Shown piece after piece: positions 1 through 63,560 of a stretch of DNA of 63,560 bases. Each line of letters opens with the position of its first letter. Positions within the stretch are counted from its first letter, which is position 1. The position numbers and the translations under genes were made by a program. The stretch is from the NCBI GenBank assembly GCA_024680365.1, contig JAILCN010000030.1, positions 1 through 63,560 of the forward strand, in the 5' to 3' direction. This DNA is from Solobacterium sp. (GTDB taxonomy: Bacteria > Bacillota_I > Bacilli_A > Erysipelotrichales > Erysipelotrichaceae). Under the pieces are notes generated by a model. It saw only the letters and a list, made by a program, of their open reading frames with translations. It made no database searches and was not told the origin of the DNA.

Positions 1-1330
1 CATCTGTCCAGCCCAGCTTCTGTGTCAGGGCAGTGTGTTCAGCTTTGTTTGTGGTGTAGTTGTGATTGCATTTCGTCATATTTGAATTGTATTCACGGTA
101 GAGAGGAACACTTTTCTTCGCGTCGCTGTACCAGCCAGTTCCTTCATCTGTCCAGCCCAGCCCGATCAGAGCATCTCTTTCTTTCGCTTTCATCGTGTAG
201 TGATGATCGCCGGAATATGAGTTGTAAAGTCTGTAGACAGGAACTGTAGAGGCAGTCGGCGCATACCAGCCGATGCCTTCGTATGTCCAGCCGCTCTTTT
301 TCAGGAAATCTCTTTCCTTCGTTTTTGCGGTATAGAAGTGTTCGCCGCTGTTCGGGTTGTACAGACGGTACATCGTTACCGGTGTTTCGGACAGGGAGGA
401 ATCAAAAACAACAGTATAGTTATCATTTTCTTTCAGATCGAAATCCACTGTGGAGCTGAATGGCTCCCATTCTTCTTCCGTGCCGCCGTAATAGACTTTT
501 GAACAGGTGCTGCCGCAGAAGGCATTCCAGCCGATCTTTTCAATGCCGGCAGGGATCTCCACATATTCCAGTTCCCGGGTTCCCCAGAATGCGTATTCAT
601 CGATCGTTTTCAGACCGGCAGGAAGAATGACGGTCGTGATCGTCCCGTGTCCGCCTAATGACCATCCGGTATGGCCGCCTTTCTGGGTGAATTCACACAT
701 GTAAGGAGAGAGAGCACCGGCTGAGATGGTGAGAACACCGTTTGGCACGACAGCCGTGCCGCTGAGGGAAGAAGATACAGCGATCAGACAATTGTTGACA
801 ATCACATAGCTGCCGGCCTTCATTTTTGCGCTCAGCCATGGTGTATATGAGAACGTTCCAAATCCGAATTTCTCAGCAGAAGAAGGAATCTTTATGGAAG
901 AGAAACCGCAGTAATAGAAACAGGAATCATCCAGTTCCCGGATCCCTTCGTGCAGGATCACTTCTTTCAGATTTTCACAGCCGGCAAACGCGCGCCTGCC
1001 GATGGATTCAACGGAACCCGCGATCTCGGCCTTTTTCAGAGAGGACAGTCCTTCAAACAGCAGCGGAGAGATCCTGGTGATCCCGTCTTTGACCACAACA
1101 GAAGTGATCTGATCCTGATATGTGCTCCAGGGTGCTTCAGAAGGCACATAGAAGTCCGGATCGCCGGTGCCTGACAGTGTCAGCGTCAGACTGTCATTTG
1201 GACCGGATACGCTCCAGGTGACGGTTTCACCGCAGCTTCCTGATTTTCCTGCGGCATGCAGAGGCTGCAGCTGTACAGTCATCAGACATGCGAGCAGGAG
1301 CGCGCATCCGGATTTGAATTTATTTTTCAT
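1..1330 (-). CDS. Leucine-rich-repeat (BspA-like) secreted surface protein with DUF5648-type repeats; C-terminus runs off the left edge
   Basis: Minus-strand reading from ATG at 1330: MKNKFKSGCALLLACLMTVQLQPLHAAGKSGSCG... (signal peptide), then LRR_5-like IxxxAFxGCxxLxxVxLxxGI units, then at least 3 repeats of the type YRLYNPNSGEHFYTAKTKERDFLKKSGWTYEGIGWYAP. Frame checked at several points. No stop, so it is missing from the ORF track. Confidence 0.85.
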   Translation of the reverse strand, partial: MKNKFKSGCALLLACLMTVQLQPLHAAGKSGSCGETVTWSVSGPNDSLTLTLSGTGDPDFYVPSEAPWSTYQDQITSVVVKDGITRISPLLFEGLSSLKKAEIAGSVESIGRRAFAGCENLKEVILHEGIRELDDSCFYYCGFSSIKIPSSAEKFGFGTFSYTPWLSAKMKAGSYVIVNNCLIAVSSSLSGTAVVPNGVLTISAGALSPYMCEFTQKGGHTGWSLGGHGTITTVILPAGLKTIDEYAFWGTRELEYVEIPAGIEKIGWNAFCGSTCSKVYYGGTEEEWEPFSSTVDFDLKENDNYTVVFDSSLSETPVTMYRLYNPNSGEHFYTAKTKERDFLKKSGWTYEGIGWYAPTASTVPVYRLYNSYSGDHHYTMKAKERDALIGLGWTDEGTGWYSDAKKSVPLYREYNSNMTKCNHNYTTNKAEHTALTQKLGWTD

Positions 1331-1445
1331 GATGGTGTTTCTCCTTTTGAAACTGGCTGATATCATAATACCACGGACAGAAAAAGATTCCTGTTTTTCT
1401 GTTTCGGTGCTATCATTAGCGATAATAAAAAAGAGGGAGACAGTT

Positions 1446-2657
1446 ATGACAAGGATTCAGATGAATACTCCGCTGGTCGAGATGGACGGCGACGAAATGA
1501 CAAGGATTCTCTGGAAGATGATCAAAGAGGATCTGATCGAACCCTTTGTGGATCTGAAAACCGAATACTACGACCTCGGACTGAAGCACCGGGATGAGAC
1601 AGACGACCAGGTAACAACAGACGCTGCACTGGCAGCGAAAAAATACGGCGTTGCGGTCAAGTGCGCGACGATCACGCCGAACAAGGCAAGAATGGAAGAA
1701 TACAGTCTGAAGAAGCTGTACAAGAGCCCGAACGGCACGATCCGGGCGATCCTCGACGGCACAGTCTTCCGAAAGCCGATCCTTGTAAAAGGGATCGAGC
1801 CGTATATCCGCACATGGAAAAAGCCGATCGTTCTGGCCAGACATGCGCATGGCGATGTGTACAAGGACTCTGAGATGAAGATCAGCGGCAGCTTCCCGGT
1901 CAAAGCAGAACTGGCTGTCACAGACGCTGAAGGAAACGAAACAAGACAGGATATCTTTACCTTCGGAGCGGACGGCATTCTGGAAGGCATGTATAACACA
2001 ACTGCTTCGATCCGCAGCTTTGCCCGCTCCTGCTTCGAATATGCGCTGGATCAGAAGATGGATCTCTGGTTCTCGACAAAGGATACCATTTCCAAGGTCT
2101 ATGACGGAGAATTCAAGGATATCTTCGCTGATATGTATGAGACCGAATACAAAGAACGCTTTGCGGAAGCCGGCATTGAATATTTCTACACGCTGATCGA
2201 TGACGCGGTCGCCCGTGTTGTCCGCAGCGAAGGCGGCATGCTGTGGGCGCTGAAGAATTATGACGGCGATGTCATGAGCGACATGATGGCTGCTGCATTC
2301 GGTTCGCTGGCGATGATGACATCGGTGCTTGTTTCACCGGAAGGCATCTATGAGTATGAAGCGGCACACGGCACTGTGCAGCGTCATTACTACAAATATC
2401 TGGAAGGAAAGGAAACTTCCACAAATTCCGTCGCAACAATCTTTGCCTGGAGCGGTGCACTGCGCAAACGGGCAGAACTGGACGGTCTGGATGATCTGAA
2501 GGAATTTGCTGACAGACTGGAGAAAGCAGTCCTGTCTGTGATCGAAAGCGGAAAAATGACAGGGGATCTGGCAGCTGTAACAACGCTTGAGAATGTCACA
2601 AAGCTGAACAGTGAACAGTTTATCCTGGCTGTCAGAGAAGAACTGGAGAAAGCATGA
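1446..2657 (+). CDS. icd: NADP-dependent isocitrate dehydrogenase
   Basis: MTRIQMNTPLVEMDGDEMTRILWKMIKEDLIEPFVDL... typical NADP-IDH; ATG at 1446 preceded by gagggaga; upstream part of ORF 1167 discarded. Confidence 0.93.
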   Translation: MTRIQMNTPLVEMDGDEMTRILWKMIKEDLIEPFVDLKTEYYDLGLKHRDETDDQVTTDAALAAKKYGVAVKCATITPNKARMEEYSLKKLYKSPNGTIRAILDGTVFRKPILVKGIEPYIRTWKKPIVLARHAHGDVYKDSEMKISGSFPVKAELAVTDAEGNETRQDIFTFGADGILEGMYNTTASIRSFARSCFEYALDQKMDLWFSTKDTISKVYDGEFKDIFADMYETEYKERFAEAGIEYFYTLIDDAVARVVRSEGGMLWALKNYDGDVMSDMMAAAFGSLAMMTSVLVSPEGIYEYEAAHGTVQRHYYKYLEGKETSTNSVATIFAWSGALRKRAELDGLDDLKEFADRLEKAVLSVIESGKMTGDLAAVTTLENVTKLNSEQFILAVREELEKA

Positions 2658-2746
2658 AACTGCGGACGACCGCAGTTTTCTTGAATGTAAATCAAGACTG
2701 TACTATAATATTTCCATTCATGACCGAAGGAGAGTGATATACCTAT

Positions 2747-4036
2747 ATGGACGACGGTACGCGAATATCCTGGATATTTACAGTGATCCTGCTGGTTCTG
2801 GCAGCGATGTTCTTTGCAATGGCGGAAACCGCATTTTCGTCTGTTTCCAGAAACAGACTGAAAGTGATGGCGGAAAAGGGAAGATCGGACGCAGTCAGAG
2901 CGGTTTACATTACAGATCACTTTGAAAGTGCAATTACGACGATCCTGATCTGCACCAATATCGTGCACATTGCCGCAGCAACTGTCGTAACAGTCAATGT
3001 TACAAGGACCTGGGGCGTATCCGCAGTTACCGTATCCACATTTATCACAACACTTGTGGTCTTTTTCTTCGGCGAAATGCTGCCGAAGAGCATGGCAAGA
3101 AAATACGCGCTGCGGATCAGTCTGGCTTCCGCAGGACTGATGCGGATGTTCATGTTTATCTTCAAGCCTGTTTCCGCGTTCCTGACATGGATCGGAAACG
3201 CTGTCTCCAGCCTGACGGAAGGCGACGGGGAAGTGACGGTTACGGAAGATGAACTGTACGATATCATTGAAGACATGACCAAGGAAGGTACCCTTGATGA
3301 AGAACAGGGAGACCTGATTTCCTCTGCGCTGCAATTCCAGGAGGTGACCGTAGAAAGCATTCTGACAAGCCGCATGGATGTAACGGCGATCGAGGTCAAT
3401 ATGCCGCAGGACGAGATCCTGGCGATCATCAAGAATGGCAACCACAGCCGTCTGCCGGTGTACGAAGGAACGATCGATCATATCATCGGCGTCCTGCAGA
3501 TCCGGAAATATATCCGTACATATCTGCGGGAAGGTGAAGTGAAAGACCTGCCAGGCCTGCTGGACAAGCCGTACTTTATTCACCAGTCTGCCAAGATCGA
3601 TGACCTGCTGAGCATGATGTCCAAGAAGAAGATGAATGTCGCTGTCGTGACGGACAACTACGGCGGAACGCTCGGCATCGTAACGGTAGAAGATATTCTG
3701 GAAGAACTGGTCGGCGAGATCTGGGATGAAGATGACAGCGCTGTTGAAAGCATTGCCGAGATCACCGATCATGTTTACAGCGTAGACGCGAATCTGCTTG
3801 TGACGGATGTGCTGGATGAACTTGGCGTTCATTATGATGATGAAGAGGAAAACAGGATCCTGAACAAGATCATGAGCGAGCTGACGTTTGAGCATTTCTC
3901 TGCGATTCCCAGAGAAGGAGATCAGTTTACCTATCTGAATACGGTGATCACCGTACAGATCATGAAACAGAACCGGATCGTCCGTCTGGTCGTCAAAGTA
4001 GAAGAAGACGAAGGAAAGGACGGTGATGACGAATGA
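2747..4036 (+). CDS. CNNM/CorC-HlyC family transmembrane protein (DUF21 + CBS pair + transporter-associated domain)
   Basis: N-terminal TM DUF21-like region, CBS motifs (SRLPVYEGTIDHIIGVL; VVTDNYGGTLGIVTVEDILEELVGEIWDE). Confidence 0.88.
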   Translation: MDDGTRISWIFTVILLVLAAMFFAMAETAFSSVSRNRLKVMAEKGRSDAVRAVYITDHFESAITTILICTNIVHIAAATVVTVNVTRTWGVSAVTVSTFITTLVVFFFGEMLPKSMARKYALRISLASAGLMRMFMFIFKPVSAFLTWIGNAVSSLTEGDGEVTVTEDELYDIIEDMTKEGTLDEEQGDLISSALQFQEVTVESILTSRMDVTAIEVNMPQDEILAIIKNGNHSRLPVYEGTIDHIIGVLQIRKYIRTYLREGEVKDLPGLLDKPYFIHQSAKIDDLLSMMSKKKMNVAVVTDNYGGTLGIVTVEDILEELVGEIWDEDDSAVESIAEITDHVYSVDANLLVTDVLDELGVHYDDEEENRILNKIMSELTFEHFSAIPREGDQFTYLNTVITVQIMKQNRIVRLVVKVEEDEGKDGDDE

Positions 4037-5295
4037 CACTGGAAGGAATCATTACTGTCATTGTCCTGCTTGTTCTCTGTTCCGGCTTCTTCTCAGCTTC
4101 TGAGATGGCTTACAGCTCCTGCAACAGGATCCGTCTGGAGAATGCAGCTGAAGAGGGCGATGAGAAGGCAAAGAAAGCGCTGAAGATCACCGAACGCTTT
4201 GATGACGCGCTGTCTGCGATCCTGGTCGGCAACAACCTGGTCAATATTGCTTCATCCTCACTGGGCTCGATTGCCGTCATGATGACGCTGGGCGAAGACT
4301 ACGCATGGGTCTCCACACTGGTCATTACACTGGCTGTCATCGTGTTCGGCGAAACGATCCCGAAGATCACCGCGAAGAAGAATGCGACAAAGTGTGCCAT
4401 TGGTTTCTCCGGTGTGATCCGCTTCCTGATGACGGTCCTGAGACCTGTGACGTGGCTTGTTGTCACGCTGGTCGATTTCCTGACTTCAGGAATGAAGGGG
4501 GAAGAAACAGATGATGAAGAAGCGGCAGTGGAAGAGCTGCATTCCATCATCGACACAGCGGAAGATGAAAAGGTCATCGATGAAGATTCATCCGAGCTGG
4601 TCAACGCAGCGATCGACTTCGCAGATATTTCCGTATCAGAAGTCATGACCGCAAGAGTGGATATTCTTGCCATCGATATTGATGATGATCCTGAAGATAT
4701 TCTTGAGACGATCGCAGGATCCTCATTCTCCCGGATCCCGGTTTATCAGGACAGCATCGATAATATTATCGGCATCCTGTCTCTGAACCATTATCTGAAG
4801 AGTGCTGTCGATGACAGAAACGTGGAGATCAGGCCGCTGCTGATGCAGCCGTACTTCGTGTACAAGACGATGAAGCTTCCTGCTGTGCTCTCTCTGTTAA
4901 GAGATTCCCAGCAGCATCTGGCGATCGTTACAGATGAATACGGCGGAACGCTTGGCGTTGTTTCCATGGAAGACGTTCTGGAAGAACTGGTCGGCGAGAT
5001 CTGGGATGAGACAGATGTCGTGGAAGATGAGATCAAGGTGATCGAAGACGGTGTATTTGAAGTCGACGGCGATACGGTCGTTTCTGAACTGTGTTCTCTT
5101 ATGGACTGGGAGATCGATTCGTTTGATTTCGAAAGTGAAACAGTCGGCGGCTGGTGCATCGAATTCCTGGGTGAATTCCCGGATCCGGGATCTTCCTTCA
5201 CATACCGCAATGTGGAAGTGACGGTCACGGAAGCGGATGAGCGGCGTGTCAAAAAGGTTACAGTAAAAATTCTTCATGAAGAAAATGAAGAATGA
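4033..5295 (+). CDS. Second CNNM/CorC-HlyC family transmembrane protein
   Basis: Same architecture (SRIPVYQDSIDNIIGILSLNHYL; VTDEYGGTLGVVSMEDVLEELVGEIWDE); ATGA overlap with upstream gene. Confidence 0.88.
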   Translation: MTLEGIITVIVLLVLCSGFFSASEMAYSSCNRIRLENAAEEGDEKAKKALKITERFDDALSAILVGNNLVNIASSSLGSIAVMMTLGEDYAWVSTLVITLAVIVFGETIPKITAKKNATKCAIGFSGVIRFLMTVLRPVTWLVVTLVDFLTSGMKGEETDDEEAAVEELHSIIDTAEDEKVIDEDSSELVNAAIDFADISVSEVMTARVDILAIDIDDDPEDILETIAGSSFSRIPVYQDSIDNIIGILSLNHYLKSAVDDRNVEIRPLLMQPYFVYKTMKLPAVLSLLRDSQQHLAIVTDEYGGTLGVVSMEDVLEELVGEIWDETDVVEDEIKVIEDGVFEVDGDTVVSELCSLMDWEIDSFDFESETVGGWCIEFLGEFPDPGSSFTYRNVEVTVTEADERRVKKVTVKILHEENEE

Positions 5296-6251
5296 CTAGA
5301 AAGGCTGATCTGAGCATTATGACAGACAGAAAAAGAAAAAAAGTACTTCTTCTGATGAACATGGCATCCGGACAGGGAAACGGCAGGCGTGATCTGCCGT
5401 CGATCATCGAAAGACTCTCTGTATGGGGCTGTGAAGTGACGGTATATCCGATCATTCCGGAACGGGGACTGATCTCCGAACGGATCATCAGCGAACATAA
5501 AGAAGGTTTTGACGTGATCGCTGTTTACGGCGGAGACGGATCTCTGAACTATGTCGTCAACGGTCTTCTGCAGGAAAACCTTACGATTCCGATCGGTTAT
5601 ATCCCGGGCGGAAGCACGAACGATTTCGCCCGAAGCTTCGGTGACAGTATTTCCGTCTATGACTGCTGCCGGGCAATCGCGTACGGCGAGCCGTTCCAGT
5701 ATGATATCGGCGTATTTAATGACAACCGCTATTTCAACTATGTCGCGGCATTCGGCGCCTTTACCAAGACAAGCTATGAAACTCCGCAGGCAGTCAAGAA
5801 TATCTTCGGGTACGGCGCATATGCGCTCAGTGCCATCGGCTCTCTTTCGGAGAGCCTCAGCTACCGGAAGCATATGATCGTCAGACATGACGGGGAAACA
5901 CTGGAAGGCAACTTCATTTACGGCAGCATTTCCAATTCAACGTCTGTCGGCGGAATGAAGTTCGCGTTTGCCAACGATACTTCTCTGAATGACGGCGTCT
6001 TTGAAGTCATGCTGATCACCTCACCGGACAATCCGCTGGACCTTGCCAGCGTGGTTTCCAGCCTGACGACCGGCGTGATCGACCGCCGCTTTGTAAAGAT
6101 CTTCAAAACCGCGTCGATCGAGCTTGAATGCAACGAAGAGTTTGACTGGACACTGGACGGAGAAGCCGGCGGCAGATGCAAAAAAGCGAACATCAGAGTG
6201 CTTCCCAAAGCAGCGTCCATGATGGTCTTCAACGAAAGCAGCCACAACTGA
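5292..6251 (+). CDS. Diacylglycerol kinase family lipid kinase (DAGK catalytic domain)
   Basis: VYGGDGSLNYVVNGL...IGYIPGGSTNDFARSFG; ATGA overlap with upstream CDS; alternative start at MTDRKRKKVLLLMN. Confidence 0.88.
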   Translation: MTRKADLSIMTDRKRKKVLLLMNMASGQGNGRRDLPSIIERLSVWGCEVTVYPIIPERGLISERIISEHKEGFDVIAVYGGDGSLNYVVNGLLQENLTIPIGYIPGGSTNDFARSFGDSISVYDCCRAIAYGEPFQYDIGVFNDNRYFNYVAAFGAFTKTSYETPQAVKNIFGYGAYALSAIGSLSESLSYRKHMIVRHDGETLEGNFIYGSISNSTSVGGMKFAFANDTSLNDGVFEVMLITSPDNPLDLASVVSSLTTGVIDRRFVKIFKTASIELECNEEFDWTLDGEAGGRCKKANIRVLPKAASMMVFNESSHN

Positions 6252-6255
6252 TCTT

Positions 6256-6281
6256 AGCATGCCCCCGCGGCATGCTTTTTC
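6256..6281 (+). terminator. Rho-independent terminator
   Basis: AGCATGCC-cccgc-GGCATGCT followed by TTTT. Confidence 0.8.
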
Positions 6282-6314
6282 GTGTACAATGAAGACAGTA
6301 CAGGAGGATGCACG

Positions 6315-6539
6315 ATGAAGAAACTGTTTGATTTAGGAAACAGGTATGCTGAGAACAGCACCTGGATCGACTTTGCCCTCACGAAATTCTGTCTGTGTTC
6401 CATGGGAATCGCCATCGGGATGCAGGTTCCGGAAAAATACCGGAAGAAAGTCCTCTGCGGATGTGCGTGCGTCTTTGCCTCAACGTACATTCCGCTGATG
6501 ACAAAAGTGTTCAGGATCGCTTTCGAAGAGGATGAATGA
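6315..6539 (+). CDS. Small conserved-looking hypothetical membrane protein
   Basis: caggagg RBS then MKKLFDLGNRYAENSTWIDFALTKFCLCSMGIAIGMQVPEKYRKKVL... Confidence 0.7.
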   Translation: MKKLFDLGNRYAENSTWIDFALTKFCLCSMGIAIGMQVPEKYRKKVLCGCACVFASTYIPLMTKVFRIAFEEDE

Positions 6540-6566
6540 AGCACTGCCGCAGAGCAGTGTTTTTTC
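6540..6566 (+). terminator. Rho-independent terminator
   Basis: GCACTGC-cgcaga-GCAGTGT followed by T-rich tract. Confidence 0.75.
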
Positions 6567-6629
6567 TTTTTTTTGTCGCGGGAATTTCTGCTTCTTTGGC
6601 ATATATGTCATGTGGAAGGAGACAGAAAG

Positions 6630-9600
6630 ATGAAAAAGAAAACAGAAAACATAAGGAGAAAGTGCGCAGTGCTGGCTGTACTGACAGTGCTCATTCTGTC
6701 CATGGGGATCTGCACGGCAGAAGCTGAGACGAAAAAGCTGACGACCAGCCACAAGACCGGCTTCAGCTATTATGCACTGCTCAATTATTACCGGACTGAC
6801 TACGACAGACCGTCCCGGGCAACACACGGTCTGATCGATCACTATGAATGGGGAAACGAAACGGTATTCTGCGTCAATCCCTGGATGCCCGCGGCAGATG
6901 TCAGTGATCAGTATTCTGATTCCGGAGATTTTTATGACTGGAAAGGCATCAGCTATATCGAAGTACCGCAGGAAGACGGCACGCGTGTTCCTCTGGTCTA
7001 TACCCAGGATGTGATCGATGAGATCTCACTGATCGCCTATTTCGGGTATGACTATCCCGGACATCAGACAGAACGCTATTATGCGGCTGCTCAGAAGCTG
7101 ATCTGGGAACAGATCATTCACAAGCCGGTCACGGTATACACCGGAAATGTCGAATGCAGTGACGCTGCATGCGGCGGTCTGCCTGTCGCGGATCTTTCCG
7201 CTGAAGTGCAGGCGATCCGTGCCCTGATGGATGAATTCAAACTGATGCGGATCGGCTGGAAGATGGAATACGCGGTATCATCGCGATACCCGAAAGGGAC
7301 AGCGCTCAGCGATCCGTCTGATATGCGAAAAGATGAAGTCGTGAAAGTGAGCATCACTTCCGGTGATCTTTCCCGCTACAGATTTACAGAGAAGAAAGGA
7401 CTTGTGCTGTGTGATGAAACAGGCAGAGCCCTTTCAGAACAGGATCCCTCATCCGCCTCGCAGATGCAGGCATTTCATAATGTCTTCTATGTGAAGATCA
7501 GTGATCCTTCAATCTGTTCCTTTACGTTGACGACTGCTCTGTTGAGCGGCGCTCCGGCGGACGTGCCGTTTCTGTTGACATCAGGAAACCGGAAAGACCA
7601 GGAAATGATCCGCCGGGGAAGAGTGCGCAATGCGGACACAAAGACCCAGAAGTTCAGTGTGAAGCAGACAGAGATCCGTCTGTCAGTCATGAAAAAGGAT
7701 CCCGCCGGCAAACCGCTCAGCGGCGCTTCTCTTGCGGTATCTGAAAAGGGCAGCGATACCGTCCTGTATGAATGGACAAGCGGCACCGAAGAACATGTGA
7801 TCGCTCCCGCCGCCAAACTGCTTCCGGGAAAAACATATGTCCTGAAGGAGATCAAAGCACCTGCAGGTTCTGTCAGAGCAGCGGATAAGGAATTCACAAT
7901 ACCTGCTGATGTGCCGAACGGCTATACGGCAAAAATCGAAATGACAGATCCGGCTGTCTATGTCCTTAAGACAGATGAAAACGGAAACGCGCTTGCCGGA
8001 GCGAAGCTTGCCGTGATCGATCAGAAAACCGGAAAGACGGTCGATACGATCGTTTCAGCAAAACAGAAACAGGCAGTGAACGGTCTTGAATCAGGAAAGA
8101 CATACATTCTGCGGGAAACAGAAGCGCCTGCCGGTTTCCGCAAAGCAGCTGACGTCACTTTTACACCGAAAGCAGATCAGGTCCTGACTGTGACGATGAA
8201 AGACAGCCGTAATCCTGTTACGGTCAGCCTGAAGAAAACAGACAGTTCCGGCCGTCATCTTTCCGGCGCGGAGTTTTCGGTCTGCGAGAAAGGAAGTGAT
8301 ACAGTACTCTATACGATCCGTGAACAGGACGGCGCGTACACTGTAAAAGATGCCGCCAGACTGCTGAACGGACATACATACGTGATCCGGGAAACGAAAA
8401 CACCGGCCGGATATGTGACCGCTTTACCGGTATCGTTTACTGTGCCGGAAACTGTGAACAGCGGGCAGGTGCTGCAGGTGACCATGAAAGACCCGCGGAT
8501 CTCTGTCCTGAAAACAGATGAGACAGGAACAGCTCTGACCGGTGCTGTTCTGCAGGTCAGAGAAAAAGACAGCGGTGAGATCAGAGACGAATGGACGAGC
8601 GGAACAGAGAAACATTACATCTCTCATCTGCAGGCGGGGAAAACATATATCCTGTCAGAAACAAAAGTACCGGCCGGCTATGTGAAGATGAAAGACCTGA
8701 CTTTTACTGCTGAGGCAGAAAAAGATCTGCATCTGAAGGCAGTCAACACCCGGGCAAAGATCCATCTGAAGATCCGGAAGACAGACGGCAGCGGCAGACT
8801 GATGAACGGGGCAGTGCTCGCGGTATTGGAAAAGGGTAAGAGCGAACCGCTGTATCAGTGGACGACAGACGGGAAAGAATATGAACTGCAGGACGCTGAC
8901 AAACTGAAACCGTCCGGAAAATACATCCTCAGGGAACTGAAAGCTCCGGAAGGATATGTCAAAGCTGCAGATGCGGAATTCTCCATTCCGGAAACATATC
9001 CCGACGGCTATGCAGTATCTGTTTCCATGAAGAACACCCAGGTAAAAGTACTGAAGAAAGATGACGCCGGAAGTCCTCTCAGCGGTGCTGTGCTGACGGT
9101 CACCGACGCGGAAAGCGGAAAAACAGCGGATCAGTGGACAACCACGCTGCAGCCGCATATCGTGAAGAACCTGTTCGCCGGGAAGACCTACATTCTGAAA
9201 GAGACCAGCGCTCCGTTCGGTCACGCAGTCATGAAGGAGATCCGCTTTACGGCAGACGGAGAGAAAGATATCACACTGGAAGGTACTGACAGCAGGCTGA
9301 AGATCTATGTCAGTGTTCTCAAAAAAGATTCGTATGATCCGGAGATCACACTGGCCGGCGCCGAGTTTACAGTGTTCGAAAAAGACAGCGGAAAACCTGC
9401 GTCCGCGGCAGACGGTAAGCCTGCAGTGCTGATCACCGGAGCAGACGGCAAAGCGGAGACTTCGCTGTTCTGGCGCAAGGAAGGATACTTTCTGAAAGAG
9501 ACAAAGGCACCGGAAGGCTATCGGATCAATTCGGATAAACCATTTGATATTGTTCCGGATCAGACCTATACATTTACGGCGGACGACCCTGCTTTCCGCT

Positions 9601-12600
9601 TTACAATGACAAATACGGCAGATACGTCAGTCACCGTCAGGAAAACAGATGCGGAGACAGGAGAAAGAACGCAGGGTGACAGCACGTTTGAAGGGGCAGT
9701 CTTCCGGCTGATCGATACCGTTACAGACAAAGAGGCAGGAGTCTTTCATATCGGCAGTGACGGTCTTGCCAAAGAGGTGATCCGGGGGCTGTCATACCGT
9801 ACCTACCGGCTGGAGGAGGTCACAGCGCCGGAAGGCTATCAGCTGCTGGAAAAACCAATTGAATTCACTCTGGACAAAGAACATCAGAAAATCACGGTTG
9901 CCGCAGCGGATCAGGTCCGCACCGGCCGGGCTGTCATTCATAAAGTGTTTGATGAATCAGAACATTCCGGCCTTGTACAGGAAGAAGAGAACGCGGAATT
10001 CGCAGTCATTCTGAAATCATTTGTGATGAAGCATGCAACCTTTGCCGAAGCGCTGGAAGCTCTGCGCACTGATCCGTCACTGCTTTCTGCGAAAGAATGG
10101 TCAGAAGGAAAGACAGATGAAAAGGGTGTGTTCAGGACCGGGGAACTCGCATACGGGACCTATATCTTAAAACAGACGGCAGCATCTGACGCCGCAGTCG
10201 CAGCTGTGCAGGAACCGTATGAGATCGAGATCGGAAAAGAAGAAAAGGAGATCACGCTTCATTTTTCCAACAAGCCGCTGCGCTTCCGTTTCCGGATCGT
10301 CAAGAAAGACGCGGACAGCGGAAAAATCATTACATGGTCCTCGGCGTCATTCCGTCTGAAAGATGAAAACGGAAATGCGGCAGTCTTCCAGATCGGCAGT
10401 TCGGATCTGGATACCTTTATGACAGCGTCAGATACAGCTGTCTCTCCTTACGGTGCCGGCGTATACTACGACGAAGCGGAACAGAAAGGCTATGTAACGC
10501 TGCCCATGCCGCTGTCTGCCGGCAGATCGTACACGATCGAAGAGATCCGTACACCGCAGGGATATCTGAAGGGCGGGCCTGTCCCGATCGTCATCAGTGA
10601 GGAGTCAATGCAGCAGGCAGATGAAAACGGCAATTGTCTGATCGTGACGGAAGTAAAAGACCGCCGGGCACACGGTACGCTCAAGCTGCATAAGCGGATC
10701 GCAGAATGTGAAGCGGATACATCACTTGTTGACCGGAAGGATCTCAGTCCGATCACATTTACGCTGACAGCTGCAGAAGACATCACCGATCCCTCAGACG
10801 GCTCAGTGCTGTATCCGAAAGGTTCCGTTTACGGAACGTATCATCCGGATCCTTCCGGAGAGCTGCAGGTAACTGACATTCCGCTGGGCAGCTACGTCCT
10901 GAAAGAAACGGAAGTTCCTGCCGGGATCCTGAAGGATGAAACAGAATATCCCGTCACATTCATCCAGACGGATGAAACAACAGAAGAGTACATAGCTGAG
11001 CTGACACTGGAAAACAAGACGACGAAAACAGTATTTTCCAAAACAGACGCGGCAGATGAAAAAGAACTGCCCGGCGCTTCCCTGACGGTCACAGACGCAG
11101 AAACAGGCGCAGTCATCGATGAGTGGATCTCCGGTGAGAAGCCGCATGTGATCGAAGGACTTATGCCGGGACATTCCTATCAGATGACAGAGACTGCCGT
11201 ACCGGACAGCAGATACGCAAAAGCAGAAACGATCACATTCAAAGTAAATACGGACGGCACAGTCACAAAGGCGTACATGAAGAACCGGATCATCACTGTT
11301 TCCAAACAGGATATCGCCGGCAAAGAACTGTCCGGAGCGAAGATGTCCGTCACGGATGAAGAAGGAAACACCATTGATGAATGGACTTCTTCGGATACGC
11401 CGCACGCTGTCTGCGGACTGGAAGAAGGCAGATCGTATGTGATCCATGAAGACACAGCACCGCTCGGCTATGTCAGGGTAACAGACATTCCGTTTACACT
11501 GACCGAAGAAATACAGAATATCATCGTTACAGATCAGACAGTCACCGTTTCCAAACAGGACATTGCCGGCAGAGAACTGCCGGGTGCCAGGATGTCTGTG
11601 ACAGATGAAAAGGGCAGGGTGATCGATGAGTGGACATCTTCAGATACACCGCACATGGTGAACGGACTGGAAGAAGGCAGATCGTATGTGATCCACGAAG
11701 ACACAGCGCCGCTCGGCTATGTCAGAGCGACAGATATTCCCTTTACGGTGACAGATGAACCGGCCCGGAAAATCGTTGTCAGGAATCAGATCATCACGGT
11801 TTCCAAACAGGATCTGACCGGCAGAGAACTTCCTGGCGCGAAGATGCAGGTAACAGACGCAAAAGGCCGGGAGGTCGATGCCTGGGTATCCGGTGAAAAA
11901 CCGCATCAGATCAGCGGTCTGGAAGAAGGAAACAGATATATTCTGCGTGAGATCACGGCGCCGTTCGGCTTCTACTGCTGTGAAGAGATCGCATTTACCG
12001 CCGGAAAAGAAAAGTCAGATGTTCAGCTGGTGATGAAAGATATTCCTGTCCGTTATCAGATCCTGAAGAAAGATGAGAACGGAGAAGCAGTGGAAGGCGT
12101 TCATCTTCAGCTGCATGACATCACGGACGGACAGGAAACAGCTGTTTCTCCGGAAGGAGGCTGGATCACCGGCAAAGAACCGATCCTGCTGGAAGGACTC
12201 CTGGAAGCGGGTCATACATACCGGCTCAGTGAGACGGACTGGACGGAAGGCGTCCATCATGCGGAAGACATCGTGTTTGAAGTGCCGGCCGCTGCCGAAA
12301 GTGAAGAACTGGTCAGTATCGTCATGGAAGACCTGCGGACCTCAGTCGCTGTCCTGAAGACAGACGCTGCCGGAAGACCGCTGGCCGGTGCAGTCCTGAC
12401 GCTGTCTGACGAGGCGGGAAACATCCTGCATGAATGGACTACTTCAGAAGAGGCGGAAGATATCTCGGCGTATGTCAGGGGCGGCATGTTCTATACGGTC
12501 AGAGAAACCGAAGCGCCGTTTGGCTATCAGACAGCAGAAGAGGTGACGTTCAAAGCAGAAGGAACTGCTTCTCTGCATCAGCTGATCAGTATGACTGACC

Positions 12601-13037
12601 ACAGACAGTCTTTCCGTCTGAAGATCTTCAAAACAAGCGATGACGGCAGAAACATGCCGCTCAGCGGTGCGGAATTCACAGTGTATGACAGCCGGGACGG
12701 AAAGCCTCTGAAAGACAGAGACGGAAATCCAGCAAAGGCCGTAACAGATGAAAGCGGCTATGCAGTATTTGAGCTTCCCTACAGCGAAGACGGCTACTAT
12801 GTGATGGAGACAAAAGCGCCGGAAGGATATATGCTGAGTCCGCTTCGCTATGAGGTAAAGATCCCGGCGGATCACAGTTTTTCAAAGGATGATCCGGTGA
12901 TCATTACCGTAACGGACAGTGACATTCCCAGAACAGGAGACAGTTCGCTGGGAAAGTGGATCCTTCTGCTTGCGCTTTCCGCTTCTGCTGTCTTTCTCGC
13001 AGTGATCCTGCGAAAACAGCTTTCCGGAGTGAGGTGA
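6630..13037 (+). CDS. Giant thioester-domain surface adhesin with ~18 SpaA/Cna-B (prealbumin-like) repeats and C-terminal IPRTG sorting signal
   Basis: Signal peptide MKKKTENIRRKCAVLAVLTVLILSMGICTAEA; TED-like motifs FCVNPW (Cys81) and AAQKLIWEQ (Gln155); repeated KxDxxGxxLxGAxxxV...YxLxExxAPxGY units; C-term IPRTGDSSLGKWILLLALSASAVFLAVILRKQ. Confidence 0.92.
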   Translation: MKKKTENIRRKCAVLAVLTVLILSMGICTAEAETKKLTTSHKTGFSYYALLNYYRTDYDRPSRATHGLIDHYEWGNETVFCVNPWMPAADVSDQYSDSGDFYDWKGISYIEVPQEDGTRVPLVYTQDVIDEISLIAYFGYDYPGHQTERYYAAAQKLIWEQIIHKPVTVYTGNVECSDAACGGLPVADLSAEVQAIRALMDEFKLMRIGWKMEYAVSSRYPKGTALSDPSDMRKDEVVKVSITSGDLSRYRFTEKKGLVLCDETGRALSEQDPSSASQMQAFHNVFYVKISDPSICSFTLTTALLSGAPADVPFLLTSGNRKDQEMIRRGRVRNADTKTQKFSVKQTEIRLSVMKKDPAGKPLSGASLAVSEKGSDTVLYEWTSGTEEHVIAPAAKLLPGKTYVLKEIKAPAGSVRAADKEFTIPADVPNGYTAKIEMTDPAVYVLKTDENGNALAGAKLAVIDQKTGKTVDTIVSAKQKQAVNGLESGKTYILRETEAPAGFRKAADVTFTPKADQVLTVTMKDSRNPVTVSLKKTDSSGRHLSGAEFSVCEKGSDTVLYTIREQDGAYTVKDAARLLNGHTYVIRETKTPAGYVTALPVSFTVPETVNSGQVLQVTMKDPRISVLKTDETGTALTGAVLQVREKDSGEIRDEWTSGTEKHYISHLQAGKTYILSETKVPAGYVKMKDLTFTAEAEKDLHLKAVNTRAKIHLKIRKTDGSGRLMNGAVLAVLEKGKSEPLYQWTTDGKEYELQDADKLKPSGKYILRELKAPEGYVKAADAEFSIPETYPDGYAVSVSMKNTQVKVLKKDDAGSPLSGAVLTVTDAESGKTADQWTTTLQPHIVKNLFAGKTYILKETSAPFGHAVMKEIRFTADGEKDITLEGTDSRLKIYVSVLKKDSYDPEITLAGAEFTVFEKDSGKPASAADGKPAVLITGADGKAETSLFWRKEGYFLKETKAPEGYRINSDKPFDIVPDQTYTFTADDPAFRFTMTNTADTSVTVRKTDAETGERTQGDSTFEGAVFRLIDTVTDKEAGVFHIGSDGLAKEVIRGLSYRTYRLEEVTAPEGYQLLEKPIEFTLDKEHQKITVAAADQVRTGRAVIHKVFDESEHSGLVQEEENAEFAVILKSFVMKHATFAEALEALRTDPSLLSAKEWSEGKTDEKGVFRTGELAYGTYILKQTAASDAAVAAVQEPYEIEIGKEEKEITLHFSNKPLRFRFRIVKKDADSGKIITWSSASFRLKDENGNAAVFQIGSSDLDTFMTASDTAVSPYGAGVYYDEAEQKGYVTLPMPLSAGRSYTIEEIRTPQGYLKGGPVPIVISEESMQQADENGNCLIVTEVKDRRAHGTLKLHKRIAECEADTSLVDRKDLSPITFTLTAAEDITDPSDGSVLYPKGSVYGTYHPDPSGELQVTDIPLGSYVLKETEVPAGILKDETEYPVTFIQTDETTEEYIAELTLENKTTKTVFSKTDAADEKELPGASLTVTDAETGAVIDEWISGEKPHVIEGLMPGHSYQMTETAVPDSRYAKAETITFKVNTDGTVTKAYMKNRIITVSKQDIAGKELSGAKMSVTDEEGNTIDEWTSSDTPHAVCGLEEGRSYVIHEDTAPLGYVRVTDIPFTLTEEIQNIIVTDQTVTVSKQDIAGRELPGARMSVTDEKGRVIDEWTSSDTPHMVNGLEEGRSYVIHEDTAPLGYVRATDIPFTVTDEPARKIVVRNQIITVSKQDLTGRELPGAKMQVTDAKGREVDAWVSGEKPHQISGLEEGNRYILREITAPFGFYCCEEIAFTAGKEKSDVQLVMKDIPVRYQILKKDENGEAVEGVHLQLHDITDGQETAVSPEGGWITGKEPILLEGLLEAGHTYRLSETDWTEGVHHAEDIVFEVPAAAESEELVSIVMEDLRTSVAVLKTDAAGRPLAGAVLTLSDEAGNILHEWTTSEEAEDISAYVRGGMFYTVRETEAPFGYQTAEEVTFKAEGTASLHQLISMTDHRQSFRLKIFKTSDDGRNMPLSGAEFTVYDSRDGKPLKDRDGNPAKAVTDESGYAVFELPYSEDGYYVMETKAPEGYMLSPLRYEVKIPADHSFSKDDPVIITVTDSDIPRTGDSSLGKWILLLALSASAVFLAVILRKQLSGVR

Positions 13038-13092
13038 TTGTATAAGACGGCTGAATGTTGTAAAGTGACTGCAGAAAGAAGGATTGAAAATA

Positions 13093-14412
13093 ATGAAACC
13101 GATAACTGCAGAACAGCTGAGCAATTTGAGAGAAAGCTATCTGGAAGATGGCAAGGCAAGGGTCGTCAGAAACGCTCTGACAAAAAACGATATCGCCTCG
13201 ATCAGCCGCGTCTTTGAAGCGGAATGTGCGAATCCGAACCTCTTTTCCATCAACCTGAAGACAATGCCTGTCACAAATCAGGAAGCTTCCGGAAGATGCT
13301 GGATCTTCTCGGCAATGAACGTACTGCGTGAGATCATCGCGAAGAAATACGGCATCAGAGAATTCGAACTGTCCCAGAACTATGTTGCGTTCTACGACAA
13401 GCTTGAAAAGGCAAACTGGTTCATGGAATGCATCCTGGCGGAGATCGACGCGCCGCTCAGCAGCGAAAACAACCGCTTCCTGCTGGAAACTGCTGTTGGT
13501 GACGGCGGCCAGTGGAACATGCTTGTCAGCCTGGTCAGAAAGTACGGCATCTGTCCGAAGACAGCCATGCCGGAAACATACCAGTCTTCCCATACAAGAG
13601 CGATGAACGGCATTCTGAACAGACGTCTGAGGAAATTTGCGGCGGATGTCCGGAAGGTAAAGCCGGAAGAAAGAGAAGCTGTCAAAGAAGAATGCCTGAA
13701 GGAGATCTACGGACTGCTGGCATCCTGCTTCGGCATGCCGCCGGTCAAATTCACATTTGAGTATGTCGCCAAAGATGATGATTCCTATCATGCGGAATAT
13801 GACGTGACGCCGCTGGACTTCTACAGAGAATATCTGAAGGAAGATCTGGAAGAATATGTCAGCGTCATTCATGGTCCGACCGCAGACAAGCCTTATTACA
13901 GACTGTATACGGTCAAATACCTCGGCAACGTAGTCGATGGCTGCAAGGTCGCGCTTCTGAATCTGCCTCTGGATGAATTCAAGAAAGCAGCGATCGATCA
14001 GCTGAAGGACGGCAATCCCGTCTGGTTTGGATGCGACTGCGGAAAATCCGGCGACCGGGAAAAGGGTCTCTGGGATGATCAGCAGTATGATTACGAACAC
14101 ACATTCGATATGCAGCTGTCCATGACCAAAGCGGAAGAGCTGGATACGAGGGAAAGCGCCATGAACCATGCCATGGTATTCACCGGCGTCAATCTGGTCG
14201 ACGGTCAGCCGACAAGATGGAAGATCGAGAACTCCTGGGGTGAAAAGAATGCCAACAAGGGATACTACATCGCCTCTGAAACATGGTTTGACAAATACAT
14301 GTATGTCGTTGCCGTTCCGAAGAAGTATCTGTCGGAAAAGGCACTGGCAGCACTGAACGAAGAGCCTGCCGTCCTGGATCCGTGGGATCCGTTCGGAACA
14401 CTGGCTGACTGA
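13093..14412 (+). CDS. pepC: Aminopeptidase C (C1-family bleomycin hydrolase-like)
   Basis: MKPITAEQLSNLRESYLED...NQEASGRCWIFSAMNVLRE...(H) MNHAMVFTGVN...KIENSWGE. Confidence 0.93.
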   Translation: MKPITAEQLSNLRESYLEDGKARVVRNALTKNDIASISRVFEAECANPNLFSINLKTMPVTNQEASGRCWIFSAMNVLREIIAKKYGIREFELSQNYVAFYDKLEKANWFMECILAEIDAPLSSENNRFLLETAVGDGGQWNMLVSLVRKYGICPKTAMPETYQSSHTRAMNGILNRRLRKFAADVRKVKPEEREAVKEECLKEIYGLLASCFGMPPVKFTFEYVAKDDDSYHAEYDVTPLDFYREYLKEDLEEYVSVIHGPTADKPYYRLYTVKYLGNVVDGCKVALLNLPLDEFKKAAIDQLKDGNPVWFGCDCGKSGDREKGLWDDQQYDYEHTFDMQLSMTKAEELDTRESAMNHAMVFTGVNLVDGQPTRWKIENSWGEKNANKGYYIASETWFDKYMYVVAVPKKYLSEKALAALNEEPAVLDPWDPFGTLAD

Positions 14413-14418
14413 ATCAGG

Positions 14419-14463
14419 AAAGAGAACGGTATCTGTGCAGTGTGCAGAACCGTTTTCTCTTTT
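14419..14463 (+). terminator. Rho-independent terminator
   Basis: AGAGAACGGT ... AACCGTTTTCTCT TTTT. Confidence 0.65.
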
Positions 14464-14504
14464 TATGAAAGCGCATGCTATAATAGAACGGCTGAGAGGT
14501 CCAT

Positions 14505-15806
14505 ATGAAAATCGGAGTGATATCACTTGGCTGTGCCAAGAATCTTGTTGATACAGAAAATCTGCTTGGCATGCTTGTGCAGAGCGGCCAGGAAATCGTT
14601 ACTTCCCCGGATGAAGCCGAGGCAGTGATCATCAATACATGCGGCTTTATTGAAAGCGCCAAAACAGAAGCCATCAATACGATCCTCGAAACTGCAGATC
14701 TGAAAGAGACCGGACTGCAGAAGCTGGTCGTCATGGGCTGTCTGTCTCAGAGATACCAGAAGGAGCTGACCGAAGAAATGCCGGAAGTCGACCGTTTCAT
14801 CGCGATCGATGAGTATGATCATCTGGCGTCCGTGCTGACTGAGACGCTGGGCGTAAAGATCGCCGGCACATACGGAAAAGCGCCGCGCGTGCTTTCCGGA
14901 AAGCCCTGGATGGCATATCTGAAGATCTCTGACGGATGCGACAACAAATGCAGCTACTGCGCGATCCCGCTGATCCGCGGACCGATGCGTTCGATCCCGG
15001 AAGACGAGATCGTTGCCGAAGCAGAGCGGCTTGTTTCAGAAGGTGTAAAAGAGCTGAACCTGATCGCGCAGGATTCTTCCCGCTACGGATATGACCGGGA
15101 CAGATGCCTGCATCTTTCATCGCTTCTGAAAAAGCTGGACAGAATTGACGGCGTAAAGTGGATCCGCGTACTGTATCTGTATCCGGACGAGATCCCGGAT
15201 GATCTGATCATGACGATCCGCAGCAGCCGGCATGTACTGCCGTATTTTGACATTCCTGTACAGCACGGCAGTGACAGGATGCTGAAGCTCATGAACCGCC
15301 GGGGAAGCCGGGAACAGATCCTGGAAAGATGCCGCATGATCCGCAAAGAACTGCCGCAGGCAGTGCTGAGGACAACGGTGATCTGCGGATTCCCGTCGGA
15401 AACAGAAGAAGACCATCAGCTTACGCTGTCCATGATCCGGGAAGTACGCTGGGATCATCTGGGCGGATTTACATATTCAAGAGAAGAAGACACGCCTTCC
15501 TATGATATGGAGGATGACGTTGATCCGGCTGAGAAGGAAAGACGGCTGGCGGAAGTCATGGAGCTGCAGCGTTCCATTTCCGCTGAGCTTCTTGAAAGCA
15601 GGATCGGAAAGAAAGAAGAAGTGCTGGTGGAAAGCTATGACGCGCTGACCGGCATGTTTATCGGCAGAAGCGTTCTGCATGCACCGGATGATGTTGACGG
15701 CCATGTCCGCTTCCGCAGTGACAAAGACCTGAAGGCAGGAGACTTCGCCCTCGTGGAATATACCAGGGCGTTTGACCATGTCCTGATCGGAAAAGAAGCG
15801 GAGTAA
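14505..15806 (+). CDS. rimO: Ribosomal protein S12 methylthiotransferase RimO
   Basis: MKIGVISLGCAKNLVDTENLLG...; radical SAM SDGCDNKCSYCAIPLIRG; TGCTATAAT at 14476-14484 upstream. Confidence 0.93.
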   Translation: MKIGVISLGCAKNLVDTENLLGMLVQSGQEIVTSPDEAEAVIINTCGFIESAKTEAINTILETADLKETGLQKLVVMGCLSQRYQKELTEEMPEVDRFIAIDEYDHLASVLTETLGVKIAGTYGKAPRVLSGKPWMAYLKISDGCDNKCSYCAIPLIRGPMRSIPEDEIVAEAERLVSEGVKELNLIAQDSSRYGYDRDRCLHLSSLLKKLDRIDGVKWIRVLYLYPDEIPDDLIMTIRSSRHVLPYFDIPVQHGSDRMLKLMNRRGSREQILERCRMIRKELPQAVLRTTVICGFPSETEEDHQLTLSMIREVRWDHLGGFTYSREEDTPSYDMEDDVDPAEKERRLAEVMELQRSISAELLESRIGKKEEVLVESYDALTGMFIGRSVLHAPDDVDGHVRFRSDKDLKAGDFALVEYTRAFDHVLIGKEAE

Positions 15807-15819
15807 AAACGGAGAAACC

Positions 15820-17304
15820 ATGTTTCATATTACAGACTGCAGAAAATACAGACGATGTCCAAGACTGTTCGCCCTGGAGTTCAATGCTGAAAAGCGGGAA
15901 TTCCAGCCTTTTGTGCGTCTGGACGAAGAAGTATCTGATCTGGTGATCAGAAAACTGAAGATCAAGGATTATTACCGGGGTATGCGGGGTGATCCGGCTG
16001 AGAATGCCGCAGCAGCTTCGGAAAACTATGACTGGCTCGTGAAAGCCCGTTTTGAATACGGAGGACTGCGCATCAAAGTGCCGTTCCTGCATCGGGCAGA
16101 AGAAGGCTGGGAGCTGTATTTTCTGTTTATCGGTCTGTATCCGCATGGCGATGACCCCCAGTATTACTGCAATACCGTGTGGGTCCTGGAACATCTGGGT
16201 TTTCAGATCACGGATGCCCGCATCATTCATCTCAATGCCTCGTATGTGCGCGGGGATGAACTGGATCCGGATGAGATGTTTGTGATCAGTGATTCTTTTT
16301 ACAACGGCAACAACAATCCCACCCAGCCGGTCATGGATCTGATCCGGAAACGGATGCAGGATCCGACAGAAACGATCGCCGCGATGGAAAAATGTCTGAA
16401 GTCCGAGGCGCCGCTGCCGGTACGTACATCGGCATGCTCAGCCCGCGTCAGATGCCGTTATTATGAAGACTGCTTCGGTAAACAGACCGAGGAAGAAGAC
16501 AATTCGATCACGACCCTGTCTGCTTCCCGCTTCAAATACGATATGAAAAAAGAAGGCAGGAAATACCTGCGCAACGCTGATGTCGATCGGATCGAAGGGC
16601 TGCGGATGCAGTATGCACAGATCCTTGCGGACCGGAAAGACGGCATCTTCGCAGACCGTCTGGCTCTGCGCTCGTGGCTCGACAGGATCTCTTTTCCGGT
16701 CACGTTCCTGGATTTTGAATGGGAACGGTTCGCGATCCCGCCTTATAAGGGAATGAAGCCTTTTGACGTCATGCCTTTTGAATATTCCATTCATATTATG
16801 GAAGCAGACCGTTCACTGACCCATAAGGTATATCTTTCCGTTCATGATGACAGAAGGGATCTGGCGGAAAACCTGATCAGGGATATCCCGAAGACAGGGA
16901 GTGTGATCGCCTACAACGCGGAAGGCGCAGAAAAGATCCGGATCCGGGAATTCGTCGACCTGTATGATGATCTTGCGGCAGATCTGCTCAGGATCAATGA
17001 GCGGATGGAAGACCTGCAGCTGCCGTTTGAAAGCGGAACGGTGTATGATACACGGATGCGGGGGACCTGGTCGCTGAAAACGATCATGGGCATGATGGAC
17101 GAAGAGGGATATGAAAACCTGGACATCGCCCAGGGCATGGATGCCGTATTCGAATGGCGGCATCTGGATACTTCCGATGCCTCCGAAGAGGAAAAGCAGA
17201 AGATCATTGAGAACCTGAAGAAGTACTGCGGAATGGATACATACGCAATGACAGTCGTCTTTGAATGGCTGATCACGCTGGCAGATGAAAGTCCTCTGGG
17301 CTGA
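15820..17304 (+). CDS. DUF2779-like protein: RecB/Cas4-like N-terminus plus DEDD exonuclease-like C-terminus
   Basis: CRKYRRCPRLFALE; CSARVRCRYYEDCF; VTFLDFEWERF; VIAYNAEGAEKIRI; MRGTWSLKTIM; CGMDTYAMTVVFEWL. Confidence 0.75.
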   Translation: MFHITDCRKYRRCPRLFALEFNAEKREFQPFVRLDEEVSDLVIRKLKIKDYYRGMRGDPAENAAAASENYDWLVKARFEYGGLRIKVPFLHRAEEGWELYFLFIGLYPHGDDPQYYCNTVWVLEHLGFQITDARIIHLNASYVRGDELDPDEMFVISDSFYNGNNNPTQPVMDLIRKRMQDPTETIAAMEKCLKSEAPLPVRTSACSARVRCRYYEDCFGKQTEEEDNSITTLSASRFKYDMKKEGRKYLRNADVDRIEGLRMQYAQILADRKDGIFADRLALRSWLDRISFPVTFLDFEWERFAIPPYKGMKPFDVMPFEYSIHIMEADRSLTHKVYLSVHDDRRDLAENLIRDIPKTGSVIAYNAEGAEKIRIREFVDLYDDLAADLLRINERMEDLQLPFESGTVYDTRMRGTWSLKTIMGMMDEEGYENLDIAQGMDAVFEWRHLDTSDASEEEKQKIIENLKKYCGMDTYAMTVVFEWLITLADESPLG

Positions 17305-17451
17305 TCTGCTTTTTTTATCCAAAACGTTTCCAAATCAGTGTATTTGCGGTAAAATATAAGTGAGGAAAATGAGTGACAGATCATCATAAAAAAGGTATTT
17401 CACCGGATTTTTTCCGGTTCCCGCAGAACCACAGATACAGGAGGTAAAAGT

Positions 17452-17988
17452 ATGCGGATTGAGATAGTTGGTAAAAACATTGAGATCACGGATTTGATGA
17501 GGGAGAAGCTCGAGAAGAAGCTGTCCAACCTGGACAAATATCTTCTGATCGATCCCGCCACAACGGCGAGAGTCGTCGCCAGGGTGTATCCGAATTCGCA
17601 GAAAGTAGAGGTGACAATTCCGACCAAAGTAGGCATCCTCCGCGCGGAAGTCGTCAATGATGACTTCTACGCAGCAGTCGATTTAGCGATCGATAAACTT
17701 GAAGACCAGATCAGAAGACAGAAGACAAGGCTGAGCAGAAGACACCGTGAGCACCTTGCCAAGGCATTCATCGAAGAAGAACAGGCGGAGGAGACAAAGG
17801 AAGCCGAGATCCCGGTCAGAACAAAGACAGTGACCGCGGACGAGATGGAACTCGAAGACGCGATCATGAAGATGGAACTCAGCGGGCACAACTTCTTCAT
17901 CTATACCGATGAAGAAAGCGGAGACATCGCAGTCGTCTACCGCAGAAGCAGCGGCGGCTACGGACTGATCGAGGTCGACCAGAAATAA
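17452..17988 (+). CDS. hpf: Ribosome hibernation promoting factor, long form (HPF/RaiA)
   Basis: MRIEIVGKNIEITDLMREKLEKKLSNLDKYL...MELSGHNFFIYTDEESGDIAVVYRRSSGGYGLIEVDQK. Confidence 0.95.
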   Translation: MRIEIVGKNIEITDLMREKLEKKLSNLDKYLLIDPATTARVVARVYPNSQKVEVTIPTKVGILRAEVVNDDFYAAVDLAIDKLEDQIRRQKTRLSRRHREHLAKAFIEEEQAEETKEAEIPVRTKTVTADEMELEDAIMKMELSGHNFFIYTDEESGDIAVVYRRSSGGYGLIEVDQK

Positions 17989-17995
17989 AAAAAAC

Positions 17996-18022
17996 AACCA
18001 TGGTCATCAGATCATGGTTTTT
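17996..18022. terminator. Bidirectional terminator between convergent genes
   Basis: AACCATG-gtcatcagat-CATGGTT flanked by A-run (left) and T-run (right). Confidence 0.7.
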
Positions 18023-18677
18023 ACATGGAGAGGATCATCACTGCCAGATAGACAGCGGTCAGTGACATGATTCCCGGAAAGAAGGAATGAGACTGGTTGT
18101 ACAGATACGACATGATGGCGGTAATGCCCATGTTGTACAGGTATGCGGGAATCAGTACGCTGAATGAGAACGGCACATAGGACAGCGTGATCAGCAGACC
18201 GAAGGTGACAGCGGAGAGCAGGATGGACAGGAACTCCCGTCCGTAAACGGAGAATCTGTCAGTCAGTACCTTGAAGCCGATGTTCACGGCTGAAGCCTGC
18301 ATGAAGCTGAACGCCGCCAGCATGCCGGGTCTGGCATATCCGTACATTCTGAGCACGGATCCGGGCGGCAGAAGGATCTCTGCTTTCAGCAGATGACTTC
18401 CGGCCCAGTACCAGGCATAGACAAGAACTGCCCCGATGAGCGTGTAGATCACCGCCTCAAAGGGGTCGTTTTTGGAACGGTTGTAATGAATTCCGAACAG
18501 ATTCCAGTCGTACATGATCAGAAGGGAAATAAATATATTCAGGCTGAACATATAAGAGATCCAGCGATGATCGATCAGACGGTCCATCAGGAGCGCAGCT
18601 GCGGGAACAGCAGCCAGCAGAAGAAAAGAAATGATGATCCTTTTCGTGGACAGTGATGTGATTGACTTCTCAGACAT
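18021..18677 (-). CDS. Polytopic membrane protein, possibly a degenerate CPBP (CAAX-protease-like) family member
   Basis: Multiple TM helices; C-terminal FGLLITLSYVPFS...ITAIMSYLYNQSHSFFPGIMSLTAVYLAVMIL resembles the CPBP fold; no EExxxR motif seen. Confidence 0.6.
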   Translation of the reverse strand: MSEKSITSLSTKRIIISFLLLAAVPAAALLMDRLIDHRWISYMFSLNIFISLLIMYDWNLFGIHYNRSKNDPFEAVIYTLIGAVLVYAWYWAGSHLLKAEILLPPGSVLRMYGYARPGMLAAFSFMQASAVNIGFKVLTDRFSVYGREFLSILLSAVTFGLLITLSYVPFSFSVLIPAYLYNMGITAIMSYLYNQSHSFFPGIMSLTAVYLAVMILSM

Positions 18678-18859
18678 ACCCGTAAAACCTCACATTAACT
18701 ACTATACCGGAATATTGTCCGGTTGTCATGGAAAGCAGAATTCCTGTCTGGCAGGAATTTTGCCGGTTTTCTGCGTCAGGGATTTCGAAATTACAGGAAT
18801 CGGGATGAATTGATGTCTGTGCGGGGTAAATGATAAGTACCGGGGAGGCATCGTTGGGA

Positions 18860-19180
18860 ATGAAGAGAACGTATGAAGAAGAAAAGCAGGTTTTGAAGTT
18901 CATCGGTGAAACATACCGGCTGGCAAAAAGAAGAACAGCGCTGATGGAAGGCGAAAACTGCGTAGCGGAAAACAGGAAGATCTATGACAACGACAGAAAC
19001 CTGCTCAGCCGGATCGACCGCTGTCTGCTGGACTGCTCAAAAGAAACGCAGCTGATCATCCGCCGGGAATATCTGGAAATGAGAGATCCGGGGTGGTGGC
19101 AGGACAGGTATGCAAAGTCCACTTTCTACCGTCAGAAAAAAACCTCAGTGCAGGAATTCATGCATTGCTTAGACTTTTGA
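18860..19180 (+). CDS. Small protein resembling the mollicute MG284/MPN403 family
   Basis: MKRTYEEEKQVLKFIGETYRLAKRRTALM...WWQDRYAKSTFYRQKKTSVQEFMHCLDF; lies immediately upstream of acpP. Confidence 0.5.
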   Translation: MKRTYEEEKQVLKFIGETYRLAKRRTALMEGENCVAENRKIYDNDRNLLSRIDRCLLDCSKETQLIIRREYLEMRDPGWWQDRYAKSTFYRQKKTSVQEFMHCLDF

Positions 19181-19212
19181 ATAATGATAAAGTATTAGCA
19201 GGGAGTGTAGCC

Positions 19213-19449
19213 ATGGATCGTCTTGCTTTTCTTGAAACGCTGGCTAAAAAATATGACCATAATCTGTCAGATCTGAATGCAGATACATCTTTTGAGGATC
19301 TGCACATGGATTCCTATGAAATCGTGGATTTTCTGATGAAGGTCGAAGATGAATTCGGGATCGTGATCGATGGCGAAAAAATGCTGGAGATCAAAACAAT
19401 GCAGGACATTCTGGACACAGTCAAAGAATTCAGTCAGGAGGAAATTTAA
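19213..19449 (+). CDS. acpP: Acyl carrier protein
   Basis: MDRLAFLETLAKKYDHNLSDLNADTSFEDLHMDSYEIVDFLMKVEDEFGI...; phosphopantetheine Ser in MDSYE. Confidence 0.85.
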   Translation: MDRLAFLETLAKKYDHNLSDLNADTSFEDLHMDSYEIVDFLMKVEDEFGIVIDGEKMLEIKTMQDILDTVKEFSQEEI

Positions 19450-19450
19450 T

Positions 19451-21151
19451 ATGCTGAAAGGTATTGCTGCTTCACAAGGTATTGCTGTTGCAAAGGTCTA
19501 CAAACTCCAGCAGCCAGTGCTGGAAATCGAAAGAAAGGCTGCGAACCCCGAGGAAGAACTTGCAAAGCTCGATGCTGCGTTTACAAAGACAGTAGAAGAC
19601 ATCGAGAAGATCAAGGAAGTCGCTTCCAAGAGTCTCGCGCCGGAAGAACTGGCAGTATTCGATGCGCATCTGATGATGGCAAACGACCCTGAACTCCGCG
19701 GTCAGATCGAAGAGTCCATCAAGAACGAAGGCATCAACGCTGAATATGCAACAGATCAGGTTGCAAGCATGATGGTCTCCATTTTCGAATCCATGGAAGA
19801 TGCATACATGCGTGAAAGAGCTGCAGATATCAAGGACGTCACATTCCGTCTGAAGTGCAACCTCTGCGGCAAAGTCATCCCGAATCTGTCTACAATTGAT
19901 GAACCCGTTGTGATCGTTGCAAAGGATCTGACACCTTCCGATACAGGTTCCCTGAACAAGGAATTCGCAAAGGGATTCGCTACAGAGATCGGCGGACGTA
20001 CAAGCCACAGTGCGATCATGGCACGTTCACTGGAGATCCCGGCAGTTGTCGGTGTCACAGGCATTCTCGATGCAGCAAATGAAGGCGACGAAGTCATCCT
20101 CGACGCGATCAACGGCGAAGTGATCCTGAATCCGACAGCTGAGCAGGTCGCTGAATATCTGAAGAAGGGCGAAGAATACCAGGCTGAAAAAGAGGCTCTG
20201 AAGGCTCTGAAAGAACAGCCTTCCGTATCCACAGACGGACACAAAGTTCTCCTCGTCGGCAACATCGGTTCTCCGAAGGATGCTGAAGGCGTCATCGAGA
20301 ACGGCGGCGAAGGCGTTGGTCTGTTCCGTACAGAATTCCTTTATATGAAGAGCGAAGACTGGCCGGATGAAGATACACAGTATCAGGCATACAAGGCAGT
20401 CCTCGAAGCAATGGACGGCAAACCGGTCGTTATCCGTACACTGGATATCGGCGGCGACAAGAAACTGAAATACTATGAGTTCGAAGAAGAGATGAACCCG
20501 TTCCTCGGTGTCCGTGCTGTTCGTTTCTGCCTCCTCAGAAAAGACATTTTCCGCACACAGCTCAGAGCTCTGCTCCGTGCATCCGCATTCGGCAAACTCT
20601 GCATCATGTTCCCGATGATCGCTACAGTAGGCGAATTCAAGGAAGCAAAGAAGTGCTACGAAGATGCCCGTGCTGAACTGATCGCTGAAGGCGTCAAAGT
20701 CGGTGACGACGTTGAGGTCGGATGCATGATCGAGATCCCGGCAGCTGCAGTTCTCGCTGACCAGATCGCGAAGTATGCTGACTTCTTCTCCATCGGTACA
20801 AACGACCTGATCCAGTACTCCATGGCAGCTGACCGTATGAGCCAGAACGTCTCCTACCTGTACCAGCCTCTGAACCCGTCCATCCTGCGTCTCATCAAGA
20901 TGACGATCGACGGTGCTCACAAGAACGGCAAATGGTGCGGTATGTGCGGCGAAATGGCCGGCGACGAAATCGCAGCTCCGGTTCTGTTAGGTCTCGGACT
21001 TGATGAATTCTCCATGAGCGCAACAAGCATTCTGCGTGCCCGCAAGATGATCAACGGACTCAGCTATGAAGAAATGAAAGTCATGGCTGAAAAGGCTGTT
21101 GAATGCGACACAATGGAAGAAGTACAGGCTCTTGTTGAAGCAAGCATCTGA
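19451..21151 (+). CDS. ptsI: Phosphoenolpyruvate-protein phosphotransferase (PTS enzyme I)
   Basis: MLKGIAASQGIAVAKVYKL...GGRTSHSAIMARSLEIPAVVG...GLFRTEFLYM...CGEMAGD. Confidence 0.96.
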   Translation: MLKGIAASQGIAVAKVYKLQQPVLEIERKAANPEEELAKLDAAFTKTVEDIEKIKEVASKSLAPEELAVFDAHLMMANDPELRGQIEESIKNEGINAEYATDQVASMMVSIFESMEDAYMRERAADIKDVTFRLKCNLCGKVIPNLSTIDEPVVIVAKDLTPSDTGSLNKEFAKGFATEIGGRTSHSAIMARSLEIPAVVGVTGILDAANEGDEVILDAINGEVILNPTAEQVAEYLKKGEEYQAEKEALKALKEQPSVSTDGHKVLLVGNIGSPKDAEGVIENGGEGVGLFRTEFLYMKSEDWPDEDTQYQAYKAVLEAMDGKPVVIRTLDIGGDKKLKYYEFEEEMNPFLGVRAVRFCLLRKDIFRTQLRALLRASAFGKLCIMFPMIATVGEFKEAKKCYEDARAELIAEGVKVGDDVEVGCMIEIPAAAVLADQIAKYADFFSIGTNDLIQYSMAADRMSQNVSYLYQPLNPSILRLIKMTIDGAHKNGKWCGMCGEMAGDEIAAPVLLGLGLDEFSMSATSILRARKMINGLSYEEMKVMAEKAVECDTMEEVQALVEASI

Positions 21152-21171
21152 TCACTGAACAACATCATCTG

Positions 21172-21201
21172 AAAAGGGATTCCCGCGGGAATCCCTTTTT
21201 T
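21172..21201. terminator. Bidirectional terminator
   Basis: AAAAGGGATTCCCGCGGGAATCCCTTTTTT. Confidence 0.85.
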
Positions 21202-21219
21202 AGCGTATGTCTGAAATGT

Positions 21220-21942
21220 TCAGCGTCTTGGATATGTGCTGGGAACATAGAATTCCTGCATGTCATCCAGACGGATGCAGCCGAGTGTTCTTCCATAGAC
21301 GCATCCGCAGTCGATGTGAAGGATCGTTCCTTCCTTGCCGTGCGCGATCTTGCCGTCGAATTCATCGCCGTACGCGAAGGTCGGGGTATGACCGACGATC
21401 AGCGTGGTGTCTGTGAGCGGGTTGTCATCCAGACCGATATGACCCCAGATCATGATCTTTTCCGGTACTTCGCTGAGACGGTCGCGTCCGGATACAAAGT
21501 CATCCGGAAGTCCGGCATGAACCAGAAGGAACTTTCTGCCGTTGACCTTGAGCCGTTTGTAGACAAGCTTGTCTTCCAGGTACAGCTTGATGTCATAGCA
21601 TTCCGGAAAATCAAGATCCATAAACTGATCCATCGTGCCGTAGCCGCCGTTGTAATGGAGCCACAGCATCAGGTCTTCTGTCATATCAACAGAGTTGTTA
21701 TCCTTTTTCGCATCAATCAGATCCTGAATATATCTTGCCAGCCAGACATCGTGGTTGCCGAAGATCAGATGCATATTGTCATATGACATGATCTCCTGCA
21801 GCAGGGGAATGGATTCTTTGCCGCGGTCGCAGATATCACCGTCGATCCAGAGTTCATCATAATCATTAAAACCGATCAGTTCGAGCATCTGATCAAATTC
21901 TTTTTTACATCCGTGCAGATCGCTGATTACATAAATTGACAT
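21220..21942 (-). CDS. Calcineurin-like metallophosphoesterase (PPP family)
   Basis: MSIYVISDLHGCKKEF...WIDGDICDRG...IFGNHDVWLARY...GHTPTF. Confidence 0.9.
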   Translation of the reverse strand: MSIYVISDLHGCKKEFDQMLELIGFNDYDELWIDGDICDRGKESIPLLQEIMSYDNMHLIFGNHDVWLARYIQDLIDAKKDNNSVDMTEDLMLWLHYNGGYGTMDQFMDLDFPECYDIKLYLEDKLVYKRLKVNGRKFLLVHAGLPDDFVSGRDRLSEVPEKIMIWGHIGLDDNPLTDTTLIVGHTPTFAYGDEFDGKIAHGKEGTILHIDCGCVYGRTLGCIRLDDMQEFYVPSTYPRR

Positions 21943-22148
21943 GGTTTTTCAAATCCTTTACAGATATTGTATCACAACAAAATCAGAAAAGAAGATATCA
22001 ATCACTAACTGGACAATACGGGAAATCTATGAAGAAAAAGGTGAAATATGCAGGTGAAAGAGAACAGACGGTTCACAATAATGCTGTGATTTGATATAAT
22101 GCAATGTGGTTTTGAAAACAGAATTGTTTAGAGAAGGGAGTATCTATT

Positions 22149-22877
22149 ATGGGAAGAGCACATGAAGTCCGTGCGGCCTCAATGGCAAAAACGGCAGCAA
22201 TCAAATCCAAGCTGTATTCTAGATTCGGAAAAGAGCTGTATATCGCAGCCAAGAGCGGCGTCCCTGATCCGGATATGAACCTTGCGCTGAAGAGAAAGAT
22301 TGCCGAAGCAAAATCCAACCAGATTCCTGCTGATGTCATCAAGAGAGCGATCGACAAGGCAAAGGGCGGTTCTGATGAGAGCTACGACGAAGCACGTTAT
22401 GAAGGCTTCGGTCCGGGCAACAGCACAGTGATCGTCGACTGCCTCACTGACAATACAAACCGTTCCTATACGAACGTCAAGACAGCATTCAACAAATGCA
22501 AAGGTGCGAAACTGGTCAATGCCGGCGGCGTATCCTATAACTATGAGAATGTCGGCATGTTCGTCTTTGAGTACGAAGATGAAGAAGCAATGCTGGATGC
22601 TATGATGGAAGCGGATGTAGATGTACAGGATATCTCTGTTGAAGACGGTGAAATGACTGTCAAGACATCCTTCCAGGATTTCGGCAAAGCGCAGGAAGCG
22701 ATCGAAAACCTGATCCCGAACGTTGAATTTGATGTCTGTGAGACAACAATGCTGCCGAATGAATATGTCACACTGACAGATCAGGAAGATATCGATGCAT
22801 ATCATAAGCTGATGGATATGCTCAACGAAGTAGACGACGTCAATAAGATCTACACAAACGCCAAGCTGCCTGAGTAA
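22149..22877 (+). CDS. yebC: YebC/PmpR family protein
   Basis: MGRAHEVRAASMAKTAAIKSKLYSRFGKELYIAAKSGVPDPDMN... Confidence 0.95.
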   Translation: MGRAHEVRAASMAKTAAIKSKLYSRFGKELYIAAKSGVPDPDMNLALKRKIAEAKSNQIPADVIKRAIDKAKGGSDESYDEARYEGFGPGNSTVIVDCLTDNTNRSYTNVKTAFNKCKGAKLVNAGGVSYNYENVGMFVFEYEDEEAMLDAMMEADVDVQDISVEDGEMTVKTSFQDFGKAQEAIENLIPNVEFDVCETTMLPNEYVTLTDQEDIDAYHKLMDMLNEVDDVNKIYTNAKLPE

Positions 22878-22895
22878 AAAAGATGAGACATCGTC

Positions 22896-24008
22896 TCACC
22901 TGATATAATGGGCATGAGAGATCTCCTGCAGAAGGAGATCTTTTCTTTTTTCTTCTTTCATGATGCTGGTGTACATCAGTGATGTACGGTATTCCAGATC
23001 ACGCCAGGGACGGGGAACTTCCGCAAATCTTGTCAGACAGCGTACCGGAGCTTCTTTCATCTCTTTCAGCCATGTTCTTCCCGTGTCATTGAATGCCAGC
23101 ACCCGGATCCAGTCCTGCGCCGGAAGCCTGCGGACTTCTTCTTTTGTGACCTGGTTCAGTGCGTGAATGCAGCAGCGGCGGATCCGTGAAGCAGTGTAGC
23201 GGTAGGAAGTGCAGGAGGAAATGAAATCTTCCGCATTGTCATATTCTGCCGCTTTTTCACAGAGCAGCGTTTCAATGCCTTCCGAGAACAGGAAGAATTC
23301 CCGCAGCCGTTCCTTCGGTGTTGTCAGCAGAAAAGTACGCAGATAAGGGTAGTACTGCTGAAACCATACCGTATCTTCTTCGCTCAGCTGATCTGCCATC
23401 GGCGTGGCAGACGCCACACTGCGCTCATCCTGCAATGCTTTCCGTATAGCGGCAGCGCTGGCAGTCTCACTCAGTTCTTCACTGTGATACTGTTTCGTGC
23501 GGGCAACCAGAAGGGGACGGATCGCGGTGTCTCTGATCTCTTTCAGATAGGCAACTGCCAGAATGTCATTCGGCAGCATCCTGCTGGTGAGCAGACTGTA
23601 AGCCTTCGGATAAGACATTCCCGTATCCATCGCGGCGTGCAGATGATCCGGATTGACCGGCGTATCCGCAATATCCTGCAGGTTTTCAAGATTGGCGCAT
23701 TCGCTTCCGAAACAGATGGAATCCGCTCCGGCAAGCTTCAGGATATTGACGCCGCCTTTCGCGAAACCGGCAGCTCCCTGTACAGAATAAATATAAGGAA
23801 GTTCAAAAACGATGTCGGCACCGTTTCTGACAGCAGCTTCCGCCCGTTTCCATTTATCAATGACAGCCGGTTCTCCCCGCTGTACATAGTTTCCTGACAT
23901 CACAGCCGCAAGAACATCACAGCCGCTCAGCTCTCTTGCCTGCTGCATATGATAGATATGGCCGTTATGAAGCGGATTGTATTCCGCTATAATTCCGCAA
24001 AGATTCAT
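22896..24008 (-). CDS. tmcAL: tRNA(Met) cytidine acetate ligase (TmcAL/YlbM family)
   Basis: MNLCGIIAEYNPLHNGHIYHMQQARELSGCDVLAAVMSGNYVQRGEPAVIDKWKRAEAAVRNGADIVFELP. Confidence 0.93.
   Translation of the reverse strand: MNLCGIIAEYNPLHNGHIYHMQQARELSGCDVLAAVMSGNYVQRGEPAVIDKWKRAEAAVRNGADIVFELPYIYSVQGAAGFAKGGVNILKLAGADSICFGSECANLENLQDIADTPVNPDHLHAAMDTGMSYPKAYSLLTSRMLPNDILAVAYLKEIRDTAIRPLLVARTKQYHSEELSETASAAAIRKALQDERSVASATPMADQLSEEDTVWFQQYYPYLRTFLLTTPKERLREFFLFSEGIETLLCEKAAEYDNAEDFISSCTSYRYTASRIRRCCIHALNQVTKEEVRRLPAQDWIRVLAFNDTGRTWLKEMKEAPVRCLTRFAEVPRPWRDLEYRTSLMYTSIMKEEKRKDLLLQEISHAHYIR
22919..22955 (+). terminator. Rho-independent terminator
   Basis: AGATCTCCT-gcag-AAGGAGATCT followed by TTTCTTTTTT; overlaps the 3' end of the opposing gene. 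Confidence 0.6.
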
Positions 24009-24070
24009 AAAGTCTCCGTTTCTGCACAGATAATGATACAATGAAAACAGAATCAGGAGTTAATAACAAT

Positions 24071-24958
24071 ATGGAAAATGAACTTGCTATAAGTATTTTT
24101 CGCCCCGAAGGAACAGTGAAGGCAGCTGTTTTCATTGTTCACGGAATGGAAGAACATCATCTCAGATACAATGAATTTGCCGAATACCTGAAAGCCAGAG
24201 GAATCGGCGTCGTGACATATGATCTGCCTGGTCATGGCAAGAGCGGATCCCTGGAAGACCGCGGATGGTTTGGCGATAAAGACGGCTGGAAGAATCTGGT
24301 AGAAAGTGCCGCAAAGATCGCCCGCCTGACCCGCAGTGAGTTCCCGAAGGTACCGCTGTTCGCTTTCGGTCATTCGATGGGCACGATGGTCCTGCGTACA
24401 TTCCTGCAGCGCTATGACGCTCTGATCGACGGTCTGATCCTCAGCGGCGCACCGAATTATGTATCTGCTGCTTCGGCAGGCAAAGTGATCGCTTCCACGA
24501 TCTGCCGCATTAAAGGAAACAAGGGCAAATCCAAGCTGCTGGATCAGATGGCAACAGGCGGCTTTTCCAAGGCAGTAAAAGACGCCGCAACGCCGGTTGA
24601 CTGGCTCAGCTACAACGAGGAAAACGTCCAGCGCTATATCGAAGACCCTGACTGCGGTTTCCCGTTTACAGCGAGAGGATACTACGATCTGTTTGACGGC
24701 ATGAACCAGATGCATGACGTTTCTGCGTTCCGCTGTCTGAATCCGACGCTGCCGATCTGGCTGTTTGCCGGTGAGGACGATCCCTGCATCGGCGGAGAAA
24801 AAGGCTTCGCAGACAGTGTCGAAACACTCAGAAGGGCCGGATATACCGACATCACCAGCACGCTGTATGCCGGCATGCGCCATGAGACGCTGAACGAGAC
24901 AGATCACGAAACGATCTTCAAAGACGTATACAGCTGGATCGAAAAGCATATTGCATAA
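24071..24958 (+). CDS. Alpha/beta hydrolase (lysophospholipase / monoacylglycerol lipase-like)
   Basis: FIVHGMEEHHLRYNEFAEYLKARGIGVVTYDLPGHGKSG...FAFGHSMGTMVLRTF; GGAG RBS. Confidence 0.9.
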   Translation: MENELAISIFRPEGTVKAAVFIVHGMEEHHLRYNEFAEYLKARGIGVVTYDLPGHGKSGSLEDRGWFGDKDGWKNLVESAAKIARLTRSEFPKVPLFAFGHSMGTMVLRTFLQRYDALIDGLILSGAPNYVSAASAGKVIASTICRIKGNKGKSKLLDQMATGGFSKAVKDAATPVDWLSYNEENVQRYIEDPDCGFPFTARGYYDLFDGMNQMHDVSAFRCLNPTLPIWLFAGEDDPCIGGEKGFADSVETLRRAGYTDITSTLYAGMRHETLNETDHETIFKDVYSWIEKHIA

Positions 24959-25087
24959 TAAAATTGATGATCTGACTGTCAGATGTATTGATCGCAGTGT
25001 TACGCGGCAAGATCCTCTTTTGATCATTGATAATGCGGATAAACAGCTGAAAAAGCCTGTATTCCGCTTGATATAGTATGTATTTCA

Positions 25088-25115
25088 TTGACTTTAAAAA
25101 ACGGTTTGCTATAAT
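25088..25115 (+). promoter_or_regulatory. Sigma-A-type promoter for yceD-rpmF
   Basis: TTGACT-16 nt-TATAAT with extended TGC before the -10. Confidence 0.7.
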
Positions 25116-25145
25116 ATTTAAGCGTTAACGAGCGAGGAGACTGTC

Positions 25146-25649
25146 GTGAAGTGGACGAAATCACAGTTGCTGCGGCAAACGCAGAGCGTAACATTCGATG
25201 AAGATATAGAAATCGATGCGTCAGCATTTGCGGGAAACAGCAGGATCAACGGCGTGAAAGATGTCCATGTGTATGGTACCGGTCATCTTGATCCCAATGA
25301 AGATGTCTTCTATGCCGATGTATACGTAGAGGGAACAATGCTTTGTCCCGATGCGATCACCGGTGATGAGATCGAGATCCCGTTTGAAACAGACAGCCAG
25401 GAAGTCTACGTGTTTGAAGAAACAGAGGAAGACGGCGCACGCGTCGTTACGAATGAAGTTATCGAGCTTCTTCCTGCAGTGATCGATGATATTCTGCTGG
25501 AAGTACCGCTTCAGGTAACGGAAGCCTCAGAAGATGAATATCCGGAAGGCGATGGCTGGAAGGTATACAGCGAGGCTGAGTATCAGGAACGTCAGAAGGA
25601 TCGTCTTGATCCAAGACTGGCAGTACTGAAACAATTCAAAGATGAATGA
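25146..25649 (+). CDS. YceD/DUF177 family protein
   Basis: Located directly upstream of rpmF; ...CPDAITGDEIEIPFE... acidic protein. Confidence 0.85.
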   Translation: MKWTKSQLLRQTQSVTFDEDIEIDASAFAGNSRINGVKDVHVYGTGHLDPNEDVFYADVYVEGTMLCPDAITGDEIEIPFETDSQEVYVFEETEEDGARVVTNEVIELLPAVIDDILLEVPLQVTEASEDEYPEGDGWKVYSEAEYQERQKDRLDPRLAVLKQFKDE

Positions 25650-25664
25650 CAGGAGGTGCGAGAC

Positions 25665-25841
25665 ATGGCTGTACAGCAGAGAAGAAATTCCAGTACAAGA
25701 AGGGACAAGAGAAGGACTCATTATAAGCTGAACGCTCCGACACTGGTAAAGTGCCCGGTTTGCGGTGAGATGAAGCGTCCTCATCATGCATGTCCTAACT
25801 GCGGCAACGTCGGTGAGCCGAAGACGGACGCTGCAAAATAA
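25665..25841 (+). CDS. rpmF: 50S ribosomal protein L32
   Basis: MAVQQRRNSSTRRDKRRTHYKLNAPTLVKCPVCGEMKRPHHACPNCG. Confidence 0.97.
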   Translation: MAVQQRRNSSTRRDKRRTHYKLNAPTLVKCPVCGEMKRPHHACPNCGNVGEPKTDAAK

Positions 25842-25869
25842 GTTTGGAACGAACGGTCTAAACAGAGAT

Positions 25870-25904
25870 CAAAAAGAACTGCGGAATATCTGCAGTTCTT
25901 TTTT
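25870..25904 (+). terminator. Rho-independent terminator
   Basis: AAGAACTGC-ggaatatct-GCAGTTCTT TTTTT. Confidence 0.85.
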
Positions 25905-25945
25905 TGCGTTTGAGGGAACTTTTTCTTGTCTAAAAGAGCAGTATG

Positions 25946-25981
25946 GTGGTAGGATAGTGGTAGAAAGTGGAGGAAAGTGGG
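25946..25981 (+). promoter_or_regulatory. MraZ operator: four GTGG boxes in tandem
   Basis: GTGG at 25946, 25957, 25967, 25977 (spacing 11, 10, 10 nt) immediately upstream of mraZ ATG. Confidence 0.8.
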
Positions 25982-25989
25982 AGAAAAAG

Positions 25990-26421
25990 ATGTTTATCGG
26001 TGAATACAGACATACTCTGGATGCCAAAAACAGACTGATTATTCCCGTTAAGTTCCGCGATCAGCTCGGAGACAGTTTCATCGTGACCAAAGGCCTGGAC
26101 GGCTGTCTTGCTGTCTATACCGAAGACAGATGGATGAACATGATCGCAAAGCTGGAACAGATCCCCTCCACGAAAAAAGAAGCAAGACTGTATATGAGAA
26201 GCCTCACTTCCAAAGCGGCTGAATGTTCACTTGACAAGATGGGCAGGATCCAGCTTCCCCAGTATCTGGTACAGACTGCAGGCATCGACAAGAACTGCGC
26301 CGTGATCGGAGCAGCTGATCATGTTGAGATCTGGCCGGAAGACAGGTGGGATCAGTATGATGAGGATTCTTCCGATTCCTTTGAGACAGTAGCGGAAACG
26401 CTGACGGAGTATCTGCAGTAA
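25990..26421 (+). CDS. mraZ: Transcriptional regulator MraZ
   Basis: MFIGEYRHTLDAKNRLIIPVKFRDQLGDSFIVTKGLDGCL. Confidence 0.97.
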   Translation: MFIGEYRHTLDAKNRLIIPVKFRDQLGDSFIVTKGLDGCLAVYTEDRWMNMIAKLEQIPSTKKEARLYMRSLTSKAAECSLDKMGRIQLPQYLVQTAGIDKNCAVIGAADHVEIWPEDRWDQYDEDSSDSFETVAETLTEYLQ

Positions 26422-27356
26422 TGGAACACGTAAGCGTACTTCTGGAAGAAACAGTCAGTCTGCTTCAGGTGAAGCCGGACGGCATCTATGCCGACGGCAC
26501 ACTCGGCAGGGGAGGACATGCCCGTCTCCTTCTGTCAAAGCTTCACAGCGGGCATCTGTATGCATTTGATAAAGATGAACAGGCGATTGAAGAATCCAAA
26601 GTGAATCTTCATGAATATCTGGACAAAGTCACGATGATCCACAGTGATTTCAGGGCGATGAAGGAAGAGCTCGCAAGCCGCGGAGTATACGAGGTCGACG
26701 GTATTATGATGGACCTCGGAGTCAGTTCTCCGCAGTTCGATGATCCTTCCCGGGGGTTCAGCTACAGGCAGGATGCCAGGCTGGATATGCGCATGGACCG
26801 GAGTCAGACGCTGGATGCGTATACGATCGTCAATACGTATCCGAAGCAGGAACTGATCAGGGTTCTGAGAGATTACGGGGAAGAGCGGTATGCATCCTCC
26901 ATTGCCGGAAATATTGAAAGGATCCGCAGGGACCATCCCATCGAGACGACCATGCAGCTGGTTGAAGCGGTGCGCTCAGCACTTCCGGCAAAAGAGCTCA
27001 GGAAGAAGGGGCATCCCGCAAAACAGACATTCCAGGCGCTCAGGATCGAAGTCAATGATGAACTGAACGCTTTGCGGAAAGGCCTTGAAGAAGCACTTGA
27101 TCTTCTCGCGCCGGGCGGACGCTGCGCCGTCATCACGTTTCACTCACTGGAAGACAGGATCGTGAAACAGACATTTAAAGATTACTCCTCTGCTCCATTT
27201 GTAGAGCCCAAGTTGCCGCTGACGGCCGAGCAAATGGAGCAGGCCTCCTTCCATCTGGTCACCGCAAAACCGGTGACGGCAACAGAGGAGGAACTGAATG
27301 AAAATCATCGCTCGCACAGTGCGAAGCTTCGTGTAATAGAAAGAATAAGGGGATAG
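26421..27356 (+). CDS. rsmH: 16S rRNA (cytosine1402-N4)-methyltransferase
   Basis: MEHVSVLLEETVSLLQVKPDGIYADGTLGRGGHARLLL...DLGVSSPQFDDPSRGFSYRQDARLDMRMD. Confidence 0.97.
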   Translation: MEHVSVLLEETVSLLQVKPDGIYADGTLGRGGHARLLLSKLHSGHLYAFDKDEQAIEESKVNLHEYLDKVTMIHSDFRAMKEELASRGVYEVDGIMMDLGVSSPQFDDPSRGFSYRQDARLDMRMDRSQTLDAYTIVNTYPKQELIRVLRDYGEERYASSIAGNIERIRRDHPIETTMQLVEAVRSALPAKELRKKGHPAKQTFQALRIEVNDELNALRKGLEEALDLLAPGGRCAVITFHSLEDRIVKQTFKDYSSAPFVEPKLPLTAEQMEQASFHLVTAKPVTATEEELNENHRSHSAKLRVIERIRG

Positions 27357-27361
27357 GGAAC

Positions 27362-27685
27362 ATGGCAAGGATCGTAAAGACAAAGAAAACAAGAAAGGCA
27401 TTCCAGCTGCAGAATTTCGCGCTGATGCTGATGCTCTTTTCCAGCGCGCTGTATCTTGCCAGCTCACTGTTCCTCAGATCATACAACAACCGTCTGAGCA
27501 CACAGAAACAGTCGATCGAAAATCAGATCGCTGTACTGGAGCAGCAGAACAAATCAGCTGAAGTGGAAATCGCAAAACTGAGCTCAGCTGACAGGATCGA
27601 TGAGATCGCTTCCGCAAACGGGATGACAGTCAACCAGGATAACATTATAATGATTACGGACAAATCGTCCGATAACGGTGACTGA
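27362..27685 (+). CDS. ftsL: FtsL-like cell division protein
   Basis: Short basic N-terminus, one TM segment, coiled coil; position between rsmH and pbp. Confidence 0.8.
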   Translation: MARIVKTKKTRKAFQLQNFALMLMLFSSALYLASSLFLRSYNNRLSTQKQSIENQIAVLEQQNKSAEVEIAKLSSADRIDEIASANGMTVNQDNIIMITDKSSDNGD

Positions 27686-27686
27686 A

Positions 27687-29861
27687 ATGAAAAAAGGAAA
27701 GCGTAATCATACGATACGAATGATACTGCTTACAACATTGGTCACATTGCTTCTGCTTGTAACCGATGTTTTTTTCGTTGCTGTGAAACAGGTTCATCCG
27801 CGCTCCGGCAAAGATCTTTCGGTATATGCGGAAGGAACGAATGTTGTAACAGAAACGATGAAGGCGGCGAGAGGAAATATCTACGACCGCAACGGCAATG
27901 TGATTGCTCAGGACAGCAGGACCTACAACATTGTCTGCATCCTGTATAAAGACCGTCCGACTGTCGGCGGCAAGATTGCCTATGTCAAGGACAAGGAAAA
28001 GACAGCACAGATCCTTTCGGAGATCCTGAAGATGGATTACCAGAAGATCCTTGATTTCCTGAACCAGGACAAATACCAGACAGAACTCGGGGAAAACGGC
28101 AGAAATCTTTCGAAGGATGTCAAGGAACAAATCGAAAGCTACAAGCTTCCCGGCATTGAATTTACGAATTCCATCCAGCGCGTGTATCCGATGGGTACCT
28201 TCGCGTCCAATCTGATCGGGTTTGCGACAGAAGATGAAAACAATGTCAGCACCGGCAAGATGGGACTGGAATTATATCTGAACGGATATCTCAGCGGTAC
28301 CGACGGATCCCGTACGTATCAGATCGATAAAAAAGGCTATGTGCTGCCCGGCATGAAAGAAACAGTGGTTCCCGCTGTCAACGGCAACAATGTCTACCTG
28401 ACGATCGATGCCGGCATTCAGACAACGCTGGAAGAAAGCATGAAAGAGACGACCCAGAAATATGAGGCAGACCGCGTCTGGGGCGGAGCGATGGAGATCG
28501 CTACCGGAAAGGTCATTGCCTGGGGACAGACACCGTCGTTTGACCTGAACACCCGTGAAGAGATCAAAGAATTCAACAACATCGGTGCGCAGCTTCCCTA
28601 TGAACCGGGTTCCACGCTGAAGACGTTCGTCTGGGCGGCTGCGGTCAACGAAGGAAAGTACGACGGCACAAAAACAACGAACGGAAACAAGTTCTGCTTC
28701 AACGGCAATGCGAACAACGATCCGGTGCGTGCTTCTGAAGGCAGCGCATACGGATGTATTTACAACGCGCACAAATATACATATAATAATCCATCGCTGG
28801 ATGAAGGCCTCTGGCGGTCCCTGAATACCGTAGCGGCAGCCATCCAGACCGAAGTCATTACACCGGCGGTCCATCTGGAGTATCTGAAGAAATTCGGTTT
28901 CTTTCAGAAAGTCAACACCGACGGACTTCCGGAAGATCCGGGAACGCTGAACTTTACCTGGCCGGCAGAAAAAGTCACTCTGACATACGGACAGGGTTCC
29001 ACCGTTACAATGCTGCAGCTGATGCAGGCATATTCCGCGATCTTCGGAAACGGCACCATGGTCAAGCCGTATTTCATCCAGTCGATCCGTGACGCCTATG
29101 ACAACACAAAAGTCATCTATCAGGCAGAAACGGAAACGACCGGTCAGCCGATCACGGCAGAGACAGCGAAAAAGATGCAGTCGATCCTGTCCGGCGTCAT
29201 CAACGATGACAGAGGTACAGGTAAGGCTTACCGCATTCCGGAATGCCGCCTGATCGGCAAGACAGGAACGACACAGGTCGCCAAGCAGGGCAACTATTCC
29301 TCGGGCAAGACGATCACGTCCCTGATGCTCGCGATGCCGGAAGAAAATCCTCAGGTCCTGGTTTACTATGCATTTGAAGCAGATGAAGTCAGAAATGCCC
29401 ATTTTGCCAACGAAGCAGCGAGATCGTTCCTGCGCAAGGTGGCAATGACATACGGCTTCTCCAGTGAACCGGCACCGGAAGAGAAGGAAAAAGAAGAAGA
29501 GATCGAGATCAATACCTATGAGATGCCCTCGCTGATCAATCATAGCTTGAAATACGCGGAAGCCAAACTGGAGCCTGCGCATGCTGAAACGATCGTTCTC
29601 GGTGAAGGCACAAGCATTATTGATCAGTTCCCGAAACCGGGAAGCTCGCTGTGCACGAATCAGAGAGTGTTCCTTCTGACCGACGTCAACAGTTTTGTCA
29701 TGCCTGATCTGACCGGGTGGACAAGGAAAGATGTGACCGGTCTCTGGTCCGCAAGCGGTTTTGCGTTCCAGCTGCAGGGAGAGGGAAAGGTCATCTCCCA
29801 GAACATTCCGCCGGGAACCGTAGTGACAAAGGGAAGTTCCATTATTGTCAGATTTGAATAG
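27687..29861 (+). CDS. Penicillin-binding protein (FtsI/PBP2-type transpeptidase) with C-terminal PASTA-like domains
   Basis: EPGSTLKTFVWAAAV (SxxK), SLNT (SxN), GKTGTTQ (KTG), two PASTA-like C-terminal repeats. Confidence 0.93.
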   Translation: MKKGKRNHTIRMILLTTLVTLLLLVTDVFFVAVKQVHPRSGKDLSVYAEGTNVVTETMKAARGNIYDRNGNVIAQDSRTYNIVCILYKDRPTVGGKIAYVKDKEKTAQILSEILKMDYQKILDFLNQDKYQTELGENGRNLSKDVKEQIESYKLPGIEFTNSIQRVYPMGTFASNLIGFATEDENNVSTGKMGLELYLNGYLSGTDGSRTYQIDKKGYVLPGMKETVVPAVNGNNVYLTIDAGIQTTLEESMKETTQKYEADRVWGGAMEIATGKVIAWGQTPSFDLNTREEIKEFNNIGAQLPYEPGSTLKTFVWAAAVNEGKYDGTKTTNGNKFCFNGNANNDPVRASEGSAYGCIYNAHKYTYNNPSLDEGLWRSLNTVAAAIQTEVITPAVHLEYLKKFGFFQKVNTDGLPEDPGTLNFTWPAEKVTLTYGQGSTVTMLQLMQAYSAIFGNGTMVKPYFIQSIRDAYDNTKVIYQAETETTGQPITAETAKKMQSILSGVINDDRGTGKAYRIPECRLIGKTGTTQVAKQGNYSSGKTITSLMLAMPEENPQVLVYYAFEADEVRNAHFANEAARSFLRKVAMTYGFSSEPAPEEKEKEEEIEINTYEMPSLINHSLKYAEAKLEPAHAETIVLGEGTSIIDQFPKPGSSLCTNQRVFLLTDVNSFVMPDLTGWTRKDVTGLWSASGFAFQLQGEGKVISQNIPPGTVVTKGSSIIVRFE

Positions 29862-29879
29862 TAGAAACAGAGGTAATAT

Positions 29880-30842
29880 ATGTATCTGAAGTTTGCAGCC
29901 GGTTTTCTGATCAGTCTGGTGATCGTGCTGATCGCAATGCCGCCGTTTATTGAATTTCTGAAAAAACTGAGCTTCCGCCAGAGCGTCAGCGAATACGCCC
30001 TGGAGGATGATCAGAAAAAAGCGGGTACACCGATCATGGGAGGCATCCTGTTCATCATCGTGCCGATCGTCGTTTCCCTGATCCTGGATCCGGGCGAATT
30101 CCTGCGTTTGGAAAACCTGACAGTGATCCTGGCGTTTGCCGGATACGGACTGATCGGCTTTATCGATGACTATCTGATCGCCGTCAAGAAAAACAATGAA
30201 GGCCTGACGCCGGCACAGAAATTCGGCCTGCAGCTGGTCCTTGCGATATTCTTCTTTCTCATGTACCAGAGCCGTACCGATCTGAATATCATCATCCCGG
30301 TAACGCATATCGCGCTGCCGATGGGCATCCTGTACTTTGTTCTAGTACTGCTGATGTTTACCGGTTCCTCCAACGCTGTCAATCTGACGGACGGCATGGA
30401 CGGTCTGGCGGCAGGTGTATCGCTGATCGCGCTGTGCGCATATCTTGTGATCGCTTTCAGAGGCGGAAGATATGACCTTTGCATCTTTATAGCAAGTCTC
30501 TGCGGCGCGCTGATCGGCTATCTGTATTACAACAAGAAGCCGGCCAGAGTATTTATGGGCGACACCGGCGCTCTGGCGCTGGGCGGTGTCCTGGCAGCGA
30601 TCGCGCTGGTCACGAAGACAGAGATCTGTCTGATCCTGATCGCCGGCGTTCCGGTCATCGAAACACTGTGCGTCATTATCCAGCAGGTATCCGTAAGAAC
30701 GGTGCATAAGAGAGTTTTCCGCTATACGCCGATCCATTATGCGTTCCGTCTGCGGGGAATGAGTGAGAAAAACATCGTGTATATGTTCTGGATCGCTGAG
30801 GCAGTTCTTGCCTGCATCGGTCTGTGGGCAGCACTTGTATAA
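29880..30842 (+). CDS. mraY: Phospho-N-acetylmuramoyl-pentapeptide transferase
   Basis: KAGTPIMGGILFI...GFIDDYL...NAVNLTDGMDGLAAG...FMGDTGALALGG. Confidence 0.96.
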   Translation: MYLKFAAGFLISLVIVLIAMPPFIEFLKKLSFRQSVSEYALEDDQKKAGTPIMGGILFIIVPIVVSLILDPGEFLRLENLTVILAFAGYGLIGFIDDYLIAVKKNNEGLTPAQKFGLQLVLAIFFFLMYQSRTDLNIIIPVTHIALPMGILYFVLVLLMFTGSSNAVNLTDGMDGLAAGVSLIALCAYLVIAFRGGRYDLCIFIASLCGALIGYLYYNKKPARVFMGDTGALALGGVLAAIALVTKTEICLILIAGVPVIETLCVIIQQVSVRTVHKRVFRYTPIHYAFRLRGMSEKNIVYMFWIAEAVLACIGLWAALV

Positions 30843-30864
30843 CGGCTGAACAGCCGTTTTTTTG
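30841..30864 (+). terminator. Rho-independent terminator
   Basis: AACGGCTG-aac-AGCCGTT TTTTT. Confidence 0.85.
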
Positions 30865-30987
30865 TATATTTTCAGAAGAATAAACGGGTTTGAAATGGTG
30901 CATGCATTCTTTTTTTGCATTTCCTGATTTTCTTTACACGATTCATCAAGTTTTTTGGTATAATACTTGAATTGTCAGGAGGAAGGC

Positions 30988-31278
30988 ATGGAATCAGCAG
31001 CATTTGATGTTAACAATACATTTGTTCAGCTGACAATGGTTCTGAAACTCCAGCAGCTGCAGAGAAGCGAACTGCCTTCGCTCCGATATGATATTCTGGA
31101 GGACTACGTAGCTCAGGAACTCTGGAAAAATGATACTCCGTATTCTTTACATCAGGCGGCAGATGATATACTTTCGGTAACTGCCAGCCAGATTGTCAGA
31201 TATCTGTCAAGACAGGCAGTAATTGACGGGGCAAAAATGAATCTTGAAGATTTCAAGGATGTCATTGGAGGGGATTAA
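30988..31278 (+). CDS. comN: ComN-like post-transcriptional regulator
   Basis: ~96 aa, LRYDILEDYVAQELWKNDTPYSLHQAADDILSVTASQIVRYLSRQAVIDGAKMNLEDFKDVIGGD; upstream of secDF as in Bacillus. Confidence 0.7.
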   Translation: MESAAFDVNNTFVQLTMVLKLQQLQRSELPSLRYDILEDYVAQELWKNDTPYSLHQAADDILSVTASQIVRYLSRQAVIDGAKMNLEDFKDVIGGD

Positions 31279-31283
31279 CGCGT

Positions 31284-33584
31284 ATGGCAAAACAAACCAA
31301 AAAAGGCAATCTGTTTACATTCTTCGGAATTGTAGTACTGATTGCTGTTCTGATCGGGACAACGTTCAACACGATCAAAAACGGTCTGAATCTGGGTCTT
31401 GATCTGCAGGGCGGATTTGAGATCCTGTATGAAGCTACACCGCTCAAGGAAGATGCAGACACTGATGTTGAAATGACATCGGTCATCAACAGCATTTCCA
31501 AGCGTATCAATGTTCTCGGTGTTTCTGAACCGTCAATTATCGTTGAAGGAAATAACCGTGTCCGGATCCAGCTGGCAGGCATCGAGGATCAGGAATCTGC
31601 CCGTGCCATGATCGGTACGACAGCGAACCTGACATTCCGCGATGTTGACGACAAGCTGCTGAGCGATTCCAGCGTACTGGTTGAAGGCGGTGCATCGCTT
31701 GCCTATGATGAAGGTCAGCCGATCGTCTGGCTGAAGATCAAGGATGACGCAAAGTTCGCTGAAATTACCAAGCAGATCGCTGCCAGATCATCGACAGGTG
31801 ACAACATCATGATCATCTGGCTCGACTGGGAGGAAGGCGACTCGTATAAAGCAGAACTCGAAAAAGTAAAGAAGGGTGAAGAGCCGAAGTATATTTCCGC
31901 TGCTTCCGTCAAACAGGAAATCAGCGGAAACTGCCAGATCTCCGGCAGCTTCACGGAAGCTGAAGCAAGAACACTTGCGAATCTGATCAACTCCGGATCT
32001 CTGCCGGTCAAGCTGACAGAACTCAGCTCCAACGTTGTCTCTGCACAGTTCGGTGCTGACGCGCTCAGAAAGACAGCTACGGCCGGTCTGATCGGCGTCG
32101 CTCTGATCGTTCTGTTCATGATCTTCAGATATCGTCTGCCCGGCATCGTCACAGCAGTCATGCTGTCGCTGTATATCTGGGCTGTATTCGGACTGTATTC
32201 CATGATGGGTGCAGTATTCACACTGTCCGGTATCGGCGCTCTTGTTCTCGGTATCGGTATGACGGTAGACGCGAACATTATCAGCTATGAACGTATCCGT
32301 CAGGAACTGTATAAAGGCAGAAGCATTCCCAATGCTGTAGCAGAAGGTCAGACACAGTCCTTCTCCGCAGTATTTGACGCGCAGTTCACAACACTGATCG
32401 CTGCCCTGATCATGTATGTCTGGGGCAACGGCGCTGTTAAGGGCTTTGCGACAATGCTCGTCATCACAGTTGTCATGACGCTTGTCCTGAACGTCGGATT
32501 CTCCAGATGGCTGCTCAGACTGATCGTCGGCAGCGGCGTCGCGGATGACAAGCCGGAATGGTTCGGCGTTGCCAGAAACCAGATTCCGGACATCTCCAAA
32601 GGACAGTCCCAGTTCTACACAGGCACACGTAAATTCGATTATGCTTCCAAGGCAAAATACGCGATCCGTACTGCGCTTGCAGTCATCGCTCTGGCGCTGG
32701 TCATGGGCTTTGTCAATCTCGGCTCCGGCAATGGATTCTTCAACCTCGGCATCGACTTCGCTTCCGGTACGAAACTGACGGTTTCTTCCGACAAGGCAGT
32801 TACAGTTGAAGATGTAGAAGCAAAGATCGTTGAACTCGGATACAAGGATTTCAAATATCAGGCATCCGGTGAAAACACAGTATATGCGACAACCAAGCAG
32901 GCGATCTCCACAGAAGAGCTGACAAAGATCAAGGCTGCTCTGAAAGAAGTTTACGGCGAAGAGCCGGGCGACAACGTCGTTACGCCGGTCGTCGGCAAAG
33001 ACCTCGTCCGCAACGCTATGATCCTGACGATCGTTGCCTGGATCGCAATGATGGCGTATGTCACATTCCGTTACGAATGGGATTATGCTCTCGGCTGCAT
33101 CGTTGCGCTGGTGCATGACGTTGCCATCGTTCTGGCACTGTTCGGCATCTTCCGCTTCGAAGTCAACACAGAGCTGATCTCCGTCCTGTTAACGATCATC
33201 GGTTACTCGATCAACAACTCCATCGTTGTATTTGACAGAGTCCGTGAAACAATGAAGGGCAAAAAGGGCAAGCTCTCCGCAGCTGACTATGACGCCGTTA
33301 CAAACGACTCCATGGATGCGACGATCAAGATGTCCATCAACAGCACGATCACAACGATGCTGCCGGTCATCATGCTCCTGATCATGGGAAGCAGATCGAT
33401 CTTCACATTCATCTTCGCGATGTTCGTCGGTCTGATCGCCGGTACGATCTCTTCCATCTTCGTTGCTCCGACAGTCTGGAGATGGGCAAGAGTCAACCTG
33501 CATAAGAACGACACAAAGAAGCCGAAGAAGAAGGCAAAGAAAGAAACACTCGACGAATATACATTCAAGGGTATCAATGCATAA
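31284..33584 (+). CDS. secDF: Fused protein translocase subunit SecDF
   Basis: GLNLGLDLQGGFEILYEA; GIGMTVDANIISYERI; second RND half GIDFASGTKLTV...IIGYSINNSIVVFDRVRE. Confidence 0.96.
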   Translation: MAKQTKKGNLFTFFGIVVLIAVLIGTTFNTIKNGLNLGLDLQGGFEILYEATPLKEDADTDVEMTSVINSISKRINVLGVSEPSIIVEGNNRVRIQLAGIEDQESARAMIGTTANLTFRDVDDKLLSDSSVLVEGGASLAYDEGQPIVWLKIKDDAKFAEITKQIAARSSTGDNIMIIWLDWEEGDSYKAELEKVKKGEEPKYISAASVKQEISGNCQISGSFTEAEARTLANLINSGSLPVKLTELSSNVVSAQFGADALRKTATAGLIGVALIVLFMIFRYRLPGIVTAVMLSLYIWAVFGLYSMMGAVFTLSGIGALVLGIGMTVDANIISYERIRQELYKGRSIPNAVAEGQTQSFSAVFDAQFTTLIAALIMYVWGNGAVKGFATMLVITVVMTLVLNVGFSRWLLRLIVGSGVADDKPEWFGVARNQIPDISKGQSQFYTGTRKFDYASKAKYAIRTALAVIALALVMGFVNLGSGNGFFNLGIDFASGTKLTVSSDKAVTVEDVEAKIVELGYKDFKYQASGENTVYATTKQAISTEELTKIKAALKEVYGEEPGDNVVTPVVGKDLVRNAMILTIVAWIAMMAYVTFRYEWDYALGCIVALVHDVAIVLALFGIFRFEVNTELISVLLTIIGYSINNSIVVFDRVRETMKGKKGKLSAADYDAVTNDSMDATIKMSINSTITTMLPVIMLLIMGSRSIFTFIFAMFVGLIAGTISSIFVAPTVWRWARVNLHKNDTKKPKKKAKKETLDEYTFKGINA

Positions 33585-33591
33585 GACGAAG

Positions 33592-33622
33592 CAGGCAGCG
33601 CGGAAACGCTGCCTGTTTTGGA
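33592..33622 (+). terminator. Rho-independent terminator
   Basis: GCAGGCAGCG-cggaaa-CGCTGCCTGTTTT. Confidence 0.7.
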
Positions 33623-33643
33623 AAAAAGGGAAAGGAGAAGCCT

Positions 33644-34315
33644 ATGAAAATCAAAGCTGTTCTGTTTGACTGCGACGGACTGATGTTCGATACGGAAAAC
33701 TATTCACACAGGATCTGGACAAGGATTGCGAAAGAAGAGGGCGTCAGACTGCCGGATGACTTTTTCATGATGATCACCGGAGCAGGACGCAAAAACACAG
33801 AGGCGTATATGAACAGCATCGAAGGGATCGAAAAAGTCATGCCCAGAGCGAGGGCTGAACGGTTTGACCTGGATGCGTTCCGGAAGATGGAAAAAGACGC
33901 TCTGACAAAGCCCGGTCTTGTCGAACTGACAAAATGGCTTCAGGCGCATGGCTACCTGACCGCTGTCTGTTCATCCAGCAATTCGGAATATGTTCATACA
34001 CTGATCTCAACAGTATCTGAAAAACTTGAATACGACGCTGTGGTCGGCGGCGATATGACGACCAGAGGCAAACCGGATCCCGAAATCTTTCTGCTTGGCG
34101 CAAAGACGCTCGGCGTCGCGCCGGAAAACTGTCTGGTGCTGGAAGATTCCAAGCAGGGCATCATCGCAGCCAGAAGGGCCGGAATGCATTCCTGCTTCAT
34201 TCCGGACACCGTGAAGCCGGACGCGGAAATGGAAGAATCGATCGAATACAGACGAGGCAGTCTGCGGGAAGTGATCGGGCTTCTTGAGGAAGAAAATGAA
34301 TATGGAAATGAATGA
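33644..34315 (+). CDS. HAD-family hydrolase (beta-phosphoglucomutase-like)
   Basis: AVLFDCDGLMFDTENYSHRIW...VLEDSKQGIIAARRAGM. Confidence 0.92.
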   Translation: MKIKAVLFDCDGLMFDTENYSHRIWTRIAKEEGVRLPDDFFMMITGAGRKNTEAYMNSIEGIEKVMPRARAERFDLDAFRKMEKDALTKPGLVELTKWLQAHGYLTAVCSSSNSEYVHTLISTVSEKLEYDAVVGGDMTTRGKPDPEIFLLGAKTLGVAPENCLVLEDSKQGIIAARRAGMHSCFIPDTVKPDAEMEESIEYRRGSLREVIGLLEEENEYGNE

Positions 34316-35888
34316 ACTGAGGGAAAAAGAGATCACTGAACGATATCATACCGGTGTGCTTCTCGCCAGACTGATGGCAGCCTCCGGTCTTTCTGACAGT
34401 CAGATCGAAGAACTGATGGATCCGGATACTCATCTGTCAGATTCCGACGCACCGTGCATCAGAGCATGCTGCGACAGGATCCTTCAGGCTGCGCAGAACA
34501 AAGAGAAGGTGTTCATCGGCGGCGACTATGACGCGGACGGCATCTGTTCCACTGCGATCATGAAGAAAACACTGGATCTGCTGGGAATTGTCAGCGGCTA
34601 CTATATTCCTGACCGGTTCCGGGAAGGCTATGGCCTGAGTGAAAAAACAGTCCGTCTGGCGCATGAAAAAGGATATTCGCTGATCATTACCGTAGACAAC
34701 GGGATCAAGGCATATGAGGCAGTCAGCTGCGCGAAACAGCTCGGCATGGATGTGATCATCACCGATCATCACCGGATCGACGTCCTGCCGGAAGCAGATC
34801 TGATCGTTCACCCGGATTACATGGAAGAACAGTTTGCGTATCTTTCCGGTGCCGGCGTTGCTCTGGAGATCAGCCGGAAGCTGATCGGCAATGATGATTC
34901 GCTGACCGCCCTGGCTGCTGTGGCTGCGATCGGCGATGTGATGCCCCTGTGGCGGGAAACACGGAAGATCGTTCTGAACGGTCTCGACAGCATGAAGCGG
35001 GGTGTTCCGGCGCCGCTGTGCGCGCTTCTGTATACGCCGGGAAAAGCTGACTGGACATCCGTCGCATTCCAGATCGTGCCGAAGCTCAACAGCGTCGGCA
35101 GAATGAATGATCTTTCCAACGTCAACACTGTCGTCCGCTATCTTCTGCTGAATGACCGCGATGAGATCAGCCGCTTTGCTTCCCAGCTTGAACATGTGAA
35201 TACAGTCCGCAAACAGCTGTCCGCATCCATGACGAAAGAAGCGGAGAAGATGGTCACCGGAGAGCCGTTTGAGATCATCTTCAAGGATACGTTCCACGAA
35301 GGCATCTGCGGCCTGGCGGCAGGCAGGCTTGCCTCATCGCTGCACAAACCGGTCCTGATCATGGCGGAAGCAGAAGGCATGATCAAGGGAAGCGGCCGCA
35401 GCATCCCCGGCTTCGACATGTTTGCCTTCTTCAGCGACTTTGAAGAACTGCAGGCGTTCGGCGGCCATGAACAGGCCGTCGGCCTGAGTGTACGCAGAGA
35501 GGATCTCGCATCCTTCATCGAACATGCGCAGCGCAAGTTCAGTGAAACCGTGATCGAAGAAATTCCCGACACCCAGCGCCTGGTCCCTCTGCGGGCAGAT
35601 GAGATCACATTCGAAAACATCAGCAGCCTGGAACAGATCGCCTTGTATCCGAAAGAAATGAACGACATCCTCTTTGAACTGAAGGATCCGGTCATCTTAA
35701 GCCGCTATGATACTGCCAAAGTGACAAAGCTTGTCATCGAAGCGGATGAGGATACGGCAGATGTTGTGATCTATGCGTCAAAAGGCATCCGGGTGCCGGA
35801 AGATCCGCGGCGGATCTGCGGACGGCTGAGCATCAACCGCTGGCGTCAGAGCGTCCGCTGTCAGATCGATGCGGAATCTGTTGAATAG
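34296..35888 (+). CDS. recJ: RecJ-like single-stranded-DNA exonuclease (DHH/DHHA1)
   Basis: VFIGGDYDADGICSTAIM...VDNGIKAYEAV...ITDHHRID...GGHEQAVGLSV; start uncertain (34296/34302/34308). Confidence 0.88.
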   Translation: MNMEMNELREKEITERYHTGVLLARLMAASGLSDSQIEELMDPDTHLSDSDAPCIRACCDRILQAAQNKEKVFIGGDYDADGICSTAIMKKTLDLLGIVSGYYIPDRFREGYGLSEKTVRLAHEKGYSLIITVDNGIKAYEAVSCAKQLGMDVIITDHHRIDVLPEADLIVHPDYMEEQFAYLSGAGVALEISRKLIGNDDSLTALAAVAAIGDVMPLWRETRKIVLNGLDSMKRGVPAPLCALLYTPGKADWTSVAFQIVPKLNSVGRMNDLSNVNTVVRYLLLNDRDEISRFASQLEHVNTVRKQLSASMTKEAEKMVTGEPFEIIFKDTFHEGICGLAAGRLASSLHKPVLIMAEAEGMIKGSGRSIPGFDMFAFFSDFEELQAFGGHEQAVGLSVRREDLASFIEHAQRKFSETVIEEIPDTQRLVPLRADEITFENISSLEQIALYPKEMNDILFELKDPVILSRYDTAKVTKLVIEADEDTADVVIYASKGIRVPEDPRRICGRLSINRWRQSVRCQIDAESVE

Positions 35889-35956
35889 TGCACTATTTTG
35901 AAAGCTTTGATGTATAATTGTTATATCTTTTCTTTCAGAAAAAAACGGAGGCTAAT

Positions 35957-36490
35957 ATGTCAATCAATCTTGAAGACTATGTCGCATCAATTCGTGATTT
36001 CCCTACAAAGGGAATTCTGTTCAGAGACATTACGCCGATGCTGCTGGACGCAAAGGCCTATGATTACAGCACGGATCTGCTCGCTGAATACGGCAGAAAA
36101 GTAAATGCTGAACTCGTTGCCGGTCCGGAAAGCCGCGGTTTCCTGTTCGGCTGCCCGGTAGCGCTCAAGCTCGGCGTTGGCTTTACACCGATCAGAAAGC
36201 CGGGAAAACTGCCGCGTGAGACGATTTCCTGCAAGTATGACCTGGAGTATGGTTCCAATGAGATCTTCATTCACAAAGACTCTGTCAAGCCCGGCCAGAG
36301 AGTTCTGATCGTTGACGATCTGCTCGCGACCGGCGGAACAGCCAAAGCAGCTGCCAGGATGGTCGAGGAACTCGGCGGTATCGTTGCTGGCTTCGCGTTC
36401 GTTGTTGAACTGTACGGCAACGGCATGGAAGGCCGCAAAGTCCTGGATGGATATGATGTCTTTAATATTCTCTATCTGAGCGATCAGTAA
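35957..36490 (+). CDS. apt: Adenine phosphoribosyltransferase
   Basis: IRDFPTKGILFRDITPML...AGPESRGFLFG...VLIVDDLLATGGTAKAA. Confidence 0.97.
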   Translation: MSINLEDYVASIRDFPTKGILFRDITPMLLDAKAYDYSTDLLAEYGRKVNAELVAGPESRGFLFGCPVALKLGVGFTPIRKPGKLPRETISCKYDLEYGSNEIFIHKDSVKPGQRVLIVDDLLATGGTAKAAARMVEELGGIVAGFAFVVELYGNGMEGRKVLDGYDVFNILYLSDQ

Positions 36491-36497
36491 GCATAAT

Positions 36498-36520
36498 CGA
36501 AGAGCAATCTTCGGTTTTTT
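36498..36520 (+). terminator. Rho-independent terminator
   Basis: CGAAGA-gcaa-TCTTCG GTTTTTT. Confidence 0.7.
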
Positions 36521-36534
36521 GGAAAGGGGAAGCT

Positions 36535-38739
36535 ATGGGGGCGCATCAGAATCCCGGTATTGAAGATGTATTGAAAGAAGCGCAGAGCTATATACATGAT
36601 GAGAAAAGCCTTGCGCTCATTTCGCGTGCCGCAAACTATGCGGCGGAGCATCATGCCGGACAGTTCAGAAAAAGCGGCGAGCCGTATGTCGTGCATCTGA
36701 TCAATGTTGCGTATATTCTTGCCACGATGCGGGTTGGTCCGGCGACGATCGCTGCCGGATATCTTCATGATGTCATCGAGGACTGCGGCGTATCCCATGA
36801 TGAACTGGCAGCTGAATTCACCACTGAGATCGCTGATCTTGTGGAAGCTGTCACCAAGATCGGCACCCTGGAATACAAAGGCAAGGATGATCCCGAATAC
36901 CAGGCGGCGAATCACCGCAAGATCTTCATCGCGATGGCCCGCGACGTGCGCGTCATCATTATCAAGCTGGTCGACCGTCTGCATAACATGCGTACGCTGC
37001 AGTATCAGTCGGAAAATGCCCAGAAGCGGATCGCCGCGGAGACGCTTGACGTATACGCTCCGATCGCTCACCGGCTTGGTATCAGCGCCATCAAGAATGA
37101 ACTGGAGGATCTTTCCTTTTTCTACCTCAACCGGGAGGAATACTACCGGATCGCAAGACTTGTCGAAGCAAAGAAGATCGAACGGGATGAAGCAGTCAAT
37201 ACGATGATCCGGGAGATCTCTGAGATGCTGAAGGGAAACAATATCGAATTCCGCATCTTCGGACGTTCAAAGCATCTGTATTCGATCTACAAGAAGATGG
37301 TTACGAAAGGGAAGCGGTTTGATGAGATCCTCGATCTGCTTGCCATCCGGATCATCACCAGAACAGAGCTCAACTGCTATGAGATCCTCGGTTATATTCA
37401 CGCCAAATACAAGCCGATCCCCGGCCGTCTGAAAGACTATATCGCTGTACCGAAGACAAACATGTATCAGTCGCTTCATACGACGATCATCGGCGAAAGC
37501 GGCAAGATCTTCGAAGTGCAGATCCGTACGGAAGACATGGATGCCATCGCCGAACGGGGCGTCGCTGCCCACTGGCGCTACAAGGAAGGCTCCAAATACG
37601 ATCCGAAGGTGGAGCAGAAAGAGATCGAAGACAAGCTTGCCTGGTTCAAAAACTTCGCGGTATACAGCGAAGATGAAGCCGGCCATGAAACCGCTTCGGA
37701 ATACATGGCAAGACTGCAGAGGGATATCTTTGAAGCGAATGTCTATGTCATGACGCCGATGGGAAGGGTCATCGATCTGCCCAACGGAGCTACGCCGATC
37801 GACTTCGCGTACCGCATCCATACGGATGTCGGTCATACCGCAGTCGGCGCCATCGTCAATGACGCGATGGTCCCGCTGAATACCCAGCTTCACACCGGCG
37901 ACGTCGTTCAGATCAAGACGATGAAGGGAACCGGACCAAGTGAAGACTGGCTGAAATTCGTCAAGACGAATCAGGCCCGTAACAAGATCCGCAGCTACCT
38001 GCAGAAAAAAGAAACAGAGAGACATGAATCCAGAGTCTTTGACGGTGAAAAGATCCTCTCTGATGAACTCCGGAAACGCGGCTTTGACGTGAAGGAGTAC
38101 ATGGACAAGAAGAAGATCGAGAATATCTGCAAGGATTTCCGGGTCTCCAATTATACAGATCTGATGTACGGCATCGCGGTCCGCTCGATCAGCCCGACCG
38201 CTGTATGCGCACATCTGACAAACCAGAAGGGAAGAGTATCCGAAGACGAGGCGCTCAGCCATCTTCTTAACCGGGAAGTCCAGAAGCGCACAAGCAAGTC
38301 CGGACTTGTGATCCCCGGCATTGAATCGATGAAGATGTCGCTGTCCCACTGCTGCATGCCGGTGTACGGCGATGAGATCAAGGGATATATCACCAAGGGT
38401 GCCGGCGTCAAGGTACACCGGGTTGACTGTGTCAACATCGCCCGCGTGAAATCGCGTCTGATCGACGTGTACTGGGATGACGGTGACGCCGAACGCTACT
38501 ATGATTCAGACGTTGTTGTCATGGCCCATGACAGAAGCTTCCTGCTGACAGATATCGTGACCGTTGTGTCACAGTGCCGCGCGCCGATGGAAAGCGTCAG
38601 CGCATCCGTCAATCACGACACGCTGACCTCGACGATCAAGCTTACGATCCGGGTCCACGATGTCCAGCATCTTCAGAATGTTCTTGCCAATGTCCGTAAG
38701 ATCGAATCTGTATTCTCAGCCGAAAGAGCTGTGCACTGA
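36535..38739 (+). CDS. rel: Bifunctional (p)ppGpp synthetase/hydrolase (Rel/SpoT)
   Basis: HAGQFRKSGEPYVVHLINVAYILA (HD hydrolase), YDEILD/HTTIIGESGKIFEVQIRT (synthetase), TGS and ACT domains. Confidence 0.96.
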   Translation: MGAHQNPGIEDVLKEAQSYIHDEKSLALISRAANYAAEHHAGQFRKSGEPYVVHLINVAYILATMRVGPATIAAGYLHDVIEDCGVSHDELAAEFTTEIADLVEAVTKIGTLEYKGKDDPEYQAANHRKIFIAMARDVRVIIIKLVDRLHNMRTLQYQSENAQKRIAAETLDVYAPIAHRLGISAIKNELEDLSFFYLNREEYYRIARLVEAKKIERDEAVNTMIREISEMLKGNNIEFRIFGRSKHLYSIYKKMVTKGKRFDEILDLLAIRIITRTELNCYEILGYIHAKYKPIPGRLKDYIAVPKTNMYQSLHTTIIGESGKIFEVQIRTEDMDAIAERGVAAHWRYKEGSKYDPKVEQKEIEDKLAWFKNFAVYSEDEAGHETASEYMARLQRDIFEANVYVMTPMGRVIDLPNGATPIDFAYRIHTDVGHTAVGAIVNDAMVPLNTQLHTGDVVQIKTMKGTGPSEDWLKFVKTNQARNKIRSYLQKKETERHESRVFDGEKILSDELRKRGFDVKEYMDKKKIENICKDFRVSNYTDLMYGIAVRSISPTAVCAHLTNQKGRVSEDEALSHLLNREVQKRTSKSGLVIPGIESMKMSLSHCCMPVYGDEIKGYITKGAGVKVHRVDCVNIARVKSRLIDVYWDDGDAERYYDSDVVVMAHDRSFLLTDIVTVVSQCRAPMESVSASVNHDTLTSTIKLTIRVHDVQHLQNVLANVRKIESVFSAERAVH

Positions 38740-38754
38740 GCGGAAAGGAGCGTC

Positions 38755-39531
38755 ATGACTGAATCAGAAAGAAAAAGAAGAAACCGGCGGGACAGTCTGT
38801 CTGCGACGGTATCAATGATTGCGTTTTTCGCCATTTCCTTCATCCTTGCGTTTCTGACGCTGTTTCAGAAGAATTTCGGCCAGATAGACATCTGCCGGCT
38901 GGGCAGCGGCGCGTTTGTGGTGATCGGTGCATTCCTGACGCTGAAGTATATCTTCGGCAAAGGCTACATGCAGTTTCATGATTATTCCTTCTCTGCCGGT
39001 GTGCTTCTGATCATACTCGGCATCTGCGGAATGATCCGCGCCTATGAGCTGGCGGCAGTATCCGATCAGCTGTTCTCGCTGATGACGCTGGTGACCGGCA
39101 TCTATTTCCTGCAGTGCATGATCCAGTTCATCAAGCTTGGCAGCGGATTCTGGATCGCGGAGATGATCGCCGGGATCCTGGCGGTCTCCGCATCGGTCAT
39201 CGGTCTGCTGGACGCAAGAATGGTGCTGGAGCGCATCTATATGTTTATAAACTGGGCGCTGCTGATCTCTTCCGCGCTGGCTGTGCTCAGCGTGATCCTG
39301 TCGCTGTTCCTGGTCAGAGGCTTCCGCAGACGTCTGGAAAAGGCGGCTGAAGAAGCGCTGAAAAAACAGGAAGAACAGAAGAAGGCGGAAGAAGCAGTCA
39401 GCGAAGCGCCGCCTGTACCTGCGGAAGCTGAGCCCGTACCGGAGGAAGCACCGGTATCTGCTGTCTTTCTGGAGGCAGATGAAACAATTCCGGAAAAGCC
39501 GGAGGAAGAAAACACCTCCGAAGGTATTTAG
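38755..39531 (+). CDS. Multi-TM membrane protein (DUF308/HdeD-like) with acidic Pro/Glu-rich tail
   Basis: Six-TM-like hydrophobic segments, KKQEEQKKAEEAVSEAPPVPAEAEPVPEE tail. Confidence 0.7.
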   Translation: MTESERKRRNRRDSLSATVSMIAFFAISFILAFLTLFQKNFGQIDICRLGSGAFVVIGAFLTLKYIFGKGYMQFHDYSFSAGVLLIILGICGMIRAYELAAVSDQLFSLMTLVTGIYFLQCMIQFIKLGSGFWIAEMIAGILAVSASVIGLLDARMVLERIYMFINWALLISSALAVLSVILSLFLVRGFRRRLEKAAEEALKKQEEQKKAEEAVSEAPPVPAEAEPVPEEAPVSAVFLEADETIPEKPEEENTSEGI

Positions 39532-39574
39532 GCTTGTAACGGCAGGAAAATGATTATATAATTTCAGCCGTAAA

Positions 39575-39795
39575 TAAATTCCGTGAAGGAGAGGGATCTG
39601 GGTCAGACCGGCAGAGCGACGATGGTATGGTGAAAGCATCGGCGGAAGACACAGAGACGGACACTCCTGAGAAGAGGATCTGAATCAAGTAGGATCCTTC
39701 GTATTCCGCGTTAAGGAAAAAGCGTGCATCCATGCGGATGCAAACTAAGGTGGTACCGCGCTTAAGGCGTCCTTGGACAAGGACGCTTTCTTAGT
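39575..39795 (+). promoter_or_regulatory. T-box leader upstream of hisS-aspS
   Basis: Canonical T-box AACTAAGGTGGTACCGCG (39743-39760); stem I apical hairpin GATGGTATGGTGAAAGCATC; terminator GCGTCCTT-ggac-AAGGACGC TTTCTT (39767-39792). Confidence 0.93.
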
Positions 39796-39811
39796 ATTAT
39801 GGAGGTAAAAC

Positions 39812-41077
39812 ATGAACTATCAGACACCCAGAGGAACCTACGATATTCTCCCTGAAGAAGCAGGCAGATGGCATGATCTGGAACGCGTGATCCGCGAGAA
39901 GACAAAACTGTACAGATACCGTGAGATCCGCACGCCGTATTTTGAGGATACAGCCGTATTCAAGAGAGAGAACGACAGCAGTGACATGGTCAACAAGGAA
40001 ATGTACACGTTCCAGATGGGAAGTGATTCCCTGACGCTGCGTCCGGAAGGAACAGCAGGCGTGATCCGCGCCTTCGATCAGCACAAGCTGTACGGTTCAA
40101 TGGAGATGCCCGCCAAGCTGTATTATGTCGGAGCAATGTTCCGTCATGAACGTCCCCAGAAGGGCAGACAGAGACAGTTTACCCAGTTCGGCGTAGAGAA
40201 CATCGGCGTCAAGTCACCGCAGATCGATGCGGAAACGATCGCGCTTGGCTGCGACATCGTCAAGGCAATGGATATTTCCAGCGTCAAGGTCCTGATCAAT
40301 ACGCTTGGTGACGAGGAATCCAGAGCAGCTTACCGGAAAGCGCTGCAGGAGTATTTCGCTCCGCATCTCGATGAACTGTGCGGTGACTGCCACCGGAGAT
40401 TTGAACAGAATCCGCTCCGCATTCTCGACTGCAAGGTCGACCATGAAAAGGAATTCATGAAAGGCGCACCGCGTCTTTCTGAATACCTGAATGAGGAAAG
40501 CAGAAACTATTTTGACGAAGTGCTCAGAAGCCTCGACAGCCTCGGCATTCCGTATGAGATCGATGAACGCCTTGTCCGCGGACTGGATTATTACACCCAC
40601 ACCGTCTTTGAAGTCGTTTCCACACGCCCGGATTCCGGCGCCCAGGCGACGATCTTCGGCGGCGGCAGATACGATAACTTTGTCTCTTACTACGGCGGCC
40701 CTGACATGAGCGGCATCGGCTTTGCGATCGGTATGGAGCGTCTGCTGCAGCTGGCTGCGGACGAAGGCCATGACTTCAATGACAAAGACGACGCGGAAGT
40801 GTATGTGATCGGTCTGGGCAATGTTTCCGGTGAAGTCCTGAAGACTGTTCAGGAGCTCAGAGCAGCCGGCATCGCTGCTGAAGCAGGCCTGACGCAGAGA
40901 TCACTGAAAGCGCAGTTCAAGAGCGCTGACCGCTGCGGTGCGAAGTATATCGTGATCATCGGTGAGGAAGAAGTAAAGAACCAGACTGTCAATCTGAAGA
41001 AGTCCGGCGAAAAGGAACAGGTTAGCATCAAAGGAAGCGAACTTGTCAGCAAACTGAAAGAATGGAGTGAACAGTAA
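39812..41077 (+). CDS. hisS: Histidyl-tRNA synthetase
   Basis: MNYQTPRGTYDILPEEAGRWHDLE...LRPEGTAGVIRAF...FRHERPQKGRQRQFTQFGVE. Confidence 0.97.
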   Translation: MNYQTPRGTYDILPEEAGRWHDLERVIREKTKLYRYREIRTPYFEDTAVFKRENDSSDMVNKEMYTFQMGSDSLTLRPEGTAGVIRAFDQHKLYGSMEMPAKLYYVGAMFRHERPQKGRQRQFTQFGVENIGVKSPQIDAETIALGCDIVKAMDISSVKVLINTLGDEESRAAYRKALQEYFAPHLDELCGDCHRRFEQNPLRILDCKVDHEKEFMKGAPRLSEYLNEESRNYFDEVLRSLDSLGIPYEIDERLVRGLDYYTHTVFEVVSTRPDSGAQATIFGGGRYDNFVSYYGGPDMSGIGFAIGMERLLQLAADEGHDFNDKDDAEVYVIGLGNVSGEVLKTVQELRAAGIAAEAGLTQRSLKAQFKSADRCGAKYIVIIGEEEVKNQTVNLKKSGEKEQVSIKGSELVSKLKEWSEQ

Positions 41078-42834
41078 TGGAAAGAACATGCGGTAACGGA
41101 ACCCTGCGGCTGGAAGATGTCGGCAGGGAAGTGACACTGATCGGCTGGGTCGCAAAAAGAAGAAATCTCGGATCACTTGCATTTATTGATCTGCGCGACC
41201 GTTCCGGTGTCGTTCAGGTAACATTTGACGAGACGATCGCGGACCAGGTAAAGGATGTCCGCAGCGAGTATATTCTCCAGGTCACTGGCACCGTCGTAAA
41301 ACGTCAGGCTGCCAACCCGAAGATGGCGACCGGCGAGATCGAAGTTCTCGCGAAGAACGTCGTGATCGTCAACAGTGCGGAAACACCGCCGATCGAGATC
41401 ACGGATGATTCCTCGACCAATGAGGATACCCGTCTGAAATACAGATATCTGGATCTGAGAAGACCCGTTCTGCAGAAAAACATGATCCTGCGCCACAAGG
41501 TCTGCATGATCGCCCGCAAGGTCCTTGATGAGAAGGGATTCATTGAGATCGAAACACCGATCCTGGCAAGAAGCACGCCGGAAGGCGCCAGAGACTATCT
41601 GGTTCCTTCCCGTATCTATAACGGCAAGTTCTGGGCGCTTCCCCAGTCCCCGCAGATCTACAAGCAGCTGCTGATGATCTCCGGCATGGAGAAGTATTTC
41701 CAGATCGCAAGATGCTTCCGCGATGAAGACCTCAGAGCGGACCGTCAGCCGGAATTCACCCAGATCGATATCGAGATGAGCTTCGGCGATGAGAATACAG
41801 TTTTCTCCGTCGTTGAAGATCTGATGAAGGCGATCTTCAGAGAAACGATCGGATATGAACTGGAAGACACCTTTGTCCGTCTGCCCTGGAGCGAATGCAT
41901 GCGCTTATACGGTACAGACAAGCCTGACCTCCGCTTCGGCAACACGATCGAAGACCTGAGCGATATCTTCGCGGAAACTGGCTTCCAGGCATTCCGCACA
42001 GTGCTTGACAACGGCGGCATGATCGGCTGCCTCAGATTTGCCGACGCGGCTGACAAGTACAGCAGAAAAGGCCTCGACAAGCTGCAGGACTTTGTCAAGC
42101 ACGGCTTCCGTGCCAAGGCGCTTGCCTATCTGAAGATGGAAAAGGGCGAGCTGACCGGTTCTGTCGCAAAGCCGCTGTCTGAAACAGAAAAGGCTGCGAT
42201 CATCGAGAAGCTTTCCCTGACGGACAATGATCTGGTCCTGATCATCGCTGATCAGGCAAAGATCGCTGAAAGCGGACTTGGTGCTCTGCGTGTCAGACTC
42301 GGCCATGAACTCGGTCTGATCCCTGAGAACGTGTATAAGTTCCTGTGGGTCACAGACTTCCCGATGTTTGAATACAGTGAGGAAGAAAACCGCTGGATGG
42401 CTGCGCATCATCCGTTCACAGCTCCGAAGGAAGAGGATGTAGAGCGTCTCTTCAGTGATCCGGGTTCCGTATCTTCACGTGCTTATGACCTCGTGCTCAA
42501 CGGCTACGAACTGCTCAGCGGATCGATCCGTATCCACGATCAGGATCTGCAGGAGAAGGTATTCGAAGCGATCGGCCTGACCATGGAAAAGGCAAGAGAG
42601 AGATTCGGCTTCTTCCTTGACGCGTTCCGCTACGGTACGCCTCCGCACGGCGGTGTCGGCATCGGCCTGGAGCGTCTGGTCATGGTCCTGGCGGGAACAG
42701 ACAACATCCGCGACGTCGTTGCCTTCCCGACGACCAACAGTTCACTGGATCTGATGAGCGATGCGCCGAACGTAGTAGACAAAGCGCAGCTTGATATTCT
42801 GGGAATTGAAATAAGCAATAAGGATAAAGACTAA
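41077..42834 (+). CDS. aspS: Aspartyl-tRNA synthetase
   Basis: MERTCGNGTLRLEDVGREVTLIGWVAKRRNLGSLAFIDLRDRSGVVQV...FRDEDLRADRQPEFTQID...GIGLERLVM. Confidence 0.97.
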   Translation: MERTCGNGTLRLEDVGREVTLIGWVAKRRNLGSLAFIDLRDRSGVVQVTFDETIADQVKDVRSEYILQVTGTVVKRQAANPKMATGEIEVLAKNVVIVNSAETPPIEITDDSSTNEDTRLKYRYLDLRRPVLQKNMILRHKVCMIARKVLDEKGFIEIETPILARSTPEGARDYLVPSRIYNGKFWALPQSPQIYKQLLMISGMEKYFQIARCFRDEDLRADRQPEFTQIDIEMSFGDENTVFSVVEDLMKAIFRETIGYELEDTFVRLPWSECMRLYGTDKPDLRFGNTIEDLSDIFAETGFQAFRTVLDNGGMIGCLRFADAADKYSRKGLDKLQDFVKHGFRAKALAYLKMEKGELTGSVAKPLSETEKAAIIEKLSLTDNDLVLIIADQAKIAESGLGALRVRLGHELGLIPENVYKFLWVTDFPMFEYSEEENRWMAAHHPFTAPKEEDVERLFSDPGSVSSRAYDLVLNGYELLSGSIRIHDQDLQEKVFEAIGLTMEKARERFGFFLDAFRYGTPPHGGVGIGLERLVMVLAGTDNIRDVVAFPTTNSSLDLMSDAPNVVDKAQLDILGIEISNKDKD

Positions 42835-42871
42835 ACCGTTTTGTGTCAAGACTGTTCTTACAGTTTACTGA

Positions 42872-42880
42872 TGCTATAAT
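42872..42880 (+). promoter_or_regulatory. Extended -10 promoter of the probable 6S RNA
   Basis: TGCTATAAT ending 42880, a few nt upstream of the GCCGGAGG closing stem. Confidence 0.6.
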
Positions 42881-42885
42881 GAAGA

Positions 42886-43040
42886 CAGCCGGAGGACCAC
42901 ATATTTTTCCTACATTTTGATATAAGGGAATTCTGACTGGAGATTCCTGTGTTGAACACCCGGTACGTCCGGGGATCCTGACGGATGACCATGAACTCCC
43001 ACCTCTACATAAGAGGGAACATATCACCCCTCCGGCCTGT
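42886..43040 (+). ncRNA. ssrS: Probable 6S RNA
   Basis: Closing stem GCCGGAGG/CCTCCGGC, rod-like pairing (TTCCT/AGGGAA; GGGAATTC/GAACTCCC), unpaired central region and apical hairpin CCCGGTACGTCCGGG resembling the E. coli 6S CUCGGUCCGUCCGAG apical region; own promoter; no ORF. Confidence 0.68.
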
Positions 43041-43110
43041 TTATGAAATCTTCTCGAACAAGGTAAAACTTGTGTTCTGAAATAATAAAAGAATAGGTGG
43101 TGTATTATTT

Positions 43111-43323
43111 ATGACAGAATTCTGGTCAACTCTTCTCTGGTTTCTTGCCGGTGCTGCAATCTCTGCTCTGATTACATTCTTCGTTTCCAAAAAGTATTTT
43201 GAAAAGCAGCTGAAGGAACATCCTCCGATCGATGAAAAGATGATCCGCGCGATGTTCATGCAGATGGGCAGAAAGCCGAGTGAGGCACAGATCCGCCAGG
43301 TCATGAAAAACCTGACCAAATAG
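43111..43323 (+). CDS. YneF family (UPF0154) membrane protein
   Basis: MTEFWSTLLWFLAGAAISALITFFVSKKYFEKQLKEHPPIDEKMIRAMFMQMGRKPSEAQIRQVMKNLTK. Confidence 0.92.
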   Translation: MTEFWSTLLWFLAGAAISALITFFVSKKYFEKQLKEHPPIDEKMIRAMFMQMGRKPSEAQIRQVMKNLTK

Positions 43324-43335
43324 CGACTTGCATGC

Positions 43336-43367
43336 AGGTTCTCTTTTGTATAAGAGAGCCTTTTTTG
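43336..43367 (+). terminator. Rho-independent terminator
   Basis: GGTTCTCTT-ttgtat-AAGAGAGCC TTTTTT. Confidence 0.8.
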
Positions 43368-43457
43368 TCCATAAAAGACAGCATTGAAGTATGAAACTTA
43401 CCTATGAAAGAAAGCGTTTTCGGATTATAATAAATAATGGCAAAAACAGGAGGACAT

Positions 43458-46400
43458 ATGACTACTGAAAACAAAAAGGTTTTCGAAGCGATGGACGGTA
43501 ATACCGCTACTGCGCATTCTGCGTATGCATTTACCGAAGTAGCTGGTATCTATCCCATCACGCCATCTTCCCCGATGGCAGAACACATTGATGACTGGGC
43601 AACAGCCGGTCGCAAGAACATTTTTGGCGACAAAGTAAAGGTCGTCGAAATGCAGTCTGAAGGCGGCGCAGCCGGCGCTGTCCACGGAGCTCTGCAGGCA
43701 GGATCTCTGGCAGCTACATTCACAGCTTCTCAGGGTCTTCTGCTGATGATTCCTAATCTTTACAAGCTGAAGGGTGAACTGCTGCCGGGCGTTATTCACG
43801 TAGCAGCAAGATCCCTCGCAACCCACACTCTGAGTATCTTCGGTGACCATCAGGATGTCTATGCATGCCGTCAGACAGGCATGGTCATGATGTGCTCTCA
43901 CTCCGTTCAGGACTGTATGGACCTGGCAGGCGTGGCTCACCTGATCGCAATTGACGGTTCGGTTGCAGTTATGCACTTCTTCGACGGTTTCCGTACATCT
44001 CACGAAATTGACAAGATCGAAGTCATGGACTATGACTTCCTGAAGAGTCTGCTGCCTGTCGACAAGCTGGAAGCATTCAGAAAGAACGCTCTGAACCCGC
44101 ATACAAATCCGATCACACGCGGCGGTTCCCAGAATGACGACATTTATTTCCAGGCTGCTGAAGCTCAGAACGAGCACTTCAGCAAGGTTCCGGAAATTGC
44201 AGCGAAGTACTTCAAGGCTGTCTCCGAACATACAGGACGTGATTATGCACCGTTCGTATATGTCGGCGCACCAGATGCTGAGAGAGTCATCGTAGCGATG
44301 GGTTCTGTCACAGACACAATTACAGAAACCATCAACACACTCACAGCACGCGGCGAAAAAGTCGGTCTGATCAAGGTTTATCTGTATCGTCCGTTCTCCC
44401 AGAAGTATCTGGAAGACGTACTGCCGGCAACAGTCAAGAAGATCGCTGTTCTCGACCGTGCGAAAGAGCAGGGCGCAAGAGAGCCTCTGTTCCTGGATGT
44501 CTGCTATGCACTCCGCAAGCACACAGATCTCACGATCGTCGGCGGCCGTTACGGTCTGTCTTCCAAGGACACCAACCCGTCCCATATCAATGCTGTATTC
44601 GAAGAACTCAAGAAGGACGCACCTGCTGAAGAATTCACGATCGGCATCGATGACGACGTTACACATCTGTCCCTGGCACCGGTTGACATCACTGTTGACG
44701 CGGACTACACAAGCTGCCTGTTCTATGGTCTCGGATCCGACGGAACTGTCGGTGCGAACAAGAGCACAGTCAAGATCATCGGCAACAACACCGATCTGTA
44801 TTCCCAGGCATATTTCGCATATGACTCCAAGAAGGCAGGCGGCGTTACCCGTTCTCACCTGAGATTCGGAAAGAGCCCGATCCACAGCCCTTACTATATT
44901 GACAAGGCAGACTTCATCTCCTGCTCACTGGAATCCTACTGCTTCAAGTTCGACATGGTCAGAAACCTGAAGGAAGGCGGAACATTCCTCCTCAACACAA
45001 CGATCCCGGCAGAAGAGATCGCAGACAGACTCCCGAACAGAATGCTCGCCGGCCTGGCTGAAAAGAACGCGAAGTTCTATATCATCAACGCGACAAAGCT
45101 GGCTCAGGAAACACACATGGGCCGTCATACAAACACGATCCTGCAGAGTGCATTCTTCGCACTGAACGAGCAGATCATGCCGTATGCGAAGTCTGTTGAA
45201 CTGATGAAGGACAGCGCAAGACACACCTACGCACGCAAGGGCGAAGATGTCGTCAACAACAACTGTGCAGCGATCGACAAAGGTCAGAGCGGCCTCGTCA
45301 AGATCGATGTTGATCCGGCATGGAAGGATCTGACATACGATGCAAGCCTGATCGTCAAGACAGGCGACGAATACTTCGACAACAACCTGCAGAGAATCAA
45401 CGCTCTCGAAGGTTATGACATGCCTGTATCCTCCTTCATGAAGTATGGCGTTCTCGACGGATCCATTCCGAACGAAGTCAGCTTCCGTGAAAAGAGAAAT
45501 ATCGCTGCTCAGGTTCCTTCCTGGGATGCTGCGAAGTGCATCGAGTGCGGCCAGTGCGCATTTGCCTGCCCGCATGCAACGATCCGTCCGTTCCTTCTGA
45601 CTCCGGAAGAAGCTGCAAAGGCTGAAGAGATCGCGAAGGAGAACGGTGTTGAATTCACAACAAAGGCTCCGACACCTGTATACAAAGGCGCTAAGGAAGA
45701 CGGTCTGGTTTACCGTATCCAGCTGTCCACGCAGAACTGCGTAGGCTGCGGCGTATGTCTCACAGTATGTCCTGTCAAGGCTCTGTCCGCTGCTGATGTT
45801 GAAACACAGCAGAACCAGGAACCTCTGGCTGACTACCTGTACAAGCACACAGAATACAAGCCTCAGTATGTTGCCAACAAGGACAGCGTCCAGGGTATCT
45901 CCCTGCTGATGCCGTACTTCGAAGTCAGCGGCTGCTGCCCGGGCTGCGGCGAAGCTCCGTATTACAGACTTGCTTCCCAGCTGTTCGGCAAAGACATGCT
46001 GATCGCAAACGCTACAGGCTGCTCCATGATCTACTGCTCCGCTACACCTTCCACACCGTTCGTCATCGATGAAAACGGCGAAGGTCCGGCATGGGCAAAC
46101 TCCCTGTTCGAAGACAACGCTGAGTATGGCTTCGGTATGGCGATCGCACAGTCCACAAAGGCTGCCCGTATCCTGAGAATCATGGAAGACAACCTCGACA
46201 AGGTCGAACCTGAACTCAAGGAAGCATTTGAAGCTTACATCGCTGCAGCTGAAGACCGTGACGCTCAGAGAGCTGTCAAGGACAAGATCGTTGCCGGTGT
46301 CAAGGCATCTGCGAATGAAGCTGTCAAGGAACTCCTCGACATGGAAAGAGACCTGGTCGGCAAGTCTGTCTGGATCGTCGGCGGCGACGGATGGGCATAT

Positions 46401-47012
46401 GATATCGGCTACGGCGGACTCGATCATGTCATGGCTAACAACCTGAATGTCAACGTTCTCGTACTGGATACAGAAGTTTACTCCAATACAGGCGGACAGT
46501 CCTCCAAGTCTTCCCAGGCTGCTTCTATCGCGAAGTTCGCAGCCGGCGGTAAGGCACTGGCTAAGAAGGACCTCGGTCAGATCGTTATGGAATACGGAAC
46601 AGCTTATGTTGCTTCCGTCTCCATGGGCGCTAACCAGATCCAGACGATCAAGGCTCTGAAGGAAGCTGAATCCTACAACGGACCTTCCATCGTCATCGCT
46701 TACTGCCCGTGTGCTGAACAGGGTATTAAGGGTGGTCTCGTTAAGGCACCGAACGTACAGAAGGCAGCTGTTGAGTGCGGTTATGTCACACTGTACCGTT
46801 TCGACCCGAGAAAAGAAAAGCCGCTCACGATCGATTCCAAGGAACCGAAGTGGGAGAACTTCAATGCATTCCTGATGAACGAAGCTCGTTACTTCAACCT
46901 GCCGAAGATCAGAGGTCAGGAAGCTGCTGATGCTGCATTTGCGAAGACTCTCAGCGACGCTCAGAAGCGTTACAAGAAGCTCATCACAAAAGCAAAGCTC
47001 CAGGAAGAATAA
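43458..47012 (+). CDS. nifJ: Pyruvate:ferredoxin (flavodoxin) oxidoreductase
   Basis: IYPITPSSPMAEHIDDWA; ferredoxin motifs CIECGQCAFACP and CVGCGVCLTVCP; TPP region GGDGWAYDIGYGGLDHVMA; ~1184 aa. Confidence 0.97.
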   Translation: MTTENKKVFEAMDGNTATAHSAYAFTEVAGIYPITPSSPMAEHIDDWATAGRKNIFGDKVKVVEMQSEGGAAGAVHGALQAGSLAATFTASQGLLLMIPNLYKLKGELLPGVIHVAARSLATHTLSIFGDHQDVYACRQTGMVMMCSHSVQDCMDLAGVAHLIAIDGSVAVMHFFDGFRTSHEIDKIEVMDYDFLKSLLPVDKLEAFRKNALNPHTNPITRGGSQNDDIYFQAAEAQNEHFSKVPEIAAKYFKAVSEHTGRDYAPFVYVGAPDAERVIVAMGSVTDTITETINTLTARGEKVGLIKVYLYRPFSQKYLEDVLPATVKKIAVLDRAKEQGAREPLFLDVCYALRKHTDLTIVGGRYGLSSKDTNPSHINAVFEELKKDAPAEEFTIGIDDDVTHLSLAPVDITVDADYTSCLFYGLGSDGTVGANKSTVKIIGNNTDLYSQAYFAYDSKKAGGVTRSHLRFGKSPIHSPYYIDKADFISCSLESYCFKFDMVRNLKEGGTFLLNTTIPAEEIADRLPNRMLAGLAEKNAKFYIINATKLAQETHMGRHTNTILQSAFFALNEQIMPYAKSVELMKDSARHTYARKGEDVVNNNCAAIDKGQSGLVKIDVDPAWKDLTYDASLIVKTGDEYFDNNLQRINALEGYDMPVSSFMKYGVLDGSIPNEVSFREKRNIAAQVPSWDAAKCIECGQCAFACPHATIRPFLLTPEEAAKAEEIAKENGVEFTTKAPTPVYKGAKEDGLVYRIQLSTQNCVGCGVCLTVCPVKALSAADVETQQNQEPLADYLYKHTEYKPQYVANKDSVQGISLLMPYFEVSGCCPGCGEAPYYRLASQLFGKDMLIANATGCSMIYCSATPSTPFVIDENGEGPAWANSLFEDNAEYGFGMAIAQSTKAARILRIMEDNLDKVEPELKEAFEAYIAAAEDRDAQRAVKDKIVAGVKASANEAVKELLDMERDLVGKSVWIVGGDGWAYDIGYGGLDHVMANNLNVNVLVLDTEVYSNTGGQSSKSSQAASIAKFAAGGKALAKKDLGQIVMEYGTAYVASVSMGANQIQTIKALKEAESYNGPSIVIAYCPCAEQGIKGGLVKAPNVQKAAVECGYVTLYRFDPRKEKPLTIDSKEPKWENFNAFLMNEARYFNLPKIRGQEAADAAFAKTLSDAQKRYKKLITKAKLQEE

Positions 47013-47035
47013 TTCTCTGAACTGATTCACCAAAA

Positions 47036-47067
47036 GACATGTCTCCTGTGTGGGACATGTCTTTTTT
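47036..47067 (+). terminator. Rho-independent terminator
   Basis: GACATGTC-tcctgtgtgg-GACATGTC TTTTTTT. Confidence 0.8.
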
Positions 47068-47097
47068 TGGTAATATAGAATGCAGAGGAAAAACAGT

Positions 47098-48072
47098 ATG
47101 AGAGAGAAACTGAATCTGTATACCCATGACGGCATTTTTCATGCCGATGATGTATTCGCCTGCGCGATGCTGTCGCTGACGGCGGAAGAGATCAATGTCG
47201 TAAGAGGCAGCGATACAGAGATCCCGGAAGAGGGAGACTGGATCGTATTTGATATCGGCGGCGGTGAACTGGATCACCACACCCCGGAAAATAAAGAAAA
47301 CAACGGAACACATCCCGGTACAGAGATCCCTTATGCCGCCTGCGGACTTGTCTGGAAAAAATACCATGAAGAAATACTGGAAGCCATGGACTGTCCGAAA
47401 CGGTACATGGACAGCGTGTATCAGAAGCTGGAGACATCGCTGGTGCTAGGCATAGACGCGGAAGACAATGCGTTTAATCCCACGGCGAAGGCAATGGAAG
47501 CATTTGTCAATGTGTCAGATGATCTGAAGAAGAATGCTCTCAATGCATCCAGAACAAGCTTTACGGTATCCCAGGTGATCAAGGATTTCAATCCGACCTG
47601 GAATTCCGGCATCGATTCCTATGACGCGTTCATGGACGCAGTCAGTTTCGCGAAGGATATCCTGATCAACCGGATCGACAGTCTGATCTCATCGCTGGAC
47701 GGCCGTGATTACGTTCTGCGCTGCATTGACTACAGCGCTGACCACATTATGATCATGGATGAATTCGCGCCGTGGGAGGGTGTTCTGTATTCTCAGTACC
47801 GAAATCCCAAGGCGAATGATATCTGGTATGTTGTTTCACCGGCGTTAAGAGGCGGCTGGAACGTGCAGTGCGCGCTTTCCGACAGCAATGACCGGACATC
47901 CTACCGCCATCCGCTGCCTGCAGAATGGTACGGCCTGCGCTATGAAGACCTGCAGAAAGCAAGCGGAATTGCGACGGCGGTATTCTGCCATGCTTCCGGC
48001 TTTCTGGCTGGATGCGAGACGGAAAGCGACGCGATCGGGATGGCGGAGAAAGCTGCCCGCATGAAGCAGTGA
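47098..48072 (+). CDS. MYG1 family (UPF0160) protein
   Basis: THDGIFHADDVFACAMLSL...VFDIGGGELDHHTPENKENNGTHPG...AACGLVWKKY. Confidence 0.85.
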   Translation: MREKLNLYTHDGIFHADDVFACAMLSLTAEEINVVRGSDTEIPEEGDWIVFDIGGGELDHHTPENKENNGTHPGTEIPYAACGLVWKKYHEEILEAMDCPKRYMDSVYQKLETSLVLGIDAEDNAFNPTAKAMEAFVNVSDDLKKNALNASRTSFTVSQVIKDFNPTWNSGIDSYDAFMDAVSFAKDILINRIDSLISSLDGRDYVLRCIDYSADHIMIMDEFAPWEGVLYSQYRNPKANDIWYVVSPALRGGWNVQCALSDSNDRTSYRHPLPAEWYGLRYEDLQKASGIATAVFCHASGFLAGCETESDAIGMAEKAARMKQ

Positions 48073-48103
48073 ATCCCTCAGAGTCACACTCGGGAAGGTA
48101 TGG

Positions 48104-48109
48104 TATAAT
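48104..48109 (+). promoter_or_regulatory. Extended -10 promoter element
   Basis: tgTATAAT-type element TGGTATAAT upstream of the GT cluster. Confidence 0.5.
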
Positions 48110-48133
48110 CGTTAAAATGAAAAGGAGATCCGT

Positions 48134-49132
48134 ATGAAAGTTCTGCTGTATTTTGAAGGAGAAGATATGATTTCAAAGTCCGGGATCGGCCGGGCAATGA
48201 ATCATCAGATGCGCGCGCTGGAATCAGCCGGTGTCGAATATACAACGGATCCGTGGGACAGTGATTACGATATTCTGCATATCAACACATGGGGCGTCAA
48301 CAGCGAGGCGATCGTCCGCAACGCCCGCAGAAACAATAAGAAAGTTATCTATCATGCTCATTCGACAGAAGAAGATTTCCGCAACAGCTTTCTGTTTTCC
48401 AACGCCCTGGCACCGCTTGTCAGAAAGAGGCTGATCAGTCTCTACAGTTCCGCTGACGCGCTGATCACGCCGACGGAGTACGCAAAAGGTATTCTGGAGG
48501 GATACGGGATCCAGCTTCCGATCCATGTCGTTTCCAACGGCATCGATCTTTCCCGCTATGTCCGGGATGAAGAAAAAGTAACTGCCTACCGCAAATATTT
48601 CAGCCTGGATGAAAATGCAAAGGTCGTTCTCGGCGTAGGTCTGCTGTTCCAGCGGAAAGGTCTGCCTGATTTTGTTGAAGTTGCGTCCATGCTGCCGGAA
48701 TACCAGTTCATCTGGTTCGGCGATATTTCAAAGATGATCATTCCCCGCGAGATCTCAGAGATCGTGGAAAACCATCCGGCCAATGTTCTCTTCCCCGGCT
48801 ACGTCAAAGGACCGATCATTGAAGGAGCGTATTCTGACGCTTCCTGCTTCTTCTTTCCTTCGTATGAAGAGACGGAAGGGATCGTTGTTCTGGAAGCCCT
48901 GGCAGCCCGTCAGCACGTGGTCGTACGCGATATCGGCGTCTTCGATCCGTGGCTGAAAGACGGCGTCAGCTGCTATAAGGGACATAACAATGAAGAGTTT
49001 GCCCGGCTGATCAGAGGAACAGTGGAAGGCACGCTTCCGGATACGACGGAAGAAGGATGGAAGGTCGCGTCGAAGCGGTCGATCGAAGGCGTCGGCAGAC
49101 AGCTGCGCGCCGTGTATGAATCTGTGCTGTAA
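48134..49132 (+). CDS. Glycosyltransferase family 4, LafB/CpoA-like glycolipid synthase
   Basis: MKVLLYFEGEDMISKSGIGRAMNHQMRALESAGVEYTTD...YHAHSTEEDFRNSFLFSNALAPL...VSNGIDLSRY. Confidence 0.85.
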   Translation: MKVLLYFEGEDMISKSGIGRAMNHQMRALESAGVEYTTDPWDSDYDILHINTWGVNSEAIVRNARRNNKKVIYHAHSTEEDFRNSFLFSNALAPLVRKRLISLYSSADALITPTEYAKGILEGYGIQLPIHVVSNGIDLSRYVRDEEKVTAYRKYFSLDENAKVVLGVGLLFQRKGLPDFVEVASMLPEYQFIWFGDISKMIIPREISEIVENHPANVLFPGYVKGPIIEGAYSDASCFFFPSYEETEGIVVLEALAARQHVVVRDIGVFDPWLKDGVSCYKGHNNEEFARLIRGTVEGTLPDTTEEGWKVASKRSIEGVGRQLRAVYESVL

Positions 49133-49178
49133 TCCCTGCATTGTTCTTTTCAGCATAAAGAAGGTATAATATCTGTGT

Positions 49179-50279
49179 ATGTGGAATAAGATCAAACAAC
49201 TGTTCAAAAACACACTGTTTAATATTTTCCTGATCCTTTCCCTTGCAGGTATTGTTCTGTACCTTACTCTGAAAGACGACGGGGACAGGGTTTTTGCGAT
49301 CCTCAGACATGCTTCTGTTCCCGGCATCATATTCCTGATCGTTCTGATGGTGATCGAACGGGCTATGCTGGGCTGGGGCCTGATGACGGAATGCCGGCAG
49401 TCGCATCCTCACTACACCTGGTGGCAGGGATTCGTGAATGCGTATGTTGCCGGTCTTTTCTGCAACATCACGCCCGGTGCGTCCGGCGGCCAGGTCGGAC
49501 AGGGATATATCTTCCGCAAGCAGGGAATCCCTGTTTCCCATTCGGTAGGGATCCTCTGGCTTGATTTTATTGTTTATCAGTCCGTCATGACGCTCTTTGT
49601 TCTGGCGCTGCTGATCCTGCGGTTCAATTATTACTATACGAATTATTCGCAGTTTTTCCTGATTGTCATATTCGGATTCCTGATCAGCTCCGGCATTATC
49701 TTTTTTCTGTGGCTGCTGGCTTCCTCACCGCGTTTCTACACGTGGCTGACAACGACCGGCATCAACATCGGCGCAAAGCTGCACCTGATCAGAAACAAAG
49801 AGGCTACGCTGGCAAATCTGAATCACTCGCTGCAGGCGTTCTCCAAGGAAATCGTCGTACTGAAGACGCACAGGAAAATGATCGTCTCTCTTGCGGTTGA
49901 AGATCTTCTCCGTCTGACGCTGTATTACAGCATTCCGTACTGGTGTGCCAGAGCACTGAATATTCCGGTCACGCCGGACAGAATGCTGGACATTATCGCG
50001 CTGAGCTCCTTCGTATCGATGGTCAACGCATTCCTGCCGATGCCGGGCAGCAGCGGCGGTACGGAAGCAACGTTCGTTCTGATGTTCTCAACGCTTTTTG
50101 ATAAGGTCGACGCGGCGTCGATCATGATCCTCTGGCGGTTTGTGACATTCTACCAGACACTGATCATCGGCGGCTTCATGTTCCTGTATGCAAGGACAAG
50201 AAAAGATATTCCGATCCGGGCTGAGGAGAATCTGCCCCGTACCTACGCTCCGGATGTACTGAAAGAAGGTATAAAATGA
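49179..50279 (+). CDS. Flippase-like / LPG-synthase-TM (UPF0104) integral membrane protein
   Basis: Multi-TM; FCNITPGASGGQVGQGYIFRKQG; FLPMPGSSGGTEATFVLMF. Confidence 0.88.
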   Translation: MWNKIKQLFKNTLFNIFLILSLAGIVLYLTLKDDGDRVFAILRHASVPGIIFLIVLMVIERAMLGWGLMTECRQSHPHYTWWQGFVNAYVAGLFCNITPGASGGQVGQGYIFRKQGIPVSHSVGILWLDFIVYQSVMTLFVLALLILRFNYYYTNYSQFFLIVIFGFLISSGIIFFLWLLASSPRFYTWLTTTGINIGAKLHLIRNKEATLANLNHSLQAFSKEIVVLKTHRKMIVSLAVEDLLRLTLYYSIPYWCARALNIPVTPDRMLDIIALSSFVSMVNAFLPMPGSSGGTEATFVLMFSTLFDKVDAASIMILWRFVTFYQTLIIGGFMFLYARTRKDIPIRAEENLPRTYAPDVLKEGIK

Positions 50280-52267
50280 AGATAGGATTATTCTCTGATA
50301 CATTTCCGCCTGAGATCAACGGCGTTGCGACCAGCACCCGGATCCTGCGCGATGCACTGCTGAAACACGGCCACGAAGTGTATGTGATCACGACATATAA
50401 CGGTGACGGCAGTGAAAAATGGGATGATGACGGCATGATACTTCGGCTTCCGGGGATGGAACTGAAGTTTTTATACGGTTATGTCATGACATCGCCGTTT
50501 CATGCACACGCGATCGATGAGATCCGCAAGCTTGAACTGGATCTGATCCACGTGCAGACCGAATTCGGCGTCGGCATTTTTGCGCGCCTTGTCGCGAGAC
50601 AGCTCAAGATCCCTCTTGTCAGTACCTATCACACGACATATGAAGACTATACGCATTATGTGAATTTCATTCATTCGAAGACCATCGATGCGCTTGCGAA
50701 GAAAGGTGTCGCAAAGCTTTCAAAGATGTACGGCGACAGCTCCATGCAGGTCATCGCGCCGAGTGAAAAGACAAAGAAGATGCTGGAAGGCTATCATATC
50801 CGCCGTGAGATCGACGTCATTCCGACCGGCCTTGAACTGGACCGCTTTGATCCGGAAGGATTTACAGAAGAAAACAGAAAAGAAGTGCTTTCTTCCTTTG
50901 GCATCAGCCCCGACAGCCGGGTGATCGTTTATGTCGGCCGTCTGGCGCAGGAAAAAGCGCTGGATATCGTTGTGAACGGCTTTGCGGACGCGATCCGTCA
51001 GGGTGCGGATGTGCATCTGCTGATCGTCGGCGGCGGTCCGGATGAGGAGCGTCTGAAAAAGATGACTGAGAAGATGCAGATGGCGGACAGGATCCATGTC
51101 GCAGGTCCGCGGGACGCTTCTCTGGTACCTTCGATCTACAAATCCTGCGACGCGTTTGTTTCCGCAAGTCTTTCGGAAACACAGGGCATGACCTTTATTG
51201 AAGCGCTGGCCAGCGGTCTGCCGCTGTTTGCCCGCAGAGACGACGTGCTGAACGATCTGCTGATCCCGGAGAAGACGGGATGGTTCTTTGAAGACGAGGC
51301 GGATCTTGCCGTGAAAGTAAAAGAATTCCTGGCAATCCCGAAAGAAGATGTCAAGGCGATGGTTCATGACTGCATGGAAGCAGTGAAAAAATACAGCAGC
51401 GAAACGTTCTGTGAGAGTGTTCTGAAGGTATACGACCGGGCGATCGAACAGTACCGGCATCAGTTCTCGATCACTGATGTACGGGTCAGAGACAGCGTCG
51501 TACAGGTCTATCTGATCTCCAACAAAAAAGAAGAACTGCGGCTGAAGATCTCGATGGATGACTACAGCAATTACGGACTGCGGCAGGGCGGCGTGATCAC
51601 GCAGAATTCCGTCAGGGAGCTGCAGGAAAAGGAAAAAGCTGTTTCCGCATACCAGGGCTGCATCCGCCGCATCACATACAAGGACCGCACGCGCAGGCAG
51701 ATCTATGACTGGCTGACTAAGAAGACGGAATGCAACATTGAAACGATCAACGATATCGTCAGTCAGCTGGAAGAAAAGGGATACATTGACGACAGACGGT
51801 ACTGCCGGGAAAAGATCTCATCCATGAAAGCTGCTCTCAAGGGCGGTGACAGGATCATCCGCGAGCTTGTCAGAGACGGTATTCCGATGGATCTGGCAGC
51901 TGAGATGCTCGCCGAAGAGCCGGATGATGAAAACACGGAGAACGCTGTGCGTCTGGCGGAAAAGACGATCGCCTCTCATAAGGGAATCTCTTCCCGCAAG
52001 ATGAATGCCGTGATCCGGAAAAAGCTGATCGAGAACGGATATTCATCCGAAACAGCCGATGAAGTGTTTGAACAGATCGATCTCAGTGATGTCAGGCTCA
52101 GAGAAGCTGACAGTCTGCAGAAGTGCGCGTCAAAGGCAAAGAAAAGATACGAAAGAAAGTACACAGGAACAGAGCTGCGCAATCATGTGTTCAGGTACTG
52201 CGCCGCCCAGGGCTTTGAAGTAGAGAAGATCTATGCTGTACTGGATGGAATGGAGTGGAAAGAATGA
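50276..52267 (+). CDS. Fusion protein: LafA-type glycosyltransferase (GT4) + RecX domain
   Basis: N-term MKIGLFSDTFPPEINGVATSTRILRDALLKHGHEVYVITT...GRLAQEKALD...SLSETQGMTFIEALASG; C-term GLRQGGVIT...RRQIYDWLTKKTECNIETINDIVSQLEEKGYIDDRRYCREK...KKRYERKYTGTELRNHVFRYCAAQGFEVEKIYAVL in one uninterrupted frame. Confidence 0.92.
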   Translation: MKIGLFSDTFPPEINGVATSTRILRDALLKHGHEVYVITTYNGDGSEKWDDDGMILRLPGMELKFLYGYVMTSPFHAHAIDEIRKLELDLIHVQTEFGVGIFARLVARQLKIPLVSTYHTTYEDYTHYVNFIHSKTIDALAKKGVAKLSKMYGDSSMQVIAPSEKTKKMLEGYHIRREIDVIPTGLELDRFDPEGFTEENRKEVLSSFGISPDSRVIVYVGRLAQEKALDIVVNGFADAIRQGADVHLLIVGGGPDEERLKKMTEKMQMADRIHVAGPRDASLVPSIYKSCDAFVSASLSETQGMTFIEALASGLPLFARRDDVLNDLLIPEKTGWFFEDEADLAVKVKEFLAIPKEDVKAMVHDCMEAVKKYSSETFCESVLKVYDRAIEQYRHQFSITDVRVRDSVVQVYLISNKKEELRLKISMDDYSNYGLRQGGVITQNSVRELQEKEKAVSAYQGCIRRITYKDRTRRQIYDWLTKKTECNIETINDIVSQLEEKGYIDDRRYCREKISSMKAALKGGDRIIRELVRDGIPMDLAAEMLAEEPDDENTENAVRLAEKTIASHKGISSRKMNAVIRKKLIENGYSSETADEVFEQIDLSDVRLREADSLQKCASKAKKRYERKYTGTELRNHVFRYCAAQGFEVEKIYAVLDGMEWKE

Positions 52268-53202
52268 AGAAGATCAGAGATTTTCAGGAAAAAGACAGGC
52301 TGACAATGCCGCTTCTTGTCAAAGAAGTGAAAAACGGAACGACAAATAAAGGCGCTCCGTATCTTTCCGTGATCGTTCAGGACAGCAGCGGCACGATCGA
52401 CGGCAAGTTCTGGGATGTCAAGCCGGAAGATCAGAAGACGATCAAAACCGGCAGGATCGTAACCTTCTGGTTCGATGTGCTGCTGTATAACCAGAATCTG
52501 CAGCTGCGCATTACCAGAGCGGAACCGGCTTCCCCGGCAGAAGTGAATATGGAAGACTTCGTGATCGCCAGTGAGATCAGTGAAGAAACAAGAAAAAAAG
52601 ACCTGGACGCATATGTCCAGTCGATCGGCAATGAAAAACTCAGAAAACTTGTGACAGGCATGCTGGAGAAGGCCGGCGAACGCTTCTTTACCTACCCGGC
52701 AGCTTCCCGGATCCATCACAGCTTCCTTGGCGGTCTCTCGGAGCATTCTCTTTCCATGACAGCCATGGCGGATGAGGTCTGCACGCATTATCCGCAGCTC
52801 AACCGTGATCTTCTGATCGCCGGTGCTCTTGTGCATGATGTCGGCAAGATCGAAGAGATGAGCGGTCCGGTAACAACGGAATACACACTGAAGGGAAAAC
52901 TGGAAGGGCATATTTCGATCGGCAACGGCTGGCTGAGTGAGGTCGCGGAGAAGCTTCACCTGGAAGACAGTGAAGAAGCAGTTCTTCTGCATCATATGAT
53001 CCTGAGCCACCATGGTCATCTGGAATTTGGTTCACCGGTCGTTCCGATGCTGCAGGAGGCGGAAGTACTCTGCCTCATTGACAATCTCGACGCCCGCATG
53101 AATACGCTGAAACAGGCTCTGGCTGCCGTTGAGCCGGGTGAATGGACATCCAAGCTGTTCGCACTGGAAAACAGGCAGTTCTATAAGCCGAAGGGAGAAT
53201 AA
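52264..53202 (+). CDS. yhaM: 3'-5' exoribonuclease YhaM family (OB fold + HD domain)
   Basis: MKKIRDFQEKDRLTMPLLVKEVKNGTTNKGAPYLSVIVQDSSGTIDGKFWDV...HHSFLGGLSEHSLSM...ALVHDVGKIEE. Confidence 0.92.
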   Translation: MKKIRDFQEKDRLTMPLLVKEVKNGTTNKGAPYLSVIVQDSSGTIDGKFWDVKPEDQKTIKTGRIVTFWFDVLLYNQNLQLRITRAEPASPAEVNMEDFVIASEISEETRKKDLDAYVQSIGNEKLRKLVTGMLEKAGERFFTYPAASRIHHSFLGGLSEHSLSMTAMADEVCTHYPQLNRDLLIAGALVHDVGKIEEMSGPVTTEYTLKGKLEGHISIGNGWLSEVAEKLHLEDSEEAVLLHHMILSHHGHLEFGSPVVPMLQEAEVLCLIDNLDARMNTLKQALAAVEPGEWTSKLFALENRQFYKPKGE

Positions 53203-53205
53203 GGT

Positions 53206-54516
53206 ATGGAATGGAAACTCCCGGTTGTAAAGCTGGCACATAAAACATTGCAGAGATTCGGAAGGGGAGGTTCCTTCCCCGGTGAGATCGCTTTGCGGCT
53301 CGACCCGGATTTTATTGAAAAGGTAGAGATGCCGGAAATCGTTGTGATCGTCACCGGCACAAACGGCAAGACAACGACGTCCAATCTGATCGCTGACGCG
53401 ATGCGCCAGGCAGGTCTGAAGGTCATCAACAACCGCCGCGGCGACAACCTCAATGTCGGCATCGCGACACTGCTGGCTGCGAATGTCGACAGTCATTACA
53501 GAGTTCAGGCAGACGCTGCCGTGATCGAAGTGGATGAACTGACAGTATACAGACAGTTCAAAGCCCTGAAGCCGACGCATCTTGTCGTCAACAACTTCTT
53601 CCGCGATCAGCTGGACCGGGCAGGTGAAATGGAAACGATCATCCGCAAGATCCAGGAGGTGACAGAAGATTTTGAAGGTCATATTATTCTCAACGGCGAT
53701 GATCCCAATGTTCTCAGGATCGCAGATACCGCAAAGAAAGCGAGGATCCATTATTTCTCAGTCGCTGAGACCTCTGTCTCTTCAAAGACGACCGATGAAG
53801 CGTCGGAAGGAAAATTCTGTCCCCGCTGCGGCGCACCGCTGAAATATTCATACTATCAGTACAGTCATATCGGCAGATTCTGCTGTGAGAATGACGGCTT
53901 CGGAAAGATCGATCCGTATATCCAGATCCATGACGCTGATCTGGAAAGAGGCAGATTCATGTGTGACGGAAGAGAATTCCATGCCTTTATGAACACCATT
54001 TACGGCATCTATAACTGCGGTGCCGTACTGGCTGTCATGAAGACGATGGGACTGGATCCGGAAGCAGCTGACAGGACATTCAGCACCTTTGTGCTCAATG
54101 AAGGCAGAAATGAAGTATTCAATCTTTCCAGGCCGTGTGTGATCAATCTTGTCAAGAATCCGACCGGTGCCAATGAAGTGATGAAATACATCGTCGCTCA
54201 GCCCGGCGAGAAGAATCTCTGCATCTTCCTGAATGACAACGATCAGGACGGTCATGATGTCTCGTGGATCTGGGACGCACATTTTGAACGGCTGAACGTG
54301 CCTGAGATCAGGACGATCGTCTGTTCCGGACTGCGCGCGTATGACATGGCGCTGCGTCTGAAATATGAAGGACTGGATGACCGCATCACTGTCATTGAAG
54401 ACAGTACGGAAGCTGTCAGATGGCTGGATCACGCACATAAGAACAGCTTTATTATCGCGACGTATACGGCACTCCACCCAACCCGGGCAATACTGCGGAA
54501 GGAGGCACATCAATGA
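53206..54516 (+). CDS. murT: Lipid II isoglutaminyl synthase subunit MurT
   Basis: VIVTGTNGKTTTSNLIADAMRQAGLKVINNRRGDNLNVGI; Cys4 insertion CPRCG...CC; DUF1727-like C-terminus. Confidence 0.95.
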   Translation: MEWKLPVVKLAHKTLQRFGRGGSFPGEIALRLDPDFIEKVEMPEIVVIVTGTNGKTTTSNLIADAMRQAGLKVINNRRGDNLNVGIATLLAANVDSHYRVQADAAVIEVDELTVYRQFKALKPTHLVVNNFFRDQLDRAGEMETIIRKIQEVTEDFEGHIILNGDDPNVLRIADTAKKARIHYFSVAETSVSSKTTDEASEGKFCPRCGAPLKYSYYQYSHIGRFCCENDGFGKIDPYIQIHDADLERGRFMCDGREFHAFMNTIYGIYNCGAVLAVMKTMGLDPEAADRTFSTFVLNEGRNEVFNLSRPCVINLVKNPTGANEVMKYIVAQPGEKNLCIFLNDNDQDGHDVSWIWDAHFERLNVPEIRTIVCSGLRAYDMALRLKYEGLDDRITVIEDSTEAVRWLDHAHKNSFIIATYTALHPTRAILRKEAHQ

Positions 54517-55244
54517 ATCTGAAGATACTGTGGATGTACCATGATCTGATGGATCTGTACGGAGACAAGGGAAATGCGGAAGTGCTCCGCTACCGTACGG
54601 AAAAAAGAGGCATTGAGTGCATTCTGGATACATGCACGATCGGTGAGAAGAAGGATATCGCTTCCTATGATCTGTTTTTCATGGGAGGCGGTGCGGACCG
54701 CGAGCAGAATCTGATCTACAAAGATCTTCTTTCCCGAAAAGATGCGATCAGAGACGCAATGGATCAGAAGACTGCGTTCCTGCTGATCTGCGGCGGCTAT
54801 CAGCTGTTCGGCAAATACTATAAAGACCAGGACGGCAAGGTGATCGAAGCTCTCGGCTTCTTTGACTACTATACAGAAGCCAGCGACCGTGACCACCGCT
54901 GCATCGGCAACATCGCCCTCGAAACAGAACTGGACGGAAAGAAGTTTATGGCTGTCGGGTTTGAGAATCACGGCGGTCAGACAAAAAATGTTGCCAGTCC
55001 GTTCGGCAAGGTGCTCTCCGGACACGGCAACGAATACAAGAGTCCGTATGAAGGCTTCAAGACAGATACCGTACTGGCGACGTATATGCACGGACCGCTG
55101 CTGCCGAAGAATCCGATGATCGCTGACGCCGTCATCGCCAGAGCGCTTCGCAGGCGGTACGGGGAAGTGGAGCTTGCTCCGCTGGATGATACGCTGGAGA
55201 ATAAGGCGAGAGAAGTGATGCTGAAGAGGCTTCACGTCATATGA
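54513..55244 (+). CDS. gatD: Lipid II isoglutaminyl synthase glutaminase subunit GatD
   Basis: WMYHDLMDLYGDKGNAEVLRYR...FLLICGGYQLFGKYY...YMHGPLLPKNP; ATGA overlap with murT. Confidence 0.95.
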   Translation: MNLKILWMYHDLMDLYGDKGNAEVLRYRTEKRGIECILDTCTIGEKKDIASYDLFFMGGGADREQNLIYKDLLSRKDAIRDAMDQKTAFLLICGGYQLFGKYYKDQDGKVIEALGFFDYYTEASDRDHRCIGNIALETELDGKKFMAVGFENHGGQTKNVASPFGKVLSGHGNEYKSPYEGFKTDTVLATYMHGPLLPKNPMIADAVIARALRRRYGEVELAPLDDTLENKAREVMLKRLHVI

Positions 55245-55247
55245 TCA

Positions 55248-55275
55248 AAAAAACACTGCTGAGCAGTGTTTTTAT
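55248..55275. terminator. Bidirectional terminator between convergent genes
   Basis: AAAAACACTGCTGAGCAGTGTTTTT. Confidence 0.8.
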
Positions 55276-55670
55276 TCGGCTGTGATCTTCTTCAGCACTT
55301 CGTCAAGATCCTGTTCAGGAGAAGGATCGAAGCGGAGAATGAGGGAATCATTCTCATCATAGCGGGGAATGATATGGAAATGCAGGTGGGGGACCGTCTG
55401 GCCGGCTGCTTCGTTGCAGTTGGTCAGGATGTTGATTCCGGCTGCTCCGGTGTTTTTCATGATCTTTCCCGCCAGTCTCTTCGCTGTCTTCATGCAGAGC
55501 GCTGCTGTTTCTTCGTCAGCTTCAATGATATTTGCGAAGTGTTTCTTCGGCATGACAAGGGTATGTCCGTACGTGACCTGGGAGATGTCCAGGATCGCCA
55601 GAACGTTCTCGTCCTCATATACTGTTTTGGACGGGATTTTATGATCGATAATATCGCAGAAAATGCACAT
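55272..55670 (-). CDS. HIT family hydrolase
   Basis: MNMCIFCDIIDHKIPSKTVYEDENVLAILDISQVTYGHTLVMPKKHF...QTVPHLHFHIIPRY. Confidence 0.95.
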   Translation of the reverse strand: MCIFCDIIDHKIPSKTVYEDENVLAILDISQVTYGHTLVMPKKHFANIIEADEETAALCMKTAKRLAGKIMKNTGAAGINILTNCNEAAGQTVPHLHFHIIPRYDENDSLILRFDPSPEQDLDEVLKKITAE

Positions 55671-55712
55671 GTTCAGATTCCTCCTGTTTCCGATTATATC
55701 ACGATGCAGAGA

Positions 55713-55737
55713 AAAATGCCGCAGGCGCGGCATTTTG
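55713..55737 (-). terminator. Rho-independent terminator for the foldase genes
   Basis: AAAATGCCGC-aggc-GCGGCATTTT; on the minus strand followed by TTCTCT. Confidence 0.65.
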
Positions 55738-55739
55738 AA

Positions 55740-56630
55740 TTACTTGGTTTCTGCAGGTGTTTCTTTCATGTCCTGAACAAGGTTGTCCGGATAATCCGCA
55801 GCGACAGCGTCATAGATCGTCTTGTCATAGACATGGAATCCGTACTTCTTGAACCAGAATGTTGTGGAATCATTCTCAACGTTTGTGATGCTGCTGAGAG
55901 TGGTGACTGCTTCGTCCTTGAATGTGGAAGCGTCATTCTTGTCAACTCTGAGAACAGCGTATTCGCTGCTGTCAGAAGATGCTGTCATGATCCAGCCTTC
56001 TTCCGGCTTGGCGCTTGTCAGAACGGACTTGACCATCGCGTCGAGTGATGTTTCGATCGTATAGATCTGAGAGTCGCCCTTGCTGGAGGAATTGTGTCCC
56101 TTGGCTGCGTCAGCCGGAGATTTGGAACCGTCCTTCAGTTCGCTCAGCGCTGCTTCAGCGTCTTCCTTGGCGGTGAATGTCAGAACTGTTGCCTTGACCG
56201 GCTTGTATCTGGCTGTCAGTTCATCAAACTTCTCGTTGATGTACTTCTTGATGAGTTCATCTGCCTGCAGGGAAGGGATCAGATAATCTGTGACATAAGA
56301 TTCCTTTGTCATGTTGTTCTGCTCGAGATAAGCAGTGAAGGAATCTCCGTAATATGCGATGTACGCTTCCAGTGTGGACTGGGCGTCTTTCTTCATGTCT
56401 TCCGTGACTTCAACTTCTTTTTCGGCAATGAACTTTGTCGCGTTGTTGACTGCGACAGAAGCACCGCTGGAAGCTTTCATCATGTTGTAGACTGTTCCTT
56501 TTGTAACGTTGACAGAGCCGACGGAGAAGAGGACTGTGGAGCTGTCCTTCAGCTTGGCGGTTGCGTCTGTGCATCCGCTCAGTACAGCAAGCATCAGTGC
56601 TGATGCAAGTAATGTATTTGTCTTTTTCAT
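55740..56630 (-). CDS. SurA/PrsA-like foldase lipoprotein with degenerate PPIase region
   Basis: MKKTNTLLASALMLAVLSGCTDA lipobox; alpha-helical SurA_N-like domain; no clear parvulin GGDLG motif. Confidence 0.75.
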   Translation of the reverse strand: MKKTNTLLASALMLAVLSGCTDATAKLKDSSTVLFSVGSVNVTKGTVYNMMKASSGASVAVNNATKFIAEKEVEVTEDMKKDAQSTLEAYIAYYGDSFTAYLEQNNMTKESYVTDYLIPSLQADELIKKYINEKFDELTARYKPVKATVLTFTAKEDAEAALSELKDGSKSPADAAKGHNSSSKGDSQIYTIETSLDAMVKSVLTSAKPEEGWIMTASSDSSEYAVLRVDKNDASTFKDEAVTTLSSITNVENDSTTFWFKKYGFHVYDKTIYDAVAADYPDNLVQDMKETPAETK

Positions 56631-56640
56631 TCTGGCCACC

Positions 56641-57624
56641 TCAGTTTTTCTTTTCTGCATCATCAATGCCGAATGCAGTTCTGACTGCCTTTTCGAGTTC
56701 TTCATTGCCCTTGAAGTCAATGCCGATCTCCTGGCCTTTTTCCCATAACGCCGTATTTGCAAGTGTTGTGTCATATCCGGTGATCAGGTTCAGATACGGA
56801 TCTTCTGTCTCAGAGCTGGCTTCGAGGGTTTCCTGTGTCGCAGCCGTGCACTTGATCTTGAAATAACCGAACTGAGCTGATTTGACCCAGTCGCTGACCT
56901 GTCCTTCGGAAAGAGCCATAGCAGCTTCGAAGAATGTAGAGTCAAGTGTGGAAGTGTTCTTGTCGATCACGCCGAGATCGCCGCCTTTTTCTTTGGCAGC
57001 ATCATCTTCTGTATATTCAGAAGCAACTTCAGCGAATTCTTTCTTTTCAGCCAGTGCCTTGTCGACAGAATCCATCTTTGCTTTTTCTGTCGCTGTCGGT
57101 TCTTCCGTGACGTTCTTTGAATCATCGAATTTGACCAGGATGTAGGAGATCCTGCGGATCTTGAGATCATCGAAGTGTGCCTTGGCATAATCCGCAGCGA
57201 TCTGATCCATCTTTTCCTGGAAGATCAGATATTCTTCCAGATCCGTGAAGCCGGTGGAAGAAAGATCAGATGCCAGTTTGCTTTCATAATCGGCTCCGTA
57301 ATTGGATTTGTAGTCAGAGATGATGGACGCAGCCTGTTTGGATGCCTTATCCTTCATTTCGTTTGTTGTTTTGATCGCAGAGTCTGATACAGCTCTCTGG
57401 AACTGATTGACGACTGTAGATGTTCCGCTTGTTTTATACAGATCATCGTAGAACTGCGCGGCTGTCACATCGGAATCTCCGACGGTGTAAACGACATCCT
57501 CGCCGTTTACTGTTTTTCCTTTTAATTTGCCTTTGTTTGTATCGTAAATATAGAAGATGGTCATGCCGAGAAATGCGACGATCACCAGAGATACAAACCA
57601 GTTTTTCTTAAGAAATGTTCCCAT
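56641..57624 (-). CDS. PrsA-like membrane-anchored parvulin-type peptidyl-prolyl isomerase
   Basis: N-terminal TM anchor; ISYILVKFDDSK...FAEVASEYTEDDAAKEKGGDLGVIDK...FFEAAMALSEGQVSDWVKSAQFGYFKIK. Confidence 0.88.
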   Translation of the reverse strand: MGTFLKKNWFVSLVIVAFLGMTIFYIYDTNKGKLKGKTVNGEDVVYTVGDSDVTAAQFYDDLYKTSGTSTVVNQFQRAVSDSAIKTTNEMKDKASKQAASIISDYKSNYGADYESKLASDLSSTGFTDLEEYLIFQEKMDQIAADYAKAHFDDLKIRRISYILVKFDDSKNVTEEPTATEKAKMDSVDKALAEKKEFAEVASEYTEDDAAKEKGGDLGVIDKNTSTLDSTFFEAAMALSEGQVSDWVKSAQFGYFKIKCTAATQETLEASSETEDPYLNLITGYDTTLANTALWEKGQEIGIDFKGNEELEKAVRTAFGIDDAEKKN

Positions 57625-57712
57625 AACGCCTCCCTCATAAAAAAAACGCCATTTCATTATAGGATATGAAGGCGTCTTTTGCAATTTTGGAATCTGAAGT
57701 TTTGCTGAACTT

Positions 57713-57949
57713 TTAGCGGCGGACAAGAATTCCGTCTTCAAAGGGAATCACCTGAAAACTGCTTTTCGGCAGTCCGCATGTTTCGGAAAGGAACACGGAC
57801 AGCTGTTTTCCGGAAAGTTCTGACGTTCCCTCATAGATCCTGCCGGATGTTCTTGCCCATTTGCCCACGGTTGAAAGCTGCTCGGCAGGAATACTCTGGA
57901 TCGGCAGATGATCATGAAACTGAATATAATATTTTCTGTTCTGCGGCAT
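57713..57949 (-). CDS. Small hypothetical protein
   Basis: MPQNRKYYIQFHDHLPIQSIPAEQLSTVGKWARTSGRIYEGTSELSGKQLSVFLSETCGLPKSSFQVIPFEDGILVRR; intergenic, no overlap with other genes. Confidence 0.5.
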   Translation of the reverse strand: MPQNRKYYIQFHDHLPIQSIPAEQLSTVGKWARTSGRIYEGTSELSGKQLSVFLSETCGLPKSSFQVIPFEDGILVRR

Positions 57950-58063
57950 ATTTATTATCCTCAATTACAGTATAGCAGATGCTGCCGGAATACACAGAAA
58001 TAGTATTACAACACGAAACAATAAAATGATGATATAATCCACTCCGGAGCTAAGGTGACAGCA

Positions 58064-58903
58064 ATGAAAAAATTAGAAATTAAAGATCTTTGTGTAAATG
58101 TTGAAGGCAAGCAGATCCTGAACGGCGTCAGTCTGACCGTTGGAGAAAACGAAGTGCATGCCCTGATGGGGCCGAACGGCAACGGCAAATCCACACTGCT
58201 TGCGGCAATTATGGGACATCCCAAATATGAAATTACAGGCGGAAGCATTGTATATGACGGAAAGGATCTTCTGGAGATGCCTGTCAATGAGCGCAGCATC
58301 GCCGGTCTCTTCCTTGCCATGCAGTATCCGCAGGAGATCCCCGGCGTTACAAACAGCGACTTCCTGAGAGCCGCGATGAATGTCAGAAGAGAACAGCCGG
58401 TATCCCTGTTCCGTTTCATCAAGGAAATGGAATCGACGATCAAGGAACTGGAAATGAAGGAAGACCTCGCACACCGTTTCCTGAACGAAGGATTCTCAGG
58501 CGGTGAAAAGAAGAGAAATGAGATCGTTCAGATGAAGCTTCTCAAACCGTCTCTTTCCATGCTGGATGAGATCGACAGCGGTCTGGACGTTGACGCGATC
58601 CGCATCGTCGCTGACGCGCTGAACAAACTGCGCAGCGAAACAGGCATGTCCATGATCGTTGTTTCCCATTACGAGCGTTTCCTGGAACTGATCAAACCGG
58701 AATTCACACATGTTCTGGTCGACGGCCGCATTATCATGAGCGGCGGTCCGGAACTTGCGGAAAAGATCGACAGGGAAGGCTACGACTGGATCTACCGCGA
58801 ATACGGCGTACAGCCGGCAGCTGAAGCAGCGAATGAAAAGACCCGCATTTCGCTTGGCGCATGCGCAGTCAGAGAATCTGTGAAAGGTGCTGAGCGGAAA
58901 TGA
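58064..58903 (+). CDS. sufC: Fe-S cluster assembly ATPase SufC
   Basis: MKKLEIKDLCVNVEGKQILNGVSLTVGENEVHALMGPNGNGKSTLLAAIMGHPKYE...GFSGGEKKRNEI. Confidence 0.97.
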   Translation: MKKLEIKDLCVNVEGKQILNGVSLTVGENEVHALMGPNGNGKSTLLAAIMGHPKYEITGGSIVYDGKDLLEMPVNERSIAGLFLAMQYPQEIPGVTNSDFLRAAMNVRREQPVSLFRFIKEMESTIKELEMKEDLAHRFLNEGFSGGEKKRNEIVQMKLLKPSLSMLDEIDSGLDVDAIRIVADALNKLRSETGMSMIVVSHYERFLELIKPEFTHVLVDGRIIMSGGPELAEKIDREGYDWIYREYGVQPAAEAANEKTRISLGACAVRESVKGAERK

Positions 58904-59706
58904 CACCGGTCCATGTAAATACAGACATCAGCGTTTCCCGCGGCTACAGTGAATATCTGATCGATTCGGAACGTGATCTGGAAGTGACGTTCCGCTTCCG
59001 CGAGAACTGTGATGTATTCGTGCGGATCAAAGACTGCCGGAATCTGAGAATACGGGCATTTGCGGATGCCGGCGTCAGAGCAGCGATCCTGTTCTGGAAT
59101 GATTCCGCATCGGAACTGAACGCAGATGAATCCTATGAAGTCATGCAGGATGCTTCGCTGACAGTTGCCTACTGTGAATGCAATGAGGGTGGAACAAAGC
59201 GCAGAACAAATGCCGTACTGAGACAGTCCGGCGCCTATGCGCTGGTCTCCTCCGCATCGCTTGTCAATACTTCCAAGCATTACGATATGATGGTCATCAA
59301 CGACGCGCCGCATACAGACGGCGAGATGAAGAACTACGCGGTCGTTCTGAAAGAAGGCCGGCTGATGATCGATGCCGTCGGCAAGATCATCAAAGGCGCA
59401 TACGGTTCCACCAGCCATCAGACATCACGGGCAATGAGCTTCGAAGAAGGACAGAAGACAACGATCCTTCCCGAGCTTCTGATCGATGAGAACGACGTTC
59501 AGGCAAGCCATGCCATGTCGATCGGCCGCATCGATGAAGACATACTGTACTACATGATGTCCCGCGGCATGAATATGCAGCAGTGCACATCTCTGATCTC
59601 CGCAGGCTATCTGATGCCTGTCACGGAAGTGATCGAAAACGATGAGCTGAAAGAGAAACTGCGCGGTGAGCTCGAAAGGAAAATGGCGGATCTATGTTCG
59701 ATGTAA
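58900..59706 (+). CDS. sufD: SufD-like SufBD-family protein
   Basis: SufBD fold with GSTSHQTSRAMSFEEGQKTTILPELLIDENDVQASHAMSIGRIDEDILYYMMSRGM; between sufC and sufS. Confidence 0.92.
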   Translation: MTPVHVNTDISVSRGYSEYLIDSERDLEVTFRFRENCDVFVRIKDCRNLRIRAFADAGVRAAILFWNDSASELNADESYEVMQDASLTVAYCECNEGGTKRRTNAVLRQSGAYALVSSASLVNTSKHYDMMVINDAPHTDGEMKNYAVVLKEGRLMIDAVGKIIKGAYGSTSHQTSRAMSFEEGQKTTILPELLIDENDVQASHAMSIGRIDEDILYYMMSRGMNMQQCTSLISAGYLMPVTEVIENDELKEKLRGELERKMADLCSM

Positions 59707-60911
59707 ACGAAATCAGAAAAGACTTTCCGATGCTGGTGAACAGAAGCGACCTGGTCTATTTTGATAACGCCGCCACAACATACAAGCCGAAACAGGTGAT
59801 CGATGCAGTGACCGGATTTTATACCGGATATACATCAAACGTGGAACGCGGAGACTATGAGACCGCAGTCAGAGCTGACAGGGCATATGACAATACCCGC
59901 AGCGTGATCGCGCGTCTGATCAACTGTGAGCCCCGTGAAGTGGCATTCCTTTCCAATGTCACGGAAGTTCTCAATCAGATCGCTTACAGTCTCGGCAGAG
60001 ATCTGAAGGAAGGCGACGTGATCCTCACCAGCAAGGCTGAACATGCCAGCAATCTGCTGCCGTGGTTCCGTCTGGCGAAGGAGAAGGGCGTAAAGGTCGA
60101 ATACGTGCCGGTGGATGCCCAGGGCGTCTGCCATATCGAAGATTTCCGCAATGCGCTGCATGAGGGCGTGAAGATCGTTTCCCTGGCGATGGTAACAAAT
60201 GTTCTCGGTTCGCTGCAGCCGATCAGAGAGATCACGGAAGCTGCCCATGCGGCAGGCGCTGTGATGGTCGTGGACGGCGCGCAGAGCGTTCCCCATATGC
60301 CGGTCGACGTGAAAGACCTGGATATTGACTTCCTTGGCTTCTCCAGCCATAAGATGTGCGGTCCGGACGGCGTCGGCGTATTGTACGGCAAATATGAGCA
60401 TCTTGCGAAAATGGAACCGCTGTGTCTCGGAGGCGGCATGAACGCCAGATACCATTCCGACGGCAGCGTGATCCTCAAAGACGCACCGATCCGTTTTGAA
60501 GCGGGTACTCCGAATATCGAAGGCGTGATCGGCCTTGGCGCGGCAGCGGAATATCTGATGTCTGTCGGCATGGAAAACATCAGGGCGTATGAAGCAGATC
60601 TCAGGGCATATATCGCGGCAGGGATCCGGAAGATGGATCATATTCAGTTCTTCAATCCGGATAACCTGAACGGACCTGTGACATTCAATGCCAGAGATGT
60701 ATTCGCGCAGGATGCTGCAGGGTATCTTGGCAGTAAAAAGATCTGCGTCAGAAGCGGCAATCACTGTGCCAAGATCCTGCACGAAGTGATCGGTACAGAT
60801 CAGACCGTACGGGCATCACTGTATTTTTACAACACAAAAGAAGAAGCGGACAGATTCCTGGAAGCCTGTGAAGGCATTACCCTTGAGAATGCCATCGGCA
60901 TCTTCTTCTGA
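59694..60911 (+). CDS. sufS: Cysteine desulfurase SufS
   Basis: VYFDNAATTYKPKQVIDAV...VDGAQSVPHMPVDVKDLDIDFLGFSSHKMCGPDGVGVLYGK...VRSGNHCAKIL. Confidence 0.97.
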   Translation: MFDVNEIRKDFPMLVNRSDLVYFDNAATTYKPKQVIDAVTGFYTGYTSNVERGDYETAVRADRAYDNTRSVIARLINCEPREVAFLSNVTEVLNQIAYSLGRDLKEGDVILTSKAEHASNLLPWFRLAKEKGVKVEYVPVDAQGVCHIEDFRNALHEGVKIVSLAMVTNVLGSLQPIREITEAAHAAGAVMVVDGAQSVPHMPVDVKDLDIDFLGFSSHKMCGPDGVGVLYGKYEHLAKMEPLCLGGGMNARYHSDGSVILKDAPIRFEAGTPNIEGVIGLGAAAEYLMSVGMENIRAYEADLRAYIAAGIRKMDHIQFFNPDNLNGPVTFNARDVFAQDAAGYLGSKKICVRSGNHCAKILHEVIGTDQTVRASLYFYNTKEEADRFLEACEGITLENAIGIFF

Positions 60912-60926
60912 GCAGGAGGTTTACTT

Positions 60927-61379
60927 ATGAACGATATGACAAAAGGACTGCTGAATGATCCGGATATTCTCAGAGAACTGATCATGGATCATTATCAGTA
61001 TCCTCATAACCATAAACTGACGGAAGACACATCCTATGCAAGCGTGCATATGGCAAGCGATTCCTGCATTGACGATATTACGGTGCAGTCAAAGATCAAG
61101 GACGGAAAGATCGAAGATATCCGGTTTGACGGTGTTGCCTGCACGATCTCAACAGCCTCCACATCCATGATGACAGACCTTCTGAAAGGAAAGACCGTGG
61201 AAGAAGCGAACGAGATCATCGACAATTACTTCAATATGATCGACGCGAAGGAATATGATCCCGACGTGCTCGAAGAAGCAGTTGCCATGAAGAACGTCTA
61301 TAAGCAGGCCAACCGCGTCAAGTGCGCAACGATCGGCTGGAAGGCGATCCGTCAGATGATCGATGAAAGCGGGGAATGA
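60927..61379 (+). CDS. sufU: SufU family Fe-S scaffold / sulfur transfer protein
   Basis: [18 protein letters not shown]...[42 protein letters not shown]...[12 protein letters not shown]. Confidence 0.95.
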
Positions 61380-62797
61380 CGATGAGTGAGAAAAACCTTC
61401 AGAATGAATCGATTTATTCCCAGGACGATTATAAATACGGCTTCCATGATGACGTTGAATCGATCATCGATACCGGCAAAGGCCTGACAGAAGAGATCGT
61501 CAGAAAGATCTCGGCATATAAGAACGAACCTGAATGGATGACGGAATTCCGGGTGAAGTCCTTTCATCAGTTTGAATCCATGCCGATGCCGAAATGGGGA
61601 CCGGACCTCTCGGAAATTGATTTCCAGGACTTTACCTATTACCGGAAAGTTTCCCAGGACGCGGAAAAGAGCTGGGATGATGTTCCGGAAGAAGTCAAGA
61701 AAACGTTTGAGAAGCTCGGTATTCCGGAAGCAGAAAGAAAGTATCTTGCCGGCGTTACGACGCAGTACGAATCCGAAGCTGTGTATCACAACATGCTGGA
61801 AGAGGTACAGGAAAAGGGTGTCATCTTCCTTGATATCGACAGCGGTCTGAAAGAATACCCGGATCTTTTCCGGAAGTACTTTGCGACGATCGTTCCCGCG
61901 GCTGACAATAAGCTGGCAGCTCTGAACAGCGCCGTCTGGTCCGGCGGAAGCTTTATCTATGTTCCCAAAGGCGTGAAGCTGGACAAGCCTCTGCAGTCCT
62001 ATTTCCGCATTAATTCGGAAGCGATGGGACAGTTTGAACGTTCGATCATCATCGTTGATGACGGTGCTGAATGTTCTTATGTCGAAGGCTGTACGGCACC
62101 GCAGTATTCACGTGATTCCATGCACGCGGCAGTCGTTGAAGTGTTCGTCGGTGAAGGTGCGAAGTGCCGCTATTCAAGCGTCCAGAACTGGTCCGGAAAT
62201 ATTCTGAACCTGGTTACCAAGCGGGCGAAAGTGGAAGCGCACGGCACGATGGAATGGGTCGACGGAAATATCGGATCCCGTATCTCCATGAAGTATCCTG
62301 CCTGCATCCTGGCTGGTGAATATGCGCACGGCATGTGCATTTCCATCGCGGTCGGATCCCGCGGTCAGTTCCAGGATACCGGCGCTAAGATGATCCATCT
62401 GGCACCTCATACATCTTCTTCGATCGTTTCCAAATCCGTTTCCAGAACCGGCGGCGTGACCAACTTCCGCGACTGGATCCGCTTTACAAAGAAAGCAGAT
62501 TATTCCAAGGCGAAGATCGAATGCGATACGCTGATCCTGGATAATATCTCAAAGAGTGATACGATTCCGCTGAATATCAACGAGAATCACACATCAACGA
62601 TCGAACATGAAGCAAAGGTCTCAAAAATCAGCGAGGAAGAACTTTTCTATCTGATGTCCAGAGGTCTTTCTGAAGCGCAGGCAACGGAAATGATCGTCAT
62701 GGGATTCCTTGAGCCGTTTACCAGAGAACTGCCGATGGAATATGCGGTTGAACTCAACCAGCTGCTGAAGATCGACATGAGTGATTCCATTGGATAA
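61376..62797 (+). CDS. sufB: Fe-S cluster assembly protein SufB
   Basis: [71 protein letters not shown]. Confidence 0.97.
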
Positions 62798-63314
62798 GAA
62801 AGAAGCGAGGACCGCCGGGCTGCAGCGCCGGGCGTCACTGAGCGCTGAAGAAAGAGCGGAAAAAAGCCGCCGGATCACGGAAAAGATCCTGCCTGTTCTG
62901 GCGGAACAGACGCTTGTCGGCTGCTATGTATCTATGAAGGATGAAGTATCTACGGAAGACATCATCCGCTTCTGTCTTGCAAACAGCATTCCAGCTGCTG
63001 TGCCGAGGGTACAGGGAAAAACGCTTGTCTTTGTGAAGATCACACCGGACACCCGGTGGACGACCAGCAGTTTCGGCGTCCGGGAACCGGAAGACGGTGA
63101 GATCGCTGATCCGGAAGAGATCAGTCTGATGATTGTTCCGCTCAGTGCATTTGATGACATCGGAAACCGGACGGGCTACGGCAAAGGCTTCTATGATTCT
63201 GTTCTTGGCAGATGTCAGAGAAAGACAGGCATTGCGTTTGCCGTGCAGAAGTGCAGCCGGATCGATGCGGATCCGTGGGATGTGCCGCTGGACAGTGTGA
63301 TCACTGAAGAATGA
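62781..63314 (+). CDS. 5-formyltetrahydrofolate cyclo-ligase
   Basis: Start GTG 62781 or TTG 62790; [16 protein letters not shown]...[11 protein letters not shown]...[13 protein letters not shown]. Confidence 0.9.
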
Positions 63315-63375
63315 AAAAAAAGAAGTTCCGCGCCAATGTCATTAAGTTAAGACATTGAGTAAGCTGGTATGAAAA

Positions 63376-63410
63376 GGTTTCAACCAGATAGGTTGGTTGA
63401 AGCCTTTTTT
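63376..63410 (+). terminator. Rho-independent terminator
   Basis: GGTTTCAACCA-gataggt-TGGTTGAAGCC TTTTTTT. Confidence 0.8.
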
Positions 63411-63433
63411 TGTTTAAAAAGTGAAGAAAAAAC

Positions 63434-63463
63434 TTGACATGAAAACAGAAGGATTTTTACACA
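63434..63463 (+). promoter_or_regulatory. Putative promoter of the right-edge ORF
   Basis: TTGACA then about 18 nt then TACACA. Confidence 0.5.
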
Positions 63464-63496
63464 ATCCGAAGGAAATTGTAGGAGGAAAAATCGACT

Positions 63497-63560
63497 ATGA
63501 TTTCCAGCAATTACTATTATTCACCTTCATCAATCCGTGCCGGTCTGGACAATGCCGTAA
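63497..63560 (+). CDS. Start of an unidentified CDS truncated by the window edge (possibly a transposase)
   Basis: taggagga RBS then MISSNYYYSPSSIRAGLDNAV... to the end of the window. Confidence 0.5.
   Translation, partial: MISSNYYYSPSSIRAGLDNAV

Follow-up and report, generated by a model that had tools for sequence, protein, structure and literature searches.

A glycolipid glycosyltransferase of alMGS/LafA type joined in frame to RecX across a bacterial order, probably through fusion of overlapping operon genes

What is a RecX domain doing behind a glycolipid glycosyltransferase in a single open reading frame, and what has kept it there? The question is raised by one gene of the window, the whole 63,560-nucleotide stretch of a Solobacterium sp. 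contig analysed here. A sequence-only reading had described this gene as a LafA-type GT4 enzyme fused in frame to a full-length RecX with a junction near position 51,460, and the profile matches over both halves of the single ORF bear that description out. The gene and its neighbours are as follows.

47080-48072: MYG1-family (UPF0160) protein gene, between a pyruvate:ferredoxin oxidoreductase-like gene and the glycolipid operon
48134-49132, + strand: second glycolipid GT4, of the IagA/BgsA (LafB) type (491 bits, above the curated cut-off of 460)
49179-50279, + strand: LPG_synthase_TM/YbhN-like membrane protein in a LafC-like position (E = 4.3e-33)
50276-50279, + strand: 4-nt ATGA overlap of the LPG_synthase_TM gene with the fusion gene (from gene coordinates)
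50276-52267, + strand: fusion gene, GT4 (alMGS/LafA type) plus RecX; single uninterrupted ATG-TGA ORF, 663 aa, recurring across the order
50276-51460, + strand: GT4 domain, residues 1-395 (profiles, invariant residues, model, PDB fold matches)
51428-51454, + strand: VYDRAIEQY, C-terminal helix motif of the GT4 domain
51455-51463, + strand: junction, residues 394-396, predicted to lack a flexible linker and without an in-frame start codon that has a Shine-Dalgarno stretch
51464-52264, + strand: RecX domain, residues 397-663, N-terminal beta part and three-helix repeats (profiles, PDB sequence matches, model)
52264-52267, + strand: 4-nt ATGA overlap of the fusion gene with yhaM (ATG at 52264)
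52264-53202, + strand: YhaM 3'-5' exoribonuclease
53206-54516, + strand: MurT
54513-55244, + strand: GatD-like glutamine amidotransferase (GATase_3)

Pfam searches of the N-terminal half returned Glyco_transf_4 at residues 14-190 (E = 4.5e-27) and Glycos_transf_1 at residues 206-357 (E = 1.1e-28). The two Rossmann domains and the EX7E motif of the GT4 family are present. In 52 fused homologues, no variation is seen at G16, H119, R222, K227 or the EX7E pair E301/E309. PDB fold matches of this half are BshA, MshA, and PimB'. The best NCBIfam profile is that of alpha-monoglucosyldiacylglycerol synthase (alMGS, NF049988), matched at full length by residues 1-396 (E = 1e-75). Since its score, 255.5 bits, lies below the curated equivalog cut-off of 400, the half is called alMGS/LafA-like here and is not filed as alMGS. 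The assignment to this type is strengthened by the operon, which has the IagA/BgsA (LafB-type) transferase and the LPG_synthase_TM protein upstream and so contains the adjacent second GT4 and multi-TM protein of a laf-type operon. Judged from these sequence features, the N-terminal half is likely a GT4 glycolipid enzyme of the alMGS/LafA type, with predicted transfer of glucose from UDP-glucose to diacylglycerol. Enzymes of the LafA family act at the membrane, on diacylglycerol. Two near-matches to a LexA/SOS box were found in the window against 2.5 expected, neither of them near the operon.

The C-terminal half contains the repeated three-helix domains of RecX (PF21982, PF02631, PF21981): RecX_HTH1 at residues 458-492 scored above the Pfam cut-off (E = 1.8e-07), RecX_HTH3 at 611-656 slightly below it (2.2e-05), and RecX_HTH2 at 505-545 below it (2.3e-03). 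The NCBIfam profile of long RecX proteins, NF010733, aligned residues 399-659 with its positions 4-263 of 267 (E = 1.3e-40). The score of this match is 139.8 bits against a cut-off of 240, and scores below this cut-off are common to every genome of the class sample among the matches listed. Sequence comparison with the PDB gave 3e3v (E = 6e-11) and 3d5l (2e-5), an AlphaFold model of the half had a pLDDT of 96, and its six best PDB fold matches were all RecX structures. The proposed identity of the C-terminal region as RecX is thus upheld by coverage, sequence, and fold. Long RecX proteins of Firmicutes (B. subtilis RecX/YfhG, 264 aa; L. reuteri, 3d5l; L. salivarius, 3e3v) have the same full length and fold and are likewise the sole RecX of cells with RecA, but they are free-standing, whereas here RecX follows a glycosyltransferase covalently. 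Because the half is fused, and not the free-standing protein of ~150-280 aa expected of RecX, we refer to it as a RecX domain in a fusion and not as a typical RecX protein.

The AlphaFold model of the whole protein (pLDDT 89, pTM 0.69) consists of two well-folded halves, whose relative orientation is only moderately confident. The last GT4 helix, residues 375-394, leads directly into the first RecX strand, residues 397-405; the predicted junction at ~51460 coincides with this boundary, and the direct continuity means that no flexible linker is predicted. Separate production of RecX by internal initiation was considered and rejected. In 13 of the 52 fused genes, the junction window contains a start codon with a Shine-Dalgarno-like stretch, where other windows of these genes predict 12.8. 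No internal start is conserved, and with a count at chance level nothing suggests that RecX is still produced on its own.

The fusion is conserved in relatives. The order consists of gut and animal-associated bacteria, Erysipelothrix and its relatives; of its 148 genomes that are at least 90% complete, 144 have RecX, and 131 of the 145 RecX matches lie in ORFs of at least 600 codons (625-794 codons). No second RecX was seen in the genomes of the order, and RecA is present in 43/43 good relatives. RecX was likewise found in 59 of 60 relatives belonging to both families of the order, nearly always in ORFs of ~665 codons, with the identity of the RecX half falling to ~20%. Among the matches listed for a class sample of 395 genomes, the long ORF occurs in families f1 and f2, and the other families have a free RecX of ~230-320 codons; among the matches listed for a phylum-wide sample, only members of the same class appear. 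The fusion is present in Lactimicrobium massiliense, Bulleidia extructa, Erysipelothrix tonsillarum, Erysipelothrix inopinata, and Amedibacillus dolichus, and also in Longicatena caecimuris, Merdibacter, Massilimicrobiota, Thomasclavelia, and Sharpea. The window comes from a metagenome-assembled genome (MAG) with 7.6% contamination, which could suggest an assembly or sequencing error at the junction, but the same fusion stands in isolate and closed genomes (the closed, complete chromosome of E. inopinata; B. extructa; A. dolichus). Its recurrence in dozens of independent genomes, at overall identities down to ~32%, excludes chance or assembly error, and we give such an error practically no credence. 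The only other RecX match in the MAG of the window, on a 3.3-kb contig (C129), is not a free recX; it is another fusion, nearest to L088/L136 in the tree, and probably belongs to a contaminating species.

How the two genes came to be joined can be read from sister families outside the order. There, GT4 and recX are separate and occupy the same operon slot, in the order LafC-like membrane protein - GT4 - recX - yhaM. A class-wide GT4 search showed that in families f8, f10, and f19 the recX frame opens upstream of the GT4 stop in 35/35 loci examined; in three examples read from f12, f14, and f15, no recX follows the GT4 gene. The recX gene is in the same +1 register relative to GT4 in 45 of 47 pairs, and of the 44 pairs whose recX start can be called, 35 overlap by exactly 23 nt, the start codon usually being GTG. 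Some genomes belong to both collections and enter these figures twice. The stretch GGAGGT-TAT-AACGTG encodes, at once, the conserved GT4 motif VYxRA, a Shine-Dalgarno-like sequence, and the recX GTG start; most fused genes keep the VYxRA motif in some form. Loci L141-L157 and L165-L194 retain the exact 23-nt out-of-frame overlap at the GT4/recX boundary across families.

All split sequences fall on one side of the RecX tree (SH-aLRT 95). The GT4 tree needs five changes among fused, split, and solitary states; the RecX tree needs five changes for the enzyme losses described below, two of them forced by strongly supported branches. Both trees are what a single fusion with later reversals would produce, provided that the root is on the split side, a position that no independent outgroup fixes. 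The fusion is best explained as a joining of overlapping cistrons that occurred once, in the ancestor of the order.

We propose, at a probability of about three in four, that the protein is bifunctional, that it arose from overlapping, co-translated genes of one operon, and that it was fixed by the architecture of that operon. The ancestor would have had the operon LafC-like membrane protein - GT4 (a glucosyl-diacylglycerol synthase) - recX - yhaM, and recX would have started within the final codons of GT4, in the +1 frame. A one-base deletion in the overlap, or another small indel with an equal effect on the frame, would have joined both ORFs once, in the ancestor of this Erysipelotrichales-like order, and the joined gene would then have been kept. 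The N-terminal half would make a membrane glycolipid, and the C-terminal half, as the only RecX of the cell, would limit RecA filaments. The fusion would hard-wire 1:1 synthesis of the two activities, and RecX would go wherever the enzyme sits, provided that the full-length protein accumulates; the halves may also be separated by proteolysis. Neither half would need the other in order to be selected. The suggestion that RecX had been placed under envelope-linked translation is correct in a sense, but that link predates the fusion, as the sister recX already overlaps the same glycosyltransferase gene.

RecX is the less conserved half of the protein, as it would be if it were a decayed passenger, left with no function but that of a structural tail on the enzyme. 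Free RecX is, however, equally or more variable: the RecX/GT4 divergence ratio is 1.87 for fused and 2.29 for split pairs, and the RecX half is therefore not decaying and evolves no faster fused than free. In close pairs, dN/dS is 0.01-0.16 for RecX and 0.05-0.11 for GT4, values that place both domains under purifying selection. With the RecX fold intact in the model and RecX outliving the enzyme in several lineages, the passenger reading is very improbable. The pace of evolution, which is that of free RecX, together with the retention of RecX after enzyme loss, also speaks against the earlier proposal that this RecX has taken on a different role.

The two halves have been uncoupled repeatedly in nature. 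In one lineage (locus L119, genome G011) the gene is cleanly re-split with an ATGA overlap. The gene is also split in G496 (locus L146), where RecX is without its N-terminal beta part; this re-split lineage (L146, positions 4487-5095, and L216) has a RecX of 203 aa that lacks the N-terminal beta part of other long RecX proteins. The enzyme is gone, and RecX is retained beside yhaM, in 11 sampled genomes (G502, G507, G487, G510, G503, G485, G481, G475, G094, G457, and G015), which represent about five events. The position of yhaM after recX is constant in fused, split, and enzyme-lost genomes. G457, a closed genome, and G015 have eroded, catalytically dead GT4 stubs of roughly 110 and 190 residues. 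The stub loci L076 (3530-4822; ~190 residues) and L206 (964-2118; ~110 residues) still join the dead GT4 domain to an intact RecX; by alignment, what remains at L076 includes the enzyme's first strand and its last helix, and L206 was judged by eye. Searches of the rest of the enzyme-lost genomes gave no good GT4 orthologue. The best candidate, in G502, is a 34% identical protein (L223, 780-2663, - strand, contig C14) in which a VTT/DedA-type membrane domain (PF09335, E = 6.9e-20) follows the GT4 glycosyltransferase. Since RecX survives loss of the enzyme, it has a selected role of its own, and of the two halves it is the enzyme that can be dispensed with.

These reversals bear on the idea of a functional tether, in which the fusion persists because RecX is thereby held at the inner membrane and limits RecA filaments nearby, or because the lipid/UDP-glucose state steers RecX. 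In its favor, LafA works at the membrane on diacylglycerol (PMC2764115), as enzymes of its type do, and the fusion is retained in 131/145 matches. Genes for subunits of a complex are overrepresented among short gene overlaps (PMC10666635), so the ancestral GT4-recX overlap might reflect an interaction between the two proteins. In B. subtilis, dispersed RecX-YFP gathers into nucleoid foci after damage and into polar or nucleoid foci during competence (PMC3527212); a membrane-held RecX would be a real difference from this pattern. Against tethering stand the loss of the GT4 half with retention of RecX in about five events, the clean re-split, the only moderately confident orientation of the domains (pTM 0.69), and the GT4 half itself, which has a negative net charge and in which no basic amphipathic helix stood out as a membrane anchor. 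The observations do not support membrane tethering of RecX as the reason for the fusion, and we consider tethering unlikely. It is similarly improbable that RecA control in the order is physically coupled to the glycolipid enzyme, with RecX working from the membrane or the lipid/UDP-sugar state of the enzyme gating access to RecA filaments, and with the 23-nt sister overlap marking an older GT4-RecX complex.

Fixation by operon architecture, the reading we prefer, includes as a sub-case a neutral accident without benefit, which has not been undone because a new start and a new stop would be needed. The ready-made overlap in the ancestor and the tolerance of reversals are consistent with such an accident, but most lineages keep the fusion even where the RecX half is at 20-30% identity, and re-splitting through an ATGA overlap, as at L119, looks mutationally easy. 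Easy re-splitting combined with wide retention makes some advantage of 1:1 synthesis plausible, and we give the purely neutral variant somewhat less than an even chance. Retention in most of the order could reflect positive selection for physical coupling rather than inertia.

The comparison with known systems separates what is shared from what is particular to the locus. With alMGS/LafA/BgsB enzymes, the GT4 half shares the best profile over the whole domain, the catalytic residues, and the glycolipid operon partners; unlike them, the fusion scores below the equivalog cut-off and carries a RecX tail, and its activity is a prediction. The Listeria laf operon (LafA-LafB-LafC; PMC2764115) likewise combines two GT4 enzymes with a multi-TM membrane protein, but the gene order differs, and recX and yhaM belong to the operon here. 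The ancestral GT4-recX genes resemble overlapping, translationally coupled pairs (PMC10666635), and the flanking junctions are ATGA overlaps, though 23 nt is longer than the common overlaps of 4 or 1 nt, and the pair later became a fusion. In the mycobacterial recA-recX pair (PMC3062782), recX also overlaps its upstream neighbor, which is recA there and a glycolipid enzyme here. Both domains are well known, and the GT4-RecX fusion was not found described in the open-access literature: articles linking RecX to glycosyltransferases, glycolipids, YhaM, or domain fusions describe neither the fusion nor the overlapping pair, and no RecX fusion is mentioned in a comparative survey (PMC1193525) of recombination genes.

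The locus presents a clade-defining fusion that joins a regulator of DNA repair to a lipid enzyme, and whose unfused ancestral arrangement, joining site, one re-split, and several reversals by enzyme loss are all visible in living genomes. It is well suited as a natural test of whether function or operon inertia preserves fusions. Where annotation follows the first domain, the order's only RecX stays hidden, and deletion of the "glycosyltransferase" in fused bacteria would also remove RecX.

Several individual cases were set aside or noted separately. Two members of the family of the window, G286 and G394 (98-99% complete), gave zero GT4 or RecX candidates in the class-wide and order-wide searches, unlike other members, and are possibly misplaced, masked, or differently coded. 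The frame break inside GT4 at a T-run in G444, a closed genome, was judged a likely sequencing error; the short frames in G020 and G057 result from contigs that end there, and the GT4-only copies at G486 and L138, with different neighbors, were judged to be paralogues. The otherwise normal fusion at L096, present in a single MAG (RUG12927), has an in-frame TAA inside the RecX half (5339-5341), which may be an error, a pseudogene mutation, or a real truncation.
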